A stretch of DNA of 64,000 nucleotides, from the NCBI RefSeq assembly GCF_014207985.1, contig NZ_JACHMI010000001.1, positions 11,329,001 to 11,393,000 on the forward strand, given 5' to 3'. The notes beneath the pieces were generated by a model. It ran no database searches and was not told the DNA's origin. It saw only the letters and a list, made by a program, of their open reading frames with translations. The first letter of the stretch is position 1. Each line of letters opens with the position of its first letter. The position numbers and the translations under genes were made by a program. Shown piece by piece: positions 1 through 64,000 of this stretch. The DNA is from Nonomuraea rubra (GTDB taxonomy: Bacteria > Actinomycetota > Actinomycetes > Streptosporangiales > Streptosporangiaceae).

Positions 1-1062
1 GCCGTCGAGGCGGACCACCAGGGGGTGGGTCACGGCCTCGCCGCGGCTCTCCAGCAGCTTGAACGCCGAGACGATGCCGTTGGCGACGGCGTCGCAGGCG
101 GTGATGCCGCCGAAGACGTTCACGAAGATCGACTTGACGCTCGGGTCGGAGAGGATGATCTCCAGGCCCGCGGCCATCACCTCGGCCGAGGCGCCGCCGC
201 CGATGTCGAGGAAGTTGGCGGGGGACGGCTTGCCGGGGAACGCCTCGCCGGCGTAGGCGACCACGTCGAGGGTGGACATGACCAGGCCCGCGCCGTTGCC
301 GATGATGCCGACGTTGCCGTCGAGCTTGACGTAGTTGAGGTCCTTCTCCTTGGCCTTGGCCTCGAGCGGGTCCTCGGCGGCCTTGTCGGCCAGGGCCTCG
401 TGGTCGGCCTGCCGGAAGCCGGCGTTGTCGTCGAGGGTGACCTTGCCGTCGAGGGCCTTCACCTGGCCGTCGGCCGACAGGATCATGGGGTTGACCTCGA
501 CGAGCGTGGCGTCCTCGTCGACGAAGCAGCACCAGAGCTTCTCGATGAGCTCGGCGGCGCCGTCGAGCGCCTTCTCCGGCAGGCCGCCGGCCTGGGCGAT
601 CTCGCGGGCCTTGGCGCGGTCGATGCCCGTCAGGGCGGAGACCGGCACCTTGGCGACCTTCTCCGGGGAGGTGTGGGCGACCTCTTCGATGTCCATGCCG
701 CCGGCGGCGGAGCAGATCGCGAGGAACGTGCGGTTGGCGCGGTCGAGCAGGAAGGAGAAGTAGTACTCCTCCGCGATCGCGCTGGCCTCTTCGATGAGGA
801 CCTTGTGGACCGTGTGGCCCTTGATGTCCATGCCGAGGATGGCCTCGGCCTTGGTCACGGCGTCGGCGGCGTCGTCGGCCACCTTCACGCCGCCGGCCTT
901 ACCGCGGCCGCCGGTCTTGACCTGAGCCTTGACGACAACGCGGCCGGTCAGCTCCTCGGCGGCCGACCGGACCTCCTCCACAGTGTGGGCGACGATGCCG
1001 CGCGGCACAGGGATGCCGTAGTCAGCGAAGAGCTCCTTCGCCTGATGTTCGAACAGGTCCAC
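1..1062 (-). CDS. sucC: Succinyl-CoA synthetase (ADP-forming) subunit beta, partial
   Basis: The beta subunit carries the ATP-grasp fold and, with SucD, interconverts succinyl-CoA and succinate with phosphorylation of ADP in the TCA cycle. The N-terminus reads [20 protein letters not shown], the standard SucC opening, and the last visible residues read [11 protein letters not shown], which lie near the family C-terminus. 354 codons are present; the usual length is about 390, so roughly 35 residues lie beyond the left edge. The start is GTG at 1062, chosen because AAGGA lies about 10 nt upstream and homologs start here. sucD would be expected just outside the window. Identity is certain; only the end is missing. 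Confidence 0.96.
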
Positions 1063-1155
1063 GAGGGTCCGTCCTTGCTTATCCGACTGATGTTCGACGC
1101 CCCGGGCAACCCGTGCGTGCCGGGCGTTTCCGCCAGTGAAGCCTAGCCCGAAGCT

Positions 1156-1171
1156 TGACCTGCCCAGGTCA
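1156..1171. promoter_or_regulatory. Inverted repeat upstream of sucC
   Basis: TGACCTGCCCAGGTCA is a perfect palindrome with 7-bp arms and a 2-bp centre, about 95 bp before the sucC start and about 170 bp before the divergent secreted-protein gene. A TAGGCT -10-like hexamer on the minus strand (1140-1145) lies just downstream of it with respect to sucC. It may be an operator for sucCD; the regulator is unknown. The rest of 1063-1342 shows nothing else I can support. Confidence 0.4.
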
Positions 1172-1342
1172 CCGGGTCGCGGTTCTTCCGCTATGTGACG
1201 GTGATCTCACTTCCCCAGGATGACATCTGCACGGAAATTGCATGAATTAGTCGCCGTAACACGTGGCGCTCGATATATGGTCGTGATCTTCCAATGGCAG
1301 GCTTGCCCCCCGCTCCTCTTGGTAATGCTGAAGGAAACCCGA

Positions 1343-2158
1343 ATGAAGCGAATTCTCGCGGGTCTGACGCTGGCGTCGTGCGCCGCGCTCATGACCGCCA
1401 CGCCGGCCCAGGCCGCGCCCGTGAACCCGGTGAAGGCCCTGAAGAAGCAGTACGTGGCCGGGCATGGGGTGCGGGTCTCGGAGACGTCCCGCACGACCAT
1501 GAACGGGAAGAACGGGCAGACGAGGACGACCAACGGCACCCTGGGATTCGGCAAGTCCGGAGTCGTCGCCGCGGATCTGCGCTTCCGGGACAACGGCGGA
1601 ATGGCCGGCGGGCTGATGCCGTCCCGGAGTATCACCGTGGGTAAGCAGACGTATGTCCAGGGCGGGATATACAGCGAGAATTTGCCCGAGGGCAAGAAGT
1701 GGGTCCGGTACGCCGACCCGTCGGTGATCTACACCAGCCAGCCGCTCGACGTCTTCGACTCCAAGGTGCTCAAGGCGCTCGTCTCCAAGGCCAAGAGCTC
1801 CAAGAGTGGAACGTACCGGGGCTCGCTGACGTTCGCCGACGTCAGCAAGCTCTACGGCGAGAAGATCGACAAGAGGCTGGGCAAGATCAAGATCAACTAT
1901 GCTCTCGATCTGAACTCCAAGGGCCTGATCAACTCGGTCCGCAGTGAGTACACGATGGACTTCGGCGTCCTCGGGAGCACGACCACCACCGTGAGCACCC
2001 GGTTCACGGGCTGGGGCGCCAAGATCACCATCAAGGCCCCGCCATCCGACCAGGTGGCCGACTACAGCGAGCTCGGGGCCGAGACGGAAGTTCCGCAGGA
2101 GATCCCGAACGGCTCGCTGAACTCGCTCGGCAGGGTCGAGGCCCCCTCGGCCCGCTGA
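1343..2158 (+). CDS. Secreted LppX/LolA-like protein, paralog 1
   Basis: A 271-aa exported protein of unknown function. It has a Sec signal peptide (MKRIL, hydrophobic stretch, cleavage after TPAQA at about residue 24) and a mature part containing YVQGGIYSENLPEGKKWVRY, the 'probe of bound ligand, then lysine-tryptophan' pattern seen in actinobacterial LppX/LprG- and LolA-like proteins. Start at the MKRIL ATG is set by AAGGAAA 6 nt upstream and by the same start in the next gene. A LASC lipobox-like match at residue 13 is too close to the N-terminus and absent from paralogs, so signal peptidase I cleavage is more likely. It heads three tandem paralogs. Fold assignment is inference. Confidence 0.75.
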   Translation: MKRILAGLTLASCAALMTATPAQAAPVNPVKALKKQYVAGHGVRVSETSRTTMNGKNGQTRTTNGTLGFGKSGVVAADLRFRDNGGMAGGLMPSRSITVGKQTYVQGGIYSENLPEGKKWVRYADPSVIYTSQPLDVFDSKVLKALVSKAKSSKSGTYRGSLTFADVSKLYGEKIDKRLGKIKINYALDLNSKGLINSVRSEYTMDFGVLGSTTTTVSTRFTGWGAKITIKAPPSDQVADYSELGAETEVPQEIPNGSLNSLGRVEAPSAR

Positions 2159-2232
2159 GCCGTTCGCCGGGACCGGCTCCCCCGCCCCGGCGGCACCGTA
2201 ACTCCCCCTCAACAACATCCAAGGAAACCCGC

Positions 2233-3111
2233 ATGAAGCGAATCCTGACGGGCGTGGCGTTAGCCACGACCGCCGCGTTGGTGACCGCCACTCCCGCGCT
2301 GGCCGCAGCGCCCAAGGACCCGGTGGTGGCCGTCAAGAAGCAGCTCGTCGCCGGCAAGGGCGTGAAGTTCAGCGAGCGCACCACGATCAGCCAGGGCAGC
2401 CTGCGGCAGGTGTTCCTGCGCCGCACGGGCACCCTGCAGTTCAAGAAGTCGGGGATCGCCGCCTCCGACATCACGGGCAAGCTCAACCTCAACGCGAGCG
2501 ACCTCGAAGGCCTCGACGAGAACGGCGACAACGCCGACGAGGTGGCCACGCTCAAGGCGATGACGCAGCCCGAGCGCACGATCAGGATCGGCACCACGTC
2601 GTACGTCTCCGGCGGCTTCTGGACGACCGTCCTGCCCGAGGACAAGACCTGGTTCAAGGCCCCGAACGGCCCGACCGGCGGCATGTTCGGCACGTTCGGC
2701 CAGCCGCTGAACCTGGCGGAGCCCGCCACGCTCAAGACCCTGCTCAAGGGCGCCAAGACCACCGGCAGCGGGTACTCGGGCAAGACGGTGATCGGCGACC
2801 TGTGGAAGGCCTCGCCGTGGCTGCGTGCCACCTGGCTCGACAAGCCCTCCGCCAAGGGGCTGAAGGCCGCCATCAGCTGGCGGATCACCGTGAACAAGGC
2901 GGGCCTGCCCACCCGCGTCGTGGCGACGTTCCCGGCGTCCGCGCTGGGGGATGTCGGCGGGGGCAGCGTGAGCGTGGACACCAGCTACACCGGCTGGGGT
3001 TCCGCGGTGTCGATCAAGGCTCCGCCCGCGGAGGAGGTCGCCACCACGTTCAAGGACGGCGAGGACGACATCGAGTCGCTGGACCTGCCGCTCGGCAGCA
3101 TCGCCGGCTGA
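2233..3111 (+). CDS. Secreted LppX/LolA-like protein, paralog 2
   Basis: A 292-aa exported protein, clearly a duplicate of the gene upstream: signal peptide MKRILTGVALATTAALVTAT followed by PALAAA, then KDPVVAVKKQLVAGKGVKFSE, and near the end TSYTGWGSAVSIKAPPAEEV matching TRFTGWGAKITIKAPPSDQV of paralog 1. No lipobox cysteine is present, so it is probably released or wall-associated. Its ribosome site and start (AAGGAAACCCGC then ATGAAGCGAAT) are nearly identical to those of paralog 1, showing that the leader was duplicated with the gene. It ends 12 nt before a strong terminator. No enzyme motif is visible; a role as an extracytoplasmic binding or carrier protein is a guess. Confidence 0.75.
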   Translation: MKRILTGVALATTAALVTATPALAAAPKDPVVAVKKQLVAGKGVKFSERTTISQGSLRQVFLRRTGTLQFKKSGIAASDITGKLNLNASDLEGLDENGDNADEVATLKAMTQPERTIRIGTTSYVSGGFWTTVLPEDKTWFKAPNGPTGGMFGTFGQPLNLAEPATLKTLLKGAKTTGSGYSGKTVIGDLWKASPWLRATWLDKPSAKGLKAAISWRITVNKAGLPTRVVATFPASALGDVGGGSVSVDTSYTGWGSAVSIKAPPAEEVATTFKDGEDDIESLDLPLGSIAG

Positions 3112-3122
3112 CCTGATCGATC

Positions 3123-3160
3123 GAGTCCTCCCCCGCCCCTCTGGCGGGGGAGGACTCTTT
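3123..3160 (+). terminator. Strong intrinsic terminator after paralog 2
   Basis: A perfect 15-bp stem (3123-3137 with 3143-3157), 5-nt loop CCTCT, followed by TTTCTT. It lies between paralogs 2 and 3, only about 20 nt before the third start codon, so either read-through is needed for paralog 3 or that gene has its own promoter inside the hairpin region. Confidence 0.85.
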
Positions 3161-3179
3161 CTTCGTTGAGGACATCGAC

Positions 3180-3959
3180 ATGAAGAAGGCACTGGCGGCG
3201 GCGGTGGCCGCCGCGACCTTGCTCGGCGCCGCCCCCGCGCAGGCGGCCGCTCCCGATCCGGTACGGGCGGTGAAGAAGCAGTTGGTCGTGGGCCACGGGG
3301 TGAAGATCTCCGAGGTCCTCTCGTCGGAGGTCAAGGGCAAGAAGGAGGTGTACTTCGAGACGGCGGGCACTTTCGGGTTCGGCACGTCTGGCGTTGTCGC
3401 CGCGGACATGACCATCCGGAGCACGGTCGTCAGCAAGAAGCCGACGACCGTGCGCGTCCTCATGGTGGGGAAGCATATTTACATGCGGAGCGACGCCTTG
3501 CGGGAAGATCTTCCCGAAGGCAAGACGTGGGTGCACATGGAGGACAGCGAAAACTGGAGAACCCCCTCCGCACACCCTGTGGACATCTTCCGGCCTCCCC
3601 AGCTCAAGGGTCTGCTCTCCCACGCCAAGTCCGTGCGGAACGGCGTTTACCGGGGCACGGTCACCGGCAAGCAGGGGCACCAGATCAGCGGGGGTGAGAT
3701 CACAGGCACGTTCGACTACCGGCTGAGCACCGCCTCCACCGGTCTGCCCACCCGCCTGCACACCACCGTCAAGAGCGTCCTCTCCGGCATGCTGCAACAC
3801 ACTGACACCAGGTACAGCGCCTGGGGGCACAGCGTCACGATCACCGAGCCGCCCGAGCACGAGGTGGCCGCCATGGACGAGTTCCCGGACTCCTCGTCCG
3901 AGGAACTTCAGGAGTACCTGGAGATCGCAGACGACACCGTGGCTTCTATCCGCCGGTAG
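3180..3959 (+). CDS. Secreted LppX/LolA-like protein, paralog 3
   Basis: A 259-aa exported protein with signal peptide MKKALAAAVAAATLLGAAPA ending in an AQA site, then APDPVRAVKKQLVVGHGVKI, aligning with both preceding paralogs. The conserved central pattern appears as REDLPEGKTWVHME and the C-terminal pattern as RYSAWGHSVTITEPPEHEV. It is more diverged than paralogs 1 and 2. GAGGAC lies 7 nt before the ATG. Separation from paralog 2 by a strong terminator suggests separate expression levels. Function unknown; ligand binding at the envelope is inferred from the fold family only. Confidence 0.72.
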   Translation: MKKALAAAVAAATLLGAAPAQAAAPDPVRAVKKQLVVGHGVKISEVLSSEVKGKKEVYFETAGTFGFGTSGVVAADMTIRSTVVSKKPTTVRVLMVGKHIYMRSDALREDLPEGKTWVHMEDSENWRTPSAHPVDIFRPPQLKGLLSHAKSVRNGVYRGTVTGKQGHQISGGEITGTFDYRLSTASTGLPTRLHTTVKSVLSGMLQHTDTRYSAWGHSVTITEPPEHEVAAMDEFPDSSSEELQEYLEIADDTVASIRR

Positions 3960-3972
3960 TTCCCACGATGCC

Positions 3973-4002
3973 GCACCCCGGAGCCCAGCAGCCCCGGGGT
4001 GC
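3973..4002. terminator. Hairpin between convergent genes
   Basis: GCACCCCGG (3973-3981) pairs with CCGGGGTGC (3994-4002), 9 bp with a 12-nt loop, between the stops of paralog 3 and galE. It lacks a T-run, as is common for high-GC actinomycete terminators, and could serve both strands. Confidence 0.5.
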
Positions 4003-4008
4003 CGTCGC

Positions 4009-4986
4009 TCAGCCCAGCCGGGAGTCGCGGATGCCCGCCCACTCCAGTGAGTGCCTGATCCCCTCCTCGACCGAGTAGCGGGCCTGCCAGCCCAGCAGGC
4101 GGTGGGCACGGTCGCTGCGGGTGTAGGCGCCGGCCACGTCGCCGGGGCGGGCCGGGGCCTCGACGACTTCGATGGGGCGCTCGACGACGCGGTTGAACGC
4201 GTCGACCAGCTCGCGCACCGTGGTGCCCGCGCCGGTGCCCAGGTTGATCACGTCGGCCTCCAGCTCGTCGAAGCGCCGCAGTGCCGCCACGTGGGCGGTG
4301 GCCAGGTCCCAGACGTGGATGTAGTCGCGGATGCCGGTGCCGTCGCTCGTGGGCCATTCGGTGCCGGTGATCCGGAACGGGACGCCGCCCTCGTACGCCT
4401 CGATCATCTTGCCCAGGGCGTGGCTGGGACGGCGGAGCTGCAGGCCCGTACGCATCCTGGGGTCGGCGCCGATCGGGTTGAAGTAGCGCAGGGACAGGAT
4501 CCTGATGGGCCGCCCGGAGGCGATGTCGGCGAACATGCCCTCGCAGACCGCCTTCGTCCGCGCGTACGGGCTCTGGGGGTCGAGCGGGGACTCCTCGTCC
4601 ACCGTGTGGTCGGCGCCGGTGCGGTAGATCGACGCGGAGGAGCTGAAGATCATCCGCGTGCAGCCGTTGCGGAGCAGGTGGTCGACGAACTCGAGGCTCT
4701 TGGCGACGTTCGCGCGGTAGTAGCCGATGGGGTCGGCCACGGAGTCGGGGACCACGATGAGAGCCGCGCAGTGGATGACGGCCTCGATATCCGGATTCTC
4801 GGCGAATATCTTGTCAATCAGCGGGCCGTCGCTGATATCCCCCTCATAGAACACCCGCCCATCGGCGAACTCCCGCCGGCCCGTCACGAGGCTGTCCAGA
4901 ATGACGGGATCGATCCCGGCGTCCAGGCACGCCGACGCGATCGTGCTGCCGATATATCCCGCCCCACCAGAAATCAAAACGCGCAT
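4009..4986 (-). CDS. galE: UDP-glucose 4-epimerase
   Basis: Extended short-chain dehydrogenase that interconverts UDP-glucose and UDP-galactose in the cytoplasm, supplying sugars for wall and capsule polymers. 325 aa. NAD-binding GGAGYIG is at residues 7-13, the catalytic serine region SSSASIY at 115-121 and YxxxK as Y141-ARTK145; LRYFNPIGA follows, typical of GalE. Start ATG at 4986 is preceded by AGGG and CAGGA. It faces the secreted paralogs across a hairpin and diverges from the ligase gene on its other side. Substrate could be another UDP-hexose, since the family is broad, but the motif set is classical GalE. Confidence 0.9.
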   Translation of the reverse strand: MRVLISGGAGYIGSTIASACLDAGIDPVILDSLVTGRREFADGRVFYEGDISDGPLIDKIFAENPDIEAVIHCAALIVVPDSVADPIGYYRANVAKSLEFVDHLLRNGCTRMIFSSSASIYRTGADHTVDEESPLDPQSPYARTKAVCEGMFADIASGRPIRILSLRYFNPIGADPRMRTGLQLRRPSHALGKMIEAYEGGVPFRITGTEWPTSDGTGIRDYIHVWDLATAHVAALRRFDELEADVINLGTGAGTTVRELVDAFNRVVERPIEVVEAPARPGDVAGAYTRSDRAHRLLGWQARYSVEEGIRHSLEWAGIRDSRLG

Positions 4987-5431
4987 TCCTGAACCCTAGC
5001 CAGCCGTGACCATTGGTGTGAGCAGCCTGTGGATAACTTCGACGACCGCAGCAGCGGCCGGACAGATGCGGCGGCGTGCTCCGGGCCGACGCGTGGAGAC
5101 AAGCCCGTCCGCCACCACTCCAAGAGCGCCACTCCCCACACGCCCACCGCCCCAGAACCCCGCTCCCGCACGACCGCCGTTCCTAGACGTTCCGAGACGT
5201 TCCGAGACGTTCCAAGACCTCAGGCTCAGGTCCCCGCACGAGCGCCGCCCGGGCGATCCCGGCCTGCAACCAACCCCCACCATCAGCCCGAGCCCCGCAC
5301 CGCACCGCACCAGATCGCCACGTCCCAACCCCGCCATCGCGCGGCAGGCCCCGACCGGATCCGGCCCGAGTCGGAATCCTGTGGCGTTCGCACTATGGCC
5401 TAGCCGCCCTTTGCGTGCGACATTTCGTGCT
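4987..5431. other. Long intergenic region with repeats and a DnaA box
   Basis: 445 bp between divergent galE and the glutamate-cysteine ligase gene with no convincing gene. It holds a perfect DnaA-box match TGTGGATAA (5028-5036; TTATCCACA on the minus strand) 42 bp upstream of galE, and a 4-unit decamer array at 5179-5218. The rest is cytosine-rich sequence that stays open in several frames only because of base composition. Confidence 0.6.
5179..5218. repeat. Four tandem 10-bp repeats GTTCCNAGAC
   Basis: GTTCCTAGAC, GTTCCGAGAC, GTTCCGAGAC and GTTCCAAGAC follow each other without gaps. Ten-bp spacing places each unit on the same face of the helix, as expected for cooperative protein binding, but simple slippage is also possible. 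Confidence 0.8.
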
Positions 5432-6904
5432 ATGGGCAGGGACGTGCCGGTGGTCGTGTTCAGCAGGGAAGACCGCCGGAAATATCGGGAAAAAGTCCAC
5501 AGATGCCTCGACGTCTTCGCCCAGATGCTGCGCGAATCACGTTTCGAGTTCGAGCACCCCCTGGCAGGTCTGGAGATCGAGCTCAACCTCGTGGACTCGC
5601 ACGGCGAGGCGGCCATGCGCAACGCCCAGGTGCTCGCCGCGATCGCGCAGCCGGACTGGGCGACGGAGCTGGGCCAGTTCAACGTCGAGATCAACATCGA
5701 GCCCCAGGACCTGGCGGGCGACGGCGCACTGCGCCTGGAGAACGACGTCAGGGCCCGGCTCAACCACGCCGAGGAACGCGCCCGCTCCGAGGGCGGCCAC
5801 CTCGTTCTGATCGGCATCCTGCCCACCCTGCGCGAGCAGGACATCGGCGAGGGCACGCTCTCCGCGAACCCGCGCTACCGCCTGCTCAACGAGCAGATCT
5901 TCGCGGCCAGGGGCGAGGACCTGCACCTGTCCATCGAGGGCGTCGAACGCCTCGACACGCACGCCGACAGCGTCGCCCCCGAGGCGGCCTGCACCAGCGT
6001 GCAGCTCCACCTCCAGGTCAGCCCCGACACGTTCGCCGCCCACTGGAACGCCGCCCAGGCCATCGCGGGCGCGCAGGTGGCCGTGGCGGCCAACTCGCCG
6101 TACCTGTTCGGCAGGGAGCTGCACAGGGAGACCAGGATCGCGCTGTTCGAGCAGGCCACGGACACGCGGCCGGCGGAGTTGAAGGCGCAGGGCGTACGTC
6201 CCAGGGTGTGGTTCGGAGAGCGGTGGATCACGAGCGTTTTCGACCTGTTCGAGGAGAACGTCAGCTACTACCCTGCCCTGCTGCCCCTCTGCGACGACGA
6301 GGACCCGCGCGCCGAGCTCGAACGCGGCCGCATCCCCCAGCTCCACGAGCTGACCCTGCACAACGGCACCGTCTACCGGTGGAACCGACCCGTGTACGCG
6401 GTGGTGAACGGGGTGCCGCACCTGCGCGTGGAGAACCGCGTGCTGCCCGCCGGGCCCTCCGTGGCCGACATCGCGGCCAACGCCGCGTTCTACTACGGGT
6501 TGATGCGCGTGCTGCCGTACGACGAGCGTCCGATCTGGAGCCAGATGTCGTTCAAGGCCGCCGAGGACAACCTCGGGGCGGCGGCGCGGCACGGGCTGGA
6601 CGCGCGGCTGTACTGGCCGGGGCTGGGCGAGGTGCCGGCGGCGGAGCTGATCCTGCGGCGGCTGCTGCCCATGGCCAGGGAGGGGCTGGCCACGTGGGGC
6701 GTGCGCGGGACGGTAGCGGACCGGCTGCTGTCCGTCATCGAGGGCCGCTGCCTGTCAGGACGTACGGGGGCGAGCTGGCAGGTCGACAGGGTACGGGCGC
6801 GGGCCGCCTCCGGAGACGACCGGCACGAGGCGTTGCGGGGCATGACACTGGAGTACATCGAGCGCATGCACACCAACGAACCCGTACACACCTGGGACGT
6901 TTGA
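5432..6904 (+). CDS. Glutamate-cysteine ligase family protein (GCS2 type)
   Basis: An ATP-dependent carboxylate-amine ligase of the GCS2 family, which joins glutamate to cysteine or a related amine in the cytoplasm. 490 aa from the ATG of MGRDVPVVVFSRED, the start found in actinobacterial homologs; a longer upstream open frame is only base composition. GLEIELNLV (46-54) and ELGQFNVEINIEP are the family's glutamate/metal-binding region, and LHLSIEG and NRPVYAVVNGVPHLRVENRV follow. No clear Shine-Dalgarno is seen. Actinomycetes make mycothiol rather than glutathione, so the natural product may be gamma-glutamylcysteine for ergothioneine or another gamma-glutamyl compound; the neighbours do not decide this. 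Confidence 0.85.
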   Translation: MGRDVPVVVFSREDRRKYREKVHRCLDVFAQMLRESRFEFEHPLAGLEIELNLVDSHGEAAMRNAQVLAAIAQPDWATELGQFNVEINIEPQDLAGDGALRLENDVRARLNHAEERARSEGGHLVLIGILPTLREQDIGEGTLSANPRYRLLNEQIFAARGEDLHLSIEGVERLDTHADSVAPEAACTSVQLHLQVSPDTFAAHWNAAQAIAGAQVAVAANSPYLFGRELHRETRIALFEQATDTRPAELKAQGVRPRVWFGERWITSVFDLFEENVSYYPALLPLCDDEDPRAELERGRIPQLHELTLHNGTVYRWNRPVYAVVNGVPHLRVENRVLPAGPSVADIAANAAFYYGLMRVLPYDERPIWSQMSFKAAEDNLGAAARHGLDARLYWPGLGEVPAAELILRRLLPMAREGLATWGVRGTVADRLLSVIEGRCLSGRTGASWQVDRVRARAASGDDRHEALRGMTLEYIERMHTNEPVHTWDV

Positions 6905-6922
6905 AGCCCGTGACCTCTTCGG

Positions 6923-7594
6923 ATGCGTGAAGCCGTGACCCGTGCCCTGCCCCCGCTCACCAGGCTGTTCGCCGGCCTGATCGCCATCGCCCTGCTCGCC
7001 GCCTGCGGCGTCGTCCGATCGCCGTCCATGGATCAGCGGGGAGCCGACTCGTTCGAGGACGACGTCGTCACGGCGCGCACGCTGACGGAGGAGTTCTGGA
7101 GCCAGCAGTTCCAGCAGCTCGGGCGCACGTACCGCCCCATCAGCGACTTCATCCCGTACTCGGGGGACGCCGGCCCGAGCTGCGGCGATCAGCCCTCCGT
7201 TCCGAACAACGCCTTCTACTGCCCGCTCGGTCACTTCATCGCGTTCGACCAGGGCTGGATGGAGGGGCTCTGGAATGAGATGGGCGACGGGTCGGTCTAT
7301 GTCATCATTCCCCATGAGCTCGGGCACGCCGTGCAGGCGCAGCTCCGTACCGATTTCACGCTGAACGTCCAGATGGAGCTCCAGGCCGACTGCTACGCGG
7401 GCGGCGCCCTCGCCGCGCTGGTCGGCTCGGGCGCGCTGACGACGGACGAGGGGGACGAGTACGAGCTGTTCGCGAGCCTGGCGGCGGCGGGCGACCCGAC
7501 GGACGACTGGCTCGACCCGGCGGCCCACGGGACGGCCGAGCAACGGCAGACGTCGTTCGTCCGGGGTTATCGGGGCGGGGTGGGGACCTGCTGA
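6923..7594 (+). CDS. Neutral zinc metallopeptidase, lipoprotein
   Basis: A 223-aa membrane-anchored zinc protease (Zn_peptidase/YpfJ-like family). The signal sequence ends in the lipobox LAAC with Cys28 as the lipidation site. HELGH at 131-135 is the HExxH zinc motif, and MELQADCYAG supplies the third ligand Glu152, exactly the family arrangement. Cysteines C87 and C100 could pair outside the cell. Start ATG at 6923 lies 18 nt after the ligase stop; a GTG four codons on is an alternative. The sequence GAAGCCGTGACC recurs on both sides of the junction. Substrate unknown. Confidence 0.88.
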   Translation: MREAVTRALPPLTRLFAGLIAIALLAACGVVRSPSMDQRGADSFEDDVVTARTLTEEFWSQQFQQLGRTYRPISDFIPYSGDAGPSCGDQPSVPNNAFYCPLGHFIAFDQGWMEGLWNEMGDGSVYVIIPHELGHAVQAQLRTDFTLNVQMELQADCYAGGALAALVGSGALTTDEGDEYELFASLAAAGDPTDDWLDPAAHGTAEQRQTSFVRGYRGGVGTC

Positions 7595-7680
7595 GGGCGT
7601 ACGAGCCGGGGCCGGATCGAACCAGCGGTTGTATCGACAGGTCAACCCACAGGATGATGTCACCGATCATGACCTGGCTC

Positions 7681-7686
7681 TACCGT
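7681..7686 (+). promoter_or_regulatory. Possible -10 element for leaderless whiB-type transcript
   Basis: TACCGT sits at -12 to -7 relative to the ATG at 7693 (TAnnnT pattern), which fits transcription starting at the A of the start codon. The -35 (TGTCAC at 7658-7663) is weak. Confidence 0.35.
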
Positions 7687-7692
7687 TGACCC

Positions 7693-7950
7693 ATGGCACC
7701 GGAGGAGATCAGCTGGCTGCGCAGGGGCGCATGCAGATCCAGCGACCCCGACCTCTTCTTCCCCCTCGCCCCCACCCCCTTGCAGGAGGCCCGCGCCAAG
7801 GCGGTCTGCGCGACCTGCCAGGTGGTGAAGGAGTGCCGCTCCTACGCCTTACGCGCCGGGGAATCGGAGGGCATCTGGGGCGGCCTCACCCCCGAGGAAC
7901 GCCGCCGCACCCGCTTCCCCGAGGGCTGGCGCCGCCCCGCCGCCTCCTGA
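7693..7950 (+). CDS. WhiB-family iron-sulfur transcriptional regulator
   Basis: An 85-aa Wbl protein. Four cysteines C14, C39, C42, C48 in the CxnCxxCxxxxxC layout bind a 4Fe-4S cluster, and GIWGGLTPEERRR (60-72) is the conserved turn and basic tail that contacts DNA or sigma factor. Such proteins act with the principal sigma factor and respond to redox or nitric oxide. A TACCGT -10-like element ends 6 nt before the ATG and there is no Shine-Dalgarno, so the transcript may be leaderless. Which Wbl subfamily it belongs to cannot be told by eye. Confidence 0.92.
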   Translation: MAPEEISWLRRGACRSSDPDLFFPLAPTPLQEARAKAVCATCQVVKECRSYALRAGESEGIWGGLTPEERRRTRFPEGWRRPAAS

Positions 7951-8008
7951 CACCCCGCGCCCAGAAGCATCCCCGGGACTCTGGCGGTCAACGGTCCCGC
8001 GAGCCCAC

Positions 8009-8032
8009 GTGAGCTCGTGAGCTCGTGAGCTC
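8009..8032. repeat. Three tandem 8-bp repeats GTGAGCTC
   Basis: GTGAGCTC occurs three times head to tail between the WhiB-type gene and the convergent regulator. GAGCTC is itself palindromic, so several small hairpins can form. No gene is supported in 7951-8221. Confidence 0.8.
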
Positions 8033-8062
8033 GCAGGAGAAGGCAGCGTCGTGAGCACCGCT

Positions 8063-8197
8063 CCTGGACGGGCGCGACGCCCGCTTCCGGCCTGGACGCG
8101 ACACCCGCCGCCGAGCCGACCACACGCCGGCCTCCACCTGGACGCAACGCCCGCCGCCGGACCCCACGCCCACCACCTGCCTGGACGTCACACCCGC
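8063..8197. repeat. Four degenerate copies of an 18-bp repeat
   Basis: Copies of CCTGGACGYRACRCCCGC-like sequence begin at 8063 (with a 4-bp insertion), 8091, 8137 and 8180, all in the same orientation, spaced 28, 46 and 43 bp. They fill the gap before the regulator's stop codon. Origin and function are unknown; they could be decayed coding repeats. Confidence 0.65.
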
Positions 8198-8221
8198 ACG
8201 TCCGGCCCGCTCGCGATGAGA

Positions 8222-11107
8222 TCACCGGTGGGGGGCCATCGGGGCGACACCCAGCTCGGCGAGGACGGCCAGGCCGCGTTCGGCTTGGTCGCCGCCGGCG
8301 AGCACCATGGTGCGGGCCGACTGGTAGCGGCAGCCGGCGGTCTCGAACGCGTTCGCCGTGGCGAGCAGTGCCTGCTCGTCGCCGTCGAGGAGGGCGGCGG
8401 CCCGCTCGACGATGGCGCCTGCGACCGGGTTGCCGGCCACGATGGTCCGGGCCTCCGTCAGGCTGTCGCGAGCGCCCGGGTTCCCGGCGAGCACGGCGGC
8501 CTCGGTGCGCAGCGCGACGTACCAGTGGTGCCAGATCCAGGTGACCCACTTCCACACCTGCCTGGGCTCGGGAGCCATCCGCTCCAACGCCTCCGCGGCC
8601 TGCCCGCGGTGCAGCAGGAGCATCGCGTCGAAGATCGCCCCGTAACCGTAGGAATGTCCTGGGAGGGTGCCGAGCTGGTTCAGGACCTCTAGCCATTCGC
8701 GCCGCGCGTCATGGTCGTCGCGCAGGCCGTGGATCATCGCCACGGCGGCCATCGCCCGGCCGAGGTACGACTGGGCGGGGCTGCCTGCCCGGTGCCACGC
8801 GTCGAGGAACCGGACGCTGCCGGCGACCACCTGGTCCACGTTGCCTGCCAGCGCGTCGGTGACCAGCAGCCAGTTCGTGGCGCGGTGGCCGACTTCGGCC
8901 AGCAACGGGTGTTCGGCGAGCCGGCGTGCCCACTGGCGGGCTGCGGGCAGGTCGCCGGTGCCGAGACTGGCCTCGGCGGCCTCGCCGAGCGCTTCGATCA
9001 GCTCGTGGGTGGTGGCCGGGGTGGTGGGTGCGGACGTCAGCAGCGTGATCCGGCGCTGGGTCGTGGCGGCGGCGGCGTACGTGTCACCGGCCCAGCTCAG
9101 GGCTCCGGTCAGCACATCGAGCGCGGTGGATTCGGCGAGGGGATCACCCGTACGGTGGGTCAGTTGGACTGCCCGTTCCGCGCGCGCGATCGTCTCCGGC
9201 ACGGAGTCGTCAGATTCCCCCCGACCCGCACCGACGACGTCACCGAGCAACGCCCCACCGCGCACCGTGTCACCGCGCGCCTGACCGTCAGTGGCCGCAT
9301 CACCAAGCACCTGCCCGCCGGTGACCGCGGCGTGGAGGGTCCAGCCGGCCTCGGCGGTTGCCACTGCGGCCAGGGCCGCCGGGTCGTCGCCGGCCAGTCC
9401 GCGCGCCTCGTCCATCAGCGCGAGCACCTCCCCAGGAGCCGGCAGCCGCACGAACGTGGTCGCGAACCGGAACGTGGCGGTGGCGGCGGCCGCCAGGTCG
9501 GCGGCGGCGCCGGCGGTGTCGCCGGACCTGCGTGCGGCGTCCGCGGCCGCGCAGCGCAGGCGGAACATGTCGTCACCACGCATCCTGCAGCCGGCCACGA
9601 CGGAGGCGTGCCGGAGTGCCGAAGCGGCCGAGGCCGGGTCGTCGGCGAGCGCGGCCGCCTGCTCGTGGCGTCGCTGGGACTCGCCGACCAGGTTGCGGGT
9701 GAAGGCCAGCCCGGCGAGGTGCCGGGCGAGATCGTACGCCTCCGCCCGCCGCTCCGGCTGGTCGGCCGCCCACGCCAGGGCCGCGCGGAGGTCGTTGGCC
9801 ACCAGGTCGAACCTGGCCCGCCAGTCCTCGCGTACGGCCGCCAGGCCGGCGGCCTTGGCCAGGCACCAGCGGAGGTGCCGGGAGCGGATGTCGGCCAGCT
9901 CGCCGGCCTCGGTCAGCCGTTCGGTCCCGTACTGGCGGATGGTCTCCAGCGCCCGGTACTCAGTGCCGCCGGGGGACGCCGACACCACCAGCAGGCTCTG
10001 TTCGGCGAGCCGGGCCAGGCCGTCGATGACCAGGCCCTCCTCGTCCCCGGTCACCTCCGCCGCCGCGCCGGCGGTGAACGGCGCCGCGAACACCGACACC
10101 CGGCGCAGCAGCGCCCGGTCGGCCGGATCCAGCAAGGCGTGGCTCCAGTCCAGCGCCGCCCGCACCGAGCGGTGCCGCTGATCGGCCCGGGAGCCGCCGG
10201 TGAGCATGCGGAGGGGGTGGGACAGGGCGGCGGTGATGCCGTCCAGCCCCAGGGTGGGATATCGGGCGGCGGCGAGCTCGATCGCCAGGGCCATGCCGTC
10301 CAGGCGCTCGCAGATCGCGGCGATCTGGTCGCGCAGCGCGGGATCCAGCGGCCAGCCGACCGCCGCCGCCCGTTCCATGAACAGCGTGACCGCGTCCGAC
10401 CCGCCGTCGGTGGGCAGCGACAGCGGCGGGACCGCGTAAACCCGCTCGAACGGCACCATCAGCCGGGCCCGGCTGGTCGCCAGGACGGTCACCCGGGGGC
10501 ACGCCGCCAGCAGCCGTTCGAGGAACAGCGCCACGCCGTCCGCGACCTGCTCGCAGTTGTCCAGCACGAGCAGCGCGTGGCGGTCGGCCAGCGCGGCGGC
10601 CACCGACTCGGTCATGTCGCGGCCGGGCTGCTCGCCGAGACCGAGCGCCCCGGCGACCGCGGTCGCGACCATGCCGGGGTCGGTGACCGGGACCAGGTCG
10701 ACGAACCACACCCCGTCGGAGTACTCGCCTGCCGCCTGCGCGGCCACGGCCAGCGCGAGCCGGGTCTTGCCGACCCCTCCGGGGCCGGCCGCGGTCACCT
10801 GGCGGTGCGTCCTGATCAGCTCGGCCAGCTCGGCCCGCTCGTCCGCTCTGCCGATGAACGAGGTCAGCAGCGACGGCAGCACCGGTGCCCGGTGGGACGG
10901 GGCGGCATCAGCGGCCGGCTCGGGTGCCCGCTGGGCGAGCGCCCGGCGGTCCGGGACGTCCAGCTTGCGCAGGAGGGAGGAGACGTGGCTCTCGACGGTA
11001 CGGACCGAGATGCACAACCGGGCACCGATCTCGGCGTTGCTCAGATGGGCGCCGATCAGCTCCAGCACTTCGGCTTCACGGGGCGAGATGTCCACTGCTG
11101 CCAGCAC
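8222..11107 (-). CDS. LuxR-HTH/AAA-ATPase transcriptional regulator
   Basis: A 961-aa cytoplasmic regulator. An N-terminal LuxR-type helix-turn-helix (residues 6-58, SPREAEVLELIGAHLSNAEIG then SVRTVESHVSSLLRKL) is followed by an NB-ARC-like ATPase with Walker A GPGGVGKT (108-115) and Walker B LLVLDNCEQV (179-188), then a long helical TPR-like C-terminal half. This is the reverse of classical LAL/MalT proteins, which carry LuxR at the C-terminus. GTG at 11107 is preferred because the domain starts at once; an in-frame ATG at 11143 is possible. It diverges from two glyoxalase-fold genes it may control. The signal is unknown. Confidence 0.85.
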   Translation of the reverse strand: MLAAVDISPREAEVLELIGAHLSNAEIGARLCISVRTVESHVSSLLRKLDVPDRRALAQRAPEPAADAAPSHRAPVLPSLLTSFIGRADERAELAELIRTHRQVTAAGPGGVGKTRLALAVAAQAAGEYSDGVWFVDLVPVTDPGMVATAVAGALGLGEQPGRDMTESVAAALADRHALLVLDNCEQVADGVALFLERLLAACPRVTVLATSRARLMVPFERVYAVPPLSLPTDGGSDAVTLFMERAAAVGWPLDPALRDQIAAICERLDGMALAIELAAARYPTLGLDGITAALSHPLRMLTGGSRADQRHRSVRAALDWSHALLDPADRALLRRVSVFAAPFTAGAAAEVTGDEEGLVIDGLARLAEQSLLVVSASPGGTEYRALETIRQYGTERLTEAGELADIRSRHLRWCLAKAAGLAAVREDWRARFDLVANDLRAALAWAADQPERRAEAYDLARHLAGLAFTRNLVGESQRRHEQAAALADDPASAASALRHASVVAGCRMRGDDMFRLRCAAADAARRSGDTAGAAADLAAAATATFRFATTFVRLPAPGEVLALMDEARGLAGDDPAALAAVATAEAGWTLHAAVTGGQVLGDAATDGQARGDTVRGGALLGDVVGAGRGESDDSVPETIARAERAVQLTHRTGDPLAESTALDVLTGALSWAGDTYAAAATTQRRITLLTSAPTTPATTHELIEALGEAAEASLGTGDLPAARQWARRLAEHPLLAEVGHRATNWLLVTDALAGNVDQVVAGSVRFLDAWHRAGSPAQSYLGRAMAAVAMIHGLRDDHDARREWLEVLNQLGTLPGHSYGYGAIFDAMLLLHRGQAAEALERMAPEPRQVWKWVTWIWHHWYVALRTEAAVLAGNPGARDSLTEARTIVAGNPVAGAIVERAAALLDGDEQALLATANAFETAGCRYQSARTMVLAGGDQAERGLAVLAELGVAPMAPHR

Positions 11108-11290
11108 TGTGCCAGTGTGCCCTATCCCCTGCGTACTGCCCATCCGTGACGGCCACCGTACGGGGTCCGTGGAGCCGATCCGTGGAGCGAATCCGTGGCC
11201 GCCACGGATGTGGGCCCGCGGGGCCGGACGCGAAGCTGTGAGCACCTACCCGGCGGGTCGATGCGACCCACGACCACCACAGGAGCGACA

Positions 11291-11647
11291 GTGACCGGCT
11301 CTTCCACGCAGGGCATCAAGACCGTGCTGCACCCGGTGTCCGACCTGGCCAAGGCCAAGGCGGTGTACGCGGCCCTGCTCGGCATGGCGCCGCAGGTCGA
11401 CACGGCCTACTACGTCGGCTTCGAGGCCGAGGGCCAGCACATCGGGCTGGTGCCGGGCGGTGGACCGCAGGGCATGACCTCGCCGGTGGCGTACTGGCAC
11501 GTGCACGACATCGAGGCGACGCTGGCCGAGGTGATCGCCGCGGGCGGCACCGTGAAGGAGGCCGTGAACGAGGTCGGCGCCGGCCGCGTGGTGGCCACCG
11601 TCGTGGACCCCGACGGCAACGTCCTCGGCCTCCTCCAGGACCGCTGA
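11291..11647 (+). CDS. VOC-family (glyoxalase-fold) protein, single domain
   Basis: A 118-aa vicinal-oxygen-chelate protein (GIKTVLHPVSDLAKAKAVYA ... VVDPDGNVLGLLQDR). The usual metal-ligand positions are a His in HPVSD and a region near YWHVHD, so it may bind metal, but the reaction (glyoxalase, dioxygenase, antibiotic binding) cannot be read from the sequence. GTG at 11291 is chosen because AGGAG lies 6 nt upstream. It is the first of three close plus-strand genes and diverges from the LuxR-ATPase gene. Confidence 0.85.
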   Translation: MTGSSTQGIKTVLHPVSDLAKAKAVYAALLGMAPQVDTAYYVGFEAEGQHIGLVPGGGPQGMTSPVAYWHVHDIEATLAEVIAAGGTVKEAVNEVGAGRVVATVVDPDGNVLGLLQDR

Positions 11648-11720
11648 GCGCCCCGTCCTGAGACTCCCGTCTCCCCGATCAACCGACCGGCTCCACCCGC
11701 TCTCTCAAAGGATCTCCGCC

Positions 11721-12329
11721 ATGACCTTCGCCTCCGTCACCCTGGAAGTTCCCGACCTCACCGCCGCGCAGGCCTTCTACCAGGCCCTCGGGCTCGACTC
11801 CTACGTCCACGTACGTGCCTCGGACGCGCCCACGACCGGCTTCCGCGGGTTCGCCCTGTCACTCGTGGCGTCCCAGCCGGGCAACGTGGACGCCCTCATC
11901 ACCGCCGCCCTCGACGCCGGCGCCACCACGCTGAAGCCGGCCACGAAGAGCTTCTGGGGCTACGGCGGCGTCGTCCTCGCCCCGGACGGGACCATCTGCA
12001 AGGTCGCGACCTCGAACAAGAAGGACACGGCCCCCGCCACCCGGCACATCGACCAGGTCGCCCTCCTGCTGGGAGTAGCGGACGTCAAGGCGAGCAAGCG
12101 CTTCTACGTCGAGCAGGGCCTGGCCGTGGCGAAGAGCTTCGGCGGCAAGTACGTCGAGTTCGACACCCCGTCCACGGACGTCAAGCTGGCGCTCTACCCG
12201 CGCAGGGCCCTCGCCAAGGACACCGGAATGCCCCAGGAGGGCACCGGATCACACCGGATCGTGCTCGGCGGCGGCACCGGCCCCTTCACCGACCTGGACG
12301 GGTTCGTCTGGGAAACCACGTCCGCCTGA
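11721..12329 (+). CDS. VOC-family protein, two-domain
   Basis: A 202-aa protein with two glyoxalase-like beta-alpha-beta-beta-beta units: residues 1-95 (FASVTLEVPDLTAAQAFYQA ... GGVVLAPDGTICKV) and 108-200 (IDQVALLLGVADVKASKRFY ... GPFTDLDGFVWE). Such internally duplicated VOC proteins often act as resistance or dioxygenase-like enzymes; the substrate is not evident. AAAGGA precedes the ATG by 8 nt. Gap of 73 nt from the single-domain VOC gene, likely one transcript. Confidence 0.85.
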   Translation: MTFASVTLEVPDLTAAQAFYQALGLDSYVHVRASDAPTTGFRGFALSLVASQPGNVDALITAALDAGATTLKPATKSFWGYGGVVLAPDGTICKVATSNKKDTAPATRHIDQVALLLGVADVKASKRFYVEQGLAVAKSFGGKYVEFDTPSTDVKLALYPRRALAKDTGMPQEGTGSHRIVLGGGTGPFTDLDGFVWETTSA

Positions 12330-12367
12330 ACGACCCCGACCATCACGATCTCAAGGAGAAAGTCATC

Positions 12368-12808
12368 ATGAGCAGCACCTACCAGGGGTTCACGGCCGAG
12401 GAGCGGGCGGCGATGAAGGAGCACGCCCAGGACCAGAAGAAGGCCGCGCGCCGCGGCTCCCGCGCGGACAAGGCGGCGGAGGCGGCCCGGGACGTGCTCG
12501 CGAAGATCGCGGAGATGCAGGAGTCCGATCGGGTCATGGCCGAGCGGGTGCACGCCGTCATCCTGGAGAGCGCGCCGGCGCTGGCGCCGAAGCTCTGGTA
12601 CGGGATGCCCGCCTACGCGCTGGACGGCAAGATCGTCTGCCATTTCCAGAGCGCGGCGAAGTTCAAGACGCGTTACGCGACGCTCGGGTTCAGCGACCAG
12701 GCGAGCCTGGACGACGACACGATGTGGCCGGCCGCCTTCGCCCTGACCGAGGTGACGCCCGAGGTGGAGGCGCGGATCAGCGAGCTGGTCAAGCGAGCGG
12801 TGAACTGA
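12368..12808 (+). CDS. DUF1801 / iron-chaperone-like (YdhG-type) protein
   Basis: A 146-aa cytoplasmic protein. The first 60 residues are charged and helical; residues 75-146 carry the DUF1801 core (LWYGMPAYALDGKIVCHFQ, then KTRYATLGFSDQA and WPAAFALTEV). The fold resembles frataxin, and Bacillus YdhG was named an iron chaperone on that basis; biochemical proof for this family is thin. AAGGAGAAA lies 8 nt upstream of the ATG. It follows the VOC genes by 38 nt and is probably co-transcribed. Confidence 0.85.
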   Translation: MSSTYQGFTAEERAAMKEHAQDQKKAARRGSRADKAAEAARDVLAKIAEMQESDRVMAERVHAVILESAPALAPKLWYGMPAYALDGKIVCHFQSAAKFKTRYATLGFSDQASLDDDTMWPAAFALTEVTPEVEARISELVKRAVN

Positions 12809-12868
12809 GCCCCGCCCGGCCGGAGCGGCTCGCCGGAGCGGAGGTCGAGCGCCGGCTCCTCGCCCGAA

Positions 12869-12893
12869 GCGGAGGCAGGCACTGGGCCTCCGC
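12869..12893 (+). terminator. Hairpin after the VOC/DUF1801 operon
   Basis: GCGGAGGC (12869-12876) pairs with GCCTCCGC (12886-12893), 9-nt loop, about 60 nt after the DUF1801 stop. No T-run. The remaining sequence up to 13006 shows no other feature I can support. Confidence 0.4.
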
Positions 12894-13006
12894 ACGGGCC
12901 GTCTGGAACGCGACGGTGGCGAAACCCCTGCCTTTCAGTGCAGCTGTGTGGAGGTACCGTGCAAAGCATCGCGTTGGCGGAGGCGTCCGGCCTAGCGTCG
13001 CCAGGT

Positions 13007-14161
13007 ATGCGAAGAGTGGACGTACTGGTCGTGGGTGCGGGCCTGGCCGGCCTCCGTACGGCGGGCCTGCTCGCCCGCCGCGGGCTGGACGTGACGGTGA
13101 TCGACCGTCGCAGGACGCTGTCGGCGGGCATCCGCACCACGGGCATCTTCGTGCGGCGCACCCTCGACGACTTCGACCTGCCGGATCACCTGCTCGGCCC
13201 CGGCATCCGCGACGTGCTGCTGTACCCGCCGTCGAGGCGGTCGCCGATCCGGCTCACCAGCGACCGCGACGAGTACCGCGTGGCGGACATGGCCGCCGTC
13301 TACCGGCACGCGCGCCGCGAGGCGGAGTCGGCGGGGGCGCGGGTCCTGCTGGGCGTACGGTACGAGGGCGCCTCGACGGGCCTGGCCGGGGTGGAGGTCC
13401 TGCTGGGCGTACGGCATGACGGCACCTCGACGGAGGCGGTGACGGCGCGGTTCGTCATCGGCGCGGACGGCGCCCGCTCCCGGGTGGCCCGCGATCTCGG
13501 CCTGGACCTCAACCGGCGGTTCATCGTCGGCGCCGAGCTCGTCCACCCGATCGCGCCGGGCACGACCGTCCCGGCCTTCCACTGCGTGCTGGATCCGCGG
13601 ATCGCCCCCGGCTACCTGGGGTGGGCGGTCGACGACGGCCGGCACGCGCACGTCGGCGTCGCGGGGTATCCGGGCGCCATGCGGAGCGGCATCCGCCACC
13701 TGCTGGACACCTTCGCCGCGGACGCCCCCGGATACGCGCCGCCGGCCGGTCCGGTCGAGCGTCGCGGCGGCCCCATCCCGGTGGGCGGGGTGCTGCGGCG
13801 GCTGGCGTGCCCGGCCGGGCTGCTCGTCGGGGACGCCGCGGGCGCGGTCTCGCCGCTGACGGCAGGTGGGCTGGATCCCTGCCTGCGCATGTCCGATCTG
13901 GCCGCGGCGGTCACGGCCGATTACCTGCGTACGGGCGACCGGAGCGTGCTGGCCCGCTACGACGGGAACGCGCTGAGGGCCCGCTTCCGTGGCCGCCTGC
14001 TGCTGCGCCGCGCGTTCGCCGGCGTCCGCTCTCCCGCCGCGGCGGAGGCCGCGATCGCCGTGCTGCGCAGCCGCGCCGGCCGGGCGCTGGCGGCACGGGT
14101 CCTGTTCGGCGACGGCTCGTTCCCCGACGTCCCGCTCGAACGGGTCGCAACCGGAACCTAG
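13007..14161 (+). CDS. FAD-dependent oxidoreductase (geranylgeranyl-reductase/PHBH-like)
   Basis: A 384-aa flavoprotein of the NAD(P)/FAD-dependent oxidoreductase superfamily. The N-terminus DVLVVGAGLAGLRTA is the GxGxxG dinucleotide fold with the acidic end VIDRR; FVIGADGARSRVARDLG is the DG motif and LLVGDAAGAVSPLTAGG the second FAD motif. The ordering matches geranylgeranyl reductase-like and aromatic-hydroxylase-like enzymes; substrate unknown. Residues 113-130 and 131-148 are an 18-codon tandem duplication (both start VLLGVR), an oddity. Start ATG at 13007 lies just before the dinucleotide fold; no strong ribosome site is seen. Confidence 0.82.
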   Translation: MRRVDVLVVGAGLAGLRTAGLLARRGLDVTVIDRRRTLSAGIRTTGIFVRRTLDDFDLPDHLLGPGIRDVLLYPPSRRSPIRLTSDRDEYRVADMAAVYRHARREAESAGARVLLGVRYEGASTGLAGVEVLLGVRHDGTSTEAVTARFVIGADGARSRVARDLGLDLNRRFIVGAELVHPIAPGTTVPAFHCVLDPRIAPGYLGWAVDDGRHAHVGVAGYPGAMRSGIRHLLDTFAADAPGYAPPAGPVERRGGPIPVGGVLRRLACPAGLLVGDAAGAVSPLTAGGLDPCLRMSDLAAAVTADYLRTGDRSVLARYDGNALRARFRGRLLLRRAFAGVRSPAAAEAAIAVLRSRAGRALAARVLFGDGSFPDVPLERVATGT

Positions 14162-14183
14162 GCCGCAACCAGCCCGCAGAGTC

Positions 14184-14287
14184 GCGAACGGGACGCAGCC
14201 CGCCTGAGTAGCCGCGAACGGGACCGCGGCCCGACTGCGGACCGGCGAACGGGACCGCGGCCCGACTGCGGACCGGCGAGCGGGACG
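14184..14287. repeat. 31-bp tandem repeat between two genes
   Basis: Two identical 31-bp units at 14214-14244 and 14245-14275 start with GCGAACGGGACCGCGGCCCG; a diverged 30-bp copy precedes them (14184-14213) and a partial copy follows (14276-14287). The array fills the gap between the FAD oxidoreductase and the CPBP gene and can fold into GC-rich hairpins. It may act as a terminator-like spacer or simply be slippage product. Confidence 0.85.
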
Positions 14288-14299
14288 TAACCTGCAAGG

Positions 14300-15016
14300 G
14301 TGCTGCTGCGCTCGATCGCCGTCCTCACCGCCGCCAACATCCTCAACAACAAGATCGCCCCCCGCCTGGGCCCCCTGACCTCCACGGTCGCCACCGCCGC
14401 GCTGGTCGCGATGGCCCGCAGGTCCGGCGTGTCCTGGAAGGAGCTCGGTTTCGAGCACGGCCGGCGCGGCGCCGTCGCCGGTGGCGTGTTGGCGGCCGCG
14501 GTGGCCGGCGTCTACACGGCCGGCGTCGCCATGCCCCGCACCAGGCCGCTCTTCCACGACGACCGCGCCCTGTCGCTCTCCCGCGCCCGCGTCCTGGAGG
14601 AGGCGCTGCTCCAGGTCCCGCTCGGCACGGTCCTGCTGGAGGAGGTGGGGTTCAGGGGCGCGCTGTACGGGATGCTGCGCCGCCGGCACGGCACGGCCGC
14701 GGCCACGGCGGTCTCCTCCACCCTGTTCGGCCTCTGGCACATCCTCCCGGCCATCGACATGGCGCGCGCCAACCCCGCCCTGGGCGCCCTGACGGCCGGC
14801 GAGTCCCCCGGACATCTGGACACCGCGCGGGTCGTGGCGGGGAGCGTGGTGTCCACGGCGGCGGCCGGGGTGCTGTTCTGCGAGCTGCGCCGCCACCGGG
14901 GCCTCCTGACCCCCGTCATGCTGCACCTGGCGACCAACTCTCTCGGCTATGCCTTCGCCCGGCTGGCGGCCAGGCTTCCGGGCCCGGACGCGGAAAATTT
15001 CCCCCACCCGAAATGA
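14300..15016 (+). CDS. CPBP-family intramembrane metalloprotease
   Basis: A 238-aa polytopic membrane protein of the CAAX-protease/bacteriocin-processing (CPBP, Abi) family. Catalytic motifs are all present: EEVGFRG (114-120, the EExxxR motif), FGLWH (143-147, FxxxH) and HLATN (209-213, HxxxN), each in or next to a membrane helix. These proteases cut membrane peptides; roles include bacteriocin self-immunity and protein maturation. GTG at 14300 is assigned with AAGG close upstream; a slightly later start cannot be excluded. It lies right after the 31-bp repeat array. The substrate is unknown. Confidence 0.88.
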   Translation: MLLRSIAVLTAANILNNKIAPRLGPLTSTVATAALVAMARRSGVSWKELGFEHGRRGAVAGGVLAAAVAGVYTAGVAMPRTRPLFHDDRALSLSRARVLEEALLQVPLGTVLLEEVGFRGALYGMLRRRHGTAAATAVSSTLFGLWHILPAIDMARANPALGALTAGESPGHLDTARVVAGSVVSTAAAGVLFCELRRHRGLLTPVMLHLATNSLGYAFARLAARLPGPDAENFPHPK

Positions 15017-15097
15017 AGCCGTCCATCCCACCGGCCCGGAATTGCGAACACCCAAAAACAGGCACCCCAGCCCAATCCGGCGGGGCACCGTCCGATC

Positions 15098-15140
15098 GCC
15101 GCGGGATGAAGGTTTTCGCCCCGCGGCATCGTTTTCTCCC
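15098..15140 (+). terminator. Intrinsic terminator after CPBP gene
   Basis: GCCGCGGG (15098-15105) pairs with CCCGCGGC (15120-15127), 14-nt loop, followed by ATCGTTTTCTCCC. It lies about 80 nt after the CPBP stop and separates it from the toxin-antitoxin pair. Confidence 0.6.
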
Positions 15141-15284
15141 CCGCCCTCGGACCACCCCGTAACCTGCGGCGCCACAGGCCTTAACGTCTCCGAGGCGCCT
15201 GTTTCAAGGCCGCGCCGCCTTGGGATGTGCGCCTCCCCCCGATTAGGCAATTCTCATAAGCCGGAGGTACGGAGGTGGTGCTGC

Positions 15285-15509
15285 ATGCGTACGGTAATCG
15301 ACATCGACAAGGAGCTCCTGGAAGCGGCCCAGCAAACGCTGGGTACGCCGACCATGAGAGAAACGGTCCACGCCGCGCTGCAGGCGGTCGTGGACAGGGA
15401 CGCGGAAAGAGCGGGTGCGATCAGGGCGTTCGAGTTCTGGCGCACGGAGGGGAGCCCGGATCTGCTGGACCCGGAGATCACGAAGCATGCGTGGCAACGA
15501 CAGGACTGA
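15285..15509 (+). CDS. VapB-type antitoxin
   Basis: A 74-aa protein starting MRTVIDIDKELLEAAQQTLG with TPTMRETVHAALQAVVDR, the ribbon-helix-helix dimer of VapB antitoxins that binds DNA and autorepresses, followed by an acidic tail (LLDPEITKHAWQRQD) that would plug the toxin active site. GGAGG lies 10 nt before the ATG at 15285. Its stop overlaps the toxin's ATG (TGATG), the classic arrangement for translational coupling of the pair. Confidence 0.9.
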   Translation: MRTVIDIDKELLEAAQQTLGTPTMRETVHAALQAVVDRDAERAGAIRAFEFWRTEGSPDLLDPEITKHAWQRQD

Positions 15510-15919
15510 TGTATCTCCTCGACAGGAGCGCCCTGGCCCGCATCCGCGTCAGTGAGGTGATCTCCAAGGCGCTGCAGCCGCTCTTCGCCGCGCGGGCGGT
15601 GGCGACCTGCAGCGTCATCGACCTGGAGGTGCTCTACAGCGCCCGCGACTACGCCCACTACCTGCGCATCCTGCACGCCCAGCGCCAGTGCATCCTGCTC
15701 CCCCTGGACCAGGAGGTGCAGGCGCGGGCCATGGCCGTGCAGCGGCAGCTCGTGGAGATCTCCCAGCACCGCGGCATCGGCCCGAACGAGCTGCTGATCG
15801 CCGCCTGCGCCGAGGTGCACGGGGCGACGATCCTGCACTACGGGCACGCCTTCGACATCATCTCGGAGGTGACGGGGCAGCCCTCGCTGTGGGTGGTGCC
15901 GCCCGGCTCGGTGCCCTAG
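15509..15919 (+). CDS. VapC-type PIN-domain toxin, active site possibly degraded
   Basis: A 136-aa PIN-domain protein; active VapC toxins are Mg-dependent RNases cutting tRNA or rRNA. Visible acidic residues are D5 (LLDRS) and E40 (IDLEVL). At the third site, usually D in DLLIAA, this protein has NELLIAAC (E94), and in the final LHYDxDF motif it reads LHYGHAFD, with glycine at 112 and alanine at 114 where aspartates are expected. The ribonuclease may therefore be weak or dead. The ATG overlaps the VapB stop; GTG at 15491 is an alternative start. Ends with the usual TGQPSLWVVPPG tail. Confidence 0.85.
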   Translation: MYLLDRSALARIRVSEVISKALQPLFAARAVATCSVIDLEVLYSARDYAHYLRILHAQRQCILLPLDQEVQARAMAVQRQLVEISQHRGIGPNELLIAACAEVHGATILHYGHAFDIISEVTGQPSLWVVPPGSVP

Positions 15920-15945
15920 TTCCAGAAACGCCGCTCCAGGAACGC

Positions 15946-16665
15946 TCAGGCGGTCGGAACCACCTGGAAGCCCTCCGCGTAGCTGCCCTCGCCGAGCCCG
16001 GCCTGCTCGGCCCAGGCGGCGAAGCGGCTCCTGACGAAGTCGGTGAAGCCTTCCACGTGTGAGACCTGGCTCACGTGCGACTGCAAGGCCGCGAGCTTGC
16101 GGTCCATGGACTCGGTGATGTCCACCCAGTGGTTGGGCGTGGAGCCGCCGTTCAGCCAGACCTCGCGTACGGTCCACGCCTCCAGCCCCTCCTCCTTGAT
16201 CAGCTCCGGGAACGCGTACGGGTTGCGCGCGTCCGGGTAGACCGCGTCCAGGGTGGCGCCGCCCACGGCGCGGTGGTCAGGGTGGCTGGGGGCGATGAAC
16301 TGGTAGTTGCGGTCGGGGTGGTGGGTGATCACCAGGTCGGGCCTGACCTGGCGGATCACTCTGGCGATGGCCCGCCTGAGCTCCAGCGAGGGCACCACCT
16401 GGCCGTCGGAGTAGCCGAGGAAGCGTACGTCCGTCACGCCGACCGCCTTGGCGGCGGCCAGCTGCTCGGTCCTGCGCAGCTCCGCCATGCCGGAATTGTC
16501 CAAGGTACGCTCGTTACCGCCCGCGTCACCGTCCGTGACCAGCAGGTACGTGACCTCCACGCCCCTGTCCACGAACAGTGCCACGCTTCCCGCGGCGCCG
16601 AAGTCGGCGTCGTCGGGGTGGGCGGTCACGACCAGTACGCGGTTGATCTCGCTCTCCGGCAGCAT
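15946..16665 (-). CDS. PIG-L family LmbE-like zinc deacetylase
   Basis: A 239-aa deacetylase of the GlcNAc-PI de-N-acetylase family. AHPDD at 15-19 and SHPDH at 127-131 supply zinc ligands and the catalytic aspartate. Actinobacterial members include MshB (mycothiol biosynthesis), Mca (mycothiol S-conjugate amidase) and antibiotic-pathway deacetylases; this one is shorter than MshB/Mca (about 290-300 aa), so it is probably another N-acetyl-sugar deacetylase. It is divergent from pcrA with a 94-bp gap and convergent with the VapBC pair. Start ATG at 16665. Confidence 0.85.
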   Translation of the reverse strand: MLPESEINRVLVVTAHPDDADFGAAGSVALFVDRGVEVTYLLVTDGDAGGNERTLDNSGMAELRRTEQLAAAKAVGVTDVRFLGYSDGQVVPSLELRRAIARVIRQVRPDLVITHHPDRNYQFIAPSHPDHRAVGGATLDAVYPDARNPYAFPELIKEEGLEAWTVREVWLNGGSTPNHWVDITESMDRKLAALQSHVSQVSHVEGFTDFVRSRFAAWAEQAGLGEGSYAEGFQVVPTA

Positions 16666-16759
16666 GTCTCCCCTTTCGCACCGTACGTGGAGGACAACCG
16701 GAACCCCGCCGAAGGCATTCCGGGCGCCGATTGTCGGTGGGGCGTCTTAACCTAGGTGG

Positions 16760-19024
16760 GTGCCGACCCAAGTCTCTGTTGACCACCCCTTGCTCGATGG
16801 CCTCAACCCGCAGCAGCGGGAGGCCGTGATCCATCATGGCAGTCCGCTGCTCATCGTGGCCGGAGCGGGGTCGGGCAAGACGCGGGTGCTCACGCACCGC
16901 ATCGCGTACCTGCTGGCCGAGCGCAACGCGCATCCCGGGGAGATCCTGGCGATCACCTTCACCAACAAGGCCGCCAGGGAGATGAAGGAGCGCATCGACA
17001 AGCTCGTCGGGCCGCGCTCCAAGGCGATGTGGGTGATGACGTTCCACAGCGCCTGCATGCGCATCCTGCGGCGCGAGGCCAAGCGGCTGGGCTTCCCGTC
17101 CAGCTTCTCGATCTACGACCAGGCAGACTCGCAGCGGCTGATGGCCATGGTCTGCAGGGAGATGGAGCTCGACCCGAAGCGGTATCCGCCGCGCTCGTTC
17201 TCCGCGCAGGTCAGCAACTTCAAGAACGAGCTGATCGACTACGAGACGGCGATCGAGCGGGCGGGCTCGCACCTGGAGAAGACGCTCGCGCAGGCGTACA
17301 AGGCCTACCAGCTCAAGCTGACCGAGGCCGGCGCGATGGACTTCGACGACATCATCATGAACACGGTGACGTTGTTCCAGCTCTTCCCCGACGTGGCCGA
17401 GCACTACCGGATGCGGTTCAGGCACGTGCTGGTCGACGAGTACCAGGACACCAACCACGCCCAGTACATCCTGATCAGGGAGCTGGTCGGCCATCCCGAG
17501 CTGCGCACGAACGACGGCGAGCTGGTGCGCTCGGGCGCCGACATGTCGGAGCTGTGCGTGGTGGGCGACGCCGACCAGTCCATCTACGCCTTCCGGGGCG
17601 CGACGATCCGCAACATCCTGGAGTTCGAGCGCGACTACCCCGACGCCCGCACGATCCTGCTGGAGCAGAACTACCGCTCCACCCAGAACATCCTGGCCGC
17701 CGCCAACGCCGTGATCGCGCGCAACGAGTCGCGCAAGCCGAAGAACCTCTGGTCCGACCAGGGCGACGGCCCCAAGATCGTGGGATATGTCGCCGACAAC
17801 GAGCACGACGAGGCCATGTTCGTGGCCCAGGAGGTCGACCGGCTCAGCGACGAGGAGGACGTCAAGCCGGGCGACGTGGCGGTCTTCTACCGCACCAACG
17901 CCGCCTCCCGCGTGTTCGAGGAGATCTTCATCCGCACCGGGCTGCCGTACAAGGTGGTCGGGGGCGTGCGCTTCTACGAGCGCAAGGAGGTCAAGGACCT
18001 GCTGGCCTACCTGCGGGTGCTGGCCAACCCGGCCGACGTGGTGTCGCTGCGGCGCATCCTCAACGTGCCCAAGCGCGGCATCGGCGACCGGGCCGAGGCC
18101 ATGATCGAGGCGCTGTCGTCGCGCGAGAACATCACGTTCTGGGACGCGCTGCGCCGGGCCGACGAGGCGTACGGCATGGCCACGCGCTCGCTCAACGCGG
18201 TCAAGGAGTTCGTCGCCCTGATCGAGGAGCTGATCGCCAAGGGCGAGGGCGTGCCGCCGTCGGCACTGGCCGAGGAGGTGCTGGTGGCCACCGGCTACCG
18301 CGCCGAGCTGGAGGCGTCGGAGGACCCGCAGGACGAGTCCCGCCTGGAGAACCTCAACGAGCTCGTCTCGGTGGCCTCGGAGTTCGAGGAGGCCAACCCG
18401 GAGGGCACGCTGGTGGAGTTCCTGGAGCAGGTGTCGCTGGTGGCCGACGCCGACCAGATCCCCGACGCCGACGGCGGCCAGGGGGTCGTCACGCTGATGA
18501 CCCTGCACACGGCCAAGGGGCTGGAGTTCCCCGTGGTGTTCCTGACGGCCATGGAGGACGGCGTGTTCCCGCACGTCCGCTCGCTGGGCGAGCCCAAGGA
18601 GCTGGAGGAGGAGCGGCGGCTGGCCTACGTCGGCATCACCAGGGCGCAGCAGCGGCTCTACCTCACGCGGGCGGCCGTGCGCAGCTCCTGGGGCGCGCCG
18701 TCGTTCAACCCCGCCTCCCGGTTCGTGAACGAGGTGCCCGGCCAGCTCATGGAGTGGCGCACCGACCCGGAGAAGTCGGCCTGGAGCGCGGCCACGCGGC
18801 GCGAGCCCGCCCGCACCGCCGCCCCCGCCAAGAGCTCCTCCGGCGGCGGCGGGCGCAAGGTGCCCTCGCTGACGCCCGGCGACCGGGTCTCGCACGACGC
18901 GTTCGGGCTGGGCACGGTGGTGTCCGTGGACGGGGTCGCGGAGAAGACCAAGGTCAAGATCGACTTCGGCAGCGGCGGGGAGAAGACGCTGCTGCTGGCG
19001 TACGCGCCGCTGGAGAAGCTCTGA
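16760..19024 (+). CDS. pcrA: ATP-dependent DNA helicase UvrD/PcrA
   Basis: A 754-aa superfamily 1A 3'-5' helicase used in repair, replication restart and removal of proteins from DNA. Motifs in order: Q-motif LNPQQREAV, Walker A AGAGSGKT (34-41), Ia TFTNKAAREM, Walker B VDEYQDTN, III GDADQSIYAFRGA, IV EQNYRST, V VVTLMTLHTAKGLEFPVVF, VI RLAYVGITRAQQRLYL. The C-terminal VSHDAFGLGTVV segment is the Tudor-like tail of PcrA that contacts RNA polymerase. GTG at 16760 begins the protein. Normal length for PcrA. It converges on the L,D-transpeptidase gene over a strong hairpin. Confidence 0.97.
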   Translation: MPTQVSVDHPLLDGLNPQQREAVIHHGSPLLIVAGAGSGKTRVLTHRIAYLLAERNAHPGEILAITFTNKAAREMKERIDKLVGPRSKAMWVMTFHSACMRILRREAKRLGFPSSFSIYDQADSQRLMAMVCREMELDPKRYPPRSFSAQVSNFKNELIDYETAIERAGSHLEKTLAQAYKAYQLKLTEAGAMDFDDIIMNTVTLFQLFPDVAEHYRMRFRHVLVDEYQDTNHAQYILIRELVGHPELRTNDGELVRSGADMSELCVVGDADQSIYAFRGATIRNILEFERDYPDARTILLEQNYRSTQNILAAANAVIARNESRKPKNLWSDQGDGPKIVGYVADNEHDEAMFVAQEVDRLSDEEDVKPGDVAVFYRTNAASRVFEEIFIRTGLPYKVVGGVRFYERKEVKDLLAYLRVLANPADVVSLRRILNVPKRGIGDRAEAMIEALSSRENITFWDALRRADEAYGMATRSLNAVKEFVALIEELIAKGEGVPPSALAEEVLVATGYRAELEASEDPQDESRLENLNELVSVASEFEEANPEGTLVEFLEQVSLVADADQIPDADGGQGVVTLMTLHTAKGLEFPVVFLTAMEDGVFPHVRSLGEPKELEEERRLAYVGITRAQQRLYLTRAAVRSSWGAPSFNPASRFVNEVPGQLMEWRTDPEKSAWSAATRREPARTAAPAKSSSGGGGRKVPSLTPGDRVSHDAFGLGTVVSVDGVAEKTKVKIDFGSGGEKTLLLAYAPLEKL

Positions 19025-19034
19025 GACAGCACGA

Positions 19035-19062
19035 AGGGCCGCTCACCCTGGTGAGCGGCCCT
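19035..19062. terminator. Bidirectional hairpin terminator after pcrA
   Basis: AGGGCCGCTCAC (19035-19046) pairs perfectly with GTGAGCGGCCCT (19051-19062), 12 bp with loop CCTG, between the convergent pcrA and L,D-transpeptidase stops. No T-run, but the stem is strong on either strand. Confidence 0.75.
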
Positions 19063-19072
19063 GGTCCGGTCG

Positions 19073-20053
19073 TCAGCCCTTCAGCGCGCTGCCCTTCTTC
19101 CACTGGGTCCAGTTGAGCTGCCAGTAGCTCCAGCCGTTGTTCCACTGGAGCTTGCGCTTGGTGCCGGTGATCTTCACGACGTCGCCGCGCTGGGCGATCG
19201 TGTAGAACCACTTGGCCCCGGCGGGGGTGGCGCGGACGCAGCCGTGGCTCTGGTTGGAGCGGCCGAGGTACTGGTAGTAGCCGGCGCTCTGGTGGACGTA
19301 CTCACCGCTGTCGGAGATGCGCACCGCCCACGGGATCTCCTCCTTGTAGTAGCGCGGGTCCTTGGGGTCCGTCACGCCCATCCAGGAGGAGGTCATGGTC
19401 TCCACGGCCTTCTTGCCCATGGTCAGGTGCACGCCGCTGGTGGTCAGGTAGACGTCCACGCCGTTCCTGATCAGGCCGCCCTTGCCGGCGCTGATCGGGA
19501 TCTTCTTGGCCAGCTTGCCGTTGCGGTACACCTTCATCTGGTGCTTGCGGGTGTCGACCACGGAGATGTGCTTCGCGCCGACGGCGAACCTGCGGGAGAC
19601 GTTCTTGGCGCCGGTGTTGCCGGGCAGCTCCGACAGCCGCGCCGTGAAGAGCACCTTCTGGTACGGCTTCCAGTACGTCTTCGTCCGGTAGATCACCTTG
19701 CGGGCGGACACCCAGCGCCACGCGCCCTCGTGCGCCTCCTCGGACTCGACGTCCAGCACCGCCTCGACGGCCGCCTTGTCCTTCACGTCCCGGTCGAACG
19801 TGACGATGATCGGGAACCCGACGCCCACCTTCTCGGTCTTCTCCCCCATCGGGGTGATGTCGGCGATGCCGACCTTGATCTTCTTCCCGGAGGAGGTCGG
19901 GGTGGGGGCCGGCGTGGGGGCCGGCGTAGTGGCCACCGCGGCGGCGGGGACGATGCTCACGTGGGGCCGGGGGACGGGGGCGCTCTCCGCCGCGCACGCT
20001 GTCGCGGCGACCAGTGCGACCAGTGCCGGAAGCATCCGGGTGACGCGCTTCAA
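19073..20053 (-). CDS. L,D-transpeptidase with Ig-like domain (YkuD)
   Basis: A 326-aa cell-wall enzyme making 3-3 peptidoglycan cross-links outside the membrane. Order: export signal ending VAATAC (Cys20, possible but weak lipobox), Pro/Thr-rich spacer, Ig-like domain (VGVGFPIIVTFDRDV ... RRFAVG), YkuD catalytic domain with YVHQS (His254) and SHGCVRAT (catalytic Cys272), then a Trp-rich C-terminal tail as in mycobacterial LdtMt2-type enzymes. TTG at 20053 is preferred because AGGAG lies 9 nt upstream and the signal peptide then starts MKRVTRML; an ATG at 20110 gives an improbable extension. Confidence 0.9.
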   Translation of the reverse strand: MKRVTRMLPALVALVAATACAAESAPVPRPHVSIVPAAAVATTPAPTPAPTPTSSGKKIKVGIADITPMGEKTEKVGVGFPIIVTFDRDVKDKAAVEAVLDVESEEAHEGAWRWVSARKVIYRTKTYWKPYQKVLFTARLSELPGNTGAKNVSRRFAVGAKHISVVDTRKHQMKVYRNGKLAKKIPISAGKGGLIRNGVDVYLTTSGVHLTMGKKAVETMTSSWMGVTDPKDPRYYKEEIPWAVRISDSGEYVHQSAGYYQYLGRSNQSHGCVRATPAGAKWFYTIAQRGDVVKITGTKRKLQWNNGWSYWQLNWTQWKKGSALKG

Positions 20054-20151
20054 AGGGGTTACTCCTGGACTTGTGCTTCGACTGCCTCCTTGTGTGACAA
20101 CTGTGAGCACTGTTTCGTGCGCGAAATGCAGATAACTATCCTGTAACGGTC

Positions 20152-20171
20152 CAAAAGCCCGTTAAACGGGC
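20152..20171 (-). terminator. Intrinsic terminator of the LiaSR-like operon
   Basis: On the minus strand GCCCGT and ACGGGC (20157-20171) form a perfect hairpin directly followed by TTTTGG, 22 nt after the response-regulator stop. It insulates that operon from the L,D-transpeptidase gene. Confidence 0.75.
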
Positions 20172-20193
20172 AACTCCCGGCTCGCGTACCGGA

Positions 20194-20826
20194 TCAGACG
20201 AGCCGGCGCGCGGTGGCCCAGCGGGACAGCTCGTGGCGGTTGGAGAGCTGCAGCTTGCGCAGCACCGAGGAGACATGCGTCTCCACGGTCTTGACGGAGA
20301 TGAACAGCTCCTTGGCGATCTCCTTGTACGCGTACCCCCGCGCGATCAGCCGCAGCACCTCGCGCTCCCGCTGCGTCAGCGAGTCGAGCTCGGGGTCGAT
20401 CGACGGCGCCTCCGACGAGGCGAACGCGTCGAGCACGAAGCCCGCCAGGCGCGGCGAGAACACCGCGTCCCCCTCGGCCACGCGGTTGATGGCGTCGGTC
20501 AGCTCCTTGCCGCTGATGTTCTTGGTCACGTAGCCGCGGGCACCGCCCCTGATCACGCCGATGACGTCCTCGGCCGCGTCGGAGACCGACAGCGCCAGGA
20601 ACCGTACCTGCGAGCCGGAGCCCAGGACCCGGCGCAGCACCTCCTGGCCGCCGCCGCCGGGCATGTGCACGTCGAGCAGGACCACGTCGGGCTGGTGCGC
20701 GGCGATCGCCTGGACCGCCGTCTCCACGTCCTCGGCCTCGCCGACGACCTCGATCGAGTCGCCCAGCTCGGCGCGCACGCCCGATCGGAACAACCGGTGG
20801 TCATCGACGATCAGTACGCGCGTCAT
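20194..20826 (-). CDS. NarL/LiaR-type response regulator
   Basis: A 210-aa two-component regulator. The receiver domain has D8/D9, phospho-acceptor D52 (VVLLDVHMPG) and K102; the C-terminal LuxR-type helix-turn-helix (LTQREREVLRLIARGYAYKEIA and SVKTVETHVSSVLRKL) binds DNA. Its ATG overlaps the stop of the histidine kinase by 4 nt (ATGA), so the two are one operon and a cognate pair. With the divergent PspC/LiaF-like gene this resembles LiaFSR systems that answer cell-envelope stress. Target genes unknown; autoregulation of the divergent promoter is likely. Confidence 0.92.
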   Translation of the reverse strand: MTRVLIVDDHRLFRSGVRAELGDSIEVVGEAEDVETAVQAIAAHQPDVVLLDVHMPGGGGQEVLRRVLGSGSQVRFLALSVSDAAEDVIGVIRGGARGYVTKNISGKELTDAINRVAEGDAVFSPRLAGFVLDAFASSEAPSIDPELDSLTQREREVLRLIARGYAYKEIAKELFISVKTVETHVSSVLRKLQLSNRHELSRWATARRLV

Positions 20827-22031
20827 GCCTTCTCCACCTTCATCGTCAACATCACTTCCGTGCCCTCGCCGGGCTCGGTACGCACCCGGGCCGAACCTCC
20901 GTGACGTTCCATTCTCCCGATGATGGACTCCCTGATCCCCATCCTGTCGAGCGGCACCGCCTCGAGGTCGAACCCCTTGCCCCGATCCTTCACGAAAATC
21001 GTGACCTCTTCACCCTCTACCTCCGCGTAGACGGAAATCGAGGGACTCTCAGAGTATTTGGCCGCGTTGACCATCGCCTGCCTGGACGCCTTCAGCATCG
21101 CGGCCAGCTTGCCGGACGGGTCGAGCGCGATGTCGCCGACGCAGACGACCTCGATGGGCACGCCGTGCGCGTCCTCCTCCTCGGCCGCGATCCTGCGTAC
21201 GGCGGCCGCCACCGTGGCGTCGGCGTCCTGCTTCGGCTGGTAGAGCCAGTTACGCAGCTCGCGCTCCTGGGAGCGGGCCAGGCGGGAGACCTCCCGGGGG
21301 TCGTGCGCGACGCGCTGGATCAGGGTGAGCGTGTGCAGCACCGAGTCGTGCACCATGGCGGCCACCTCCGCCCGCTCCTCCTGCCTGATGCGCTCGCGCC
21401 GCTCGAGTTGCAGCTCTTTCCACAGGCCGGCCAGCCACGGCGCGGCGATCACCAGCAAGCCGCCGACCACCACGACCGTGAACAGCAGGCTCTCCCTGAC
21501 CTGGGGCAGCTCGCCCTCCGCGGCCAGGAAGCCGGTCGCGCCGACCACGACCAGGATGATGCCGAGCAGCGTACGCACGCGGTTCTTGCTCATGCTGCGC
21601 GAAGCACCGCTCACCCAGCTCTTGCGGCGCTCTGGGTCGGCCTGCTGCCACAGGATCAGCGCGCCGATCCCGCCCACCGCGAACGGCAACATGCCGATGC
21701 CACCCTGGCTGGCCCCCGTCAGCCAGCCGAACGAGAACAGCGCCGCCCCGATCGCGCTGAACGCGGCGAGCTGGCTCCAGTCGCGCTGCGGCGCCTGCCC
21801 CTGGTACGGCTGGCGCGGCGTCACCATCCACAACACCGCGTACGCCACCGCCCCGGCCCCCTGGACGACGGTGAGCAGCACGAACATCAGCCTGATCACC
21901 ACCGGATCAAGCTTGAGCTGCGCCGCCAGCCCCTGGGCGACACCGCCGAGCAGGCGCCCCTCCATGGGGCGCATCATCCGGCGGTAGGGCTTGTCGCCGC
22001 TCTGCTCGGCGAGAGTCTTCTGGTCAGCCAT
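20823..22031 (-). CDS. PspC-domain sensor histidine kinase (LiaS-like)
   Basis: A 402-aa membrane kinase. Residues 17-75 are a PspC domain (RMMRPMEGRLLGGVAQGLAA and YAVLWMV); further membrane helices lie near 88-130 and 152-205; the HisKA_3 dimerisation helix has MVHDSVLHTLTLIQ with phospho-His228; the ATPase has the N-box MVNAAKYS and G-box DRGKGFD. Carrying PspC on the kinase itself suggests it senses the membrane directly. Start ATG at 22031 (MADQKTLAEQ) has no good ribosome site. It is divergent from another PspC-containing protein 114 bp away. Confidence 0.9.
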   Translation of the reverse strand: MADQKTLAEQSGDKPYRRMMRPMEGRLLGGVAQGLAAQLKLDPVVIRLMFVLLTVVQGAGAVAYAVLWMVTPRQPYQGQAPQRDWSQLAAFSAIGAALFSFGWLTGASQGGIGMLPFAVGGIGALILWQQADPERRKSWVSGASRSMSKNRVRTLLGIILVVVGATGFLAAEGELPQVRESLLFTVVVVGGLLVIAAPWLAGLWKELQLERRERIRQEERAEVAAMVHDSVLHTLTLIQRVAHDPREVSRLARSQERELRNWLYQPKQDADATVAAAVRRIAAEEEDAHGVPIEVVCVGDIALDPSGKLAAMLKASRQAMVNAAKYSESPSISVYAEVEGEEVTIFVKDRGKGFDLEAVPLDRMGIRESIIGRMERHGGSARVRTEPGEGTEVMLTMKVEKA

Positions 22032-22145
22032 AACATGGCCATAGTCACATGTCGGGGGCCATGCGGGCATCAGGGAACAACCCCCGGGTCGGCTCAGGGG
22101 TGTCCCGGATGCGAGCACCGCACGCGTAGGTCCACGATGGTAGGC

Positions 22146-23807
22146 ATGACAGAAGCTCCGCCCAGGCAGCCGGCCTCTCCTCCCCGGGAGCTGCGACGCA
22201 GCAGCGAGGGACGCTTCCTCATGGGAGTGTGCGCGGGCCTCGGGCGGCACACCGGCATCGACCCCGTGGTGTTCCGCGCGGGCTTCACGGTGCTCCTGCT
22301 CGGCTCCGGGATCGGGCTGTTCCTCTACCTCGCGGCGTTCCTGCTGATGAAGGAGCCGAACGGGCGGCCGGGGATCATCGAGCAGTGGACGCGGCGCGAC
22401 TTCGACGCCGAGACCGTGATGGCGCTGCTGACGGCGGTGCTGGGGTTCGGGCTGGCGATCAACCTGGCGACGGTGTGGCTGGACACGGGCACGCTGGTGG
22501 TGGGGGTGTTCCTGGCGGTGTCGCTGCTGGCCGCGCACTCCAGCGGGGTGGACCTGCGGGCGCTGGCCCGGTCGATGCCCGAACGGCTGAGCCGCCGGCG
22601 GGGCGCCCAGCAACCCGCCGCCTCCTACGAGAGCGCCGCCCCCGTACGCGCTCCCCAACCACCCGAGCCCCCGGCAGCTCCCGAGCCGCCGCACGCCCCG
22701 GCCCCGCCGTCGCAGGCGCCGGCCGCACAACCGGCGGTAGCCGGGCAGGCCGCTCAAGCCGCGCAGGCCGAGCAAGCCGGGCTGGCCGAACGGGCCGAGC
22801 AGGAGCTTGACGCCACCGCAGCCGACGAGCCGACGACGCCGGTGGGTGACGCGGAGCCCGAGCGGCACGCACCCGCCGAGCAGCAAGCGCCCGGCCGGCA
22901 GGACGCGCCGGCCGCGCAGCCGGTCCCGGAAGCGGTCGTTCGCAAGCCGGAGCAGCGCGACGACGAGGAGCCCGTCTCCCCGTACGCGATCACCGCCGAG
23001 CACCGGATTCCCCCGCACGAGCCCACCCCCACCTACCGCCCCAACCCTCCGACCACCATCGACTACGGCAGCCACGGCGAGCCGTTCGCCCCGAACGGCC
23101 CCTACCGCCCGCTCGACCCGGCCAGGAGGCCGGGCGGCTACTCCCCGTACGACCCGAGCATGTACCGCCGCCCCGCCCAGCAGCGGCGCCGGCGCCCGAG
23201 GTCGTTCATCGGCCTCATCACCATCCTGCTAGCATTGATCATCGGAGGGATCGTCGTGGCCGTCCAAGCAAGGTCAGCGGCGGGAGTGAGCCCGACCATC
23301 GTGGGCGGCGCCATGCTCATCACCATCGGCGCCGGCCTGCTGGTGGCCGCCTGGTGGGGCCGGGGCGCGGGCCTGGTGGCCGCGGGCACGGCGGTGGCGC
23401 TCATCGTGGGCATGGGGTTGATGCTGGGCGGCATGCCGAGGAACATCGGGACGGCCGAATGGGCGCCGACCACCATCGCGGAGGTGGGCCAGGTGTTCGA
23501 CGCGGGGCTGGGTGACGGCACGCTGGACCTGTCGGAGCTGCAGCTGCCACCGGGCTCGAACGTGACGGTCAACGCCACGATCTCGGCCGGCGAGCTGGTG
23601 GTGATCGTGCCCCCGACGGCGCGGGTCGAGGTGCACGCGAGCAACAAGATCGGTGACATCGTGATCGACCAGTCGCTCAGGGGCGGCGTGGACGTGCGTA
23701 CGGACAAGATCCTGGAGCCGGAGGTGAAGCCGAAGGGCAAGGCCGCCACCATCGTGCTCAATCTCAGGGGCGGCCTGGGCGACATGGAGGTGCGGCGTGC
23801 CGCGTGA
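22146..23807 (+). CDS. PspC/LiaF-like membrane protein with long Pro/Ala linker
   Basis: A 553-aa membrane protein. Residues 14-75 are a PspC domain (SSEGRFLMGVCAGLGRHTGI); two further helices near 85-125; a 200-residue Pro/Ala/Gln/Glu-rich disordered stretch; about three more helices (FIGLITILLALIIGGIVVAV on); and a C-terminal LiaF/DUF2154-like beta domain (GSNVTVNATISAGELVVIVP). LiaF proteins inhibit the LiaS kinase until the envelope is damaged, and this one is divergent from a LiaSR-like pair. ATG at 22146 is chosen; ATG at 22137 is equally possible. The unusually long linker may let the two membrane parts reach different layers or partners. Confidence 0.85.
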   Translation: MTEAPPRQPASPPRELRRSSEGRFLMGVCAGLGRHTGIDPVVFRAGFTVLLLGSGIGLFLYLAAFLLMKEPNGRPGIIEQWTRRDFDAETVMALLTAVLGFGLAINLATVWLDTGTLVVGVFLAVSLLAAHSSGVDLRALARSMPERLSRRRGAQQPAASYESAAPVRAPQPPEPPAAPEPPHAPAPPSQAPAAQPAVAGQAAQAAQAEQAGLAERAEQELDATAADEPTTPVGDAEPERHAPAEQQAPGRQDAPAAQPVPEAVVRKPEQRDDEEPVSPYAITAEHRIPPHEPTPTYRPNPPTTIDYGSHGEPFAPNGPYRPLDPARRPGGYSPYDPSMYRRPAQQRRRRPRSFIGLITILLALIIGGIVVAVQARSAAGVSPTIVGGAMLITIGAGLLVAAWWGRGAGLVAAGTAVALIVGMGLMLGGMPRNIGTAEWAPTTIAEVGQVFDAGLGDGTLDLSELQLPPGSNVTVNATISAGELVVIVPPTARVEVHASNKIGDIVIDQSLRGGVDVRTDKILEPEVKPKGKAATIVLNLRGGLGDMEVRRAA

Positions 23808-24000
23808 CGTCGAGCGGCCCCGTCGCCTGCACCGGACGGACTGGATGGCCCTGCTGAGCGGCGTGCTCTTCGTCGTTCTGGGCATTTTGGTGGTGACACG
23901 CGCGATCACGGATCCGCTGGTCCTGGTCGGGGTGACGGTGCTGGGATTGGCCTTCGCAGGGCTGGTGGCGATCGTCGCGCGGGTGGTCCGCGGTAAGTAA
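23797..24000 (+). CDS. Small two-helix membrane protein
   Basis: A 67-aa protein with a basic N-terminus (MPRDVERPRRLHRTDWM) and two hydrophobic helices (WMALLSGVLFVVLGILVVT and LVLVGVTVLGLAFAGLVAIV). It overlaps the PspC/LiaF-like gene by 11 nt; GGAGG lies 9 nt before its GTG, so it is translated from the same message. No enzyme motif. Probable accessory to the envelope-stress set, by position only. Confidence 0.8.
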   Translation: MPRDVERPRRLHRTDWMALLSGVLFVVLGILVVTRAITDPLVLVGVTVLGLAFAGLVAIVARVVRGK

Positions 24001-24072
24001 CCCTTGACCGGGAAAAACACCGGCGTAGGTTCGGGAGTGTCCGCCTTTCCCCCTGCTCCTGAGGGAGGACGT

Positions 24073-24555
24073 ATGCCCCGAATCACCGTCACTGTCGACG
24101 GTATCCAGTACGAGGAGGACGTCGAGCCGCGACTCCTGCTCGTCCATCTGCTACGAGAACGCCTGGGCAAGACCGGCACCCCCGTGGGTTGCGACACCAG
24201 CAACTGCGGGGCCTGCACGGTCATGCTCGACGGCAAGAGCGTCAAGAGCTGCTCGGTGCTCGCCGTCCAGGCCGACGGCTGCGACGTCGTCACCATCGAG
24301 GGCCTGGGCGCCAACGGCTCCCTGCATCCGATGCAGCGGGCCTTCCACGAAGAGCACGCGCTGCAGTGCGGCTACTGCACGCCGGGCATGGTCATGGCCG
24401 CGATAGATCTGCTCAGGGAAGATCCCGATCCGTCCGAGGAGACGATCAGGCAGGGGCTGGAGGGCAACCTCTGCCGCTGCACGGGTTACTGCAACATCGT
24501 GCGCGCGGTACGCAGGGGCGCGCAGGAGATGGGTCAGGCGGTGAGCACGCCATGA
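24073..24555 (+). CDS. Molybdenum hydroxylase 2Fe-2S subunit (CoxS-like)
   Basis: A 160-aa iron-sulfur subunit of the xanthine oxidase/CO dehydrogenase family, passing electrons from the Mo centre to FAD. The plant-type cluster uses C40, C45, C48, C60 ([12 protein letters not shown]) and the second cluster C99, C102, C134, C136 (CGYCTPGM and NLCRCTGYC). GGAGG lies 7 nt before the ATG. Its stop overlaps the large-subunit ATG (ATGA). Order small-large-medium (S-L-M) differs from the M-S-L order of true CO dehydrogenase operons. Confidence 0.93.
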
Positions 24556-26885
24556 CCACTCAAGAGGTAGGCCGGCCGCGCAAGCGGAAGGAGGATGCCA
24601 GGCTGCTGACGGGGCGCACGCAGTGGACGGACAACCTCTCGCGGCCGGGCACGCTGCACGTGATGTTCCTGCGCAGCCCGATGGCGCACGCCAGGATCAC
24701 CAGGATCGACGTGTCGGGGGCACGCGGCCTGCCGGGGGTCGTGGCGGCGTTCAGCGGCCAGGACTTCGCGGCCGAGCAGGGCAGCCTGCCGTGCGCGTGG
24801 CCGCGCAGCGGCGACACGGTCGTCCCCGACCACCCGCCGATGGCGGTCTCGGAGGTGCGCTACGTGGGCGAGGCGGTGGCCTGCGTGGTGGCCACCGACC
24901 GGTACCGCGCCGCGGACGCCCTGGAGGCGATCGAGGTCGACTACGAGCAGCTGCCCGCGGTCCTCGACATGAACGAGGCCCTCGGCGGGTCCGCCGCCAA
25001 GGTGCACGAGACGGGCAACCGGGCCTTCACCTTCAAGGAGACCTCGGGTGACCTGGAGGCCGCGTTCAGGGACGCGCCCGTGGTGATCGACCGCACGTTC
25101 GTGCAGCAGCGGCTGATCCCGAGCGCGATGGAGCCGCGGGCGGTGTTGTGCGACACCGACGGCGACTCGTTCACGATGTGGACGTCCACCCAGATCCCGC
25201 ACATCCTGCGCACGATGCTGGCGCTGGTGACCGGCGTGGCCGAGCACAAGCTCCGCGTGGTGGCGCCCGACGTGGGCGGCGGGTTCGGCTCGAAGCTGCA
25301 GGTCACCGCCGAGGAGGTGCTGTGCCTGCTGCTGGCGCGCAGGGTGGGCAGGCCGGTGAAGTGGACGGAGTCGCGCACCGAGGGCAACCTGACGGTGCAC
25401 CACGGCCGGGACCAGATCCAGCACCTGCGGCTGGCGGCCGACGCCGACGGGCGCATCCGCGGGCTCCAGGTGGAGCTGCTGGCCGACATGGGCGCCTACC
25501 TGGTGCTGCTGACTCCGGCGGTGCCGCTGCTCGGGGCGCAGATGTTCAACGCCATCTACAAGATGGACGCCTACGAGTTCGCCTGCACGGGCGTGTTCAC
25601 CACGAAGATGCCGACGGACGCCTACCGCGGCGCGGGACGGCCCGAGGCCACGTTCGGCATCGAGCGGATGATGGACGAGCTGGCCGCCGAGCTGCGGCTG
25701 GACCCGCTGGAGGTGCGGCGGCGCAACTGGATCAAGCACGAGGAGTTCCCCTACACCACGATCTCCGGCCTGACCTACGACTCGGGCAACTACGAGGCGG
25801 CGACGGACCGGGCAATGGCCCTGTTCGGCTACGACAAGCTGCGCGCGGAGCAGAACGACCGGCGTGACAGGGGCGACCCCGTCCAGCTAGGGCTGGGCGT
25901 CAGCACGTACACGGAGATGTGCGGGCTGGGCCCTTCGCGGTGGTTCGGCGACAACAACGCCGGAGCGGGCGGCTGGGAGCACGGCTCGGTGCGGGTGCTG
26001 CCCACCGGCAAGGTGGAGGTCGTCACCGGCAGCTCGCCGCACGGGCAGGGCCATGTGACGGCGTGGAGCCAGATCGTGGCCGACGCGCTCGGCGTGCCGT
26101 TCGAGGACGTCACGGTGCTGCACGGCGACACGGCGGTCTCGCCCAAGGGCCTGGACACCTACGGCTCGCGCTCGCTGACGATCGGCGGCATCGCGGTGCT
26201 CAAGGCGTGCGACAAGGTCAGGGACAAGGCCCGCAAGCTGGCCTCGCACGTGCTCGAATGCTCGCCGGAGGACCTGGAGTTCGAGGCGGGCGCGTTCAAG
26301 GTCCGGGGCACCGAGTCGCAGACGACCATCCAGGAGCTGGCGCTGGCCGCGTTCGCGGCACACAACCTGCCCGACGGGGTGGAGGCGAGGCTCGACTCCG
26401 ACGTCACGTTCGACCCGGAGAACTTCTCCTTCCCGCACGGCACCCACCTGTGCGCCGTGGAGGTGGACACCGAGACGGGCATGGTGAGGATCCGCTCGTA
26501 CGTGGCGGTGGACGACGTCGGCAAGGTCGTCAACCCGCTGATCGTGGACGGCCAGCTGCACGGCGGCATCGCGCAGGGCATCGCGCAGGCCCTGTTCGAG
26601 GAGGCCGTGTACGACGCCGACGGCAACCTGCTGACCGCCACGATGGCCGACTACCTGCTCCCGTCGGCCGCCGACCTGCCGGACTTCGCCCTCGACAGGA
26701 CGGAGTCCCCGGCGACCAGCAACCCGCTGGGCGTCAAGGGCGTGGGCGAGGCGGGCACGATCGCCTCGACCCCGGCCGTGGTGAACGCGATCGTGGACGC
26801 CCTGCGCCCGCGCGGCGTGAACGACGTCCAGATGCCCTGCACGCCGGAGCGGGTCTGGCGTGCCCTGGAAGGAGTCAGGCGATGA
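24552..26885 (+). CDS. Molybdenum hydroxylase large subunit, form II CoxL-like
   Basis: A 777-aa Mo-cytosine-dinucleotide-binding catalytic subunit. VGGGFGSK binds the cofactor, AYRGAGR at 357-363 is the loop found in form II and xanthine/aldehyde oxidases (true CO dehydrogenases have AYxCSFR with an S-selanyl cysteine), and the catalytic glutamate is E733 in GVGEAGT. So it probably oxidises an aldehyde or N-heterocycle rather than CO; the substrate is not evident. It overlaps the subunits on both sides by 4 nt. No cofactor-insertion genes of the coxDEF type follow directly. Confidence 0.92.
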
Positions 26886-27736
26886 TCCCCGCGCAGTTCG
26901 ACTACGTACGGCCAGGCTCGCTGGCCGAGGCGTGCAGGGAGCTCGGCTCGGACGAGGACGCGAAGGTCCTGGCGGGCGGGCAGTCGCTGCTGCCGTTCCT
27001 GCGGCTGCGGCTGGCGTACCCGTCGAAGCTGGTGGACATCGGCCGGCTGGCCGATCTGAAGGGCGTGCACGACCGCGGCGACCACGTCTACATCGGCGCG
27101 ATGACCACGCACGACGAGGTCATGCGCTCCCCGGTGGTGACGGCGGGCTGCCCGCTGGTGGCGATGGCGGCGGCGCACGTGGCCGATCCGGCGATCCGGC
27201 ACCGGGGCACGTTCGGCGGCTCGTTGGCGCACGCGGACCCGGCCGGTGACCTGCCGGCCGTGGTGCTGGCGCTGGACGGGGTGTTCGTGGCGGCCTCGGC
27301 GGACGGCGAGCGGGAGATCCCGGCGGCGGAGTTCTTCGTCGACTACCTGGAGTCGTCGCTGCGGCAGGGCGAGATCCTGGCCGGGGTGCGCATCCCGAAG
27401 CTGGGCCAGGGCTGGGGCTTCCACTACGAGAAGTTCCACCGGACCGCGCAGGCGTGGGCGATCGTCGGCGTGGCGGCGGCGGTCAGGCGCTCGAACGGCT
27501 CGATCGCCGAGGCCAGGATCGGGCTGACGAACATGGGCCAGACGCCGCTGCGCGCGCGGGCGACCGAGTCGGCCCTGGAGGGCGTGGAGCTGGGCGACCA
27601 GGTGCGCCGGGCGTGCGCGGAGGCGGCGGCGGACACCTCGCCGCCGGCCGATCTGCACGCCCAGCCCGACTACCGGCGGCACCTGGCCAAGGTGCTGACC
27701 GACCGCGCGGTACGGGCGGCGGCCGGATCGCCCTGA
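26882..27736 (+). CDS. Molybdenum hydroxylase FAD subunit (CoxM-like)
   Basis: A 284-aa flavoprotein that passes electrons from the iron-sulfur clusters to the final acceptor. FAD-binding motifs AGGQSLLP (31-38) and RGTFGGSLAHADP (108-120) are both intact; the C-terminal CO_deh_flav_C domain covers about 180-280. ATG overlaps the large-subunit stop (ATGA). Normal length for the family. Confidence 0.92.
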   Translation: MIPAQFDYVRPGSLAEACRELGSDEDAKVLAGGQSLLPFLRLRLAYPSKLVDIGRLADLKGVHDRGDHVYIGAMTTHDEVMRSPVVTAGCPLVAMAAAHVADPAIRHRGTFGGSLAHADPAGDLPAVVLALDGVFVAASADGEREIPAAEFFVDYLESSLRQGEILAGVRIPKLGQGWGFHYEKFHRTAQAWAIVGVAAAVRRSNGSIAEARIGLTNMGQTPLRARATESALEGVELGDQVRRACAEAAADTSPPADLHAQPDYRRHLAKVLTDRAVRAAAGSP

Positions 27737-27743
27737 TCTGTGT

Positions 27744-27771
27744 CGGGGGCGCCTCTTCCGGGGCGCCCCCG
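27744..27771 (+). terminator. Hairpin between CoxM- and CoxG-like genes
   Basis: CGGGGGCGCC (27744-27753) pairs perfectly with GGCGCCCCCG (27762-27771), 8-nt loop, in the 76-nt gap. Without a T-run it could be a terminator, an attenuator, or an RNA processing point that lowers expression of the following gene. Confidence 0.5.
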
Positions 27772-27812
27772 AGCCGTCGTAGGGTCACTGGCATCGGAGA
27801 AGGAGCGGATCG

Positions 27813-28511
27813 ATGGCGATGCGGTTCGAGCACGAGTTCACTGTTCCCGTACCGATCGAGCAGGCCTGGGCCGTGCTGCTCGACGTCGAGCGGGTCGCGC
27901 CGTGCCTGCCCGGGGCGACGCTGGACATCTTCGAGGGTGACGAGTTCACCGGCAGGATGAAGGTCAAGGTGGGCCCGATCACGGTCACCTACCGCGGTAC
28001 GGCCAGGTTCGAGGACGTGGACAAGGACTCCTACTCGCTCACCATCCAGGCGTCGGGCAAGGAGGCCCGCGGCTCCGGCACGGCCTCCGCCACGGTCAAG
28101 GCGCGCATGGAGCCGCGCGAGGAGGCCACGCTGGTGACGGTGGAGACGTCGTTCAACGTGACCGGCAGGCCCGCCCAGTTCGGGCGGGGCGTGATGGCCG
28201 AGGTCGGCGGCAGGCTCATCGAGAAGTTCGCGGCCAACCTGGCGGACCTGCTCTCGGAGCCCATGGTCGAGCCGGCGCCTCCCGTCCAGGAGAAGCAGGA
28301 GAAGCACGAGGACGAGCGGCATCTCAGCGCGGTGCCGGAGCAGGACGCCAGGCCGGCGGGCACGCTGCGCACGTCACGCTCGCCCGACGAGGAGGCGCTG
28401 GACCTGCTGGAGATCGCGGGGCAGCCGCTGCTGAAGCGGCTGGCGCCCATCGCGGGCGGCCTCGCGGTGCTACTTGTCCTTATTTGGGTCATACGTCGGC
28501 TTATGCGCTGA
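27813..28511 (+). CDS. CoxG-like SRPBCC protein with C-terminal membrane anchor
   Basis: A 232-aa protein. Residues 1-150 form an SRPBCC domain of the CoxG type (FEHEFTVPVPIEQAWAVLLD, APCLPGATL, then VMAEVGGRLIEKFAANL); residues 160-205 are a charged, probably disordered linker; residues 212-228 (IAGGLAVLLVLIWVIRRLMR) form a tail anchor. CoxG recruits CO dehydrogenase to the membrane in Oligotropha, so this protein likely ties the hydroxylase to the membrane. A hairpin precedes the gene. Position directly after S-L-M subunits supports the role. Confidence 0.88.
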   Translation: MAMRFEHEFTVPVPIEQAWAVLLDVERVAPCLPGATLDIFEGDEFTGRMKVKVGPITVTYRGTARFEDVDKDSYSLTIQASGKEARGSGTASATVKARMEPREEATLVTVETSFNVTGRPAQFGRGVMAEVGGRLIEKFAANLADLLSEPMVEPAPPVQEKQEKHEDERHLSAVPEQDARPAGTLRTSRSPDEEALDLLEIAGQPLLKRLAPIAGGLAVLLVLIWVIRRLMR

Positions 28512-28602
28512 TTTTCAGCAAATACTCCCTAAAGTCCGGACGCTTCCGCTGCCCTGGGGGAAGTGTCACTCCCGCTGGGGAACTAGGGGGAGGACTTCCG
28601 GG

Positions 28603-31236
28603 ATGCCCGACTGCAGCGTTGTCGTCATCACCTACAACGACGCGGACCGCCTGCCCAGGGCCGTGCGTTCCGTACTCCGGCAGTCGCTGCGCGACCTGGA
28701 GGTGATCATCTCCGACGACGCCAGCACGGACGGCACGCCGGAGGTGGCCCGGCGGCTCGCGCGGGCCGATCCGCGCGTGCGGTACCTGCGCAGGCCGGTC
28801 AACAGCGGCGGCTGCGGGGCGCCGCGCAACGACGGGATCGACGCGGCGGCCTCCCCGTACGTGATGTTCCTGGACAGCGACGACGAACTGCCCAGGCACG
28901 CGTGCAAGAGCCTGCTGACCGAGATCGAGCGGACCGGGGCCGACTTCGTGTCGGGGCAGATCTCCCGGCTGTTCGAGCCGAGCGGGCGGCTGCGGCCGTA
29001 CTACCCGTCGCTGTTCGAGCGGCGGCGGGTGGTCGAGGGCATCAGGCAGGAGCCCGAGCTGTTCCTCGACTGCTTCAGCACCAACAAGCTCTACAGCGTG
29101 GCCTTCCTGCGCCGGCACGTGCTGCGGTTCCCCGAGGACATCCACTACGAGGACCACGTCTTCGCCGCCGAGCTGTACGCGGTGGCGCGCAGGTTCGCGA
29201 TCGTGCCGTGGACGGTCTACCACTGGCACCGGGCCGCCACGAACGACTCGATCTCGCTGAGCATCGACGACCTGGCGAACGTGCGGCAGCGCGTGATCGC
29301 GGCCCGGCTGAGCGACGACCTCCTGCGCGAGCACGGCGCCGAGGACCTGGTGCCGCACAGGCAGTACCGGTTCCTCCGCCAGGACCTGCGGGTCTACCTC
29401 AACCCGCTGCCGATGCGGGACGCGGTGTGGATCAAGGAGTTCGCCGCGATCGTGCGGCCGTACCTGGAGGAGATCCCCGGCGAGGTGTTCGACCGCGTCG
29501 ACCCGCTGGACCGGGTCTGCTGCCGGCTCATCCTGGACGACCGCACCGAGGACCTTCGGGTCGCCGCCGCCTCGCTGACCGGGCCGCGGGCCGCGCCCCG
29601 GGCGGCCGTGCAGCTCGACGGGCGCACGTACTGGGGCACGTCGGTCTCTCCCGGCCTGGACATCACCGCGCTGCGGCTGGCCGAGCTGCCCTTCAGCGCC
29701 TCCAGGCTGCGGCACGAGGTCGCCGCCCTGTCCTCGGACGGCGAGCGGGTGCGGATGACCGTGCGCACGTACGACCCGTTCGGCGCGCTGCCGGTGGACT
29801 GGACGGCGTTCCTGCAGCTCGGCAGGGAACGGGTGCCGATCTCGCCGCAGCCGTCGGGCGAGGGCGGGTACGTCAGCCACGTCACGTTCACGCCCAAGGG
29901 CAGGTGCGACCCGCGCATCGGCTTCACCAGGACCTCCGACGGGCACACCACGACCGACCGGATCATCGCGGACCCGCGTACCGAGCCCGTCGAGCTGCCC
30001 GGGTGCACGGTCAGGGTCGAGGGCTACGCCGCGTACCTGTGCGTGCGGCCCGATCTCGCGCCCCGGTCGTTGTGGCGGCGGGTCAGGAGGCGGCTGATCA
30101 AGCGGGTCAGCACGCCGGCGAACAAGCTGCGCGCGTACAAGGTGCTGATCAGGGTGCTGCCGCGGCGCCGGAACCTGGCGCTGTTCGAGTCGGACGTCGG
30201 CAAGGGCTACAGCGGCAGCCCCCGCGCCATCTACGAGGAGATCCGGCGGCGCGGGCTGCCCATCAAGGCCGTCTGGTCGGTGGCCAGGGGGCGCGGGAAC
30301 TTCCCCGCCGACGCGCGGCTCGTACGCAGGGGCAGCTGGCGCTACGTCTACACCATGGCCAGGGCCGGGATCTGGGTCGACAGCCACGGCTTCCCGCTGG
30401 ACTACCCCAAGCCGCGCGGCACCCGCTACCTGCAGACCTGGCACGGGCAGGGGATCAAGTCGATCGGGTTCGACGCGCCGGACCTGCGCGGCGACTTCGA
30501 CGGGCCGCGCGCGCGGTGGCGGGCGGCCGTGGCGCGGTGGGACGCGCTGGTGTCGCCGAGCGCGGAGTTCTCGCGGGTGTTCCTGCCGTCGAACGGGTAC
30601 TCGGGCAAGGTGTACCGGTGCGGGACGCCCCGGTGCGACGCGCTCGTCCAGGCCCGGCAGTCGGACGACGTGCGGCGGCGGCTGGAGGTGCCATCCGGGC
30701 GACAAGTCCTGCTTTATGCGCCTACTTACCGGGATCGGGCGAAGAACAGCGGCAAATCCGTACGGGTGGATCTGGAGCTGCTGGCCGAGGAGCTGGCCGA
30801 CGACTGGGTGGTCGTCCTGCGTACGCATCCGGTCGAGCGGTACAGCCCGCCCGAGCACCTGCGGCACTTCGTCAGGGACGCCGGGTCGTACCCGGAGATC
30901 AACGAGCTGATGCTGGCCTCGGACGCGCTGCTGACCGACTACTCCTCCGTCATGTGCGACTACGCGCTGACAGGCAAACCGATGATCTTCTTCATCGACG
31001 ACTGGGACGACTACCGGCTCTCGGAACGCGGCGTCTACCACGACCTCCCGGCCATCGCGCCGGGCCCGTGCCTGACGACGACCGAGGACCTGGTGGCGGT
31101 GCTGCGCGCGCTGCCGGCCGTGCACGAGGCGTACGCCGGGCGCTACGCGGCCTTCCGCGACCTGTGGTGCGCCGACGAGCACGGGGACGCGGCGGCCAGG
31201 ATCGTGGCCGACTTCTTCGGGGAGGCCGTCCGATGA
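28603..31236 (+). CDS. GT2 glycosyltransferase fused to TagF-like polyol-phosphate transferase
   Basis: An 877-aa bifunctional enzyme. Residues 1-250 are a GT-A fold glycosyltransferase (CSVVVITYNDADRLPRAVRS, SDDASTDGT, metal-binding DSDD 91-94); 340-520 are a beta-rich linker; 530-877 are a CDP-glycerol glycerophosphotransferase domain of the TagF type with TWHGQGIKSIG (His614), LLYAPTYRDR and TDYSSVMCDYAL. TagF-type enzymes polymerise glycerol- or ribitol-phosphate onto teichoic acid at the inner membrane face. GGGGGAGG lies about 11 nt upstream of the ATG. It opens the glycopolymer locus and is coupled to the GT4 gene downstream. Confidence 0.88.
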   Translation: MPDCSVVVITYNDADRLPRAVRSVLRQSLRDLEVIISDDASTDGTPEVARRLARADPRVRYLRRPVNSGGCGAPRNDGIDAAASPYVMFLDSDDELPRHACKSLLTEIERTGADFVSGQISRLFEPSGRLRPYYPSLFERRRVVEGIRQEPELFLDCFSTNKLYSVAFLRRHVLRFPEDIHYEDHVFAAELYAVARRFAIVPWTVYHWHRAATNDSISLSIDDLANVRQRVIAARLSDDLLREHGAEDLVPHRQYRFLRQDLRVYLNPLPMRDAVWIKEFAAIVRPYLEEIPGEVFDRVDPLDRVCCRLILDDRTEDLRVAAASLTGPRAAPRAAVQLDGRTYWGTSVSPGLDITALRLAELPFSASRLRHEVAALSSDGERVRMTVRTYDPFGALPVDWTAFLQLGRERVPISPQPSGEGGYVSHVTFTPKGRCDPRIGFTRTSDGHTTTDRIIADPRTEPVELPGCTVRVEGYAAYLCVRPDLAPRSLWRRVRRRLIKRVSTPANKLRAYKVLIRVLPRRRNLALFESDVGKGYSGSPRAIYEEIRRRGLPIKAVWSVARGRGNFPADARLVRRGSWRYVYTMARAGIWVDSHGFPLDYPKPRGTRYLQTWHGQGIKSIGFDAPDLRGDFDGPRARWRAAVARWDALVSPSAEFSRVFLPSNGYSGKVYRCGTPRCDALVQARQSDDVRRRLEVPSGRQVLLYAPTYRDRAKNSGKSVRVDLELLAEELADDWVVVLRTHPVERYSPPEHLRHFVRDAGSYPEINELMLASDALLTDYSSVMCDYALTGKPMIFFIDDWDDYRLSERGVYHDLPAIAPGPCLTTTEDLVAVLRALPAVHEAYAGRYAAFRDLWCADEHGDAAARIVADFFGEAVR

Positions 31237-32291
31237 CCGTCGTGTTCACCTGCCTGGACGCCGACACGCTCGGCGGCATCCAGCAGGTCACCCACACCCT
31301 CGCCCAGGGGCTGGCGCGGCGCGGGCACGAGGTGCACGTGATCGGGCTGCAGCGGGCCGCGGCCCCGTTCCGGTACGTGGACCGGCCGCTCTACCACCGC
31401 CACGTCGTCGGCGACCGGCCGGCGGCGGGCGGCCTGGCGCGCAGGCGGGCCGACCGGCGGCTCAAGGCGCTGCTCGCGGAGCTCGGGCCCGGCTACGCGG
31501 TCATGACCTCGCCGTCCGTGGTGGCCAGGGCCGCGCCGCTGCTGCCCGGCCCGCTGCGGCCGATCGGGCAGTACCACGGGTCGTACGACCACGCTCGCGA
31601 CTGCTGGCACCTGGCCTCGATCAGGCGCCACTACCCCGGGCTCGACCAGGCGGTCTTCCTGAGCGAGGACGACGCGCGGGCGTTCTCGGAACACGCGCTG
31701 CTGCCCAACGCCACCGCGCTGCCGAACCCGCTGGCGGCCTGGCCCGAGCAGATGTCGGTGCTGGAGTCGCCGCGGGTGCTGGGGGTCGGGCGGCTGGAGG
31801 GCGTCAAGCGCTTCGACCGGCTGATCAGCGCGTTCGCCCGGTCGGGCGCGCCCGAGCCGTGGGAGCTGCACCTCATCGGGGACGGCGGGGAGCTCGAACG
31901 GCTCCGCGCGCACGCCCGGTCGGAGGGGGTGGCGGACCGGGTGGTGTTCCGCGGGCGGGTGCCCGCCGCCGAGATGCCCGCCGAGTACCTGCGTGCCTCC
32001 GTGCTGGGGCTGACCAGCGAGTACGAGGGCTTGCCCGTGGTGCTGCTGGAGTCGGCGGCGCACGGGGTGCCCGCCGTCGCCTTCGACGTGTCCGGGGGCG
32101 TGCGGTCGGCGGCTCCCGTGCTGGTGCCGCCGGGGGACGTGGACACGTTCGCGGTGGAGCTGGGGCGGCTGGTGGACGACGAGGAGGAGCGGCGCCGGCT
32201 GGGCGCCGACGCCCGCGCCCGCGTCGAGGCCTTCCGCCTGGAGCACGTGCTGGACCGCTGGGAGTCGCTGTTCGCGCACATCGAACGCTAG
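31233..32291 (+). CDS. GT4-family glycosyltransferase
   Basis: A 352-aa GT-B fold transferase using a nucleotide sugar donor. The N-terminal half shows GGIQQVTHTLAQGLARRGHE, the C-terminal half LGVGRLEGVKRFDRLISAF and the donor-binding EYEGLPVVLLESAAHG (the E-x7-E motif). ATG overlaps the GT2-TagF stop by 4 nt, so the two are coupled. Acceptor and sugar are unknown; probably side-chain or linkage decoration of the polymer. Confidence 0.88.
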   Translation: MTVVFTCLDADTLGGIQQVTHTLAQGLARRGHEVHVIGLQRAAAPFRYVDRPLYHRHVVGDRPAAGGLARRRADRRLKALLAELGPGYAVMTSPSVVARAAPLLPGPLRPIGQYHGSYDHARDCWHLASIRRHYPGLDQAVFLSEDDARAFSEHALLPNATALPNPLAAWPEQMSVLESPRVLGVGRLEGVKRFDRLISAFARSGAPEPWELHLIGDGGELERLRAHARSEGVADRVVFRGRVPAAEMPAEYLRASVLGLTSEYEGLPVVLLESAAHGVPAVAFDVSGGVRSAAPVLVPPGDVDTFAVELGRLVDDEEERRRLGADARARVEAFRLEHVLDRWESLFAHIER

Positions 32292-32328
32292 AGCGGTGAG
32301 AACGCCGACTCCCAGGGCCGCCGCCTCG

Positions 32329-33366
32329 TCAGACGGGCTCGGTGAGCTCCTTGCGCTGCTGCGGGACACCGGCCAGCGAGCGCTGGCGGGTGGTGAGCAG
32401 CGCCGCGACCGGGCTCGGCTCACGCAGCCGGTTGAAGCGGTCGCGCATGCCCTTGCGCATGCGCGACGCCTTGCGCTTCTGCATCGTCTTCTGGCACGCC
32501 ACCACGTGCTCCTTGGACGGCTTGGGCGCGCCGCTCAGCTCGTACCCCATGGACTCCAGCCGGTCGCCCAGCATGTGCTCGCAGAGCGAGATCTCCCAGG
32601 CGTCGAGCCGGTTCGACCAGCTCCCCACGCGGCTGCGGGTGACCTCGCGGTGGGTGTTGCTGTGCCAGACCTTGTGCTGCGGCACCGCCACGCTGGCCGC
32701 CTCGCGCGGCGAGATCATGGCCGGCGAGAAGTCCTCCTCCAGGAAGTGGCAGAGCTTCTTCAGCTCGGTCATCGGGTCGTCGGTGAGGTCCTCGTAGCGC
32801 AGCTCGTAGTAGGTGTCCGCGGCCAGCGTGCGCTTCAGCCGGCCGCCCGCGTCGATGGCCTCCGCCCAGGTGGAGACGGCGTGGAAGGAGTCAAGGGTGT
32901 ACCAGGGCATCTCCTTCAGCGAGGCCACGCAGTCGCGGCCGTCCCTGATGAGGTGGATGAACTGGGCGTCCGGGAAGAGCCGCAGCAGCAGGTCCACCTG
33001 CTTGACGTAGCTGGGCCGCTTGTCGCCCCAGCGGGCCTTGTCGAAGCGGTCGGCGTACATGCGGAAGGCGGTGCCGATGACCGAGCCGAGCGAGCCGGGG
33101 CCCTCGACGGACTGGCGGACGAACTCGTTCTTGTCGATCTTGAGCTCGCGGAACTTCGTGCTGCGGTCGGTCGCGATCCACTCCGCCAGCGCGCGGCGCC
33201 GCTGGGCGACCCGGAGGTCGCCCCACGTGCGGCGGCGGTAATAAGCGGGAACGAGGAAGCGCGTCTCCGGAGGCACCGCCAGACGGGGGTGCGAGTGGAG
33301 CATGAGCTGGAGCATCGTGGTGCCGGACCGCGGACATCCGATGACGAAGACTGGCCGGTCGGACAT
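32329..33366 (-). CDS. PAPS-dependent sulfotransferase
   Basis: A 345-aa cytosolic enzyme that moves sulfate from PAPS to a hydroxyl or amine. FVIGCPRSGTTMLQLML has the 5'-phosphosulfate loop (CPRSGTT, 11-17), and HLIRDGRDCVASL (R141, S149) is the 3'-phosphate-binding motif. In this locus it may sulfate a sugar of the polymer or a lipid carrier. It is third in a minus-strand operon (GT2, CDP-alcohol transferase, sulfotransferase), 21 nt after the preceding stop. No sulfate-activation genes are in the window. Confidence 0.9.
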   Translation of the reverse strand: MSDRPVFVIGCPRSGTTMLQLMLHSHPRLAVPPETRFLVPAYYRRRTWGDLRVAQRRRALAEWIATDRSTKFRELKIDKNEFVRQSVEGPGSLGSVIGTAFRMYADRFDKARWGDKRPSYVKQVDLLLRLFPDAQFIHLIRDGRDCVASLKEMPWYTLDSFHAVSTWAEAIDAGGRLKRTLAADTYYELRYEDLTDDPMTELKKLCHFLEEDFSPAMISPREAASVAVPQHKVWHSNTHREVTRSRVGSWSNRLDAWEISLCEHMLGDRLESMGYELSGAPKPSKEHVVACQKTMQKRKASRMRKGMRDRFNRLREPSPVAALLTTRQRSLAGVPQQRKELTEPV

Positions 33367-33387
33367 GTAGTACTAACCCCCGAAAAT

Positions 33388-34308
33388 CTAGACGAGAACG
33401 TGCTCTCGGCTCTGCTGAGGCGAGCCCGCGCCGTGCCTGCGCGTGAAGAGCCACATCCGGTAGACAAGGAAGACCTCGTTGGCGAGCAGCAGGAGCCCCG
33501 ACAGCGCGGCGAGCGGGATCAGCGCCCATGCCCCCGCAAGGGGCGCGATCACGAACACCGCCGCGTGGAACTCGATGCCGCTCACCAGGTGCGACCGCAC
33601 GCGGTGCCGGGCCAGGAACCGGTTGAGCCGCCTGAAGATCCGGAAGAAGGCGCGCGGCCGGCGTGCCCGCCCCGGCGCTCCCCGCCCGGGCTCCTGATCG
33701 GGCAGCTGATCCGGGTCCGCGAGAGGGTCCGGGTCCATCAGCGGGTCCGGGTGAAGCAGGGGATCCGGGCCGAGAAGGGGATCCGGCTCCGACAGCGGGT
33801 CCTGGCGCTCCTCCCTGACGGCCTCGCGCACGCGCTTCATCTGCGGGGCGTTGACGTACCTGAACAGGTCCAGGACCGCCACCGCCGCGCCGAGGACCAC
33901 GTAGCGCACATCGCCGGTCAGCGCGTACTGCCCGTAGGCCAGGCCCCCCGCGCACAGGACCACCCTGATCCGATCGCCCACGTAGTCGAGCCAGAGACCG
34001 AACGGTGTCCCCGTGCCCTTGAGCCGGGCGATTTTGCCGTCCACACAGTCGATCATGAAGCTCAGATAGAAGAAGCCTGCGCCTGCTATGAGGTGGTTCG
34101 TCGCGAAACAGGCGGCCGACACCATGCCGAGGACCAGCGAGAGCACCGTGAGTCCGTTGGGTGTCATCCGGGTGCGATTGGCGACGGGAAGTGCGACCCG
34201 GCAGGCGACCGGGTCCACGAAATACACGGTCCACCAGGAGTCTCTCCGCTTGCGTGTCTCGTAGACGTCATCCAGCGAATAGGTCCTCATGCCTCCCAGC
34301 ATGACCAC
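33388..34308 (-). CDS. CDP-alcohol phosphatidyltransferase with acidic hexapeptide repeat
   Basis: A 306-aa membrane enzyme that moves a phospho-alcohol from CDP-alcohol. The signature is complete: DCVDGKIAR (87-95), G104, D108 and D112. Membrane helices are near 52-86, 112-150 and 250-290. Residues 169-206 insert a loop of DPLxxP hexapeptide repeats (DPLLGPDPLLHPDPLMDPDP) between helices, not part of the family core. Start is uncertain: ATG at 34308 or the ATG of MRTYSLDD at 34290. The product could be a phosphoglycerol- or phosphoinositol-like lipid or polymer linkage unit. In operon with GT2 and sulfotransferase. Confidence 0.85.
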   Translation of the reverse strand: MVMLGGMRTYSLDDVYETRKRRDSWWTVYFVDPVACRVALPVANRTRMTPNGLTVLSLVLGMVSAACFATNHLIAGAGFFYLSFMIDCVDGKIARLKGTGTPFGLWLDYVGDRIRVVLCAGGLAYGQYALTGDVRYVVLGAAVAVLDLFRYVNAPQMKRVREAVREERQDPLSEPDPLLGPDPLLHPDPLMDPDPLADPDQLPDQEPGRGAPGRARRPRAFFRIFRRLNRFLARHRVRSHLVSGIEFHAAVFVIAPLAGAWALIPLAALSGLLLLANEVFLVYRMWLFTRRHGAGSPQQSREHVLV

Positions 34309-34338
34309 GCGACGCGCCGGAACGATTACTGTCTGGAA

Positions 34339-35781
34339 CTACTGGGGGATGTCCATGCCGCTTCTTGACCAACCCGGCACGGAGAACCGCCACACGGCGC
34401 CGCCCGCGGCGTCCCTGCACCAGTTCTTGAGGACGAGCCCGCGTATCTCGGCCCGTACCTGGAGCCGCCAGGGCCCGCCGCCTTCGAGCCGGCGCGGGTC
34501 GACGGCGGCCACGACGCCGTAGCGGCCGCGGCGCCGGGTCTCCAGGGGGACCCGGCGCCGGCCGTCGCTGAGCCACAGGCCGACCTTGGGGACCTTGCGG
34601 TCGACGCGATGGATGCCCACGTAGGCGCGCAGGCGGTACTCGGCGCCGGTCCACTCGCACGACTCGACCCTGGCGATCAGCTTGAGCTCCTCGCGGGCGT
34701 CGAACACCTCGTCGGGGATGCGCAGGCGGCGGTCGCGGAAGAAGGGGTAGTCGCCGTACCAGTTGGTGGTGCGCAGCCCGCGCGGCACCACGCGCGTGAC
34801 GTCCTCGCGCCCGCGCCGGAACTCCCGCACCGTACGCAGCTCCGCGACCAGGCCGCGCCTGAGCAGGTGCAGCTCCAGCCGGCGCAGCGACGGCGCGGAG
34901 TCCAGCACGTGCGGCCCCAGCGCGGCGAGCCACGCGTGCGCCAGCTCCAGCAGCGGCCCCGGATCCCCCTCGCACCGCTCCAGCGCCTGGAACAGGAAGA
35001 CGGTGTCCTTCTCCAGCACCAGCGCGTCGAAGCCGTCGAGCAGCTCGGGCGCCCGTTCGTCCAGGAACGCGCGCACCGAGCGGATGGCCGCCAGCCGCTC
35101 GCCCAGGTTGGACAGCTCGGAGCGGCGCTGGGTGATCGAGGTCTGCCCCTCCTCGCGCTTGCGCCAGTGGTAGACGATCTCGCCCACCATGTCCACGCTG
35201 GTCGCGAGCACGTGGGCCTGCATGGCGACCGGCACGTCCTCGTAGATGCCGGAGGGGAACGCCAGGCCCGCGCGCTCCCAGAAGTCGCGCCGGTAGACCT
35301 TGTTCCACACCGTGCGGTCCCTGATCAGCACCTGCTTGTCGGTGATGTGCGTGCAGAGCTGCGGGCGCCTGAACACCTTCTCGTGCAGGATCGACTCCTC
35401 CAGCTCGCCGTCCACCAGCCGCCGCACGGCGCCGCACGCCAGGTCGGAGCCGGTCTCGGCGAGCCTGCCGACGAGCAGCTCGTACGCCTCGGGCGGCACC
35501 ACGTCGTCCCCGTCCGCGAACGCCAGGTACGTGCCCCGCGCCTGCCTGATCCCCTGGTTACGGGCCGGACCGGGCCCCAGGTTGCGCTGGCCGATCAGGA
35601 CGAAGCGGTCGTCCCTGGACACGAAGTCCTCGGCGATGCGCCGGCTGCCGTCCACGGAGCCGTCGTCCACCAGGACCACCTCCAGGTCCTCCAGGGTCTG
35701 GGCGGCCAGCGATTTCAGGCACTCGGTGAGGTACGGCTCCACGTTGTAGATCGGGACGATGACGCTGAGCAGGGGGATCAT
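34339..35781 (-). CDS. GT2 glycosyltransferase, teichoic-acid type
   Basis: A 480-aa transferase: residues 1-230 are a GT-A domain (LLSVIVPIYNVEPYLTECLK, LVDDGSVDGS, metal-binding DGDD 90-93), followed by a helical region and a beta-rich C-terminal domain (380-470) similar in layout to those after the GT2 part of the GT2-TagF protein and of the 630-aa GT2 in this locus. AAGGAG lies 11 nt before the ATG. First gene of a minus-strand operon. Related to TarS/TarQ-like wall teichoic acid glycosyltransferases by architecture; donor not known. Confidence 0.87.
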   Translation of the reverse strand: MIPLLSVIVPIYNVEPYLTECLKSLAAQTLEDLEVVLVDDGSVDGSRRIAEDFVSRDDRFVLIGQRNLGPGPARNQGIRQARGTYLAFADGDDVVPPEAYELLVGRLAETGSDLACGAVRRLVDGELEESILHEKVFRRPQLCTHITDKQVLIRDRTVWNKVYRRDFWERAGLAFPSGIYEDVPVAMQAHVLATSVDMVGEIVYHWRKREEGQTSITQRRSELSNLGERLAAIRSVRAFLDERAPELLDGFDALVLEKDTVFLFQALERCEGDPGPLLELAHAWLAALGPHVLDSAPSLRRLELHLLRRGLVAELRTVREFRRGREDVTRVVPRGLRTTNWYGDYPFFRDRRLRIPDEVFDAREELKLIARVESCEWTGAEYRLRAYVGIHRVDRKVPKVGLWLSDGRRRVPLETRRRGRYGVVAAVDPRRLEGGGPWRLQVRAEIRGLVLKNWCRDAAGGAVWRFSVPGWSRSGMDIPQ

Positions 35782-35939
35782 GCCGGATTCGCTCCTTGGC
35801 TCGGTACCGGGTCGAGGGCAGCATGCCTCGCCGCCCGGCCGGATTCCGTGTCCGATGACTGTCCCTGATGAGCTCTTTACCGGACGCGTAATCCGCTACG
35901 TTGTGCAAGAGATCAAGCACAAGGAGTAAGGGGGCACCG

Positions 35940-36431
35940 GTGCTGAGGGACGTCCAGGGCGATGATCTGGCGGACATGCGCCGCTGGCGCAACCATCCGC
36001 GCGTGCGCGCCGCCAGCTTCACCACGCACGAGATCACCGAGGACGAGCATCTGCGCTGGTGGGCGGCCGTCCGCACCGACCCGGGCAGACGTGTTCTGAT
36101 CTACGACCACCACGGCGTCGCCACGGGGGTGGTGACCTACTCCGACCTGACGCCGGAGAGCGCCACCTGGGGTTACTACCTCGACCTCGACACCCTGGAA
36201 CGGCAGGGCAGCCTGCTGCGGGCCTGGATCGGGCTGGAGCGGGCGGCCGTCGGGCACGCCTTCGGCCCGCTCGGGCTGAGCAGGCTGCGCGGCGAGGTGC
36301 TCGACGGCAACGAGCCCGTCATGCGGCTGCACAGGCGGTTCGGGTTCGTCGAGGTGGGCCGGCGCAAGCAGGTCGTGGACGGGGTGACGCGCGACGCCGT
36401 GACCTTCGAGATCAGGAAGGAAGAAGGATGA
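35940..36431 (+). CDS. pseH: GNAT N-acetyltransferase, PseH-like
   Basis: A 163-aa acetyltransferase predicted to N-acetylate the 4-amino group of UDP-4-amino-4,6-dideoxy-N-acetyl-altrosamine, step three of pseudaminic acid synthesis. DLADMRRWRNHPRVR and the C-terminal LHRRFGFVEVGRRKQVVDG pattern are those of RimJ/PseH-type GNAT proteins. GTG at 35940 is chosen because AAGGGGG lies 8 nt upstream; the open frame extends a little further up without a better start. Its stop overlaps the pseI ATG. The functional call depends on the surrounding pse genes. Confidence 0.85.
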   Translation: MLRDVQGDDLADMRRWRNHPRVRAASFTTHEITEDEHLRWWAAVRTDPGRRVLIYDHHGVATGVVTYSDLTPESATWGYYLDLDTLERQGSLLRAWIGLERAAVGHAFGPLGLSRLRGEVLDGNEPVMRLHRRFGFVEVGRRKQVVDGVTRDAVTFEIRKEEG

Positions 36432-37471
36432 TCTCCATCGGGGGACGGGCCATCGGGCCGGGGCATCCGCCGTTCGTCGTGGCCGAGCTGTCGGGCAACC
36501 ACAACGGCAGCCTGGAGCGGGCGCTGGCCATCGTGGACGCGGTGGCCGACGCGGGGGCGCACGCGCTGAAGCTGCAGACGTACACGCCCGACACGCTGAC
36601 CATCGACTGCGACGCCCCGCCGTTCCGGGTGGGCGACGAGCACGAGTTGTGGGGCGGGGAGAGCCTCTACCGGCTCTTCGAGCGGGCGCACACGCCGTGG
36701 GCGTGGCACGAGCCGATCTTCGAGCGGGCGCGGGAGCGGGGGCTGGTCGCGTTCTCGGCGCCGTTCGATCCCACGGCGGTCGAGCTGCTGGAGAAGCTGG
36801 GCGCGCCGGCGTACAAGATCGCGTCTTCGGAGATCGTGGACCTGCCGCTGATCCGGCTGGCCGCCGGCACGGGCAAGCCGCTGATCATCTCCACGGGAAT
36901 GGCCTCCGTCTCCGAGATCGAGGCGGCGGTGTCGGCCGCCCGCGAGGCCGGGTGCACGCGGCTCGCCGTGCTGTCGTGCACGGCGTCCTACCCGGCCTCC
37001 CCGTCGGAGAGCAACCTGCGCGCGCTGCCGCTGCTGGCCGCGATCACGGGCGAGGTCGTGGGGCTGTCCGACCACACGCCAGGGATCGGCGCCGCGCTGG
37101 CGGCGGTGGCACTGGGGGCCTGCCTGATCGAGAAGCACGTCACCCTGTCGCGGGCCGAGGGCGGGGTGGACTCGGCGTTCTCGCTGGAGCCTGCCGAGCT
37201 GGCGGCGCTGGTGGTGGAGAGCGAGCGGGCCTGGGAGTCGCTGGGCGAGGTGGCGATCGGGCCGCGGCCGTCCGAGCGGGAGGGGCTGCGCTTCCGCCGC
37301 TCGCTGTACGTGGTGCGGGACGTGTCCGCGGGCGAGCCCGTGACACCGGAGAACGTCCGGTCGATCCGTCCGGCGGGCGGTCTGCCGCCGGACGCGGCCT
37401 CGGCGGTCATGGGGCGGCGCTTCGCCCGGGATGTCGCCTTCGGCACGCCGTTGAGCTGGGATCTGATCTAG
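36428..37471 (+). CDS. pseI: Pseudaminic acid synthase
   Basis: A 347-aa NeuB-family enzyme that condenses 2,4-diacetamido-2,4,6-trideoxy-altrose with phosphoenolpyruvate to make pseudaminic acid. AELSGNHNG (19-27) is the PseI version of the motif (sialic acid synthases have AEIGxNHxG). KLQTYTPDTLT, KIASSEI, STGMAS and SDHTPG mark the TIM barrel, and residues about 280-345 (SLYVVRDVSAGEPVTPENVR) are the C-terminal SAF antifreeze-like domain that closes the active site. ATG overlaps the pseH stop. Its stop shares CTAG with that of convergent pseG. Confidence 0.93.
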   Translation: MISIGGRAIGPGHPPFVVAELSGNHNGSLERALAIVDAVADAGAHALKLQTYTPDTLTIDCDAPPFRVGDEHELWGGESLYRLFERAHTPWAWHEPIFERARERGLVAFSAPFDPTAVELLEKLGAPAYKIASSEIVDLPLIRLAAGTGKPLIISTGMASVSEIEAAVSAAREAGCTRLAVLSCTASYPASPSESNLRALPLLAAITGEVVGLSDHTPGIGAALAAVALGACLIEKHVTLSRAEGGVDSAFSLEPAELAALVVESERAWESLGEVAIGPRPSEREGLRFRRSLYVVRDVSAGEPVTPENVRSIRPAGGLPPDAASAVMGRRFARDVAFGTPLSWDLI

Positions 37472-38448
37472 CAGAGCCCGAGCAGCGCGTCAGCGACCCG
37501 CTCGCGGCCCCTGCCGTCCACCAGGCCGCTGCCCCGCCGGCCGTGTTCCTCGCGGGCGGCGGGGTCGGCGAGCAGGCGGGCCAGCAGGCCGGTCGCCGCC
37601 GGGTCCGCCGCGCGCCCGAGCCCGGCCGCCGCCCCCCTGCCCACCAGCTCCTCGTAGCCGATGAGCTGGTTGTCCGCCACCCACGTCAACGCCGTCGGGA
37701 CGCCCAGGTAGAGCAGCTCCCAGACGGCCGACCCCGCTGCCGTGACCACCAGGTCGGCCGCCGCCATCAGCTCCGGCAGCCGGTCCGTCGGCGGGATCAC
37801 GGTGATCGGCCCGGCCGCCTCGAACGGCTCGGGGCTGACGACCGTGCCGAGGAAGGGCCTGCCGGTCGCGCTGAGCGCCCGCGCCCACGCCGGGGCGACG
37901 CCGCCGCTGTCCGTGCCGCCGAAGAAGCACAGCACCCTGGGCACCGCGTTCCCGCCGGGGACCGCCCTGCTACGCCGGCGCACGCTGTCGCGCAGCAACG
38001 CGTACCGGGCTCCGGCCAGCCGCTCGGCGGGCAGCGGGAAGGGCCGCCGCTCGGCGCCGAGGTTCTGGTCGAGGTAGAGGTCGGCCTCCTGGCCCAGCGG
38101 GTCGCCGTCGACCAGGGCCAGCACCGCGAAGCGGGCGTCCCGCAGCGCCGCCCCGGTCCCGGCGGGCAGGTCGTAGGAGTCGAGCACCACGGCGTCCAGG
38201 CGCAGCTCGCAGGCCAGCGCGGCCAGCCTGGCGGGCTCGCGCGGCGCGGGCACCAGCGGGAGCCCGCGCTCGCGGAGCTGCGCCCGCGCCCACGCCGAGC
38301 CGCACACCTCGCCGAGGAAGAACACCTCGGCGCCCCGCGCGCACAGCTCCTCGGCCAGGGCCACGCAGCGCACCAGGTGCCCGACCCCGCTCTTGACCCC
38401 GGCATCGCAGCGGAAGCCCACCCGCGCCGGGCGTGCCACGCCGCTCAC
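37468..38448 (-). CDS. pseG: UDP-2,4-diacetamido-altropyranose hydrolase
   Basis: A 326-aa GT-B-like hydrolase that removes UDP to free 2,4-diacetamido-2,4,6-trideoxy-L-altrose before the PseI step. Opening RVGFRCDAGVKSGVGHLVRC matches the PseG/SpsG N-terminus (glycine-rich loop and catalytic His in GVGH), and VVTAAGSAVWELLYLGVPT is the UDP-binding C-terminal motif. GTG at 38448 overlaps the cytidylyltransferase stop (GTGA), so the two are coupled. A much longer open frame upstream is antisense noise over pseF. Confidence 0.9.
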   Translation of the reverse strand: MSGVARPARVGFRCDAGVKSGVGHLVRCVALAEELCARGAEVFFLGEVCGSAWARAQLRERGLPLVPAPREPARLAALACELRLDAVVLDSYDLPAGTGAALRDARFAVLALVDGDPLGQEADLYLDQNLGAERRPFPLPAERLAGARYALLRDSVRRRSRAVPGGNAVPRVLCFFGGTDSGGVAPAWARALSATGRPFLGTVVSPEPFEAAGPITVIPPTDRLPELMAAADLVVTAAGSAVWELLYLGVPTALTWVADNQLIGYEELVGRGAAAGLGRAADPAATGLLARLLADPAAREEHGRRGSGLVDGRGRERVADALLGLC

Positions 38449-39173
38449 GCGTCCTGCAGGGCCTTCTGCCGCACGTGCGCGTTGAGCCCGCACACCTCGG
38501 GGCGCTCGCGCAGCCAGCCCACCAGGGTCCTGACCGGCACGCAGCGGTCGCCCAGCTCGGACACCACCGCCGAGATCAGCCGCCAGTCGTCCTCGGTGTC
38601 GAGCGTGACCCGCAGGTCGTCGGCGGCGGGCCGGTATGCGAGCCCGAGCAGCCGCGTGTCGCCCGGGTGCTCGTAGAGGTAGGAGGTGACGTGGGTGCGG
38701 TGGTAGCCGGTGGCCTCGGCGTCGGCGCGGGCGAAGGCGGCCCGGCTCGCGAGCTCCACGTCGATCCCGCGCGGCAGCGTGCGCGCCAGGCTCGTGCTCA
38801 GGTAGCCGAGCCCCGGCACGGCGCGGAAGACCAGCGCCGCCTCCCTGATCACCTCCGGGTCCAGCAGCGGGCAGTCGGCGGTGAACCGCATGACGGCGTC
38901 CCACCGCCGGCCCTCCAGCGCCTGCGCGAACCGGGTCAGCACGTCGTCGACGGGCCCCCGGTGGCAGGCCACGCCCAGCCGGTGGCACTCGGCGACGACC
39001 GCGTCGTCGGCCGGCTCCGTCGTGGTGGCCACGACGAGGTCGTCCAGCGCTCCCGCCTCCCGCGCGGCGCGGACCACCCAGCCCAGCACGGAGCGGCCAC
39101 CCAGCTCCCGCAGCACCTTTCCGGGTAGCCGGGTTGAGCCCATCCGGGCCTGAATAATTCCGACAATACGCAC
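38445..39173 (-). CDS. pseF: SpsF-type cytidylyltransferase (PseF role)
   Basis: A 242-aa nucleotidyltransferase predicted to activate pseudaminic acid with CTP. The N-terminal loop IIQARMGSTRLPGKVL is the SpsF/spore-coat version rather than the IPARxGSKR form of canonical PseF and NeuA, so the assignment rests on family plus the complete set of neighbours (Bacillus sps clusters use the same type). TADCPLLDPEV and STSLARTLPRGIDVE follow. Divergent from pseB across about 100 nt that must hold both promoters. Confidence 0.83.
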   Translation of the reverse strand: MRIVGIIQARMGSTRLPGKVLRELGGRSVLGWVVRAAREAGALDDLVVATTTEPADDAVVAECHRLGVACHRGPVDDVLTRFAQALEGRRWDAVMRFTADCPLLDPEVIREAALVFRAVPGLGYLSTSLARTLPRGIDVELASRAAFARADAEATGYHRTHVTSYLYEHPGDTRLLGLAYRPAADDLRVTLDTEDDWRLISAVVSELGDRCVPVRTLVGWLRERPEVCGLNAHVRQKALQDA

Positions 39174-39276
39174 CGAAGCCCCATTCCCCCGTGTGACAGC
39201 GCGTGATTGATCGATCGCGCTATGCTACCGCCTGCCACGACGACTACAGCGCGTCAGCGCGATTTCAGGGGGCCAC

Positions 39277-40254
39277 GTGAGCATTCTCAGTGGATCGTCG
39301 ATTCTGATCACCGGAGGAACGGGGTCCTTCGGCAAGGCGTTCATCCGTCACGCACTCGACTCGCTCGCGGTCCGCCGCCTGGTGGTCTTCTCCCGCGACG
39401 AGCTCAAGCAGTACGAGACCAGGCAGCTCTTCGGCGACGACGAACGGCTGCGCTGGTTCATCGGCGACATCCGCGACCGCGACCGGCTCACCCGCGCCAT
39501 GCACGGCGTCGACCACGTCGTGCACGCCGCCGCGCTCAAGCAGGTCGACACCGCCGAGTACAACCCGTTCGAGTACGTCCGCACCAACGTGGCAGGCTCG
39601 CAGAACGTCGTCGAGGCCGCGATCGACTGCGGCGTGCGCAGGGTCGTCGCGCTCTCCACCGACAAGGCGTCCAGCCCGATCAACCTCTACGGCGCCACGA
39701 AGCTGGTCGCCGACAAGCTGTTCGTCTCGGCCAACCACTACGCCGCCGCCCACGAGACCCGCTTCTCGGTGGTCCGCTACGGCAACGTGGTCGGCAGCAG
39801 GGGCTCGGTGATCCCGCTGTTCCAGCGGCTGGCCCAGCAGGGCGGCAGCCTGCCGATCACCGACAAGCGCATGACCAGGTTCTGGATCACGCTGGAGCAG
39901 GCGGTCAGGTTCGTGGTCGACTCCTTCGACCTCATGCAGGGCGGCGAGCTGTACGTGCCGCGCATCCCCAGCATGCGCATCACCGACCTGGCCGAGGCGC
40001 TGGCCCCCAGCAGCCCGGTCTACGAGATCGGCGTCCGGCCGGGCGAGAAGCTGCACGAGGAGATGATCGGCCCCGACGACGGCCGCAGGACACTCCGGCT
40101 GGAAGACCGCTACGTCCTCCAGCCCACGATCGCGACCTGGGGTTACGCGCCACCGCAGACCGGCGAGCTGCTGCCCGACGGCTTCTCCTACCGCTCCGAC
40201 ACCAACGAGCAGTGGCTGTCGGTCGACGACCTGCGCGACATGGTGGCCGGCTGA
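39277..40254 (+). CDS. pseB: UDP-GlcNAc 4,6-dehydratase (inverting)
   Basis: A 325-aa short-chain dehydrogenase starting the pathway: it dehydrates UDP-GlcNAc at C4-C6 with C5 inversion. GGTGSFGK (13-20) binds NADP, ALSTDKASSPINLYGATK (125-142) holds the FlaA1/PseB hallmark STDKA with catalytic Asp-Lys-Tyr residues, and RYGNVVGSRGSVIPLF follows. Soluble, without the membrane helices of CapD/PglF relatives, as for PseB. GTG at 39277 has AGGGGG about 5 nt upstream. The stop overlaps the pseC ATG (TGATG). Confidence 0.93.
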   Translation: MSILSGSSILITGGTGSFGKAFIRHALDSLAVRRLVVFSRDELKQYETRQLFGDDERLRWFIGDIRDRDRLTRAMHGVDHVVHAAALKQVDTAEYNPFEYVRTNVAGSQNVVEAAIDCGVRRVVALSTDKASSPINLYGATKLVADKLFVSANHYAAAHETRFSVVRYGNVVGSRGSVIPLFQRLAQQGGSLPITDKRMTRFWITLEQAVRFVVDSFDLMQGGELYVPRIPSMRITDLAEALAPSSPVYEIGVRPGEKLHEEMIGPDDGRRTLRLEDRYVLQPTIATWGYAPPQTGELLPDGFSYRSDTNEQWLSVDDLRDMVAG

Positions 40255-41378
40255 TGCTGCCCTACGGCCGGCAGTCGATCGCGGAGTCCGACGTCGAGGC
40301 GGTCGCCGAGGTGCTGCGCGGCGACTGGCTGACGACCGGCCCCGCGGTCGGCCGGTTCGAGGCGGAGCTGGCCCGCTGGACGGGCGGCGTGCCATGCGTG
40401 TCGGTCACGTCGGGCACCGCGGCGCTGCACGTCGCCTACGTGGCGGCCGGGGTCGGAGCGGGCGACGAGGTGGTCACCTCGCCGCTGACGTTCGTGGCCA
40501 CGGCCGCCACGGCCGCCCTCCTCGGCGCCCGCGTGCGCTTCGCCGACGTGCGTCCCGACACCGGCAACCTCGACCCCGACGCCGCCGCCGCGCTGGTCAC
40601 CGCCAGGACCCGGGTGATCACGGCCGTCGACTACGCCGGCCATCCCGCCGACTACGACGAGCTGCGGCAGGTCGCCGGCGAGGCCGGGGCCGTGCTCGTG
40701 GCCGACGCCGCGCACTCGATCGGGTCGGCGTACAAGGACCGGCCGGTGGGCTCGCTGGCCGACCTGACCACGTTCTCGTTCTTCCCCACCAAGACCGTGA
40801 CGACGGCGGAGGGCGGCGCCGTGGCGGCGGCCGACCCCGCGCTGCTGCGGCGGGCCGCCCGGTTCAGGAACCACGGCCTGGTCAGGGAGCCCGCCGAGCA
40901 GCGCCATCCCGGCGAGGGCGGCTGGCACCAGGAGGTGCACGAGTTCGGGCTCAACTACCGGCTGCCCGACGTGCTGTGCGCGCTCGGCGTCAGCCAGCTG
41001 CGCAGGCTGGAGCGCTTCCGCGAGCGGCGGGCCGAGCTGGTCGAGCGGTACCACACGATGTTGTCCGGCGTGCCGGGGCTGACGCTGCCGGCCCAGCGCG
41101 CGTACGTGCGGCCGAGCTGGCACCTCTACCCCGTCAGGATCGGTGACGGGCGGCGGCGCGAGGTGTACGAGCGCATGCGTGCCTCCGGCATCGGCGTGCA
41201 GGTCAACTACGTGCCCGCGTACTGGCACCCGGTGTTCGAGGACCTCGGCTACCGGCGCGGCCTGTGCCCCGTGGCCGAGGCGTACTACGCCGAGGAGCTG
41301 TCGCTGCCGCTGTTCCCCGGCCTGACCGACGCCCAGCAGGAGCACGTCGCGGAGACGCTGACCGGCATCCTCCGGTAG
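40254..41378 (+). CDS. pseC: UDP-4-keto sugar aminotransferase PseC
   Basis: A 374-aa PLP enzyme of the DegT/DnrJ/EryC1 family that aminates C4 of the PseB product. VTSGTAALHVAY, SPLTFVATA, VADAAHSIGS (D151) and FFPTKTVTTAEGG with Schiff-base Lys180 are all in place. Translation is coupled to pseB by a 1-nt overlap. Its stop abuts the stop of the convergent 630-aa glycosyltransferase (TAGCTA). Confidence 0.93.
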   Translation: MLPYGRQSIAESDVEAVAEVLRGDWLTTGPAVGRFEAELARWTGGVPCVSVTSGTAALHVAYVAAGVGAGDEVVTSPLTFVATAATAALLGARVRFADVRPDTGNLDPDAAAALVTARTRVITAVDYAGHPADYDELRQVAGEAGAVLVADAAHSIGSAYKDRPVGSLADLTTFSFFPTKTVTTAEGGAVAAADPALLRRAARFRNHGLVREPAEQRHPGEGGWHQEVHEFGLNYRLPDVLCALGVSQLRRLERFRERRAELVERYHTMLSGVPGLTLPAQRAYVRPSWHLYPVRIGDGRRREVYERMRASGIGVQVNYVPAYWHPVFEDLGYRRGLCPVAEAYYAEELSLPLFPGLTDAQQEHVAETLTGILR

Positions 41379-43271
41379 CTAGCGCTCGGCCAGGAGCAGG
41401 CAGCCGTCCTCGGCCCGGTCGATGAGGAAGCGCCGCTCGTCCACCGTCGCGACCGCCCGCTGCCTCGTCCGTACCAGGGGCCGCAGTGCGGTGCCCTGGT
41501 CGATCACCACCTCCCACCACGACTCGTGCCCCACGCGCTCGTCGATGTCGGCCAGCGGCACCCGCGCGTGGAAGTCCTGCCCGGCCAGCGCCACGGGGAA
41601 GTACATCTCCTCGCCGTCGCTCCTGCGCTGCAGCCGCAGCACCGGCTCGCCGTCGCCGACGTCGGTCATCTCCCCCGAGAGGATCAGCTCGCCGCCGTCC
41701 ACGCGGTACTCGCCGATGATCGCCTCTGCCGTACGCAGCCGCACGCCCCAGGCGCCCTTGGCGTTGCGCGCCGGCACCAGCCACACCCCGGCCTTCCGCC
41801 GCGGCACCGGGATCAGCGGCGGCAGCCAGCGCGGCCCGGCCACCCGGCCGTCCAGCCGCAGGCCGTGCCCCCTGAGCTGCACCTTCAGGTCCCAGTGGCC
41901 GTGCCGGGCGAGCTGCCCCCGCGACAGGGCGCCGGGGTCGAACGCGAACCTGAACGGGAACGCGTGCTCCGGCAGCCGCCCCCCGTCCTCCTGCTCGACG
42001 CTCTCCCAGACGGGCACGCTCTCCTCGTCGGACAGCGGCACCACGTCACCGGTCCCCCGCTCCTGCATCCAGGTACGCACCCGCACCCGGCGCAGCTCCC
42101 CCACGTCGAACCGGCCCACGGCCACCCGTCCCGAGCCGTGCAGCACGCCGTCGTTCCAGTCGACGCTCACCAGCCTGGTCTGCAGCGCCAGCTCGCCGGA
42201 GACCTCGGACAGATGCCCCGGCATCGCCGGGTGGCGGCCGTACCAGCGCTTGCGCAGCAGCCCGACCGAGCCGATCTTGGGCCGCAGCCTCCCGTCCTCC
42301 GCCTGCGCGTACAGGCCCGCCAGCTCGCCCAGCCGGCGCTCGTGCAGCAGGTGGACCAGGAGCCGCTGCTCGAACGGCAGGCTCTGCCACGCCTCGCGCG
42401 ACACGCCGTCGAGGTAGCGCACGGCCAGGTCCGCCAGGCCGGGATCGGCCGCCTCGCCCATCGCGGCCAGCGCCTCCACGGCGACGGCCATGTCGATGTC
42501 CAGCGTGTCGCGGTCGAAGACGGGCTTGAGCTTCGGCGCGCCGGCGGCCAGCAGGTCGGCGGTCTGCAGCACGGACAGCAGCCGGTCGCGCAGGTTCCCC
42601 GGCTCCAGGCGGCGCTGGGTGATCGAGGCGTCGGGCTCGTCGCGGTGCCGCCAGTGGTAGACCACCCTGGCCAGCACGTCCACGGAACGGGCGCCGATGT
42701 GGGCGGCCATGGCCACGGGCTGGTCCTCGTACATGCGCTCGGGGAAGCTCAGGCCCTGGGCGTCCCAGAAGGAGCGGCGGTAGACCTTGTTCCACAACAT
42801 GCGGTCGCGGATCAGCAGCGGATGCCGGGTGATGTGGGTGCGCCTGGCGGGCCTGGCGAACGCCTCGCGGTGCGCCCACGACGGGACGAGCAGGTTGCGG
42901 TAGAGGCGCATGACGTTGCCGCAGGCCAGGTCGGAGCCGGTGTCCTCCAGCGAGGACACCAGGCGCTTGAACGCGTCGCGCGGGACGGTGTCGTCGCCGT
43001 CCACGAAGGCGAGGTACTCGCCGGTCGCGCGGCGGACCCCGACGTTGCGGGCGTGGCCCACCCCGTGGTTGTCCTGCCTGATGAGGGTGAGGCGCGGGTC
43101 GTCCCCGAGCCTGGACTCGACGACGGCCGCACCCTGGTCGGCGCTGCCGTCGTCCACGCAGATCACCTCCATCTCCTGCAGCGTCTGGGCCGCTATGGAG
43201 TCAAGGCAGGGTCCGATGTACTTCTCGACGTTGTGGAACGGGACGATCACCGAAAGAACCGGCACATGCAC
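41379..43271 (-). CDS. GT2 glycosyltransferase with long C-terminal beta domains
   Basis: A 630-aa transferase. GT-A domain 1-240 (VLSVIVPFHNVEKYIGPCLD, CVDDGSADQG, DGDD 91-94), helical linker to about 370, then two beta-rich modules (about 370-500 and 510-620) with many Arg/Asp residues. Architecture parallels the 480-aa GT2 of this locus. Such C-terminal modules in TarS-like enzymes drive trimerisation or bind polymer. GAGGAG precedes the ATG by 4-5 nt. Last gene of a minus-strand operon with a methyltransferase-like gene and an unrecognised gene. Confidence 0.86.
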   Translation of the reverse strand: MHVPVLSVIVPFHNVEKYIGPCLDSIAAQTLQEMEVICVDDGSADQGAAVVESRLGDDPRLTLIRQDNHGVGHARNVGVRRATGEYLAFVDGDDTVPRDAFKRLVSSLEDTGSDLACGNVMRLYRNLLVPSWAHREAFARPARRTHITRHPLLIRDRMLWNKVYRRSFWDAQGLSFPERMYEDQPVAMAAHIGARSVDVLARVVYHWRHRDEPDASITQRRLEPGNLRDRLLSVLQTADLLAAGAPKLKPVFDRDTLDIDMAVAVEALAAMGEAADPGLADLAVRYLDGVSREAWQSLPFEQRLLVHLLHERRLGELAGLYAQAEDGRLRPKIGSVGLLRKRWYGRHPAMPGHLSEVSGELALQTRLVSVDWNDGVLHGSGRVAVGRFDVGELRRVRVRTWMQERGTGDVVPLSDEESVPVWESVEQEDGGRLPEHAFPFRFAFDPGALSRGQLARHGHWDLKVQLRGHGLRLDGRVAGPRWLPPLIPVPRRKAGVWLVPARNAKGAWGVRLRTAEAIIGEYRVDGGELILSGEMTDVGDGEPVLRLQRRSDGEEMYFPVALAGQDFHARVPLADIDERVGHESWWEVVIDQGTALRPLVRTRQRAVATVDERRFLIDRAEDGCLLLAER

Positions 43272-43298
43272 TCCTCATCGTTTGCTCAGCTCGTTACC

Positions 43299-44924
43299 TC
43301 AGCCGGACAGCAGGCGGATGACGCGGCGGGCGACCTTGCGGGGGCGGGCCAGGCGGCGGGAGAGGCGGTAGCCGAGCGTCCTGCGGTAGGCGGTGGCCTT
43401 GCGCTGGGTCCTGCGCAGCTTGGCCTTGGCCCGCACCAGCTCGCGCTCGCGGTAGGAGAGCTTGGTCTCCAGGCGGGAGATCCTGGCCAGGGCGGCGGTG
43501 AGCTGGTCGGCCAGGCGGTCGCGGGCCGCCAGCAGGTCGCGGTACGTCGGGGCGTGCTCGGCCAGCTCGGCGGGCTGGCCCAGCTCGGCGTCCAGCTTGC
43601 GGGCCCGGTCGAGGTCGCCCGCGTCGCACGGCCGCCCGGCCATGCCGCACAGGGTCAGCGTGAGCTGGTCGGCCTCCAGCGGCCACGGCCACGGATGGTG
43701 GTGCCCCGCCGCCAGCAGCCTGACCGCGAACCGCCACAGGATCCTGCACAGCACGACCCTCGGCCCCGGCGGCACGGCCGGACCCGCCGGCGGGTTGACC
43801 GCGGCGAACCGCTCGCCGTCGTAGACCAGGCTGTCGGTCGCCGCCGACACGTCGCCGCCCGACTCCAGCCACTCGGCCAGCCGGCCGAGCAGGTCGCGCA
43901 CGGTCCTGACGTCCTCGCGGGCGCACGCCTCGACGAGGATCTCCTCGACCACCCGGCCCGCCGGGATCGGCCGCTCCTGACCGCCGGGCAGGCGCCTGGT
44001 GCCGGCGGCGGTGAGCTCGTACAGGGCAGGACCCTCCTCGATGAGGCCCAGCGGCAGCTCCACCGACTGCGGCCGGCCGTCGGGGCGGGGCGTTTTGGTG
44101 GCCACGACCAGCCACAGCGGGGCCAGCTCCTCACCCAGGCGGTGCCTGAACACCAGCCGGGTCAGCCGCAGCGGGTCGGCGACCAGCATCCGGTCGCCGT
44201 CCCTGGCGCTCAGCGGGAACGTCAGCGCCTCGGGCAGCTCGAACGCCAGCGCCTCCCTGGACAGCAGCGACCGCGGCGCCCGCCGGTCCGGATAGGCCGC
44301 GTAGCAGCGCTGCAGGCTCAGCCCCGCCGCTTCGAGCCCCAGGTCGAGGGCCTCGGGGCCGCTGGGGTAGCTCGGGTCGAAGCCGTGCGGCGCCCACTGG
44401 TCGTCGGCGCACTCCCGGTCGGCCGGTCTGGCCTCGATGAAGCGGTCGACGCCCAGGTCGTTGCGTACGCCGAGGACCAGCCTGCCGCCGGGCGCGACGA
44501 GGTCGGCCAGCGCGCCCAGCGACTCGTCCCAGGCCGCGGCCGGCGCCTCGGCCGAGTGGGTGCGCAGCAGCCCGTCCATCGCCAGCACCAGGTCGTACGG
44601 CTCCTCTGCGTCCAGCAGCTCCAGCCGGCCGCAGAACACCGCCAGCTCGGGGTGCCGCGCCCCCAGCGCGCAGGCGTCAGGGTAGGAGCGCAGCAGCACG
44701 GCCGCCGACGGGGCGCGCGCGACCACGTCGTCCACCAGCGTCCGCGGATGCGGCCCGACCAGCAGCACCCGCCCGTCCTCCGGGATCGTCCGCCTGATCA
44801 GCTCCAGGGCCGCGCCCCGCCACTCGGTGACGCCGCCCATCGCGGCCAGGTCCGACCACAGCAGCATCTCCCCGCCGATCAACCGGACGTTCCCGGGCGC
44901 CTCCTCGCTCGTCGGGGCCTTCAT
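43299..44924 (-). CDS. Methyltransferase-like protein with C-terminal coiled coil
   Basis: A 541-aa protein. Residues about 40-210 look like a SAM-dependent methyltransferase-like Rossmann domain (GRVLLVGPHPRTLVDDVV, YDLVLAMDGLLR, LADLVAPGGRLVLGVRNDLG), though the glycine loop GPHPR is atypical. The middle is unassigned; residues about 450-510 form a basic coiled coil (LADQLTAALARISRLETKLS) ending in an Arg-rich tail. ATG at 44924 overlaps the upstream stop (ATGA). Similar class-I methyltransferase plus coiled-coil proteins cap or size polysaccharide chains (compare WbdD), a possible but unproven role here. Confidence 0.75.
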   Translation of the reverse strand: MKAPTSEEAPGNVRLIGGEMLLWSDLAAMGGVTEWRGAALELIRRTIPEDGRVLLVGPHPRTLVDDVVARAPSAAVLLRSYPDACALGARHPELAVFCGRLELLDAEEPYDLVLAMDGLLRTHSAEAPAAAWDESLGALADLVAPGGRLVLGVRNDLGVDRFIEARPADRECADDQWAPHGFDPSYPSGPEALDLGLEAAGLSLQRCYAAYPDRRAPRSLLSREALAFELPEALTFPLSARDGDRMLVADPLRLTRLVFRHRLGEELAPLWLVVATKTPRPDGRPQSVELPLGLIEEGPALYELTAAGTRRLPGGQERPIPAGRVVEEILVEACAREDVRTVRDLLGRLAEWLESGGDVSAATDSLVYDGERFAAVNPPAGPAVPPGPRVVLCRILWRFAVRLLAAGHHHPWPWPLEADQLTLTLCGMAGRPCDAGDLDRARKLDAELGQPAELAEHAPTYRDLLAARDRLADQLTAALARISRLETKLSYRERELVRAKAKLRRTQRKATAYRRTLGYRLSRRLARPRKVARRVIRLLSG

Positions 44925-45757
44925 GCGGTGCGCACCCGCTTCCATCCGAACATCTGCCGTAGCTCCTCCGGTGTCGCCTGATACTCGAATCCCAGCTCGC
45001 GCCGCGCCGCCTCCGCCGCCAGCCCGGGATCGACGTGCGTTCCGTGCAGCTCGGGCCAGAGCCGCTTGCGGCGGGCGGTGCCGCCGTACTCGGGACGTTC
45101 GTCGTCGAACTGCATCGGATCGCCGTACACGGCCACCTCGCAGCCCACCGAGGCGCCGTAGAACAGCGCGCTGCCGAGCCGGTTGGAGGCCACCCTGCGG
45201 TGGCGCCGCAACTCGACCAGCTGCTTGCGCAGGAAGTCGCGGCCCTTTCCCTCCCAGCGGGATCCACGCTCGCCATGGCAGATGACCCGGAAACCCCTCG
45301 ATTCATACGAACGCCGAATGTCCGGATTTGCGTATTCAAGCCAATAAAGGCAGACAGTTACCGGGCCAATCTCGACATCTCGGATTTCGTCGGCAAGTCG
45401 GGCGTGGTCGCCGCTGACGGAATGTTTTTCCCAGCCATGAAAGGGATACCAGATCGTACCGTTGCGATCGGGCACCACACCCCGGTCCGGCTCCAGGTAA
45501 AGGAGGTAGATCCAGGGCGCGCCGATCAGATAGTGGCCCCTGCGGCCCATCGACCAGCCCCTGCGCCGCAGCACGTCCGACCAGACGAAACGGGGATATC
45601 CCGGGCTGCACCAGTGGTCATTCGGGGGAAATCCATGCAGGTAGTTCCATCCGTGCTGGAGGAAACCCTGGATTCGTTTCGGAGCCTCGTCCGGCAGGCC
45701 ACAGTACGCGCCGAGTATGCGGGAGTGCCCGTACCAGTGATTGGATTCGTCCATCAT
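44921..45757 (-). CDS. Unrecognised 278-aa protein in the pse locus
   Basis: I do not recognise this gene with confidence. It is rich in Trp, Tyr, His and Arg, has no signal peptide or membrane helix, and shows GHYLIGAPWIYLLYL near residue 75, TVCLYWLEYANPDIRR, and SNRLGSALFYGASVGCEVAVYGDP late in the protein, the last resembling the donor-side helix-strand of GT-B glycosyltransferases such as polysialyl- and capsule transferases. That would make it a candidate CMP-pseudaminate transferase. Part of the gene (about 45290-45600) has visibly lower GC than its surroundings, a sign of transfer. First in an operon with the methyltransferase-like and GT2 genes; start could also be ATG 45754. Confidence 0.6.
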   Translation of the reverse strand: MMDESNHWYGHSRILGAYCGLPDEAPKRIQGFLQHGWNYLHGFPPNDHWCSPGYPRFVWSDVLRRRGWSMGRRGHYLIGAPWIYLLYLEPDRGVVPDRNGTIWYPFHGWEKHSVSGDHARLADEIRDVEIGPVTVCLYWLEYANPDIRRSYESRGFRVICHGERGSRWEGKGRDFLRKQLVELRRHRRVASNRLGSALFYGASVGCEVAVYGDPMQFDDERPEYGGTARRKRLWPELHGTHVDPGLAAEAARRELGFEYQATPEELRQMFGWKRVRTA

Positions 45758-45918
45758 TCCCCCCGTACGGTTGCCGTGGTCCCATCCGACATTCCCAGCC
45801 CTCCTCGGGGGTCACGCCTGGTTATACGGTTCCATTACTCAGGACGGGGGCTTGGTTTCTTCTGGCGAGCGATTGCCGCTACACTTCGTCATGGCTTGAG
45901 GACAGAGAGTGAGTGATC

Positions 45919-46167
45919 ATGAGTCATCTCGATCGCCTGCGGGCCGTCTTCCGCAAGGCGCTCAACCTTCCGCCCGACACCGACGTCGACGGCCTCGAAT
46001 ACCGCGCCATCCCGCAGTGGGACTCCCTCGCGCACATGGCGCTGATCGCGGCGATGGAGGACGAGTTCTCCGTCATGATCGACACCGACGAAATGATCGA
46101 CATGAGCTCGTTCGCCAAGGCGGCCGAGCTGCTGGAGAAGCATGGCATCGGCGCCGCCGCCCTCTGA
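45919..46167 (+). CDS. Acyl carrier protein
   Basis: An 82-aa carrier with the phosphopantetheine site QWDSLAHMAL (Ser36) and an acidic helix after it (EDEFSVMIDTDEM). It holds an acyl group as a thioester for the enzymes encoded next to it. It is distant from the housekeeping AcpP motif DSL(D/S)xVEL, as in dedicated pathway carriers. ATG at 45919 is preferred over GTG at 45913. The next gene begins 26 nt before its stop. A TACACT -10-like element lies at 45880-45885. Confidence 0.92.
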   Translation: MSHLDRLRAVFRKALNLPPDTDVDGLEYRAIPQWDSLAHMALIAAMEDEFSVMIDTDEMIDMSSFAKAAELLEKHGIGAAAL

Positions 46168-46924
46168 CGACACCCGCACCGCTGCCCCCTGTCCCAGGGT
46201 CGCGCTGGTCACGGGCTCGACGAGGGGCATCGGCCGGGCCGTGGCCGGCACGCTGGCGGCCTCCGGCCACACGGTCGTGGTGCACGGGCGCGACGAGGAA
46301 CGGGCCGCGAAGGCTGCGGCCGAGATCGCGGCCGAGACCGGCGGCGTGACCGACTCGGTGGCCGGCGACGTGGGCGACCTGGCCCAGGTGTCCGCCATGA
46401 TGCGGCGGATCTACGAGCGGCACGGGCTGCTCGACGGGCTCGTCGTCAACGCGGGCGTGCACGAGGCGGGCCTGCTCGGCATGACGGGGCAGGCCGCCAT
46501 CGACCGCCTCTTCCAGGTCAACGCCGTCGGCGCCACGCACACCCTGCAGGCCGCGCTCCGGCTGCTGCGCAGGGGCACGGCACCGGCCGTGGTGCTGGTC
46601 TCCTCGGTCATGGGGCGCGCGGGCGGGGCCGGGCAGGCGGTCTACTCGGCGACGAAGGCGGCGGTGCTCGGGCTCACCATGGCCGCGGCCAAGGAGCTCG
46701 GGCCGTCCGGGGTCAGGGTCAACGCCGTGGCCCCCGGCTACATCCGTACCGACCTGCTCGCCACGCTCGGCGACGACGCCCGCGCGGGCGTGGTCGCGGC
46801 GACCCCGCTCGGCCGGCTCGGCGAGCCCGGCGACGTGGCGGCGGCCGTGGCGTTCCTGCTGTCGCCGCAGGCCGGGTTCGTGACCGGCCAGGTGCTCGGC
46901 GTGGACGGCGGGCTGGTGCCGTGA
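46142..46924 (+). CDS. Short-chain dehydrogenase, FabG-like
   Basis: A 260-aa NAD(P)H oxidoreductase predicted to reduce a 3-oxoacyl group on the neighbouring carrier protein. TGSTRGIG (24-31) binds cofactor, NAG at 103-105, catalytic S155, Y168 and K172 (YSATK), and the C-terminal RVNAVAPGYIRTDLL and GVDGGLVP are FabG-like. Overlaps the carrier gene by 26 nt in another frame. No ketosynthase accompanies it, so the oxoacyl or carbonyl substrate must come from elsewhere. Confidence 0.9.
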   Translation: MASAPPPSDDTRTAAPCPRVALVTGSTRGIGRAVAGTLAASGHTVVVHGRDEERAAKAAAEIAAETGGVTDSVAGDVGDLAQVSAMMRRIYERHGLLDGLVVNAGVHEAGLLGMTGQAAIDRLFQVNAVGATHTLQAALRLLRRGTAPAVVLVSSVMGRAGGAGQAVYSATKAAVLGLTMAAAKELGPSGVRVNAVAPGYIRTDLLATLGDDARAGVVAATPLGRLGEPGDVAAAVAFLLSPQAGFVTGQVLGVDGGLVP

Positions 46925-48231
46925 TGTTCCCGCACCCGCAGGCCCAGCTCATCCCCTCCGGTGCCGAGGAGGGCATCGGCGGCGACAAGCTGGCCCACTA
47001 CATCAAGCGCGCGGCGGAAAACCTCGACGGGCTGCGGCCCGGGCCGCTGTTCTGCGCCATGCGCAACACGATGGCCTCCGTGTTCTGCTACCTCGGCGCC
47101 TGGCACGCCGGGCGGCCGATCGCGCTGCTCGACCCCGACCTGCCGGCCGCCACGCTGGCCGAGCTGTCGGAGCGGTTCAGGCCGGCCGCGCTGCTCGGGT
47201 TCACCAACCCGCTGGAGGACCCGCCGCCGCCCCGCACCGACGTGCCCGACCCGCATCCCGACCTCGGCCTGCTCCTGGCCACGTCGGGCTCCACGGGCAA
47301 CCCCAGGCTGGTCCGCCTGTCGCGCCAGGCCGTGCTGTCCAACGCCCAGGCCATCGCCACGGCCCTGTCCATCGGGCCCGGCGAGATCGCGCCCACCAGC
47401 CTGCCGCTGCACTACAGCTACGGCCTGTCGGTGCTCAACAGCCACCTCATCGCGGGCGGCGCCGTCGTGCTCACGGAGGCCGGGCTGCTGGAGCGCTCGT
47501 TCTGGGCGGATCTGCACGCCTACGACTGCACGTCGCTGGCCGCGGTCCCGTACCAGTACTCGATGATGCGCCGCATCCGCTTCGACCGCTCGAAGTACCC
47601 CAGGCTCACCACGCTCACGCAGGCCGGCGGGCGGCTCGCGCCCGAGCTGATCGAGGAGTTCGCCGCGCAGGTGGAGCGGTTCTACGTGATGTACGGGCAG
47701 ACGGAGGCCACCGCCCGCATGGCCGTGCTGCCTCCCGACCGGCTCGCCGACAAGCTCGGCACGGTCGGCCTCGCCCTGCCCGGCGGCTCGCTGGAGATCG
47801 CCGACGGCGAGATCGTCTACCGCGGGCCCAACGTCATGATGGGCTACGCCGACAACGCCGAGGACCTGGCCAGGGGCGACGACCTCGGCGGGGTGCTGCG
47901 CACGGGCGACCTCGGGGCACTCGACCCCGAGGGGTTCCTGGAGGTCACCGGGCGGCTCAAGCGCATCGCCAAGGTCTTCGGCACCCGGGTCAACCTCGAC
48001 GACGTCGAACGGCTGCTGCGCGGCCTCGGCCCCGTGGCGGTGACCAGCGGCGACGACCGGGTGACGGTCTGGACGGAAGCGCTCGATCCCGCCGCCCAGG
48101 TGCGCATGGCGCGGCGGCTGGGGGCCGAGCTGCGCCTGCACTGGAGCGGGTTCGACATGCGGCACATCGATCACCTGCCGCTGCTGGCGACGGGCAAGAT
48201 CGACTATCGCACGCTGGAGTCGCTCACATGA
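46924..48231 (+). CDS. AMP-forming acyl/aryl ligase
   Basis: A 435-aa ANL-family adenylating enzyme, shorter than usual (about 500-550). A3 loop ATSGSTGNPRLVRLS begins at 119, A5 is MYGQTEATARMA, A7 is RTGDLGAL and A8 GRLKRIAKVFGTRVN; the catalytic C-terminal lysine is K425 in ATGKIDY. It likely activates a carboxylic acid and loads the carrier protein. ATG at 46924 overlaps the reductase stop by 1 nt. Its last codons begin a tandem repeat that runs into the spacer. Confidence 0.87.
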   Translation: MFPHPQAQLIPSGAEEGIGGDKLAHYIKRAAENLDGLRPGPLFCAMRNTMASVFCYLGAWHAGRPIALLDPDLPAATLAELSERFRPAALLGFTNPLEDPPPPRTDVPDPHPDLGLLLATSGSTGNPRLVRLSRQAVLSNAQAIATALSIGPGEIAPTSLPLHYSYGLSVLNSHLIAGGAVVLTEAGLLERSFWADLHAYDCTSLAAVPYQYSMMRRIRFDRSKYPRLTTLTQAGGRLAPELIEEFAAQVERFYVMYGQTEATARMAVLPPDRLADKLGTVGLALPGGSLEIADGEIVYRGPNVMMGYADNAEDLARGDDLGGVLRTGDLGALDPEGFLEVTGRLKRIAKVFGTRVNLDDVERLLRGLGPVAVTSGDDRVTVWTEALDPAAQVRMARRLGAELRLHWSGFDMRHIDHLPLLATGKIDYRTLESLT

Positions 48232-48362
48232 GCGGGTGCCGCAGTCTGGAGTCGCATGCATGAGCGCCTTTCGCACGATGGAGTGCATGCGTGAGCGCCT
48301 TCGCACGATGGAGTGCATGCGTGAGCGCCTCTCGCACGATGGGGTCGCTCGGATAAGCGTCG
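48208..48362. repeat. About 30-bp tandem repeat across the ligase stop codon
   Basis: Five units start at 48208, 48240, 48272, 48302 and 48333, each opening CGCACGATGGAGT or a variant. The first lies inside the ligase gene and includes its ATGAGCG stop region; units three and four are nearly identical (30-31 bp) and each ends in GTGAGCGCC. The array is thus a serial duplication of the stop/start junction and separates the ligase from luxE by 150 nt. Confidence 0.85.
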
Positions 48363-48381
48363 CGGCCGGTGGTGAGCGCGC

Positions 48382-49401
48382 GTGTTCACGCTGAGCGCGC
48401 CGGAGCGGGAGGCCGTGCTGGTGCCGGAGCTGGCGGCGCTGACCGAGCGGCACCGCGCGTCGTGCCCGCCGTACCGCAGGATCCTCGACGCCATCGGCGC
48501 GGCGCCGCCCTACGAGCGGCTGGCCGAGCTGCCGTGGCTGCCCGTGCGGCTGTTCAAGACGCACGAGCTGCGCAGCGTGCCGGAGGAGCAGGTGTTCCGG
48601 GTGCTGACCTCCAGCGGCACGACCGGGCAGCGGCCCAGCCGCATCCACCTCGACCGGGAGGCCGCGGCGGCGCAGACCCGCATGCTGGCCGCCACGATCC
48701 GGGCCGTGCTCGGCGAGCGGCGGCTGCCCATGCTGGTGGTCGACACCCGCTCGGTCGTCCGCGACCCGACGCTGAGCGCCCGCGGCGCCGGCGTGCTCGG
48801 CATGATGAACTTCGGCAGGGACCACACGTTCGTGCTCGACGAGCAGGGGCGGGTGGACGCGGAGGCGGTCAAGGGGTTCCTGGCGCGGCACGGGGGCGAG
48901 CGGTTCCTCGTCTTCGGGTTCACGTTCATGGTCTGGCTGCACCTGCGCGGGCTGGGCGCCGACCTGTCGCAGGGCGTGCTGATCCACTCCGGCGGGTGGA
49001 AGCGGCTGGCCGAGCAGGCGGTCGACAACGCCGAGTTCCGGCGGCGGCTGGCGGCCGAGTGCGGGCTGAGCAGGGTGCACAACTTCTACGGCATGGTCGA
49101 GCAGATCGGCACCGTGTTCCTGGAGGGGCCCGAGGGTGACGGGCTCTACTGCCCCGACTTCGCCGACGTCGTGATCCGCGACCCCGAGACCTGGCAGGAG
49201 GCGCCGGCCGGGGTGCCGGGGATCATCGAGGTGGTCAGCACGCTGCCGACGTCGTATCCGGGGCATGTGTTGCTGACCGAGGATCTGGGTGTGGTGCGCG
49301 GGGTGGATGACGGGAGCTGGCCGGGCAAGCGGTTCGAGGTCCTGGGGAGACTGCCGCGGGCCGAGGCGCGGGGGTGCAGCGACACCATGGGGCAGGGCTG
49401 A
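48382..49401 (+). CDS. LuxE-like acyl-protein synthetase
   Basis: A 339-aa member of the LuxE family. LuxE activates a fatty acid with ATP and passes the acyl group to LuxC. TSSGTTGQRPSRIHL (77-91) is the family adenylate loop; FGRDHTFVLDEQGRVD, LIHSGGWKRLAEQAVD and NFYGMVEQIGTVF are highly typical. GTG at 48382 opens the gene, right after the tandem repeat, so there is no obvious ribosome site. Stop overlaps the luxC ATG by 1 nt. Symbol is left blank because no light-producing role is implied. Confidence 0.9.
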   Translation: MFTLSAPEREAVLVPELAALTERHRASCPPYRRILDAIGAAPPYERLAELPWLPVRLFKTHELRSVPEEQVFRVLTSSGTTGQRPSRIHLDREAAAAQTRMLAATIRAVLGERRLPMLVVDTRSVVRDPTLSARGAGVLGMMNFGRDHTFVLDEQGRVDAEAVKGFLARHGGERFLVFGFTFMVWLHLRGLGADLSQGVLIHSGGWKRLAEQAVDNAEFRRRLAAECGLSRVHNFYGMVEQIGTVFLEGPEGDGLYCPDFADVVIRDPETWQEAPAGVPGIIEVVSTLPTSYPGHVLLTEDLGVVRGVDDGSWPGKRFEVLGRLPRAEARGCSDTMGQG

Positions 49402-50816
49402 TGCCTGACGACCGCACCGCCATCGCACGCGACACGTCCGGCACCGCGCACGAATCGTCCGGCACCACACGCGACACGTCTCCCACCGCAAGCGACATGC
49501 CTGCCGTCGCCCGCGACTCATCGGGTGCCGCGCTTGGTGCATCCGCGATCGTGCGTGACGACGCGTCCGGCACGGCGCGTGACGACGCGTCTGCCGTGGA
49601 CGTCAGGTTTCCCGCCGGGGGGACCGTGCCGGTCGAGGTGCTGCTCGGCCAGTTCGGTGGCGAGCCCGAGGGTGGCGGCGGGCTGCGGGTGGGTGATGAG
49701 CGGGTCAGGGAGTTCCTCGCGGCCTTCGGGCGGCGGCTGCTGCGGCCCGCGCTGGCGCGCAGGCATCCCGAGCTGGGCTCGCTCGGTTTCTTCCTGCGGC
49801 CCAGCGAGCTGGCCCGCACGGTGGCAGGGCTCGGCGGCGAGCACGTACGCGTCCCGCGCGGCCTGATCTTCCACGTCCCGCCCGCGAACGTCGACACCGT
49901 CTTCGTCTACTCCTGGGCCCTGTCGGCCCTGATGGGCAACCGCAACGTCGTACGCCTGTCGCACCGCTCCGGCACCGTCGCCGAGACCATCCTGGAGACG
50001 CTGCACGAGGCGCTGGCCGACGCCGACCCCGTGATCGCCGCCACGCAGCGTGTCATCTCCTACGGCCGCTCCGGCACCGTCACCGCCGCGCTGTCGGCGG
50101 CCTGCGACCTGCGGGTGGTGTGGGGCGGCGACGGCGCCGTACGGGAGATCCGGCGGCACGCGCTGGCCCCGCACGCCCGCGACCTGACCTTCCCCGACCG
50201 TTCGTCGTTCGCGGTGGTGCGGGCGGCGGCGTGGTTGTGCGCGCCCCGGGCGGCGCGGGTGACGGTCGCCGAGGGGTTCGTCAACGACACCTACTGGTTC
50301 GACCAGGCCGCCTGCTCCTCCCCCAGGACCGTGTTCTGGGTGGGGTCCGAGGGTGACTGCGACGCGGCGCGGGCCGACTTCACCGACCACGTGGCGCGGG
50401 TGGTGACCGTACGCGGCTGGGGGGTGGACGCGGCGATGGCCGTGGAGAAGCGGGTCTCCACCTACGGGCTGGCCGCCGACGGGCTGGCGGAGAGCGTGGA
50501 GTTCCACGGGAACGCGCTGGCCGTCGTCCACCTGTCGGCCGCGGCGGCGGCGCCCCGGCGGTGGCTGGGGGCCGGGACGTTCGCGCACGCCAGGCTGGGG
50601 GCGCTGGGTGAGCTGGTGCCCCTGGTGGAGCGGCGGGATCAGACGATGACGCACTTCGGGTTCGGCCAGGACGAGCTGGAGGAGCTGGCCAGGGGGCTGG
50701 CGGGGCGGGGCGTCGATCGGATGGTGCCGGTCGGTAGCGCGTTGAGCTTCCATCGGGTGTGGGACGGGGTGGATCTGCCGGCCGAGTTCACGCGCCTGGT
50801 GACCGTTATTCGATGA
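49401..50816 (+). CDS. LuxC-like acyl-CoA reductase
   Basis: A 471-aa NADPH-dependent reductase turning an activated acyl group into an aldehyde. RGLIFHVPPANVDTVFVYSW is the LuxC signature; the acyl-accepting cysteine is C305 in DQAACSSPRTVFWVG. The first 65 residues are a Thr/Ser/Asp/Ala low-complexity stretch with repeats of ARDTSGTA-like and GTARDDAS, absent from normal LuxC; homology begins near VDVRFPAGG (67). ATG at 49401 is set by the TGATG coupling with luxE. No luciferase (luxAB) genes are in the window. Confidence 0.88.
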   Translation: MPDDRTAIARDTSGTAHESSGTTRDTSPTASDMPAVARDSSGAALGASAIVRDDASGTARDDASAVDVRFPAGGTVPVEVLLGQFGGEPEGGGGLRVGDERVREFLAAFGRRLLRPALARRHPELGSLGFFLRPSELARTVAGLGGEHVRVPRGLIFHVPPANVDTVFVYSWALSALMGNRNVVRLSHRSGTVAETILETLHEALADADPVIAATQRVISYGRSGTVTAALSAACDLRVVWGGDGAVREIRRHALAPHARDLTFPDRSSFAVVRAAAWLCAPRAARVTVAEGFVNDTYWFDQAACSSPRTVFWVGSEGDCDAARADFTDHVARVVTVRGWGVDAAMAVEKRVSTYGLAADGLAESVEFHGNALAVVHLSAAAAAPRRWLGAGTFAHARLGALGELVPLVERRDQTMTHFGFGQDELEELARGLAGRGVDRMVPVGSALSFHRVWDGVDLPAEFTRLVTVIR

Positions 50817-52981
50817 CGCTGGCGGCTCCGGAGAGCACGCTCGCCCGCCTGCGGGTGTCTCCAGGGCGTGGAACCTGGGGGCCCGCCGCGCTCGTGTGCG
50901 CCGGTGTTGTGGCCGCCTTTCTGTGGTGCGGGGTCTCCGTTCGCGATCTGTGTGCCTTCGCCGCTTATGTCGGGGGTGGAGTGGCGCTGCCCGGGACGTT
51001 GTTGTGGCGGGGGCTGGCCGGGCGGGGGCGGTCGGTGGGTGAGGAGGTGGCGGCCGGGCTGGCGCTCGGGTACGCGGTCGAGGTGCTGGCGTACATTCCG
51101 GCGCGGGCCGTGGGGGTGCCGCTGCTCGTGCTGGTGCCGCCTGTGGTGATCGTGGGCGTGTTCGCGGGGGTGCCGGGGTTGCGGCGGCACTGGCGGGGGT
51201 GTGCGGGCGGGGAGCGGGTGCCGCGGTGGTGTGCTTGGGCGCTGGCCGGGGTGGTGGCGTACCTGGTCGTGTGGAGCACGTTGTTCCAGTACCGGGTGCC
51301 GGTCGAGGCCGGGTACGTGGACATGCCGTACCACCTGGCCATGGTGGGCGAGGTCAGGCATCATTTTCCGCCGACCCTGCCTTCGGTGCTGGGTGAGCCG
51401 CTGGCCTACCACTGGTTCGTGTACGCCGAGATGGCCGCCACGAGCTGGGTGACCGGGATCGAGCCGGTGACGCTGGTCTACCGGCTGGCCACGTTGCCGA
51501 TGGCGGTGGCGATGGTGGTGCTGGTGGCGGCGCTGGGGCGGCGGCTGGGCGGGAGCTGGGGGGCCGGGATTGCGGCGGTCGGGGTGACGTACTTCCTGTT
51601 CAGTCCCGCGCTGGTGGAGGGGGCGGTGTTCAGCTCGCGTTCCATGTTCACGGTTTCGACGAGTCCGACGCAGACGTTCGGGGCGTTGTTGTTCGTGCCT
51701 GTGGTGCTGCTGCTGGTGGGTGAAGGCCGGGCGGGGCCGGGTCGTGGAGGGCGGGCGTGGTGGGCGGCGCTGGTCGTGTTGCTGGCGGCGCTTACCGGGG
51801 CGAAGGCCACTTATCTGCCGTTGTTGCTGGCCGGGCTGCTGGTCGTCATCGCCGTACGGGTAGCGGTGGAGCGGCGCGTGCGGGTTGCGTGGCTGGGGGT
51901 CGCGGTCATGACGGTGGGGTGTCTGGGGTTCGCACAGTTCGTGCTGTTCGGGCAGGGGGCTCAGGGGATGGCCGTCTCGCCGTTCGCGACCATGCGGACG
52001 GTGTGGGGGGCGGTCGCCGGGGTGGGGATGCCGGAGCTGGCCTCGGTGTCGGCGGTGCCGCTGGTGGTGCTGACGGCGGTGCATCTGTTCTGCCTGGCCT
52101 GCGTGTGGGGCGGGGTGGCGGGGGTGGGGCGGCGGGTGCTGGAGCCCGGTGTGCTGCTGTTGCTCGGGATCGGGGCGGCGGGGATCGGGGCGGCCGTGGT
52201 GTTCGGGCATCCGGCCGAGTCGCAGCTGTACTTCCTGGAGGCGGCCCGGCCCTACCTGTCGGTCGCCGCCGTGTGCGGGGTGCTGGCGGCCAGGCAGAGG
52301 GTGGCGTGGGGGCGGGCCGCGTGGTTGGCCACGGCGGGGGCGGGGGGTGCGCTGCTGGTGTCGGAGGTGGAGTTCGGGGGCGGGGCGCTGGTGCGGGTGG
52401 TGATGCCGTACCTGGTGCTCGGGGTGGCGGCGCTGCTGTTGTGGCGGCGCGGGTCCGTGCTGGCGGTGGTGGCGGTGCTGGCCGGGTACGCCCTGCCCGG
52501 CTCGGTGCGGGACGTGGTCGCACACGTCAACCCGTGGGCGGAGCGGCGGGAGCGGTCGATCCCTAAGGGGGCGCTGGAGGCGGGGCGGTGGCTGCGGGCG
52601 CATTCCGCGCCCGGCGACGTGGTGGCCACGAACCTGCACTGCCGCTACGACTGGTGGCAGGTGTGCGACAGCCGGCACTTCTGGGTGTCGGGGTTCACCG
52701 AGCGGCGGGTGCTGGTGGAGGGCTGGGCGTACGCCGAGAGCACGCTGTCGCGGGCCAGGCCGTTCGTCCGGTCGTACCTGGCGGAGCCGTTCGTGGACCG
52801 GGCCCGGCTGGCGGCGAACGACGTGGTGTTCGAGGCGCCGACGTCGGAGAACGTCCGGACACTCGCCCAGAAATATGGCGTCAAATGGCTATTTACCGGC
52901 ATAAATCCGGCGCTGGAGAAATTCGCGCAGCTACGGTTCCGGAATGCGACCTCTTCGGTGTACCGGCTCCCCGAAAGGTAA
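50813..52981 (+). CDS. Large polytopic membrane protein, GT-C-like
   Basis: A 722-aa protein with about 12-14 hydrophobic helices through residue 570, then a soluble C-terminal domain (GALEAGRWLRAHSAPGDVVA ... YGVKWLFTGINPALEKFAQL). The first loop contains VDMPYHLAMVGEVRHHF, with acidic and histidine residues as in GT-C glycosyltransferases using polyprenyl-phosphate sugars. Assignment to a named family is not possible by eye. ATG overlaps the luxC stop by 4 nt, tying it to the acyl cassette. The last 100 nt are lower in GC than the body. Confidence 0.75.
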   Translation: MTLAAPESTLARLRVSPGRGTWGPAALVCAGVVAAFLWCGVSVRDLCAFAAYVGGGVALPGTLLWRGLAGRGRSVGEEVAAGLALGYAVEVLAYIPARAVGVPLLVLVPPVVIVGVFAGVPGLRRHWRGCAGGERVPRWCAWALAGVVAYLVVWSTLFQYRVPVEAGYVDMPYHLAMVGEVRHHFPPTLPSVLGEPLAYHWFVYAEMAATSWVTGIEPVTLVYRLATLPMAVAMVVLVAALGRRLGGSWGAGIAAVGVTYFLFSPALVEGAVFSSRSMFTVSTSPTQTFGALLFVPVVLLLVGEGRAGPGRGGRAWWAALVVLLAALTGAKATYLPLLLAGLLVVIAVRVAVERRVRVAWLGVAVMTVGCLGFAQFVLFGQGAQGMAVSPFATMRTVWGAVAGVGMPELASVSAVPLVVLTAVHLFCLACVWGGVAGVGRRVLEPGVLLLLGIGAAGIGAAVVFGHPAESQLYFLEAARPYLSVAAVCGVLAARQRVAWGRAAWLATAGAGGALLVSEVEFGGGALVRVVMPYLVLGVAALLLWRRGSVLAVVAVLAGYALPGSVRDVVAHVNPWAERRERSIPKGALEAGRWLRAHSAPGDVVATNLHCRYDWWQVCDSRHFWVSGFTERRVLVEGWAYAESTLSRARPFVRSYLAEPFVDRARLAANDVVFEAPTSENVRTLAQKYGVKWLFTGINPALEKFAQLRFRNATSSVYRLPER

Positions 52982-53089
52982 AGATACTTCCGCTTCTCGG
53001 AATGGCACGGAAAAAGCCGCACGCGCCCCGCTGGACTCCCCCAGCACCATTTCCGTGGACCCACGGCCACGAGCAGATCAGGGGAGTCG

Positions 53090-54238
53090 ATGGACACGCG
53101 TGCCGCCATGGAGCCGAGCCCCCGCGTCCTCGACGCCGCGGCCAGGCCGGCGAGCGTAGACCTCGTCATCCCCGTGCTCAACGAGGAGCGCGCGCTCCCC
53201 GGCTGCGTCCGCACGCTGGTCCGTTTCCTCGACGCCGGGTTCCCGCTGCCGTGGCGGATCACGATCGTGGACAACGGCAGCACCGACGGCACCTGGCGGG
53301 TCGCCACGGCGCTGGCCGGCGAGCTGGAGCGGGTGCACGCCCGGCGGCTGGACATCAGGGGCCGGGGCGCGGCGCTGCGCGCGGCCTGGCAGGACAGCCC
53401 GGCCGACGTCGTGGCGTACATGGACGTCGATCTGTCCACCGACCTCGACGCCCTGTTCCCGCTGGTGGCGGCGGTGGCCGCCGGCCACTCCGAGCTCGCC
53501 GTCGGCACCCGGCTGGCGCCCGGCGCGCGCACCCGCCGCTCGCTGCGCCGCGAGGTGGTGTCACGGGGTTACAACGCCCTGCTCAGGCACGGTTTCGGGG
53601 TCCGGTTCAGCGACGCGCAGTGCGGGTTCAAGGCGGCCAGGACGGACGTCGTCAGGCCGCTGCTGCGCAAGGTCGAGGACGACGCGTGGTTCTTCGACAC
53701 CGAGCTGCTGCTGCTGGCCGAGCACAACGGGCTGCGCGTGCACGAGGTGCCGGTGGACTGGATCGAGGACGCCGACTCCCGCGTCAAGGTGGTCAGGACG
53801 GCCATCGACGACCTGAAGGGCCTCGCCAGGGTGGCCTGGTCGATGTCGACGGGCCGCGCCCGGGTCCAGGTACGCAGGGCCGCCCCGGCGCCGATCCACC
53901 CGGACGCGATCCTCACCCGCCCAATTTTCGACATTTCTGCATTTATCGCGATAATCCCTGGAATTCTGCATGCGCTGGCGTACATCCCGTTACGGGAAAT
54001 GTGGTCGCCGGCGCCGGCGAATCTCGGCGCGCTCCTCCTGGCCGGAATCGTCAGCCTCACGGCCCGCCACCGGTCGGCCGTCCGCGCCGCGGCCCGATGC
54101 GCGGTTCTCTACGCCCTCACCACCGCGGCCGTCCTGTGCGTGCCGGCCCAGGGCGCCGTGCCCGAGTCGGGCGCCGTCGCGGCCACGTACTGCCTGCTCG
54201 CCCTGCTCCGCTTGGTCTTCTCCCGGACAAGGAACTGA
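53090..54238 (+). CDS. Dolichol-phosphate-mannose-synthase-like GT2
   Basis: A 382-aa membrane-associated transferase. GT-A domain 22-260: VDLVIPVLNEERALPGCV, VDNGSTDGTW, catalytic MDVDLSTDLD (111-120), and RFSDAQCGFKAART. Residues about 290-380 hold three or four membrane helices. Such enzymes move a sugar from a nucleotide to polyprenyl phosphate for use outside the membrane, consistent with a GT-C partner upstream. AGGGGAG lies close before the ATG. The segment 53925-54000 is lower in GC. Confidence 0.87.
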   Translation: MDTRAAMEPSPRVLDAAARPASVDLVIPVLNEERALPGCVRTLVRFLDAGFPLPWRITIVDNGSTDGTWRVATALAGELERVHARRLDIRGRGAALRAAWQDSPADVVAYMDVDLSTDLDALFPLVAAVAAGHSELAVGTRLAPGARTRRSLRREVVSRGYNALLRHGFGVRFSDAQCGFKAARTDVVRPLLRKVEDDAWFFDTELLLLAEHNGLRVHEVPVDWIEDADSRVKVVRTAIDDLKGLARVAWSMSTGRARVQVRRAAPAPIHPDAILTRPIFDISAFIAIIPGILHALAYIPLREMWSPAPANLGALLLAGIVSLTARHRSAVRAAARCAVLYALTTAAVLCVPAQGAVPESGAVAATYCLLALLRLVFSRTRN

Positions 54239-54241
54239 TCG

Positions 54242-54943
54242 ATGGAAACCACTGAGATCCGCCGCCTGATCGCGCTCGAGGACACCCACTGGTGGTACCG
54301 CGAGCGCCGCGCCATCCTGCGCAGGGAGCTGCGCGGGCTGGGGCGTCCGGGCCGGGCGCTGGACATCGGCGCCGCGGGTGGCGGGAACACCCAGGTGCTG
54401 GTCGAGGCGGGCTGGGACGCGACCGCGACCGACCAGTGCGAGGCCGCGGTCGAGACGGCCAGGAAGCGGGGGCTCAAGGCGGTCAGGGCGGACGCGCGGG
54501 CGCTGCCGTTCGAGACGTCCAGCGTGAGCCTGGTGACCGCGTTCGACGTCCTGGAGCACATCCGCGAGGACCACCTGGTCACCGAGGAGATCGCCCGGGT
54601 GCTGGCGCCCGGCGGGCACGCGTTGATCGCGGTGCCGTGCGACATGTCGCTGTGGTCGGCGCACGACGACGCCGTCGGCCACGTACGCCGCTACGGCCGC
54701 GACTCGCTCACGGTCGTCGTCGAGAAGGCCGGGCTGACCGTCGACCGCATCTGGAGCTGGAACGTGCTCCTGCGCCCCCTCGTGGCCCGCCACCGGCGGC
54801 GCTCCAGCGCCGGCAGCGACCTGCGCAGGACCCCCATCCTGCTGAACGCGGGGCTGTCGGCGGTCGTCTGCGCCGAGCGTTACCTGCCGGTCAAGTCGCT
54901 CCGAGGGGTGACGCTCTTCCTGCGGGCCCGGCTCAACAGGTAA
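54242..54943 (+). CDS. Class I SAM-dependent methyltransferase
   Basis: A 233-aa methyltransferase. ALDIGAAGGGNTQVL (39-53) is the SAM-binding motif I, ADARALPFETSSVSLVTAFD motifs II/III, HIREDHLVTEEIARVLAPGG motif IV. Near the end HDDAVGHVRRYGRDSL is the pattern of polysaccharide- and ubiquinone-type methyltransferases. AAGGAA lies 9 nt before the ATG; only 3 nt separate it from the GT2 stop. It probably methylates a sugar or lipid carrier of the polymer. Confidence 0.87.
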   Translation: METTEIRRLIALEDTHWWYRERRAILRRELRGLGRPGRALDIGAAGGGNTQVLVEAGWDATATDQCEAAVETARKRGLKAVRADARALPFETSSVSLVTAFDVLEHIREDHLVTEEIARVLAPGGHALIAVPCDMSLWSAHDDAVGHVRRYGRDSLTVVVEKAGLTVDRIWSWNVLLRPLVARHRRRSSAGSDLRRTPILLNAGLSAVVCAERYLPVKSLRGVTLFLRARLNR

Positions 54944-55007
54944 GGGTGCCCAGACCGAGACCATAGGGCACGCCAGGGCGGGCGAGGTTGCCTCTAGGCT
55001 TTGCTGT

Positions 55008-55688
55008 GTGGTGATTCATGCCCTACTCGCGGCTTCCTTAGCCCTTACCTCGCTGCCTGCCCAGGCCGCTCAGACCGCCGCCGTCGACTGCGCCCGGGTC
55101 AAGTGCCTGGCGCTGACCTTCGACGACGGGCCGGGCAAGGACACCCCGGCCCTGCTGAAGGAGCTGTCCAAGGCGGGGGCCAAGGCCACGTTCTTCCTCG
55201 TGGGCAAGCGGGTGGAGGAGCGGCCGGAGGTGGCCAGGCAGATCGTCGCGCGCGGGCACGCGATCGGCAACCACACCTACTCGCACGCCTCGCTGCCGGC
55301 ACATTCCGACAACGAGATCCTGGACGAGCTCAAGGTCACCCAGGAGGTGATCGAGGAGGTAACGGGCAGGCGTCCGACGATGTTCCGCCCGCCGTACGGG
55401 CACACGGACGAGCGGGTGCTGGGGCTGGCGGGCCAGACGGAGCTGGCGCAGATCCTGTGGACGCACACCACGCTCGACTGGAGCCTGCGGGACACCAAGA
55501 AGATCAAGGCGACCGTGCTGAAGATGGCCAGGCGCGACGGCGTGATCCTGATGCACGACGTGGTGCCGCAGACGGTGCGGGTCATGCCGGAGATCCTCAG
55601 GGAGCTCAAGAAGCGCGGCTACCACCTCGTCACGGTGCCCACACTGCTGCGCGGCAAGGGTCCGACGCCAGGGGAGAGCTACTTCTGA
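55008..55688 (+). CDS. Secreted polysaccharide deacetylase (NodB domain)
   Basis: A 226-aa exported deacetylase (CE4). Signal peptide MVIHALLAASLALTSLPAQA, then catalytic TFDDGPG (D39, D40), zinc ligands H89 and H93 in GNHTYSH, RPPYGHTD and LMHDVV, so all five CE4 motifs are intact. Acts on N-acetylated wall or glycopolymer sugars outside the cell. GTG at 55008; TAGGCT about 8 nt upstream suggests a leaderless transcript. It could remove acetyl groups from the polymer made by this locus or from peptidoglycan. Confidence 0.9.
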   Translation: MVIHALLAASLALTSLPAQAAQTAAVDCARVKCLALTFDDGPGKDTPALLKELSKAGAKATFFLVGKRVEERPEVARQIVARGHAIGNHTYSHASLPAHSDNEILDELKVTQEVIEEVTGRRPTMFRPPYGHTDERVLGLAGQTELAQILWTHTTLDWSLRDTKKIKATVLKMARRDGVILMHDVVPQTVRVMPEILRELKKRGYHLVTVPTLLRGKGPTPGESYF

Positions 55689-55719
55689 GCAGTTCCCCCC
55701 TCAGTTCGGGAATGGAACC

Positions 55720-57156
55720 ATGGGGAGAGACACCAGGCGCAGGCCCTGGGTGGCGCTGGCGACCTTCCTGATCGTCCAGGCCGTGCTCGGCTGCTGGTGG
55801 GCGGCGTTCTACCCGGGTCTGTTCAGCCGCGACTCGGTGCTCTACCTCAGCCACACGATGGTGGGGCCCTGGGTGAGCGATCACTCGGTGGTCTACGACG
55901 CGCTGCTGTGGCTGAGCTTCACCAAGACCGGTGACCTGGGCGCCGTCACGTTCGCGCAGACCACGGCCATGGCCGGGGCGCTGACCTACCTGGCGCAGTC
56001 GCTGAAGGCGATGGGCGCGCCGCGGCTGCTGACGACCGTGGTGGTCGTGCTGATGCCGCTGGCGCCGCCGGTGGGCGCGTTCACGGTGACGTTGTGGAAG
56101 GACGTGCCGTTCACGATCTGCGCCGTGGCCATCGCGGGCCTGTGCGCGCGGATCGCCGCCAGGCGCGCCGTCGGCGTGCCCGCGCTGGCCGGGCTGGCGC
56201 TGCTGTTCGTGGCGCTCGGGCTCTTCCGCGCCAACGGCTTCCTCATCGCGGGCGTGGCCGTGCTGGCGCTGGTGGTGCTCGTCCCGGCCGTGCGGCTGCG
56301 GCTGCTGCTCACCGGCACGCTCGCCGCCGCGCTGCCGCTCGTGCTCTCGAACGTGGTGTTCCCGCAGTTCGGCATCGTGGCCCCGTCGAAGACGTACGTC
56401 TACCACACCGCGTACGGGGACATCGCGGTCGCCTACCGGCAGCGGCCGGACCTGTTCACCCCGCGGGACATCAGCCTCATGTCCGCGGTGGCGCCGATCG
56501 AGCGGTGGTGGGAGGGCGGCACCTGCTACACGATCAACCCGCTGATCTGGCGCAAGGACTTCAGCTGGCCGCAGGCCGACCTGCACGCCGGCGAGCTGCT
56601 GGAGCTGTGGCGGCGGCTGCTGGTCACCGAGCCGCGGCTGGTCGTGGACGCGCGGCTGTGCAGGGGCGCGATCGCGTGGCGACCGGTGCAGGACGAGCAG
56701 GTGACCGGGGGGATGACGTACCGGTTCTCGCGGCGGCCGAACGCCGACACGTACGTGGGGCCGGACAAGGTGGCGGACTTCCCCGGGCGGTGGGTGTACT
56801 CGCTGCGGCCGCTGTCCCTGGAGCTCAACCAGGTGGCCGATCCTTGGCTGACCGGGGCGCTGATGCCCGAGTGGGACTGGGTGTTGTGGCGGGGGGCGTC
56901 GTGGGCGTACCTGTCGTACCTGGCGGTGGGGCTGGGGGCGTGGGCGCTGCGCAACCGGTACGTGCTGGGGGTGGCGGCCGTGGTGGCCGGGCAGCAGCTC
57001 GCCGTGCTGGCCAACATCTCGGCGCAGGACTTCCGTTACATGGCCTCGCCGATCTTCATCGGGGCGTTGCTGGTGCCGCTGTTCCTGGGGAGCCTGGTGC
57101 GGCTGTCGGCGGAGGCAGGGCAGGCGCTGCGGCGGCGCCTCGACAGGCGGGCCTAG
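55720..57156 (+). CDS. Polytopic membrane protein, DUF6020-like
   Basis: A 478-aa integral membrane protein with about 9-10 helices and one large loop (about 250-380). FYPGLFSRDSVLYLSHTM and TLWKDVPFTICAV resemble DUF6020-type proteins (PGxxSxDS and WKDxPF patterns) often near wall-polymer genes; their function is unproven, possibly GT-C-like. ATG follows the deacetylase stop by 31 nt. Its stop shares the CTAG tetranucleotide with the convergent receiver gene. It closes the glycopolymer locus. Confidence 0.8.
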   Translation: MGRDTRRRPWVALATFLIVQAVLGCWWAAFYPGLFSRDSVLYLSHTMVGPWVSDHSVVYDALLWLSFTKTGDLGAVTFAQTTAMAGALTYLAQSLKAMGAPRLLTTVVVVLMPLAPPVGAFTVTLWKDVPFTICAVAIAGLCARIAARRAVGVPALAGLALLFVALGLFRANGFLIAGVAVLALVVLVPAVRLRLLLTGTLAAALPLVLSNVVFPQFGIVAPSKTYVYHTAYGDIAVAYRQRPDLFTPRDISLMSAVAPIERWWEGGTCYTINPLIWRKDFSWPQADLHAGELLELWRRLLVTEPRLVVDARLCRGAIAWRPVQDEQVTGGMTYRFSRRPNADTYVGPDKVADFPGRWVYSLRPLSLELNQVADPWLTGALMPEWDWVLWRGASWAYLSYLAVGLGAWALRNRYVLGVAAVVAGQQLAVLANISAQDFRYMASPIFIGALLVPLFLGSLVRLSAEAGQALRRRLDRRA

Positions 57157-57620
57157 GCGTTGTCGTCCCCGCCGAACGCCGGCGCGCGGCCGGGCAGCCG
57201 CACCACCGTGACGAAGAACTCGTCGATCTGGCGGATCACGGCCATGAAGCGGTCGAGATCGACGGGTTTGCTCACGTAGGCGTTCGCGAACAGCTCGTAG
57301 CTGCGCAGGATGTCCTCCTCGGCCGAGGAGGTGGTGAGCACCACGACGGGGATGGAGCGCAGCTCGGGGTCGCCCTTGATGCGTTCGAGCACCTGACGGC
57401 CGTCGTACTTGGGCAGGTTGAGGTCGAGCAGGATCAGGTCGGGGCGCGGCGCGGCGGCGTGCTCGCCGCGCCGGTAGACGAAGTCGAGCGCCTCCAGGCC
57501 GTCCCTGACGACGTGCAGGTTGTTGCGGATCTTGTTGTCCTCGAACGCCTCGCGCGTGATGAGCTCGTCGCCGGGGTCGTCCTCGACGAGGAGGACTTCG
57601 ATGGGCTGTCCGGTCGTCAT
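57153..57620 (-). CDS. Stand-alone response regulator receiver (Rcp1-like)
   Basis: A 155-aa single receiver domain: acidic E13-D14-D15, phospho-acceptor D66 (LILLDLNLPKYDG), TTSSAEEDI and YVSKPVD. It lacks an output domain and is of the Rcp1 type that couples to CHASE3/HAMP or phytochrome kinases. The ATG overlaps the kinase stop by 4 nt. Likely a phosphate shuttle to the receiver-phosphatase protein of the same operon. Confidence 0.92.
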   Translation of the reverse strand: MTTGQPIEVLLVEDDPGDELITREAFEDNKIRNNLHVVRDGLEALDFVYRRGEHAAAPRPDLILLDLNLPKYDGRQVLERIKGDPELRSIPVVVLTTSSAEEDILRSYELFANAYVSKPVDLDRFMAVIRQIDEFFVTVVRLPGRAPAFGGDDNA

Positions 57621-59182
57621 GAGCTCTTTCCTTCGTGGTCGCCGGCGGGCAGGGTGAAGCACAGGCGGGCGCCGCCGGTGTAGCCGGTGTCCAGCCAGAT
57701 CCGGCCGCCGTGGTTCTCGACGATCTTCTTGCACATCGCCAGGCCGATGCCGGTGCCGCTGTACTGCTCGCGGCTGTGCAGGCGCTGGAAGATGACGAAG
57801 ATCTTGTCCGCGAACTCGGGCTCGACGCCGATGCCGTTGTCCGCCACGGAGAACTCCCAGCCGTCCGCCCCGGGCTCGCACCCGATGCGGATCAGCGGCG
57901 CGCGGGCCGGGTCGCGGAACTTGATCGCGTTGCTGATGAGGTTCTGCCAGAGCAGGCGCAACATCGTGGGGTCACCGATGACGGCGGGCAGCTTGCCGGG
58001 GCGCTCGAACCGGGCGCCGGACTCCTCCGCCGGGGCCGACAGGTCGTCGATCACCTTGTCCAGCGTCTCCTCCAGCTCGACGGGCTCGCGCTCGTCGTAC
58101 ACCCTGCCCACCCGGGAGAACCTCAGCAGGTCGTTGATGAGGACCTGCATCCGGGTGGCCCCGTCCACGGCGAAGCGGATGTACTGCTTGCCGCGCTCGT
58201 CCAGCACCTCCCCGTAGCGCTTCTCCAGGAGCTGGCAGAAGGTGGCGACCTTGCGCAGCGGCTCCTGGAGGTCGTGCGAGGCCACGTACGCGAACTGCTC
58301 CAGCTCGGCGTTCGACCGCCGCAGCTCCACGGCCTGCGCGTCGAGGTCGGCGGCCTGCTCGCGCAGCAGCACCTGCTGCCGGTGGGAGTCACCCAGCGCC
58401 TGCATGATCCGTACGCGCATCAGGTCCACGTCCTCGGCGACCTCGCGGATGTCGGCGGGGCCCCTGGCCGGGATGACGTGCTCGAAGTCGCCGGCGGCGA
58501 TCTCGCGGGAGGCCGTGCGGAGCTGGTCGAGCGGCCGGACGACCGCGCGGCGCAGCAGGATTGCCATGCCCGCCACGGCCAGCGGGAACAGCACGAGCAT
58601 GGCCAGGAACGACCAGTTGCGCAGCCGCTCGGCCCTGGACAGCTCGGCCCGTGAGCTCTCCCTGAGCTCGGCGAGGAGGTCGTTCTGCCGCTGGAGCATC
58701 GTCCTGATCTCGTCGAACGCCTGCTTGCCCGCCTCCACCGTCACGCCGGGGACGCCGCCACCCTCGCGCCGCTCGGCGGTCATGGGCTCGGCGTACTCCC
58801 TGCGCCAGGCGGCGGCCCTGTCGCTGATGGCGTTCAGCTCGGCGAGCAGCCCCGGCCGGTCGCCGACGTACGCGGCCACCTGCGCGCGGCTGTGCCGCTC
58901 GGCGGCCACCCCCTCGGCGTACGGCTGCAGGAACTCCTGCCGGCCGGTCAGCAGGAAGCCCCTGACCCCGGTCTCCTGGTCGATCAGGGCCTTCTGCATC
59001 TGGGACGCCTCGATCGCGGCCGGCGAGATGCGGGCGGTCAGCTCGTCGGACAGGCTGCTCGTCCGCTCGATCATGACGGCGCCCATCACCGCGCAGCACA
59101 CGATCAGGACGGCGAAGGCCGCGATCATCACCAGGAACCAGCCGTGCACGGTCAGGCGGCGCAGGCGGGACGCTTCGGTCAT
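57617..59182 (-). CDS. CHASE3-HAMP sensor histidine kinase
   Basis: A 521-aa membrane kinase. TM1 at about 15-38, extracytoplasmic CHASE3 domain 40-185 (QKALIDQETGVRGFLLTG), TM2 191-212, HAMP 213-265, HisKA with SHDLQEPLRK (His303), and HATPase_c with NLISNAIKF, VADNGIGVEP and GTGIGLAMCKKI. No DNA-binding partner lies nearby; instead it is flanked by a receiver-PP2C phosphatase and a lone receiver, suggesting a partner-switching output (anti-anti-sigma). ATG at 59182 begins MTEASRLRRL; a near-copy of this start sits just upstream. Confidence 0.92.
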   Translation of the reverse strand: MTEASRLRRLTVHGWFLVMIAAFAVLIVCCAVMGAVMIERTSSLSDELTARISPAAIEASQMQKALIDQETGVRGFLLTGRQEFLQPYAEGVAAERHSRAQVAAYVGDRPGLLAELNAISDRAAAWRREYAEPMTAERREGGGVPGVTVEAGKQAFDEIRTMLQRQNDLLAELRESSRAELSRAERLRNWSFLAMLVLFPLAVAGMAILLRRAVVRPLDQLRTASREIAAGDFEHVIPARGPADIREVAEDVDLMRVRIMQALGDSHRQQVLLREQAADLDAQAVELRRSNAELEQFAYVASHDLQEPLRKVATFCQLLEKRYGEVLDERGKQYIRFAVDGATRMQVLINDLLRFSRVGRVYDEREPVELEETLDKVIDDLSAPAEESGARFERPGKLPAVIGDPTMLRLLWQNLISNAIKFRDPARAPLIRIGCEPGADGWEFSVADNGIGVEPEFADKIFVIFQRLHSREQYSGTGIGLAMCKKIVENHGGRIWLDTGYTGGARLCFTLPAGDHEGKSS

Positions 59183-59257
59183 ACGCGCTCTCTCCACCGC
59201 AGGCGAGACGTTTCGGTCATGCCTGCTCTCTCCACCGCAGGTGCACCACGGCGAGGT
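59179..59257 (-). repeat. 38-bp junction duplication with 13-codon ORF
   Basis: The segment joining the end of the phosphatase gene to the start of the kinase gene is present twice in tandem (about 38 bp per copy, each with CTGCGGTGGAGAGAGC then ATGACCGAA). The result is a short in-between open frame, MTETSRLRWRERV, from 59220 to 59179, that overlaps the phosphatase stop and the kinase start by ATGA on both sides and so keeps translational coupling. Confidence 0.8.
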
Positions 59258-60395
59258 CGTCGGCGGGCGCGTCGGGCGCGGTGACCTCCTCGACGTCGGC
59301 GATCAGCGCGTCGAGGAAGCCTTCGCCGTCGAGGTGCGCGTGCCGCCTGGCCAGCTCCAGCAGCCCCTCCTCGCCCAGCCAGCGCGGCGGCGCGCCGGGC
59401 AGGCGGCGCTCGAACAGGCCGTCGGTGTAGAGCGTGAGCCCGCCGCCCCTGGGCAGCTCCAGCACGTCCTGGTGCCAGTCGGCCTCCACCGGCAGGCCGA
59501 GCGCGAGGCTGTGCGCCGGGTCGGCCAGGCTCACCGCGTCGCCGTCGTGCAGCAGCATGCCGGGGTGGCCGGCCCGCCAGATCCGCACCGTGCGCTGGTC
59601 GGGCTCCAGGACGAGCGTGGACATGGTGACGAAGATGTCCGTGCCGGGCCGTTCGGCCTCCAGGATGCGTTCGAGCCTGCGCAGCAGGGCCGCGCCCGTC
59701 ACGCCGCTGAGCACCAGCGCCCGCCAGGCGATGCGCAGGCAGACGCCGAGCGCGGCCTCGTCGGGGCCGTGCCCGCAGACGTCGCCGATGACGGCGTGCA
59801 CGGCCTTGTCGTCGGACTCGACGACGTCGAAGAAGTCGCCGCCGAGCGTGGCCGAGCCCCTGCTGGGGCGGTACCGCGAGGCCACCCCGATCGGCATGCT
59901 CTGCAGCAGCGGCGTGGGCAGCAGGCCGCGCTCCAGGCGCTCGTTCTCCTTGGCGCGCACGCGCTCGGCGTGCAGCGCCACGGCGGCCTGCTCGGCCTGC
60001 TTGCGCTGCATCGCGTAACGCAGCGTCCGGCCCAGCCACTCGGCCTCGACCCGGCCCTTGACCAGGTAGTCCTGCGCGCCCGCCGTCAACGCCGCCAGGC
60101 CCGCCTGCTCCTCGGCCAGGCCGGTGAGCACCACGACGGCCGCGTCGCCCGCCTCCTCGATCACGGCGGACAGGGCCGAGAACTCGTACGCGTCGGGCAG
60201 CCCGAGGTCCAGCAGCACGCACTGCGGCCGCAACCGGACCAGGGCCCGCCTGGCCTCGTCCACGGAACGCGCCCACTCCAGGCGTACGGCCAGGCCGCTG
60301 TCCTCCAGCAACTCCTCGACGATGAACGCGTCCTGCGGATCGTCCTCGACGAGCAACACCAACGGCTGCCTGCCGTACTCGCTCGCATGGCCCAT
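59217..60395 (-). CDS. Receiver domain-PP2C (SpoIIE/RsbU-type) serine phosphatase
   Basis: A 392-aa cytoplasmic protein: receiver domain 10-125 (LLVEDDPQD, phospho-acceptor D63 in LLDLGLPDAY), a short coiled-coil linker (KQAEQAAVALHAERVRAKEN), and PP2C domain 180-385 with LGGDFFDVV, GDVCGHGPDEA and TDGLFERR metal sites. Such proteins dephosphorylate anti-anti-sigma factors when the receiver is phosphorylated. ATG at 60395 (MGHASEYGRQ) is assumed; an upstream open frame to 60485 has no better support. First gene of the three-gene operon. Confidence 0.88.
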   Translation of the reverse strand: MGHASEYGRQPLVLLVEDDPQDAFIVEELLEDSGLAVRLEWARSVDEARRALVRLRPQCVLLDLGLPDAYEFSALSAVIEEAGDAAVVVLTGLAEEQAGLAALTAGAQDYLVKGRVEAEWLGRTLRYAMQRKQAEQAAVALHAERVRAKENERLERGLLPTPLLQSMPIGVASRYRPSRGSATLGGDFFDVVESDDKAVHAVIGDVCGHGPDEAALGVCLRIAWRALVLSGVTGAALLRRLERILEAERPGTDIFVTMSTLVLEPDQRTVRIWRAGHPGMLLHDGDAVSLADPAHSLALGLPVEADWHQDVLELPRGGGLTLYTDGLFERRLPGAPPRWLGEEGLLELARRHAHLDGEGFLDALIADVEEVTAPDAPADDLAVVHLRWREQA

Positions 60396-60522
60396 GCGGG
60401 CTTCGCCACTCCTTCCGAACCGCGGGTCACGGGCACCCTCGCCAACCGCGGTCCGCGTTGGCCCAGGAGAAGCCTCCCTTCCCACAAACCTCAGAGGTAT
60501 GCGCGCATACGTGACGATCGGC

Positions 60523-62415
60523 TCATCGGGGCCGGTAACAGCAGCGCGTCCCCGTACGCACGGTGGCGCGCAGTTCCTCGCCGATCGACGGATCGACCGC
60601 GGCGACCCGGTCCGCGGCCCGCCAGATGGCCTTGCCGACGGCGACCCTGGCCCGCTCCTCGCTGCCCGTGAACGGCCGGGCCCGCCCGCCGATGCCGGTG
60701 GCCGCGGCCAACTCGGCCAGCAGCCACTCCCGCTCCTCGCGCAGCGCGGCGGCCCGTTCGAGGTCGCCGGCCGATTCCAGCTCGCCGATCTCCCCGTCCA
60801 GCCGGGCCAGCCGCTCCTTGTACGTGCGCCTGGCCACCTCGTCGAGCACCGGCTGCGCCGAGTTCGCCGCGCTCCTGCCGGCCTCCGCGCCGGCGGCCAG
60901 GTCGATGGCCGGGATCTCCTGGCCGGGGTTGGCCATCAACGTCGCCAGGTAGCCCATGCCCACGCTGTGCCCGACCAGGGCGCTACGCCCGTCCAGCTCC
61001 AGCAGCCAGTGCAGGCCGCGCCGCCGGCAGCGGATGCCGCCGCCGGCCTCGCCGGGCCGGGTGGCCGCCCTGGGCAGCACCATGCCGAGCTCCGCTGCCT
61101 CCCTCGCCGCGCCGGGCCCCTCGTCGCCCGGGTCACCCCTGAGCGCGAGCGCCTGGGCCAGCCGGTGCCTGGACAGCACGGTGGCCGGCCAGTGGCCCAG
61201 CGCCAGGTTCTGCCGCACGGCGGCTCGCAGGTGCTCGGCCGCCCGGTCCGCCTCGCCGAGGGTGAGCGCGGCCACGCCCAGGGGGTGGTGCGCGGAGCCG
61301 AGACAGGTCACGCCGTGGCCGGCGATGACCGGCAGGTCGGCGAACGGGGCGAGCGCGGCGTACGCGCAGGCGGCGGTGTCGGTGTCCCGCAGCAGGTGCG
61401 CGGCCTCGATCATGAAGTACATCGACGTCATCCACGTGCTGGACCGCGGCAGGCCGGGCCCGCGCAGCCGGGCCAGCAGCCCCTCGGCCGTACGGCGGTC
61501 GCCCGCCTCGGCGGCTGCCGCGGCCAGGCCGGCCAGGTAGGAGTTGTCCAGGGCGCTGAGGGTGGGCGAGTGCACCATCTCCGACAGCGCAGGGACGAGC
61601 TCGGCGCCGCGGCCCTGGAGCCAGCGGATGGCGACGAGCTGCCAGCCGTACCAGCCGGTGGCGTCCACGTCGCCGGTCGCGTCGCCCAGCTCCGCGCAGA
61701 CCGCCGCCAGCGTCTCCGCCTCCTCGAACCGGCCGGCGCGGATGGTCAGCATCACCTTGATCGCGCTGACCACGAACCCGATCGCCCGGTGCTCCTTGGC
61801 GGCCAGCATGCCCTGCAGCTCTTCGAGGCTGCGCTCGGCCGTGGGCGAGGCGTCCAGGAACAGGTCCACGGTACGCAGCAGTAGCCCCATCAGCGCGTCG
61901 CCGCGGCGCCCGGTGCGCGCGGCCTGCCCGATGAGCTCCTGGGCCAGCCGGAGCCGCCGCTGCCCGTGCCCGGGCCCTAGCAGGCAGTGGTGCGCCAGGC
62001 TCAGCGTCTCCGCCAGCGCCACCGGGTCACCGGCGCCGCGCGCCTGTGACAGCAGCCGGAGGATCGTGTCGTGCGTGCCCGCGCGGTAGTCCTCCTCGGC
62101 CGCCTGCCTGGCCCGGAGCCGCAGGGCGAGCGTCGAGCGGGGGTCCAGCCGCAGCAGGGCGTGGCGCTGGCGGGTGCGTACCCGCTCCCAGTCCGTGCAG
62201 GTCCGGTGCTCGTGCACCCACACGCCGCTCAGCCCGAGCGCGGCGCGGGCCAGCTGCTCGGGGTCGCCGCTCAGCTCGGCGTCCTGGTAGGCGGCGTCGA
62301 ACCAGTAGCGGGCGGCCCGCAGGTCGCCGTCCACCGACAGCGCGCGCTCGCCCGCCAGGATGGCGAAGGTGATGTTGCCGCGCGGGATTCGGTGCATGTC
62401 TCGTGTCGCGCCCAC
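60523..62415 (-). CDS. TPR-like regulator half-protein
   Basis: A 630-aa helical protein. Residues 30-430 look like tetratricopeptide-type repeats rich in Ala/Leu/Arg. The C-terminal 170 residues (GLHWLLELDGRSALVGHSVG, YLATLMANPGQEIPAIDLAA, VLDEVARRTYKERLARLDGE, RARVAVGKAIWRAADRVAAV) form the domain that ends many actinobacterial ATPase/LuxR regulators. No ATPase, DNA-binding or cyclase domain is present, so it is either a truncated regulator or a protein-interaction module. GTG at 62415 is preferred, with GGAGGGG 10 nt upstream; ATG 62397 is possible. Located next to a TetR gene. Confidence 0.7.
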   Translation of the reverse strand: MGATRDMHRIPRGNITFAILAGERALSVDGDLRAARYWFDAAYQDAELSGDPEQLARAALGLSGVWVHEHRTCTDWERVRTRQRHALLRLDPRSTLALRLRARQAAEEDYRAGTHDTILRLLSQARGAGDPVALAETLSLAHHCLLGPGHGQRRLRLAQELIGQAARTGRRGDALMGLLLRTVDLFLDASPTAERSLEELQGMLAAKEHRAIGFVVSAIKVMLTIRAGRFEEAETLAAVCAELGDATGDVDATGWYGWQLVAIRWLQGRGAELVPALSEMVHSPTLSALDNSYLAGLAAAAAEAGDRRTAEGLLARLRGPGLPRSSTWMTSMYFMIEAAHLLRDTDTAACAYAALAPFADLPVIAGHGVTCLGSAHHPLGVAALTLGEADRAAEHLRAAVRQNLALGHWPATVLSRHRLAQALALRGDPGDEGPGAAREAAELGMVLPRAATRPGEAGGGIRCRRRGLHWLLELDGRSALVGHSVGMGYLATLMANPGQEIPAIDLAAGAEAGRSAANSAQPVLDEVARRTYKERLARLDGEIGELESAGDLERAAALREEREWLLAELAAATGIGGRARPFTGSEERARVAVGKAIWRAADRVAAVDPSIGEELRATVRTGTRCCYRPR

Positions 62416-62485
62416 CTTGTGCGTTCCCCTCCGGGTCGACCGGCCCCCGTGTGTGAGGAGACGGCGGATCCGGCTCTGATACACC

Positions 62486-63076
62486 TCAGGGCCCGGCGAT
62501 GCCGAGAGCGCGCAGCAGGGTGGCGTGCAGCGCCCGCCTCGACTCCTCCTTGGACATCAGGCCGGCGGTGGCCTGCTCGCTCGCCGCGTGCGCGAGCCTG
62601 ATCGTGACCGCGACCAGCCACTCCGCCGGCATCTCGGCGTCGAACTCGCCGGCCGCCTGGCCGCGCCTGATCACGCGTTCCAGCAGCTCGGCGACCGGCG
62701 CGTGGCGGGCCTGGTCGTCCTGCGAGGTCACGGGCAGCGCGGCGAGCCTGGGCAGGAGCGCGGGGTGCCGGCCGGCCGTACGGTCGGCGGCGTCGAGCAG
62801 CCGCAGCAGCGCCTCGGCGGCCGGGCCGCTGCCGGGGCCGGCGGCCTCCATCGCGGCGACCGTCTCCTCGGTGAGGTGGTCGAGGACGGCCGCCAGCAGC
62901 CGGTCACGGGAGGGGAAGTGGGCGTAGACGGTCTGCCTGCTCACCCCGGCGGCGGTGGCGATGGCGTCGACGCTGGCGTCGGGGTCGATGTCGAGCAGCT
63001 CGACGGCCGCCGCCAGGATGGCGGACCTGCTGCGACGGGCGTCGGCACGGCGGTTCCTGGCCGGGGACTGACTCAT
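62486..63076 (-). CDS. TetR-family transcriptional repressor
   Basis: A 196-aa repressor. Helix-turn-helix 18-62 (SAILAAAVELLDIDPDASVD then TAAGVSRQTVYAHFPSRDRL) is canonical; the C-terminal half binds an unknown ligand. It diverges from an NTF2-like gene, and the 76-nt gap contains a 6-5-6 palindrome TCTTACAGCGCGTAAGA plus a third half-site TCTTAC at the edge of its own start codon, so it probably represses both genes. Confidence 0.9.
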   Translation of the reverse strand: MSQSPARNRRADARRSRSAILAAAVELLDIDPDASVDAIATAAGVSRQTVYAHFPSRDRLLAAVLDHLTEETVAAMEAAGPGSGPAAEALLRLLDAADRTAGRHPALLPRLAALPVTSQDDQARHAPVAELLERVIRRGQAAGEFDAEMPAEWLVAVTIRLAHAASEQATAGLMSKEESRRALHATLLRALGIAGP

Positions 63077-63077
63077 C

Positions 63078-63129
63078 TCTTACACCTTGTCCAAGTTAAT
63101 GGGCTGTGTATATCTTACAGCGCGTAAGA
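63078..63129. promoter_or_regulatory. Operator for the TetR regulator and promoter of the NTF2-like gene
   Basis: TCTTAC (63113-63118) and GTAAGA (63124-63129) form an inverted repeat with a 5-nt centre. A further TCTTAC half-site lies at 63078-63083. A candidate promoter for the plus-strand gene is TTGTCC (63087-63092), 16 bp, TATATC (63109-63114); the palindrome overlaps this -10, a typical repressor site. Confidence 0.65.
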
Positions 63130-63152
63130 GTTATGGCAGCACTGGGAGCATC

Positions 63153-63521
63153 ATGAAGACGGACCCGAAGACGTTCATCGCCGACTTCTTCACGTCGCTG
63201 AGCGACGACCTGGTCAACACCGACGAGGACGCGGCCGTGATCATCGACCGGTACCACACGCCGGACATCATGCAGCTCGCCGACGGGAACCCGATCGACC
63301 GGGACAAGCTCATCGCCCACACCCGCCCGGTACGCAAGAACCGCCCCGAGAGCCGCATGGAGGTGCACGAGGCGTACACGGACGGGGACCGCCTCGCCGC
63401 CCGCTACACCCTGCACGTACGGCAGCGCGGCAAGGACCTCGCGATCGACGTGCACTTCTTCGGCCGGTTCACCCCGGACGGCCGGATGCGCGAGGCCCAC
63501 CTGCTGACCCGGTCAGTGTGA
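63153..63521 (+). CDS. NTF2/SnoaL-like protein
   Basis: A 122-aa single-domain protein with the cone-shaped NTF2 fold: helix FIADFFTSLSDDLVNTDEDA, RYHTPDIMQLADGNPIDRDK, then four beta strands ending VHFFGRFTPDGRMREAHLL. Members are polyketide cyclases, isomerases or ligand-binding proteins; no catalytic pair can be named here. TetR control suggests response to a small molecule. GGGAGC lies 4 nt before the ATG. Converges on guaA with an 8-nt gap. Confidence 0.82.
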   Translation: MKTDPKTFIADFFTSLSDDLVNTDEDAAVIIDRYHTPDIMQLADGNPIDRDKLIAHTRPVRKNRPESRMEVHEAYTDGDRLAARYTLHVRQRGKDLAIDVHFFGRFTPDGRMREAHLLTRSV

Positions 63522-63529
63522 GAGCGGGG

Positions 63530-64000
63530 TCACTCCCACTCGATGGTGCCCGGAGGCTTGCTGGTCACGTCGAGCACCACCCGGTTGATCTCGCGCACCT
63601 CGTTGGTGATCCGCGTCGAGATCCGCGACAGCACGTCGTACGGCACCCGCGACCAGTCGGCCGTCATCGCGTCCTCGGACGTCACCGGCCGCAGCACCAC
63701 CGGATGCCCGTACGTGCGCCCGTCGCCCTGCACCCCCACCGACCGGACGTCGGCCAGCAGCACCACCGGGCACTGCCAGATCTGCCGGTCGAGGCCGGCC
63801 CTGGACAGCTCCTCGCGGGCGATGGCGTCGGCCTCGCGCAGGATGGAGAGCCGGTCGCGGGTCACCTCGCCGACGATGCGGATGCCCAGGCCGGGCCCGG
63901 GGAACGGCTGGCGCCAGACCATGGCGGCCGGCAGGCCGAGCTCCTCGCCGGCCCGGCGCACCTCGTCCTTGAACAGCGCCCGCAGCGGCTCCACCAGCTT
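63530..64000 (-). CDS. guaA: GMP synthase (glutamine-hydrolysing), C-terminal part
   Basis: The last 156 codons of GMP synthase, which aminates XMP to [61 protein letters not shown] and the terminal [11 protein letters not shown] are the XMP-binding dimerisation domain at nearly invariant positions. The glutaminase and PP-loop domains lie beyond the right edge. The end is intact; the gene is cut by the window, not broken. Confidence 0.97.

Follow-up and report, generated by a model that had tools for sequence, protein, structure and literature searches.

A five-gene LuxE/LuxC cassette beside a pseudaminic acid pathway in Nonomuraea as a candidate source of hydroxyacyl groups for amino-sugar N-acylation

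According to its published description, the group II polar-flagellin glycosylation island of Aeromonas carries orf1 (acyl carrier protein, ACP), orf2 (reductase), orf3 (AMP synthetase), luxE and luxC downstream of pseH (PMC7874193). The same five functions are described in flagellin islands of Enterobacteriaceae (PMC4875605), a likeness of functions. In Vibrio cholerae O1, perosamine is described as N-acylated by tetronate, made from malate by means of a five-gene biosynthetic block (PMC3441752, PMC10746206), and pseudaminic acid (Pse) with 7-N-glyceroyl or 5-N-lactoyl groups is reported from other bacteria. A cassette of this kind was analysed here in a window of 64,000 nucleotides (the whole stretch of DNA under study) from a 12.9 Mb Nonomuraea genome. 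The first-pass annotation had proposed it as an undescribed system, which cannot be maintained, as the published account of Aeromonas already contains the five genes in cassette order beside pse. Including in Aeromonas and the enterobacterial flagellar islands, the cassette genes have so far been taken for fatty-acid or light genes. Within the PMC literature, as far as its text was available to our search (subscription papers being outside its scope), no paper was found that assigns N-acylation to the five-gene cassette.

The cassette occupies positions 45919-50816 and consists of genes for an ACP, an SDR, an AMP ligase, LuxE and LuxC, all on the plus strand and each above its Pfam cut-off in a profile search (Table 1), in agreement with the ACP, FabG-like reductase, AMP-forming ligase, LuxE and LuxC named at first pass. 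Its catalytic residues are intact. The family score and the acyl-cysteine place the last gene in LuxC (PF05893), and the family score, the ATP motif and a C-terminal acyl-cysteine place the gene before it in LuxE (PF04443), while the closest solved relatives of the ligase are oxalate-CoA ligases. Starts were read from the sequence as the ATG at 45919 for the ACP and the ATG at 49401 for LuxC; the latter shares TGATG with the LuxE stop and gives a protein of 471 aa in which the acyl-cysteine is residue 305, the C305 of the first-pass annotation. The genes had also been called tightly coupled, and this holds for three of the four junctions (ACP/SDR, SDR/ligase and LuxE/LuxC), which overlap; the ligase and LuxE are separated by a 150-base gap (48232-48381) that holds short repeats.

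Table 1. Features of the cassette and of the Pse pathway, with positions in the window.
Feature	Position	Strand	Evidence
PseH-like N-acyltransferase	35925..36431	+	TIGR03585 87.4 bits, under cut-off 93.1; start uncertain
PseI pseudaminic acid synthase	36428..37471	+	TIGR03586 442 bits, cut-off 340; start inferred
PseG nucleotide hydrolase	37468..38448	-	TIGR03590 118.9 bits, under cut-off 153.6
PseF-like CMP transferase	38445..39173	-	PF02348 99.6 bits; TIGR03584 just 26.8 bits, cut-off 205.7
PseB UDP-GlcNAc 4,6-dehydratase	39277..40254	+	TIGR03589 493 bits, cut-off 408
PseC aminotransferase	40254..41378	+	TIGR03588 413 bits, cut-off 423.5; frame backed by GC3 0.98
Acyl carrier protein (ACP)	45919..46167	+	PF00550 PP-binding 22.9 bits, cut-off 20.8; phosphopantetheine Ser in WDSL
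SDR reductase, FabG-like	46142..46924	+	PF13561 195.3 bits, cut-off 27, 1.6e-57; Ser/Tyr/Lys pattern
AMP-forming ligase, 436 aa	46921..48231	+	PF00501 AMP-binding 123.7 bits, cut-off 29.9, 1e-35
LuxE-family acyl-protein synthetase	48382..49401	+	PF04443 146.7 bits, cut-off 24.9, 1.1e-42; SSGTTG ATP motif; acyl-Cys C332
LuxC-family acyl reductase, 471 aa	49401..50816	+	PF05893 95 bits, cut-off 21, 5.9e-27; acyl-Cys C305

Across relatives, the phosphopantetheine serine motif of the ACP was present in 81 of 81 sequences, the Ser/Tyr/Lys pattern of the SDR in 82 of 82, the ATP motif of the ligase in 83 of 83, and the acyl-cysteines of LuxE and LuxC in 86 of 86 and 85 of 85, respectively; the LuxE ATP motif was found in 84 of 86 sequences (exceptions L088 and L089). 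Long-chain acids are the known substrates of LuxC and LuxE, and the two enzymes might here act on a long-chain acyl group, the resulting aldehyde or alcohol becoming a lipid part of the glycan or of its carrier (a "liposugar"). Such a role agrees with the activity of the families, with the wording of the published descriptions for Aeromonas and Enterobacteriaceae, and with the matches to the LuxC-LuxE structure PDB 7xc6, in which the acyl-cysteines were aligned (LuxE with chain E, 4.8e-12; LuxC with chain A, its LuxC, in a profile match, 1.5e-9). It is nevertheless unlikely, given that the scores against the long-chain fatty-acid equivalogs lay far under the cut-offs (LuxC NF052251, 32.9 versus 750; LuxE NF052244, 64.4 versus 550) and that an aldehyde product leaves the extra ligase and ACP, as well as the cassette-linked N-acyltransferases described below, unexplained.

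No PF00296 luciferase-family match was found in the window, as the first-pass annotation had stated for luxAB, and all 58 matches in the genome lie outside it, the closest at a distance of about 216 kb; the arrangement of a bioluminescence operon, with luxAB alongside, was thus not found in the window. A cryptic remnant of a light-emission (luxCDABE) operon, suggested by membership in the LuxC and LuxE families only, was rejected on this context and is extremely improbable, considering that the ACP, SDR and ligase are non-lux genes and that the cassette recurs within sugar loci of other phyla. In line with the absence of a ketosynthase stated at first pass, a scan of 30 ORFs from 27.8 to 64 kb reported no such domain; at least two of these ORFs are shadow or misframed, and the result refers to the listed ORFs, not to all frames.

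A complete Pse pathway (PseB, PseC, PseH, PseG, PseI and PseF), overlooked in the first-pass annotation, lies at 35.9-41.4 kb, less than 10 kb from the cassette. PseB and PseI exceeded their equivalog cut-offs; PseC, PseH and PseG fell below theirs, yet these were the best matches, and PseF was assigned by PF02348 alone, its equivalog score being under the cut-off. Two minus-strand ORFs were discarded, one (40188-41345) as a shadow of PseC and the other (37468-38988) as PseG with an over-long start. The locus also holds several glycosyltransferases, a methyltransferase, a sulfotransferase and a deacetylase.

Among 296 genomes of the class, at least two, each a Nonomuraea, had the cassette LuxE (E 1e-60), which may be an undercount because seven first-look candidates were scored per listed genome; a close relative of the ligase was detected in at least 97 of 300 Micromonosporaceae (a lower bound, with six candidates scored per listed genome). 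In Nonomuraea itself, 44 of 54 genomes carried the cassette and 10 did not. PseI was above the cut-off in all 44 cassette-bearing genomes versus one of the 10 others (that one 63% complete), counts that come from a single genus and are inflated by shared descent; the outcome was the same when judged with PF03102 and then with the PseI model. LuxE and PseI were located on one contig in 39 Nonomuraea genomes, 11.7-16.0 kb apart.

Related loci were drawn with two LuxE peptide patterns, and the best 80 of 394 relatives were kept, for which reasons the set is an uneven sample. The order ACP-SDR-ligase-LuxE-LuxC was conserved in 76 of these best 80 of 394, the remaining four being on contigs shorter than 5 kb; it was also kept in Deinococcus, and the cassette was present in Actinomycetota, Deinococcota and Proteobacteria. 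Neighbours were counted in the 64 loci of at least 19 kb among the best 80 of 394 relatives (16 shorter ones were dropped), with 20 random segments of 20 kb, from five Nonomuraea genomes only, as controls. An amino-sugar aminotransferase was found in 64/64 of these loci versus 0/20 random Nonomuraea segments, contradicting a random placement relative to glycan loci, which had been named at first pass as the refuting outcome; together with the co-occurrence of LuxE and PseI in Nonomuraea, it upholds the assignment of the cassette to surface-sugar biosynthesis. Among the same 64 loci (from the best 80 of 394), 38 were of the Pse type and 22 combined a 3-dehydrogenase-like gene with a DegT aminotransferase; the 3-dehydrogenase match in the latter, here termed GlcNAc3N-type, was far below the model cut-off (145 versus 450 bits), and GlcNAc3N as their sugar is therefore a guess.

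Glycan islands exchange genes and the cassette is patchy (at least two carriers among 296 class genomes), so that its association with Pse could be hitch-hiking in a variable polysaccharide island with no functional link; this is very unlikely, however, as the association with amino-sugar pathways is repeated in unrelated locus types. LuxE/LuxC pairs on two plasmids (Pantoea and Streptomyces) had no ACP or ligase match and no sugar genes, and a LuxE in Priestia belonged to a cluster of another kind; two further records, H16 and H24, bore no annotation and were left out. Because of the Pantoea, Streptomyces and Priestia cases, our claim is limited to the five-gene cassette and does not extend to LuxC/LuxE generally.

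Of the 64 loci that reach 19 kb (among the best 80 of 394 relatives), 33 had a matching N-acyltransferase in the flanks fetched, and in all five further loci searched whole it lay just beyond them. In the Pse loci this enzyme was PseH, in the Amycolatopsis-type loci it resembled LpxA, and in three further genera it resembled NeuD or PseH. The fetched flanks of 29 of the 38 Pse-type loci (among the best 80 of 394) held no acyltransferase; in whole-genome searches all 12 of 12 genomes had PseH no more than 15 kb from the cassette, including five with none in the flanks first fetched. The LpxA-like gene stood immediately upstream of the ACP in 18 of the 22 GlcNAc3N-type loci (among the best 80 of 394), the exceptions being L066 and L072, without such a gene, L083, with just a 26% match 13 kb off, and L063, where it lay 8.8 kb off. 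It was the sole strong match in each of 12 genomes, picked because their locus carried one. Beyond the Actinomycetota, LuxC of Deinococcus adjoins an acyltransferase of the NeuD/PglB/VioB family (185.5 bits against a cut-off of 160.8), the ACP of Rhizobium adjoins a NeuD match of lower score (153.5), and a weak PseH match (69.7, cut-off 93.1) lies 3' of LuxE in Ponticoccus. LpxA uses acyl-ACP and N-acylates UDP-GlcNAc3N in some bacteria; the usual donor of PseH is acetyl-CoA.

The acyl-ACP might instead serve O-acylation, or another sugar of the polymer, and not the Pse amine. In favour of this, the glycosyltransferases, methyltransferase, sulfotransferase and deacetylase share the locus, and PseH might still use acetyl-CoA. 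We give this a low probability, since the constant neighbour is an aminotransferase (64/64 loci, among the best 80 of 394 relatives), whose usual N-acyltransferase is the nearest known acyl acceptor enzyme.

The gene content, the intact catalytic residues, the conserved order and the association with aminotransferase and N-acyltransferase genes all support the reading that we favour with somewhat more than even confidence, in which the cassette would make a short hydroxyacyl-ACP from a small carboxylic acid and feed the N-acyltransferase of an amino-sugar pathway. It is weakened by the fact that an acyltransferase was directly seen in no more than 33 of the 64 loci (among the best 80 of 394 relatives), by the normal use of acetyl-CoA by PseH and by the long-chain substrates known for LuxC and LuxE. 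LuxE would activate one carboxyl with ATP and hold the acyl group on Cys332; LuxC would take it onto Cys305 and reduce it to an aldehyde; the SDR would produce the hydroxyl from this aldehyde, or from an oxo group; and the AMP ligase would load the resulting hydroxy acid onto the ACP. The presence of two adenylating enzymes, each with its ATP motif, next to a single ACP is understandable if one of them prepares the acid to be reduced while the other attaches the product to the carrier. PseH would then use the charged ACP to acylate the 4-amino group on the UDP-sugar that PseB and PseC produce; this nitrogen would become N-7 of Pse after PseG and PseI, and CMP-Pse would enter the surface polymer. 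The order of reactions, acyl-ACP as donor, the identity of the acyl group and the cell-wall destination are inferred. The first-pass annotation had left the product as an acyl, aldehyde or alcohol unit for a sugar or lipid carrier; of these, an acyl group fits better than an aldehyde, an alcohol or a lipid, since the cassette is accompanied by genes for N-acyltransferases, which in one locus type belong to an acyl-ACP-using family.

As a guess, the acyl group could be a C4 hydroxy- or dihydroxybutanoyl derived from succinate or malate. In the wall of Actinoplanes utahensis, a teichulosonic acid is reported whose pseudaminic acid is di-N-acylated, perhaps with 3,4-dihydroxybutanoyl. Whether the cassette is a general module, converting small di- or hydroxycarboxylic acids to hydroxyacyl-ACP that N-acylates nucleotide amino sugars, and in Nonomuraea and Actinoplanes supplying the N-7 acyl group of cell-wall-polymer Pse, is close to an even bet, on which we remain tentative. 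If true, it would explain what "lux" genes do in surface-glycan loci, where they are annotated as genes of bioluminescence or fatty-acid metabolism, would add small polar acids to the long-chain fatty acids on which LuxC/LuxE are known to act, and would predict which strains have surface sugars with unusual N-acyl groups, which can affect cell recognition.

Compared with known systems, the cassette shares family membership and both acyl-cysteines with the LuxC-LuxE fatty acid reductase of luminous bacteria, but differs in its extra ACP, SDR and ligase, in the absence of luxAB from the window and in scores below the long-chain equivalog cut-offs. The Amycolatopsis-type loci, with the cassette beside 3-dehydrogenase-like, DegT and LpxA-like genes, are like the UDP-GlcNAc3N pathway (GnnA/GnnB/LpxA), although their NCBIfam matches are below model cut-offs; these Gram-positives are not known to have lipid A. 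The Aeromonas island, judged by its published description and not by sequence, is like the window in its five functions, their order and the pse linkage, and differs in its target, flagellin, and in the fatty-acid and fatty-aldehyde roles that its authors assign. The tetronate block of V. cholerae O1 (VC0248-VC0252), as described, is similar as a five-gene block in which a malate-derived hydroxy acid N-acylates an amino sugar, a functional analogy only, with perosamine as acceptor. That block, for which an ACP, a ligase and a LuxC-like reductase are reported, differs from the cassette in gene make-up and order. In its proposed logic, the cassette would resemble the tetronate acylation of V. 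cholerae O1.

Overlaps were found at three of the four junctions of the cassette (coordinates in the table), so that the tight coupling described by the first-pass annotation holds there but not between the ligase and LuxE, which are parted by 150 bases; short repeats fill this gap (48232-48381). The LuxC acyl-cysteine that the same annotation had placed at C305 was borne out, since residue 305 of 471 corresponds in a profile alignment to the cysteine of a solved LuxC (PDB 7xc6), and C332 of LuxE aligns with the LuxE cysteine of that entry. A genome-wide PF05893 search (12.9 Mb) gave the window LuxC as the only strong match (84 bits), the three others scoring 26.2, 23 and 19.9. The LuxC N-terminus (49401-49600) is a repetitive low-complexity extension, longer in the related locus L005 and missing in the Deinococcus and Rhizobium proteins. 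The closest named relatives of the window LuxE are from Nonomuraea. On its contig the window occupies G000:C1:11329001-11393000.

Cassette and pseudaminic acid (Pse) genes in the window
Gene	Position	Strand	Assignment
ACP	45919-46167	+	
SDR	46142-46924	+	
AMP ligase	46921-48231	+	
LuxE	48382-49401	+	
LuxC	49401-50816	+	
PseH	35925-36431		best match, below equivalog cut-off
PseI	36428-37471		above equivalog cut-off
PseG	37468-38448	-	best match, below equivalog cut-off
PseF	38445-39173	-	assigned by Pfam
PseB	39277-40254		above equivalog cut-off
PseC	40254-41378		best match, below equivalog cut-off

The surroundings agree with the first reading of the sequence: no luciferase-family gene was found in the window, and the expected surface-sugar neighbours are present, among them a complete Pse pathway (PseH, PseI, PseG, PseF, PseB and PseC). 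The region also has further glycosyltransferases, a sulfotransferase, a CDP-alcohol transferase, a methyltransferase, a polysaccharide deacetylase and a glycerophosphotransferase-domain protein. Two window proteins, 43299-44945 (-) and 44921-45757 (-), had no match in the Pfam/NCBIfam search; in Micromonosporaceae they turn up again close to the cassette and to pse genes (31-34% and 52-56% identity), with two copies in the A. utahensis-type locus, and our guess is that they are candidate nonulosonic-acid transferases.

A LuxE-based scan of GTDB contigs, from which the best 80 of 394 relatives were kept, a sample biased to close relatives, recovered the full set in the order ACP-SDR-ligase-LuxE-LuxC in 76 of the 80 loci, the remaining four being on contigs <5 kb. 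The full order was found again on a Deinococcus plasmid, where the proteins share 39-56% identity with their window counterparts; LuxC is displaced on a Ponticoccus plasmid, and on a Rhizobium plasmid a glycosyltransferase gene is inserted and the SDR moved. On this last plasmid (Rhizobium beringeri pRlX3, L087) the rearranged genes, together with the adjacent transketolase pair, GMC oxidoreductase and FabZ, suggest that the acyl or sugar unit is a different one or a longer one. With few candidates scored per genome, the cassette was detected in at least 2 of 296 sampled genomes of the class, and a close ligase relative in at least 97 of 300 Micromonosporaceae. Contig L048, which bears the label Rhodococcus rhodnii NRRL B-16535, is near-identical in layout, and equal in LuxE identity, to the Kibdelosporangium aridum locus L047; its assembly is possibly mislabelled or contaminated.

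Among 54 Nonomuraea genomes, 44 carried the cassette. PseI scored above cut-off in all 44, against one of the 10 without it, a genome 63% complete (Fisher value = 1.9e-9, which treats species as independent, although they are not). Where both were on one contig (39 genomes), PseI and the cassette were 11.7-16.0 kb apart. A second NeuB-family gene (G000:C1:7906728-7907435, on the window's contig; open frame of roughly 700 codons) was present in 52 of the 54 genomes regardless of the cassette, by hand count; at a guess, it may encode a Kdn-type synthase that serves a different wall polymer.

Sixty-four loci, each 19 kb or longer, were searched for neighbouring genes with a panel in which Pse proteins and acyltransferases were joined by a 3-dehydrogenase and two further sugar aminotransferases. 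All 64 contained an aminotransferase match, and panel proteins matched in none of 20 random 20-kb segments from five Nonomuraea genomes. Thirty-eight loci were of Pse type and 22 had a 3-dehydrogenase-like gene with a DegT aminotransferase; four (L043, L045, L067 and L068) reached neither threshold. The one 3-dehydrogenase-like protein tested scored 145 bits against the UDP-GlcNAc 3-dehydrogenase model (cut-off 450).

A panel acyltransferase lay inside the flanks in 33 of the 64 loci. An LpxA-like gene directly precedes ACP in 18 of the 22 3-dehydrogenase-type loci; in L063 it is 8.8 kb away, in L083 the sole match is at 26% and 13 kb distant, and the panel search found none in L066 and L072, both of this type. 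The two LpxA-like proteins tested (L058, L043) scored 174-177 bits against the acyl-ACP UDP-GlcNAc acyltransferase model (cut-off 226). In 12 genomes picked for having this gene at the locus it was the only strong genome-wide match, with a second match (<90 bits) in three. PseH was inside the flanks of nine Pse loci and absent there from the other 29. Whole-genome searches covered 12 genomes, five belonging to these 29, and in all 12 PseH lay at most 15 kb from the cassette, as measured from coordinates with contigs checked where PseH fell outside the locus; one of the 12 has a second PseH elsewhere. PseB adjoins ACP divergently in 28 of 30 Actinoplanes-type loci, and in a genome that shares an identical ligase with Actinoplanes utahensis a stretch of about 24 kb holds PseG, F, C and B, the cassette, and PseI and PseH. 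In L045, L067 and L070 (Dactylosporangium, Allorhizocola) about 100-150 bases separate the divergently oriented PseH and ACP genes, and PseB and PseI were not found within the fetched flanks.

Judged from gene content, the cassette would be best explained as making an unusual acyl-ACP for N-acylation. It has two ATP-using activators (LuxE and the ligase) along with a reductase, an SDR and an ACP; every longer locus also contains an aminotransferase, and a recognisable N-acyltransferase occurs in about half of the longer loci and in all five others searched whole. LuxE and LuxC would reduce one carboxyl, the SDR would complete the hydroxyl, the ligase would load the acid onto ACP, and the N-acyltransferase would take the acyl from acyl-ACP; the acyl group, ACP as its donor and the wall as destination are what we infer. 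The best solved matches of the ligase are oxalate-CoA ligases, weak evidence that its substrates may be small polar acids. If an ACP thioester were instead the LuxC substrate, LuxC would release a free aldehyde, and the acyltransferase would be left unexplained.

The V. cholerae O1 tetronate genes reportedly include a LuxC-like reductase, an ACP and a ligase (Morona and colleagues, 1995). PMC3441752 and PMC10746206 describe tetronate, made from malate, as placed on perosamine in this organism, which by analogy would be a precedent for N-acylating an amino sugar with the cassette product. Hydroxylated N-acyl groups are described on Pse elsewhere (7-N-glyceroyl, 5-N-lactoyl), and 4-hydroxybutyryl or malyl amides on 3-amino sugars in marine bacteria (PMC3210612). 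The cassette itself is already known from print, so that the 'undescribed system' proposed at first does not stand: it lies beside pse genes in Aeromonas flagellin-glycosylation islands (PMC7874193) and Enterobacteriaceae islands carry the same five functions (PMC4875605), and both papers propose fatty-acid synthesis and a 'liposugar'.
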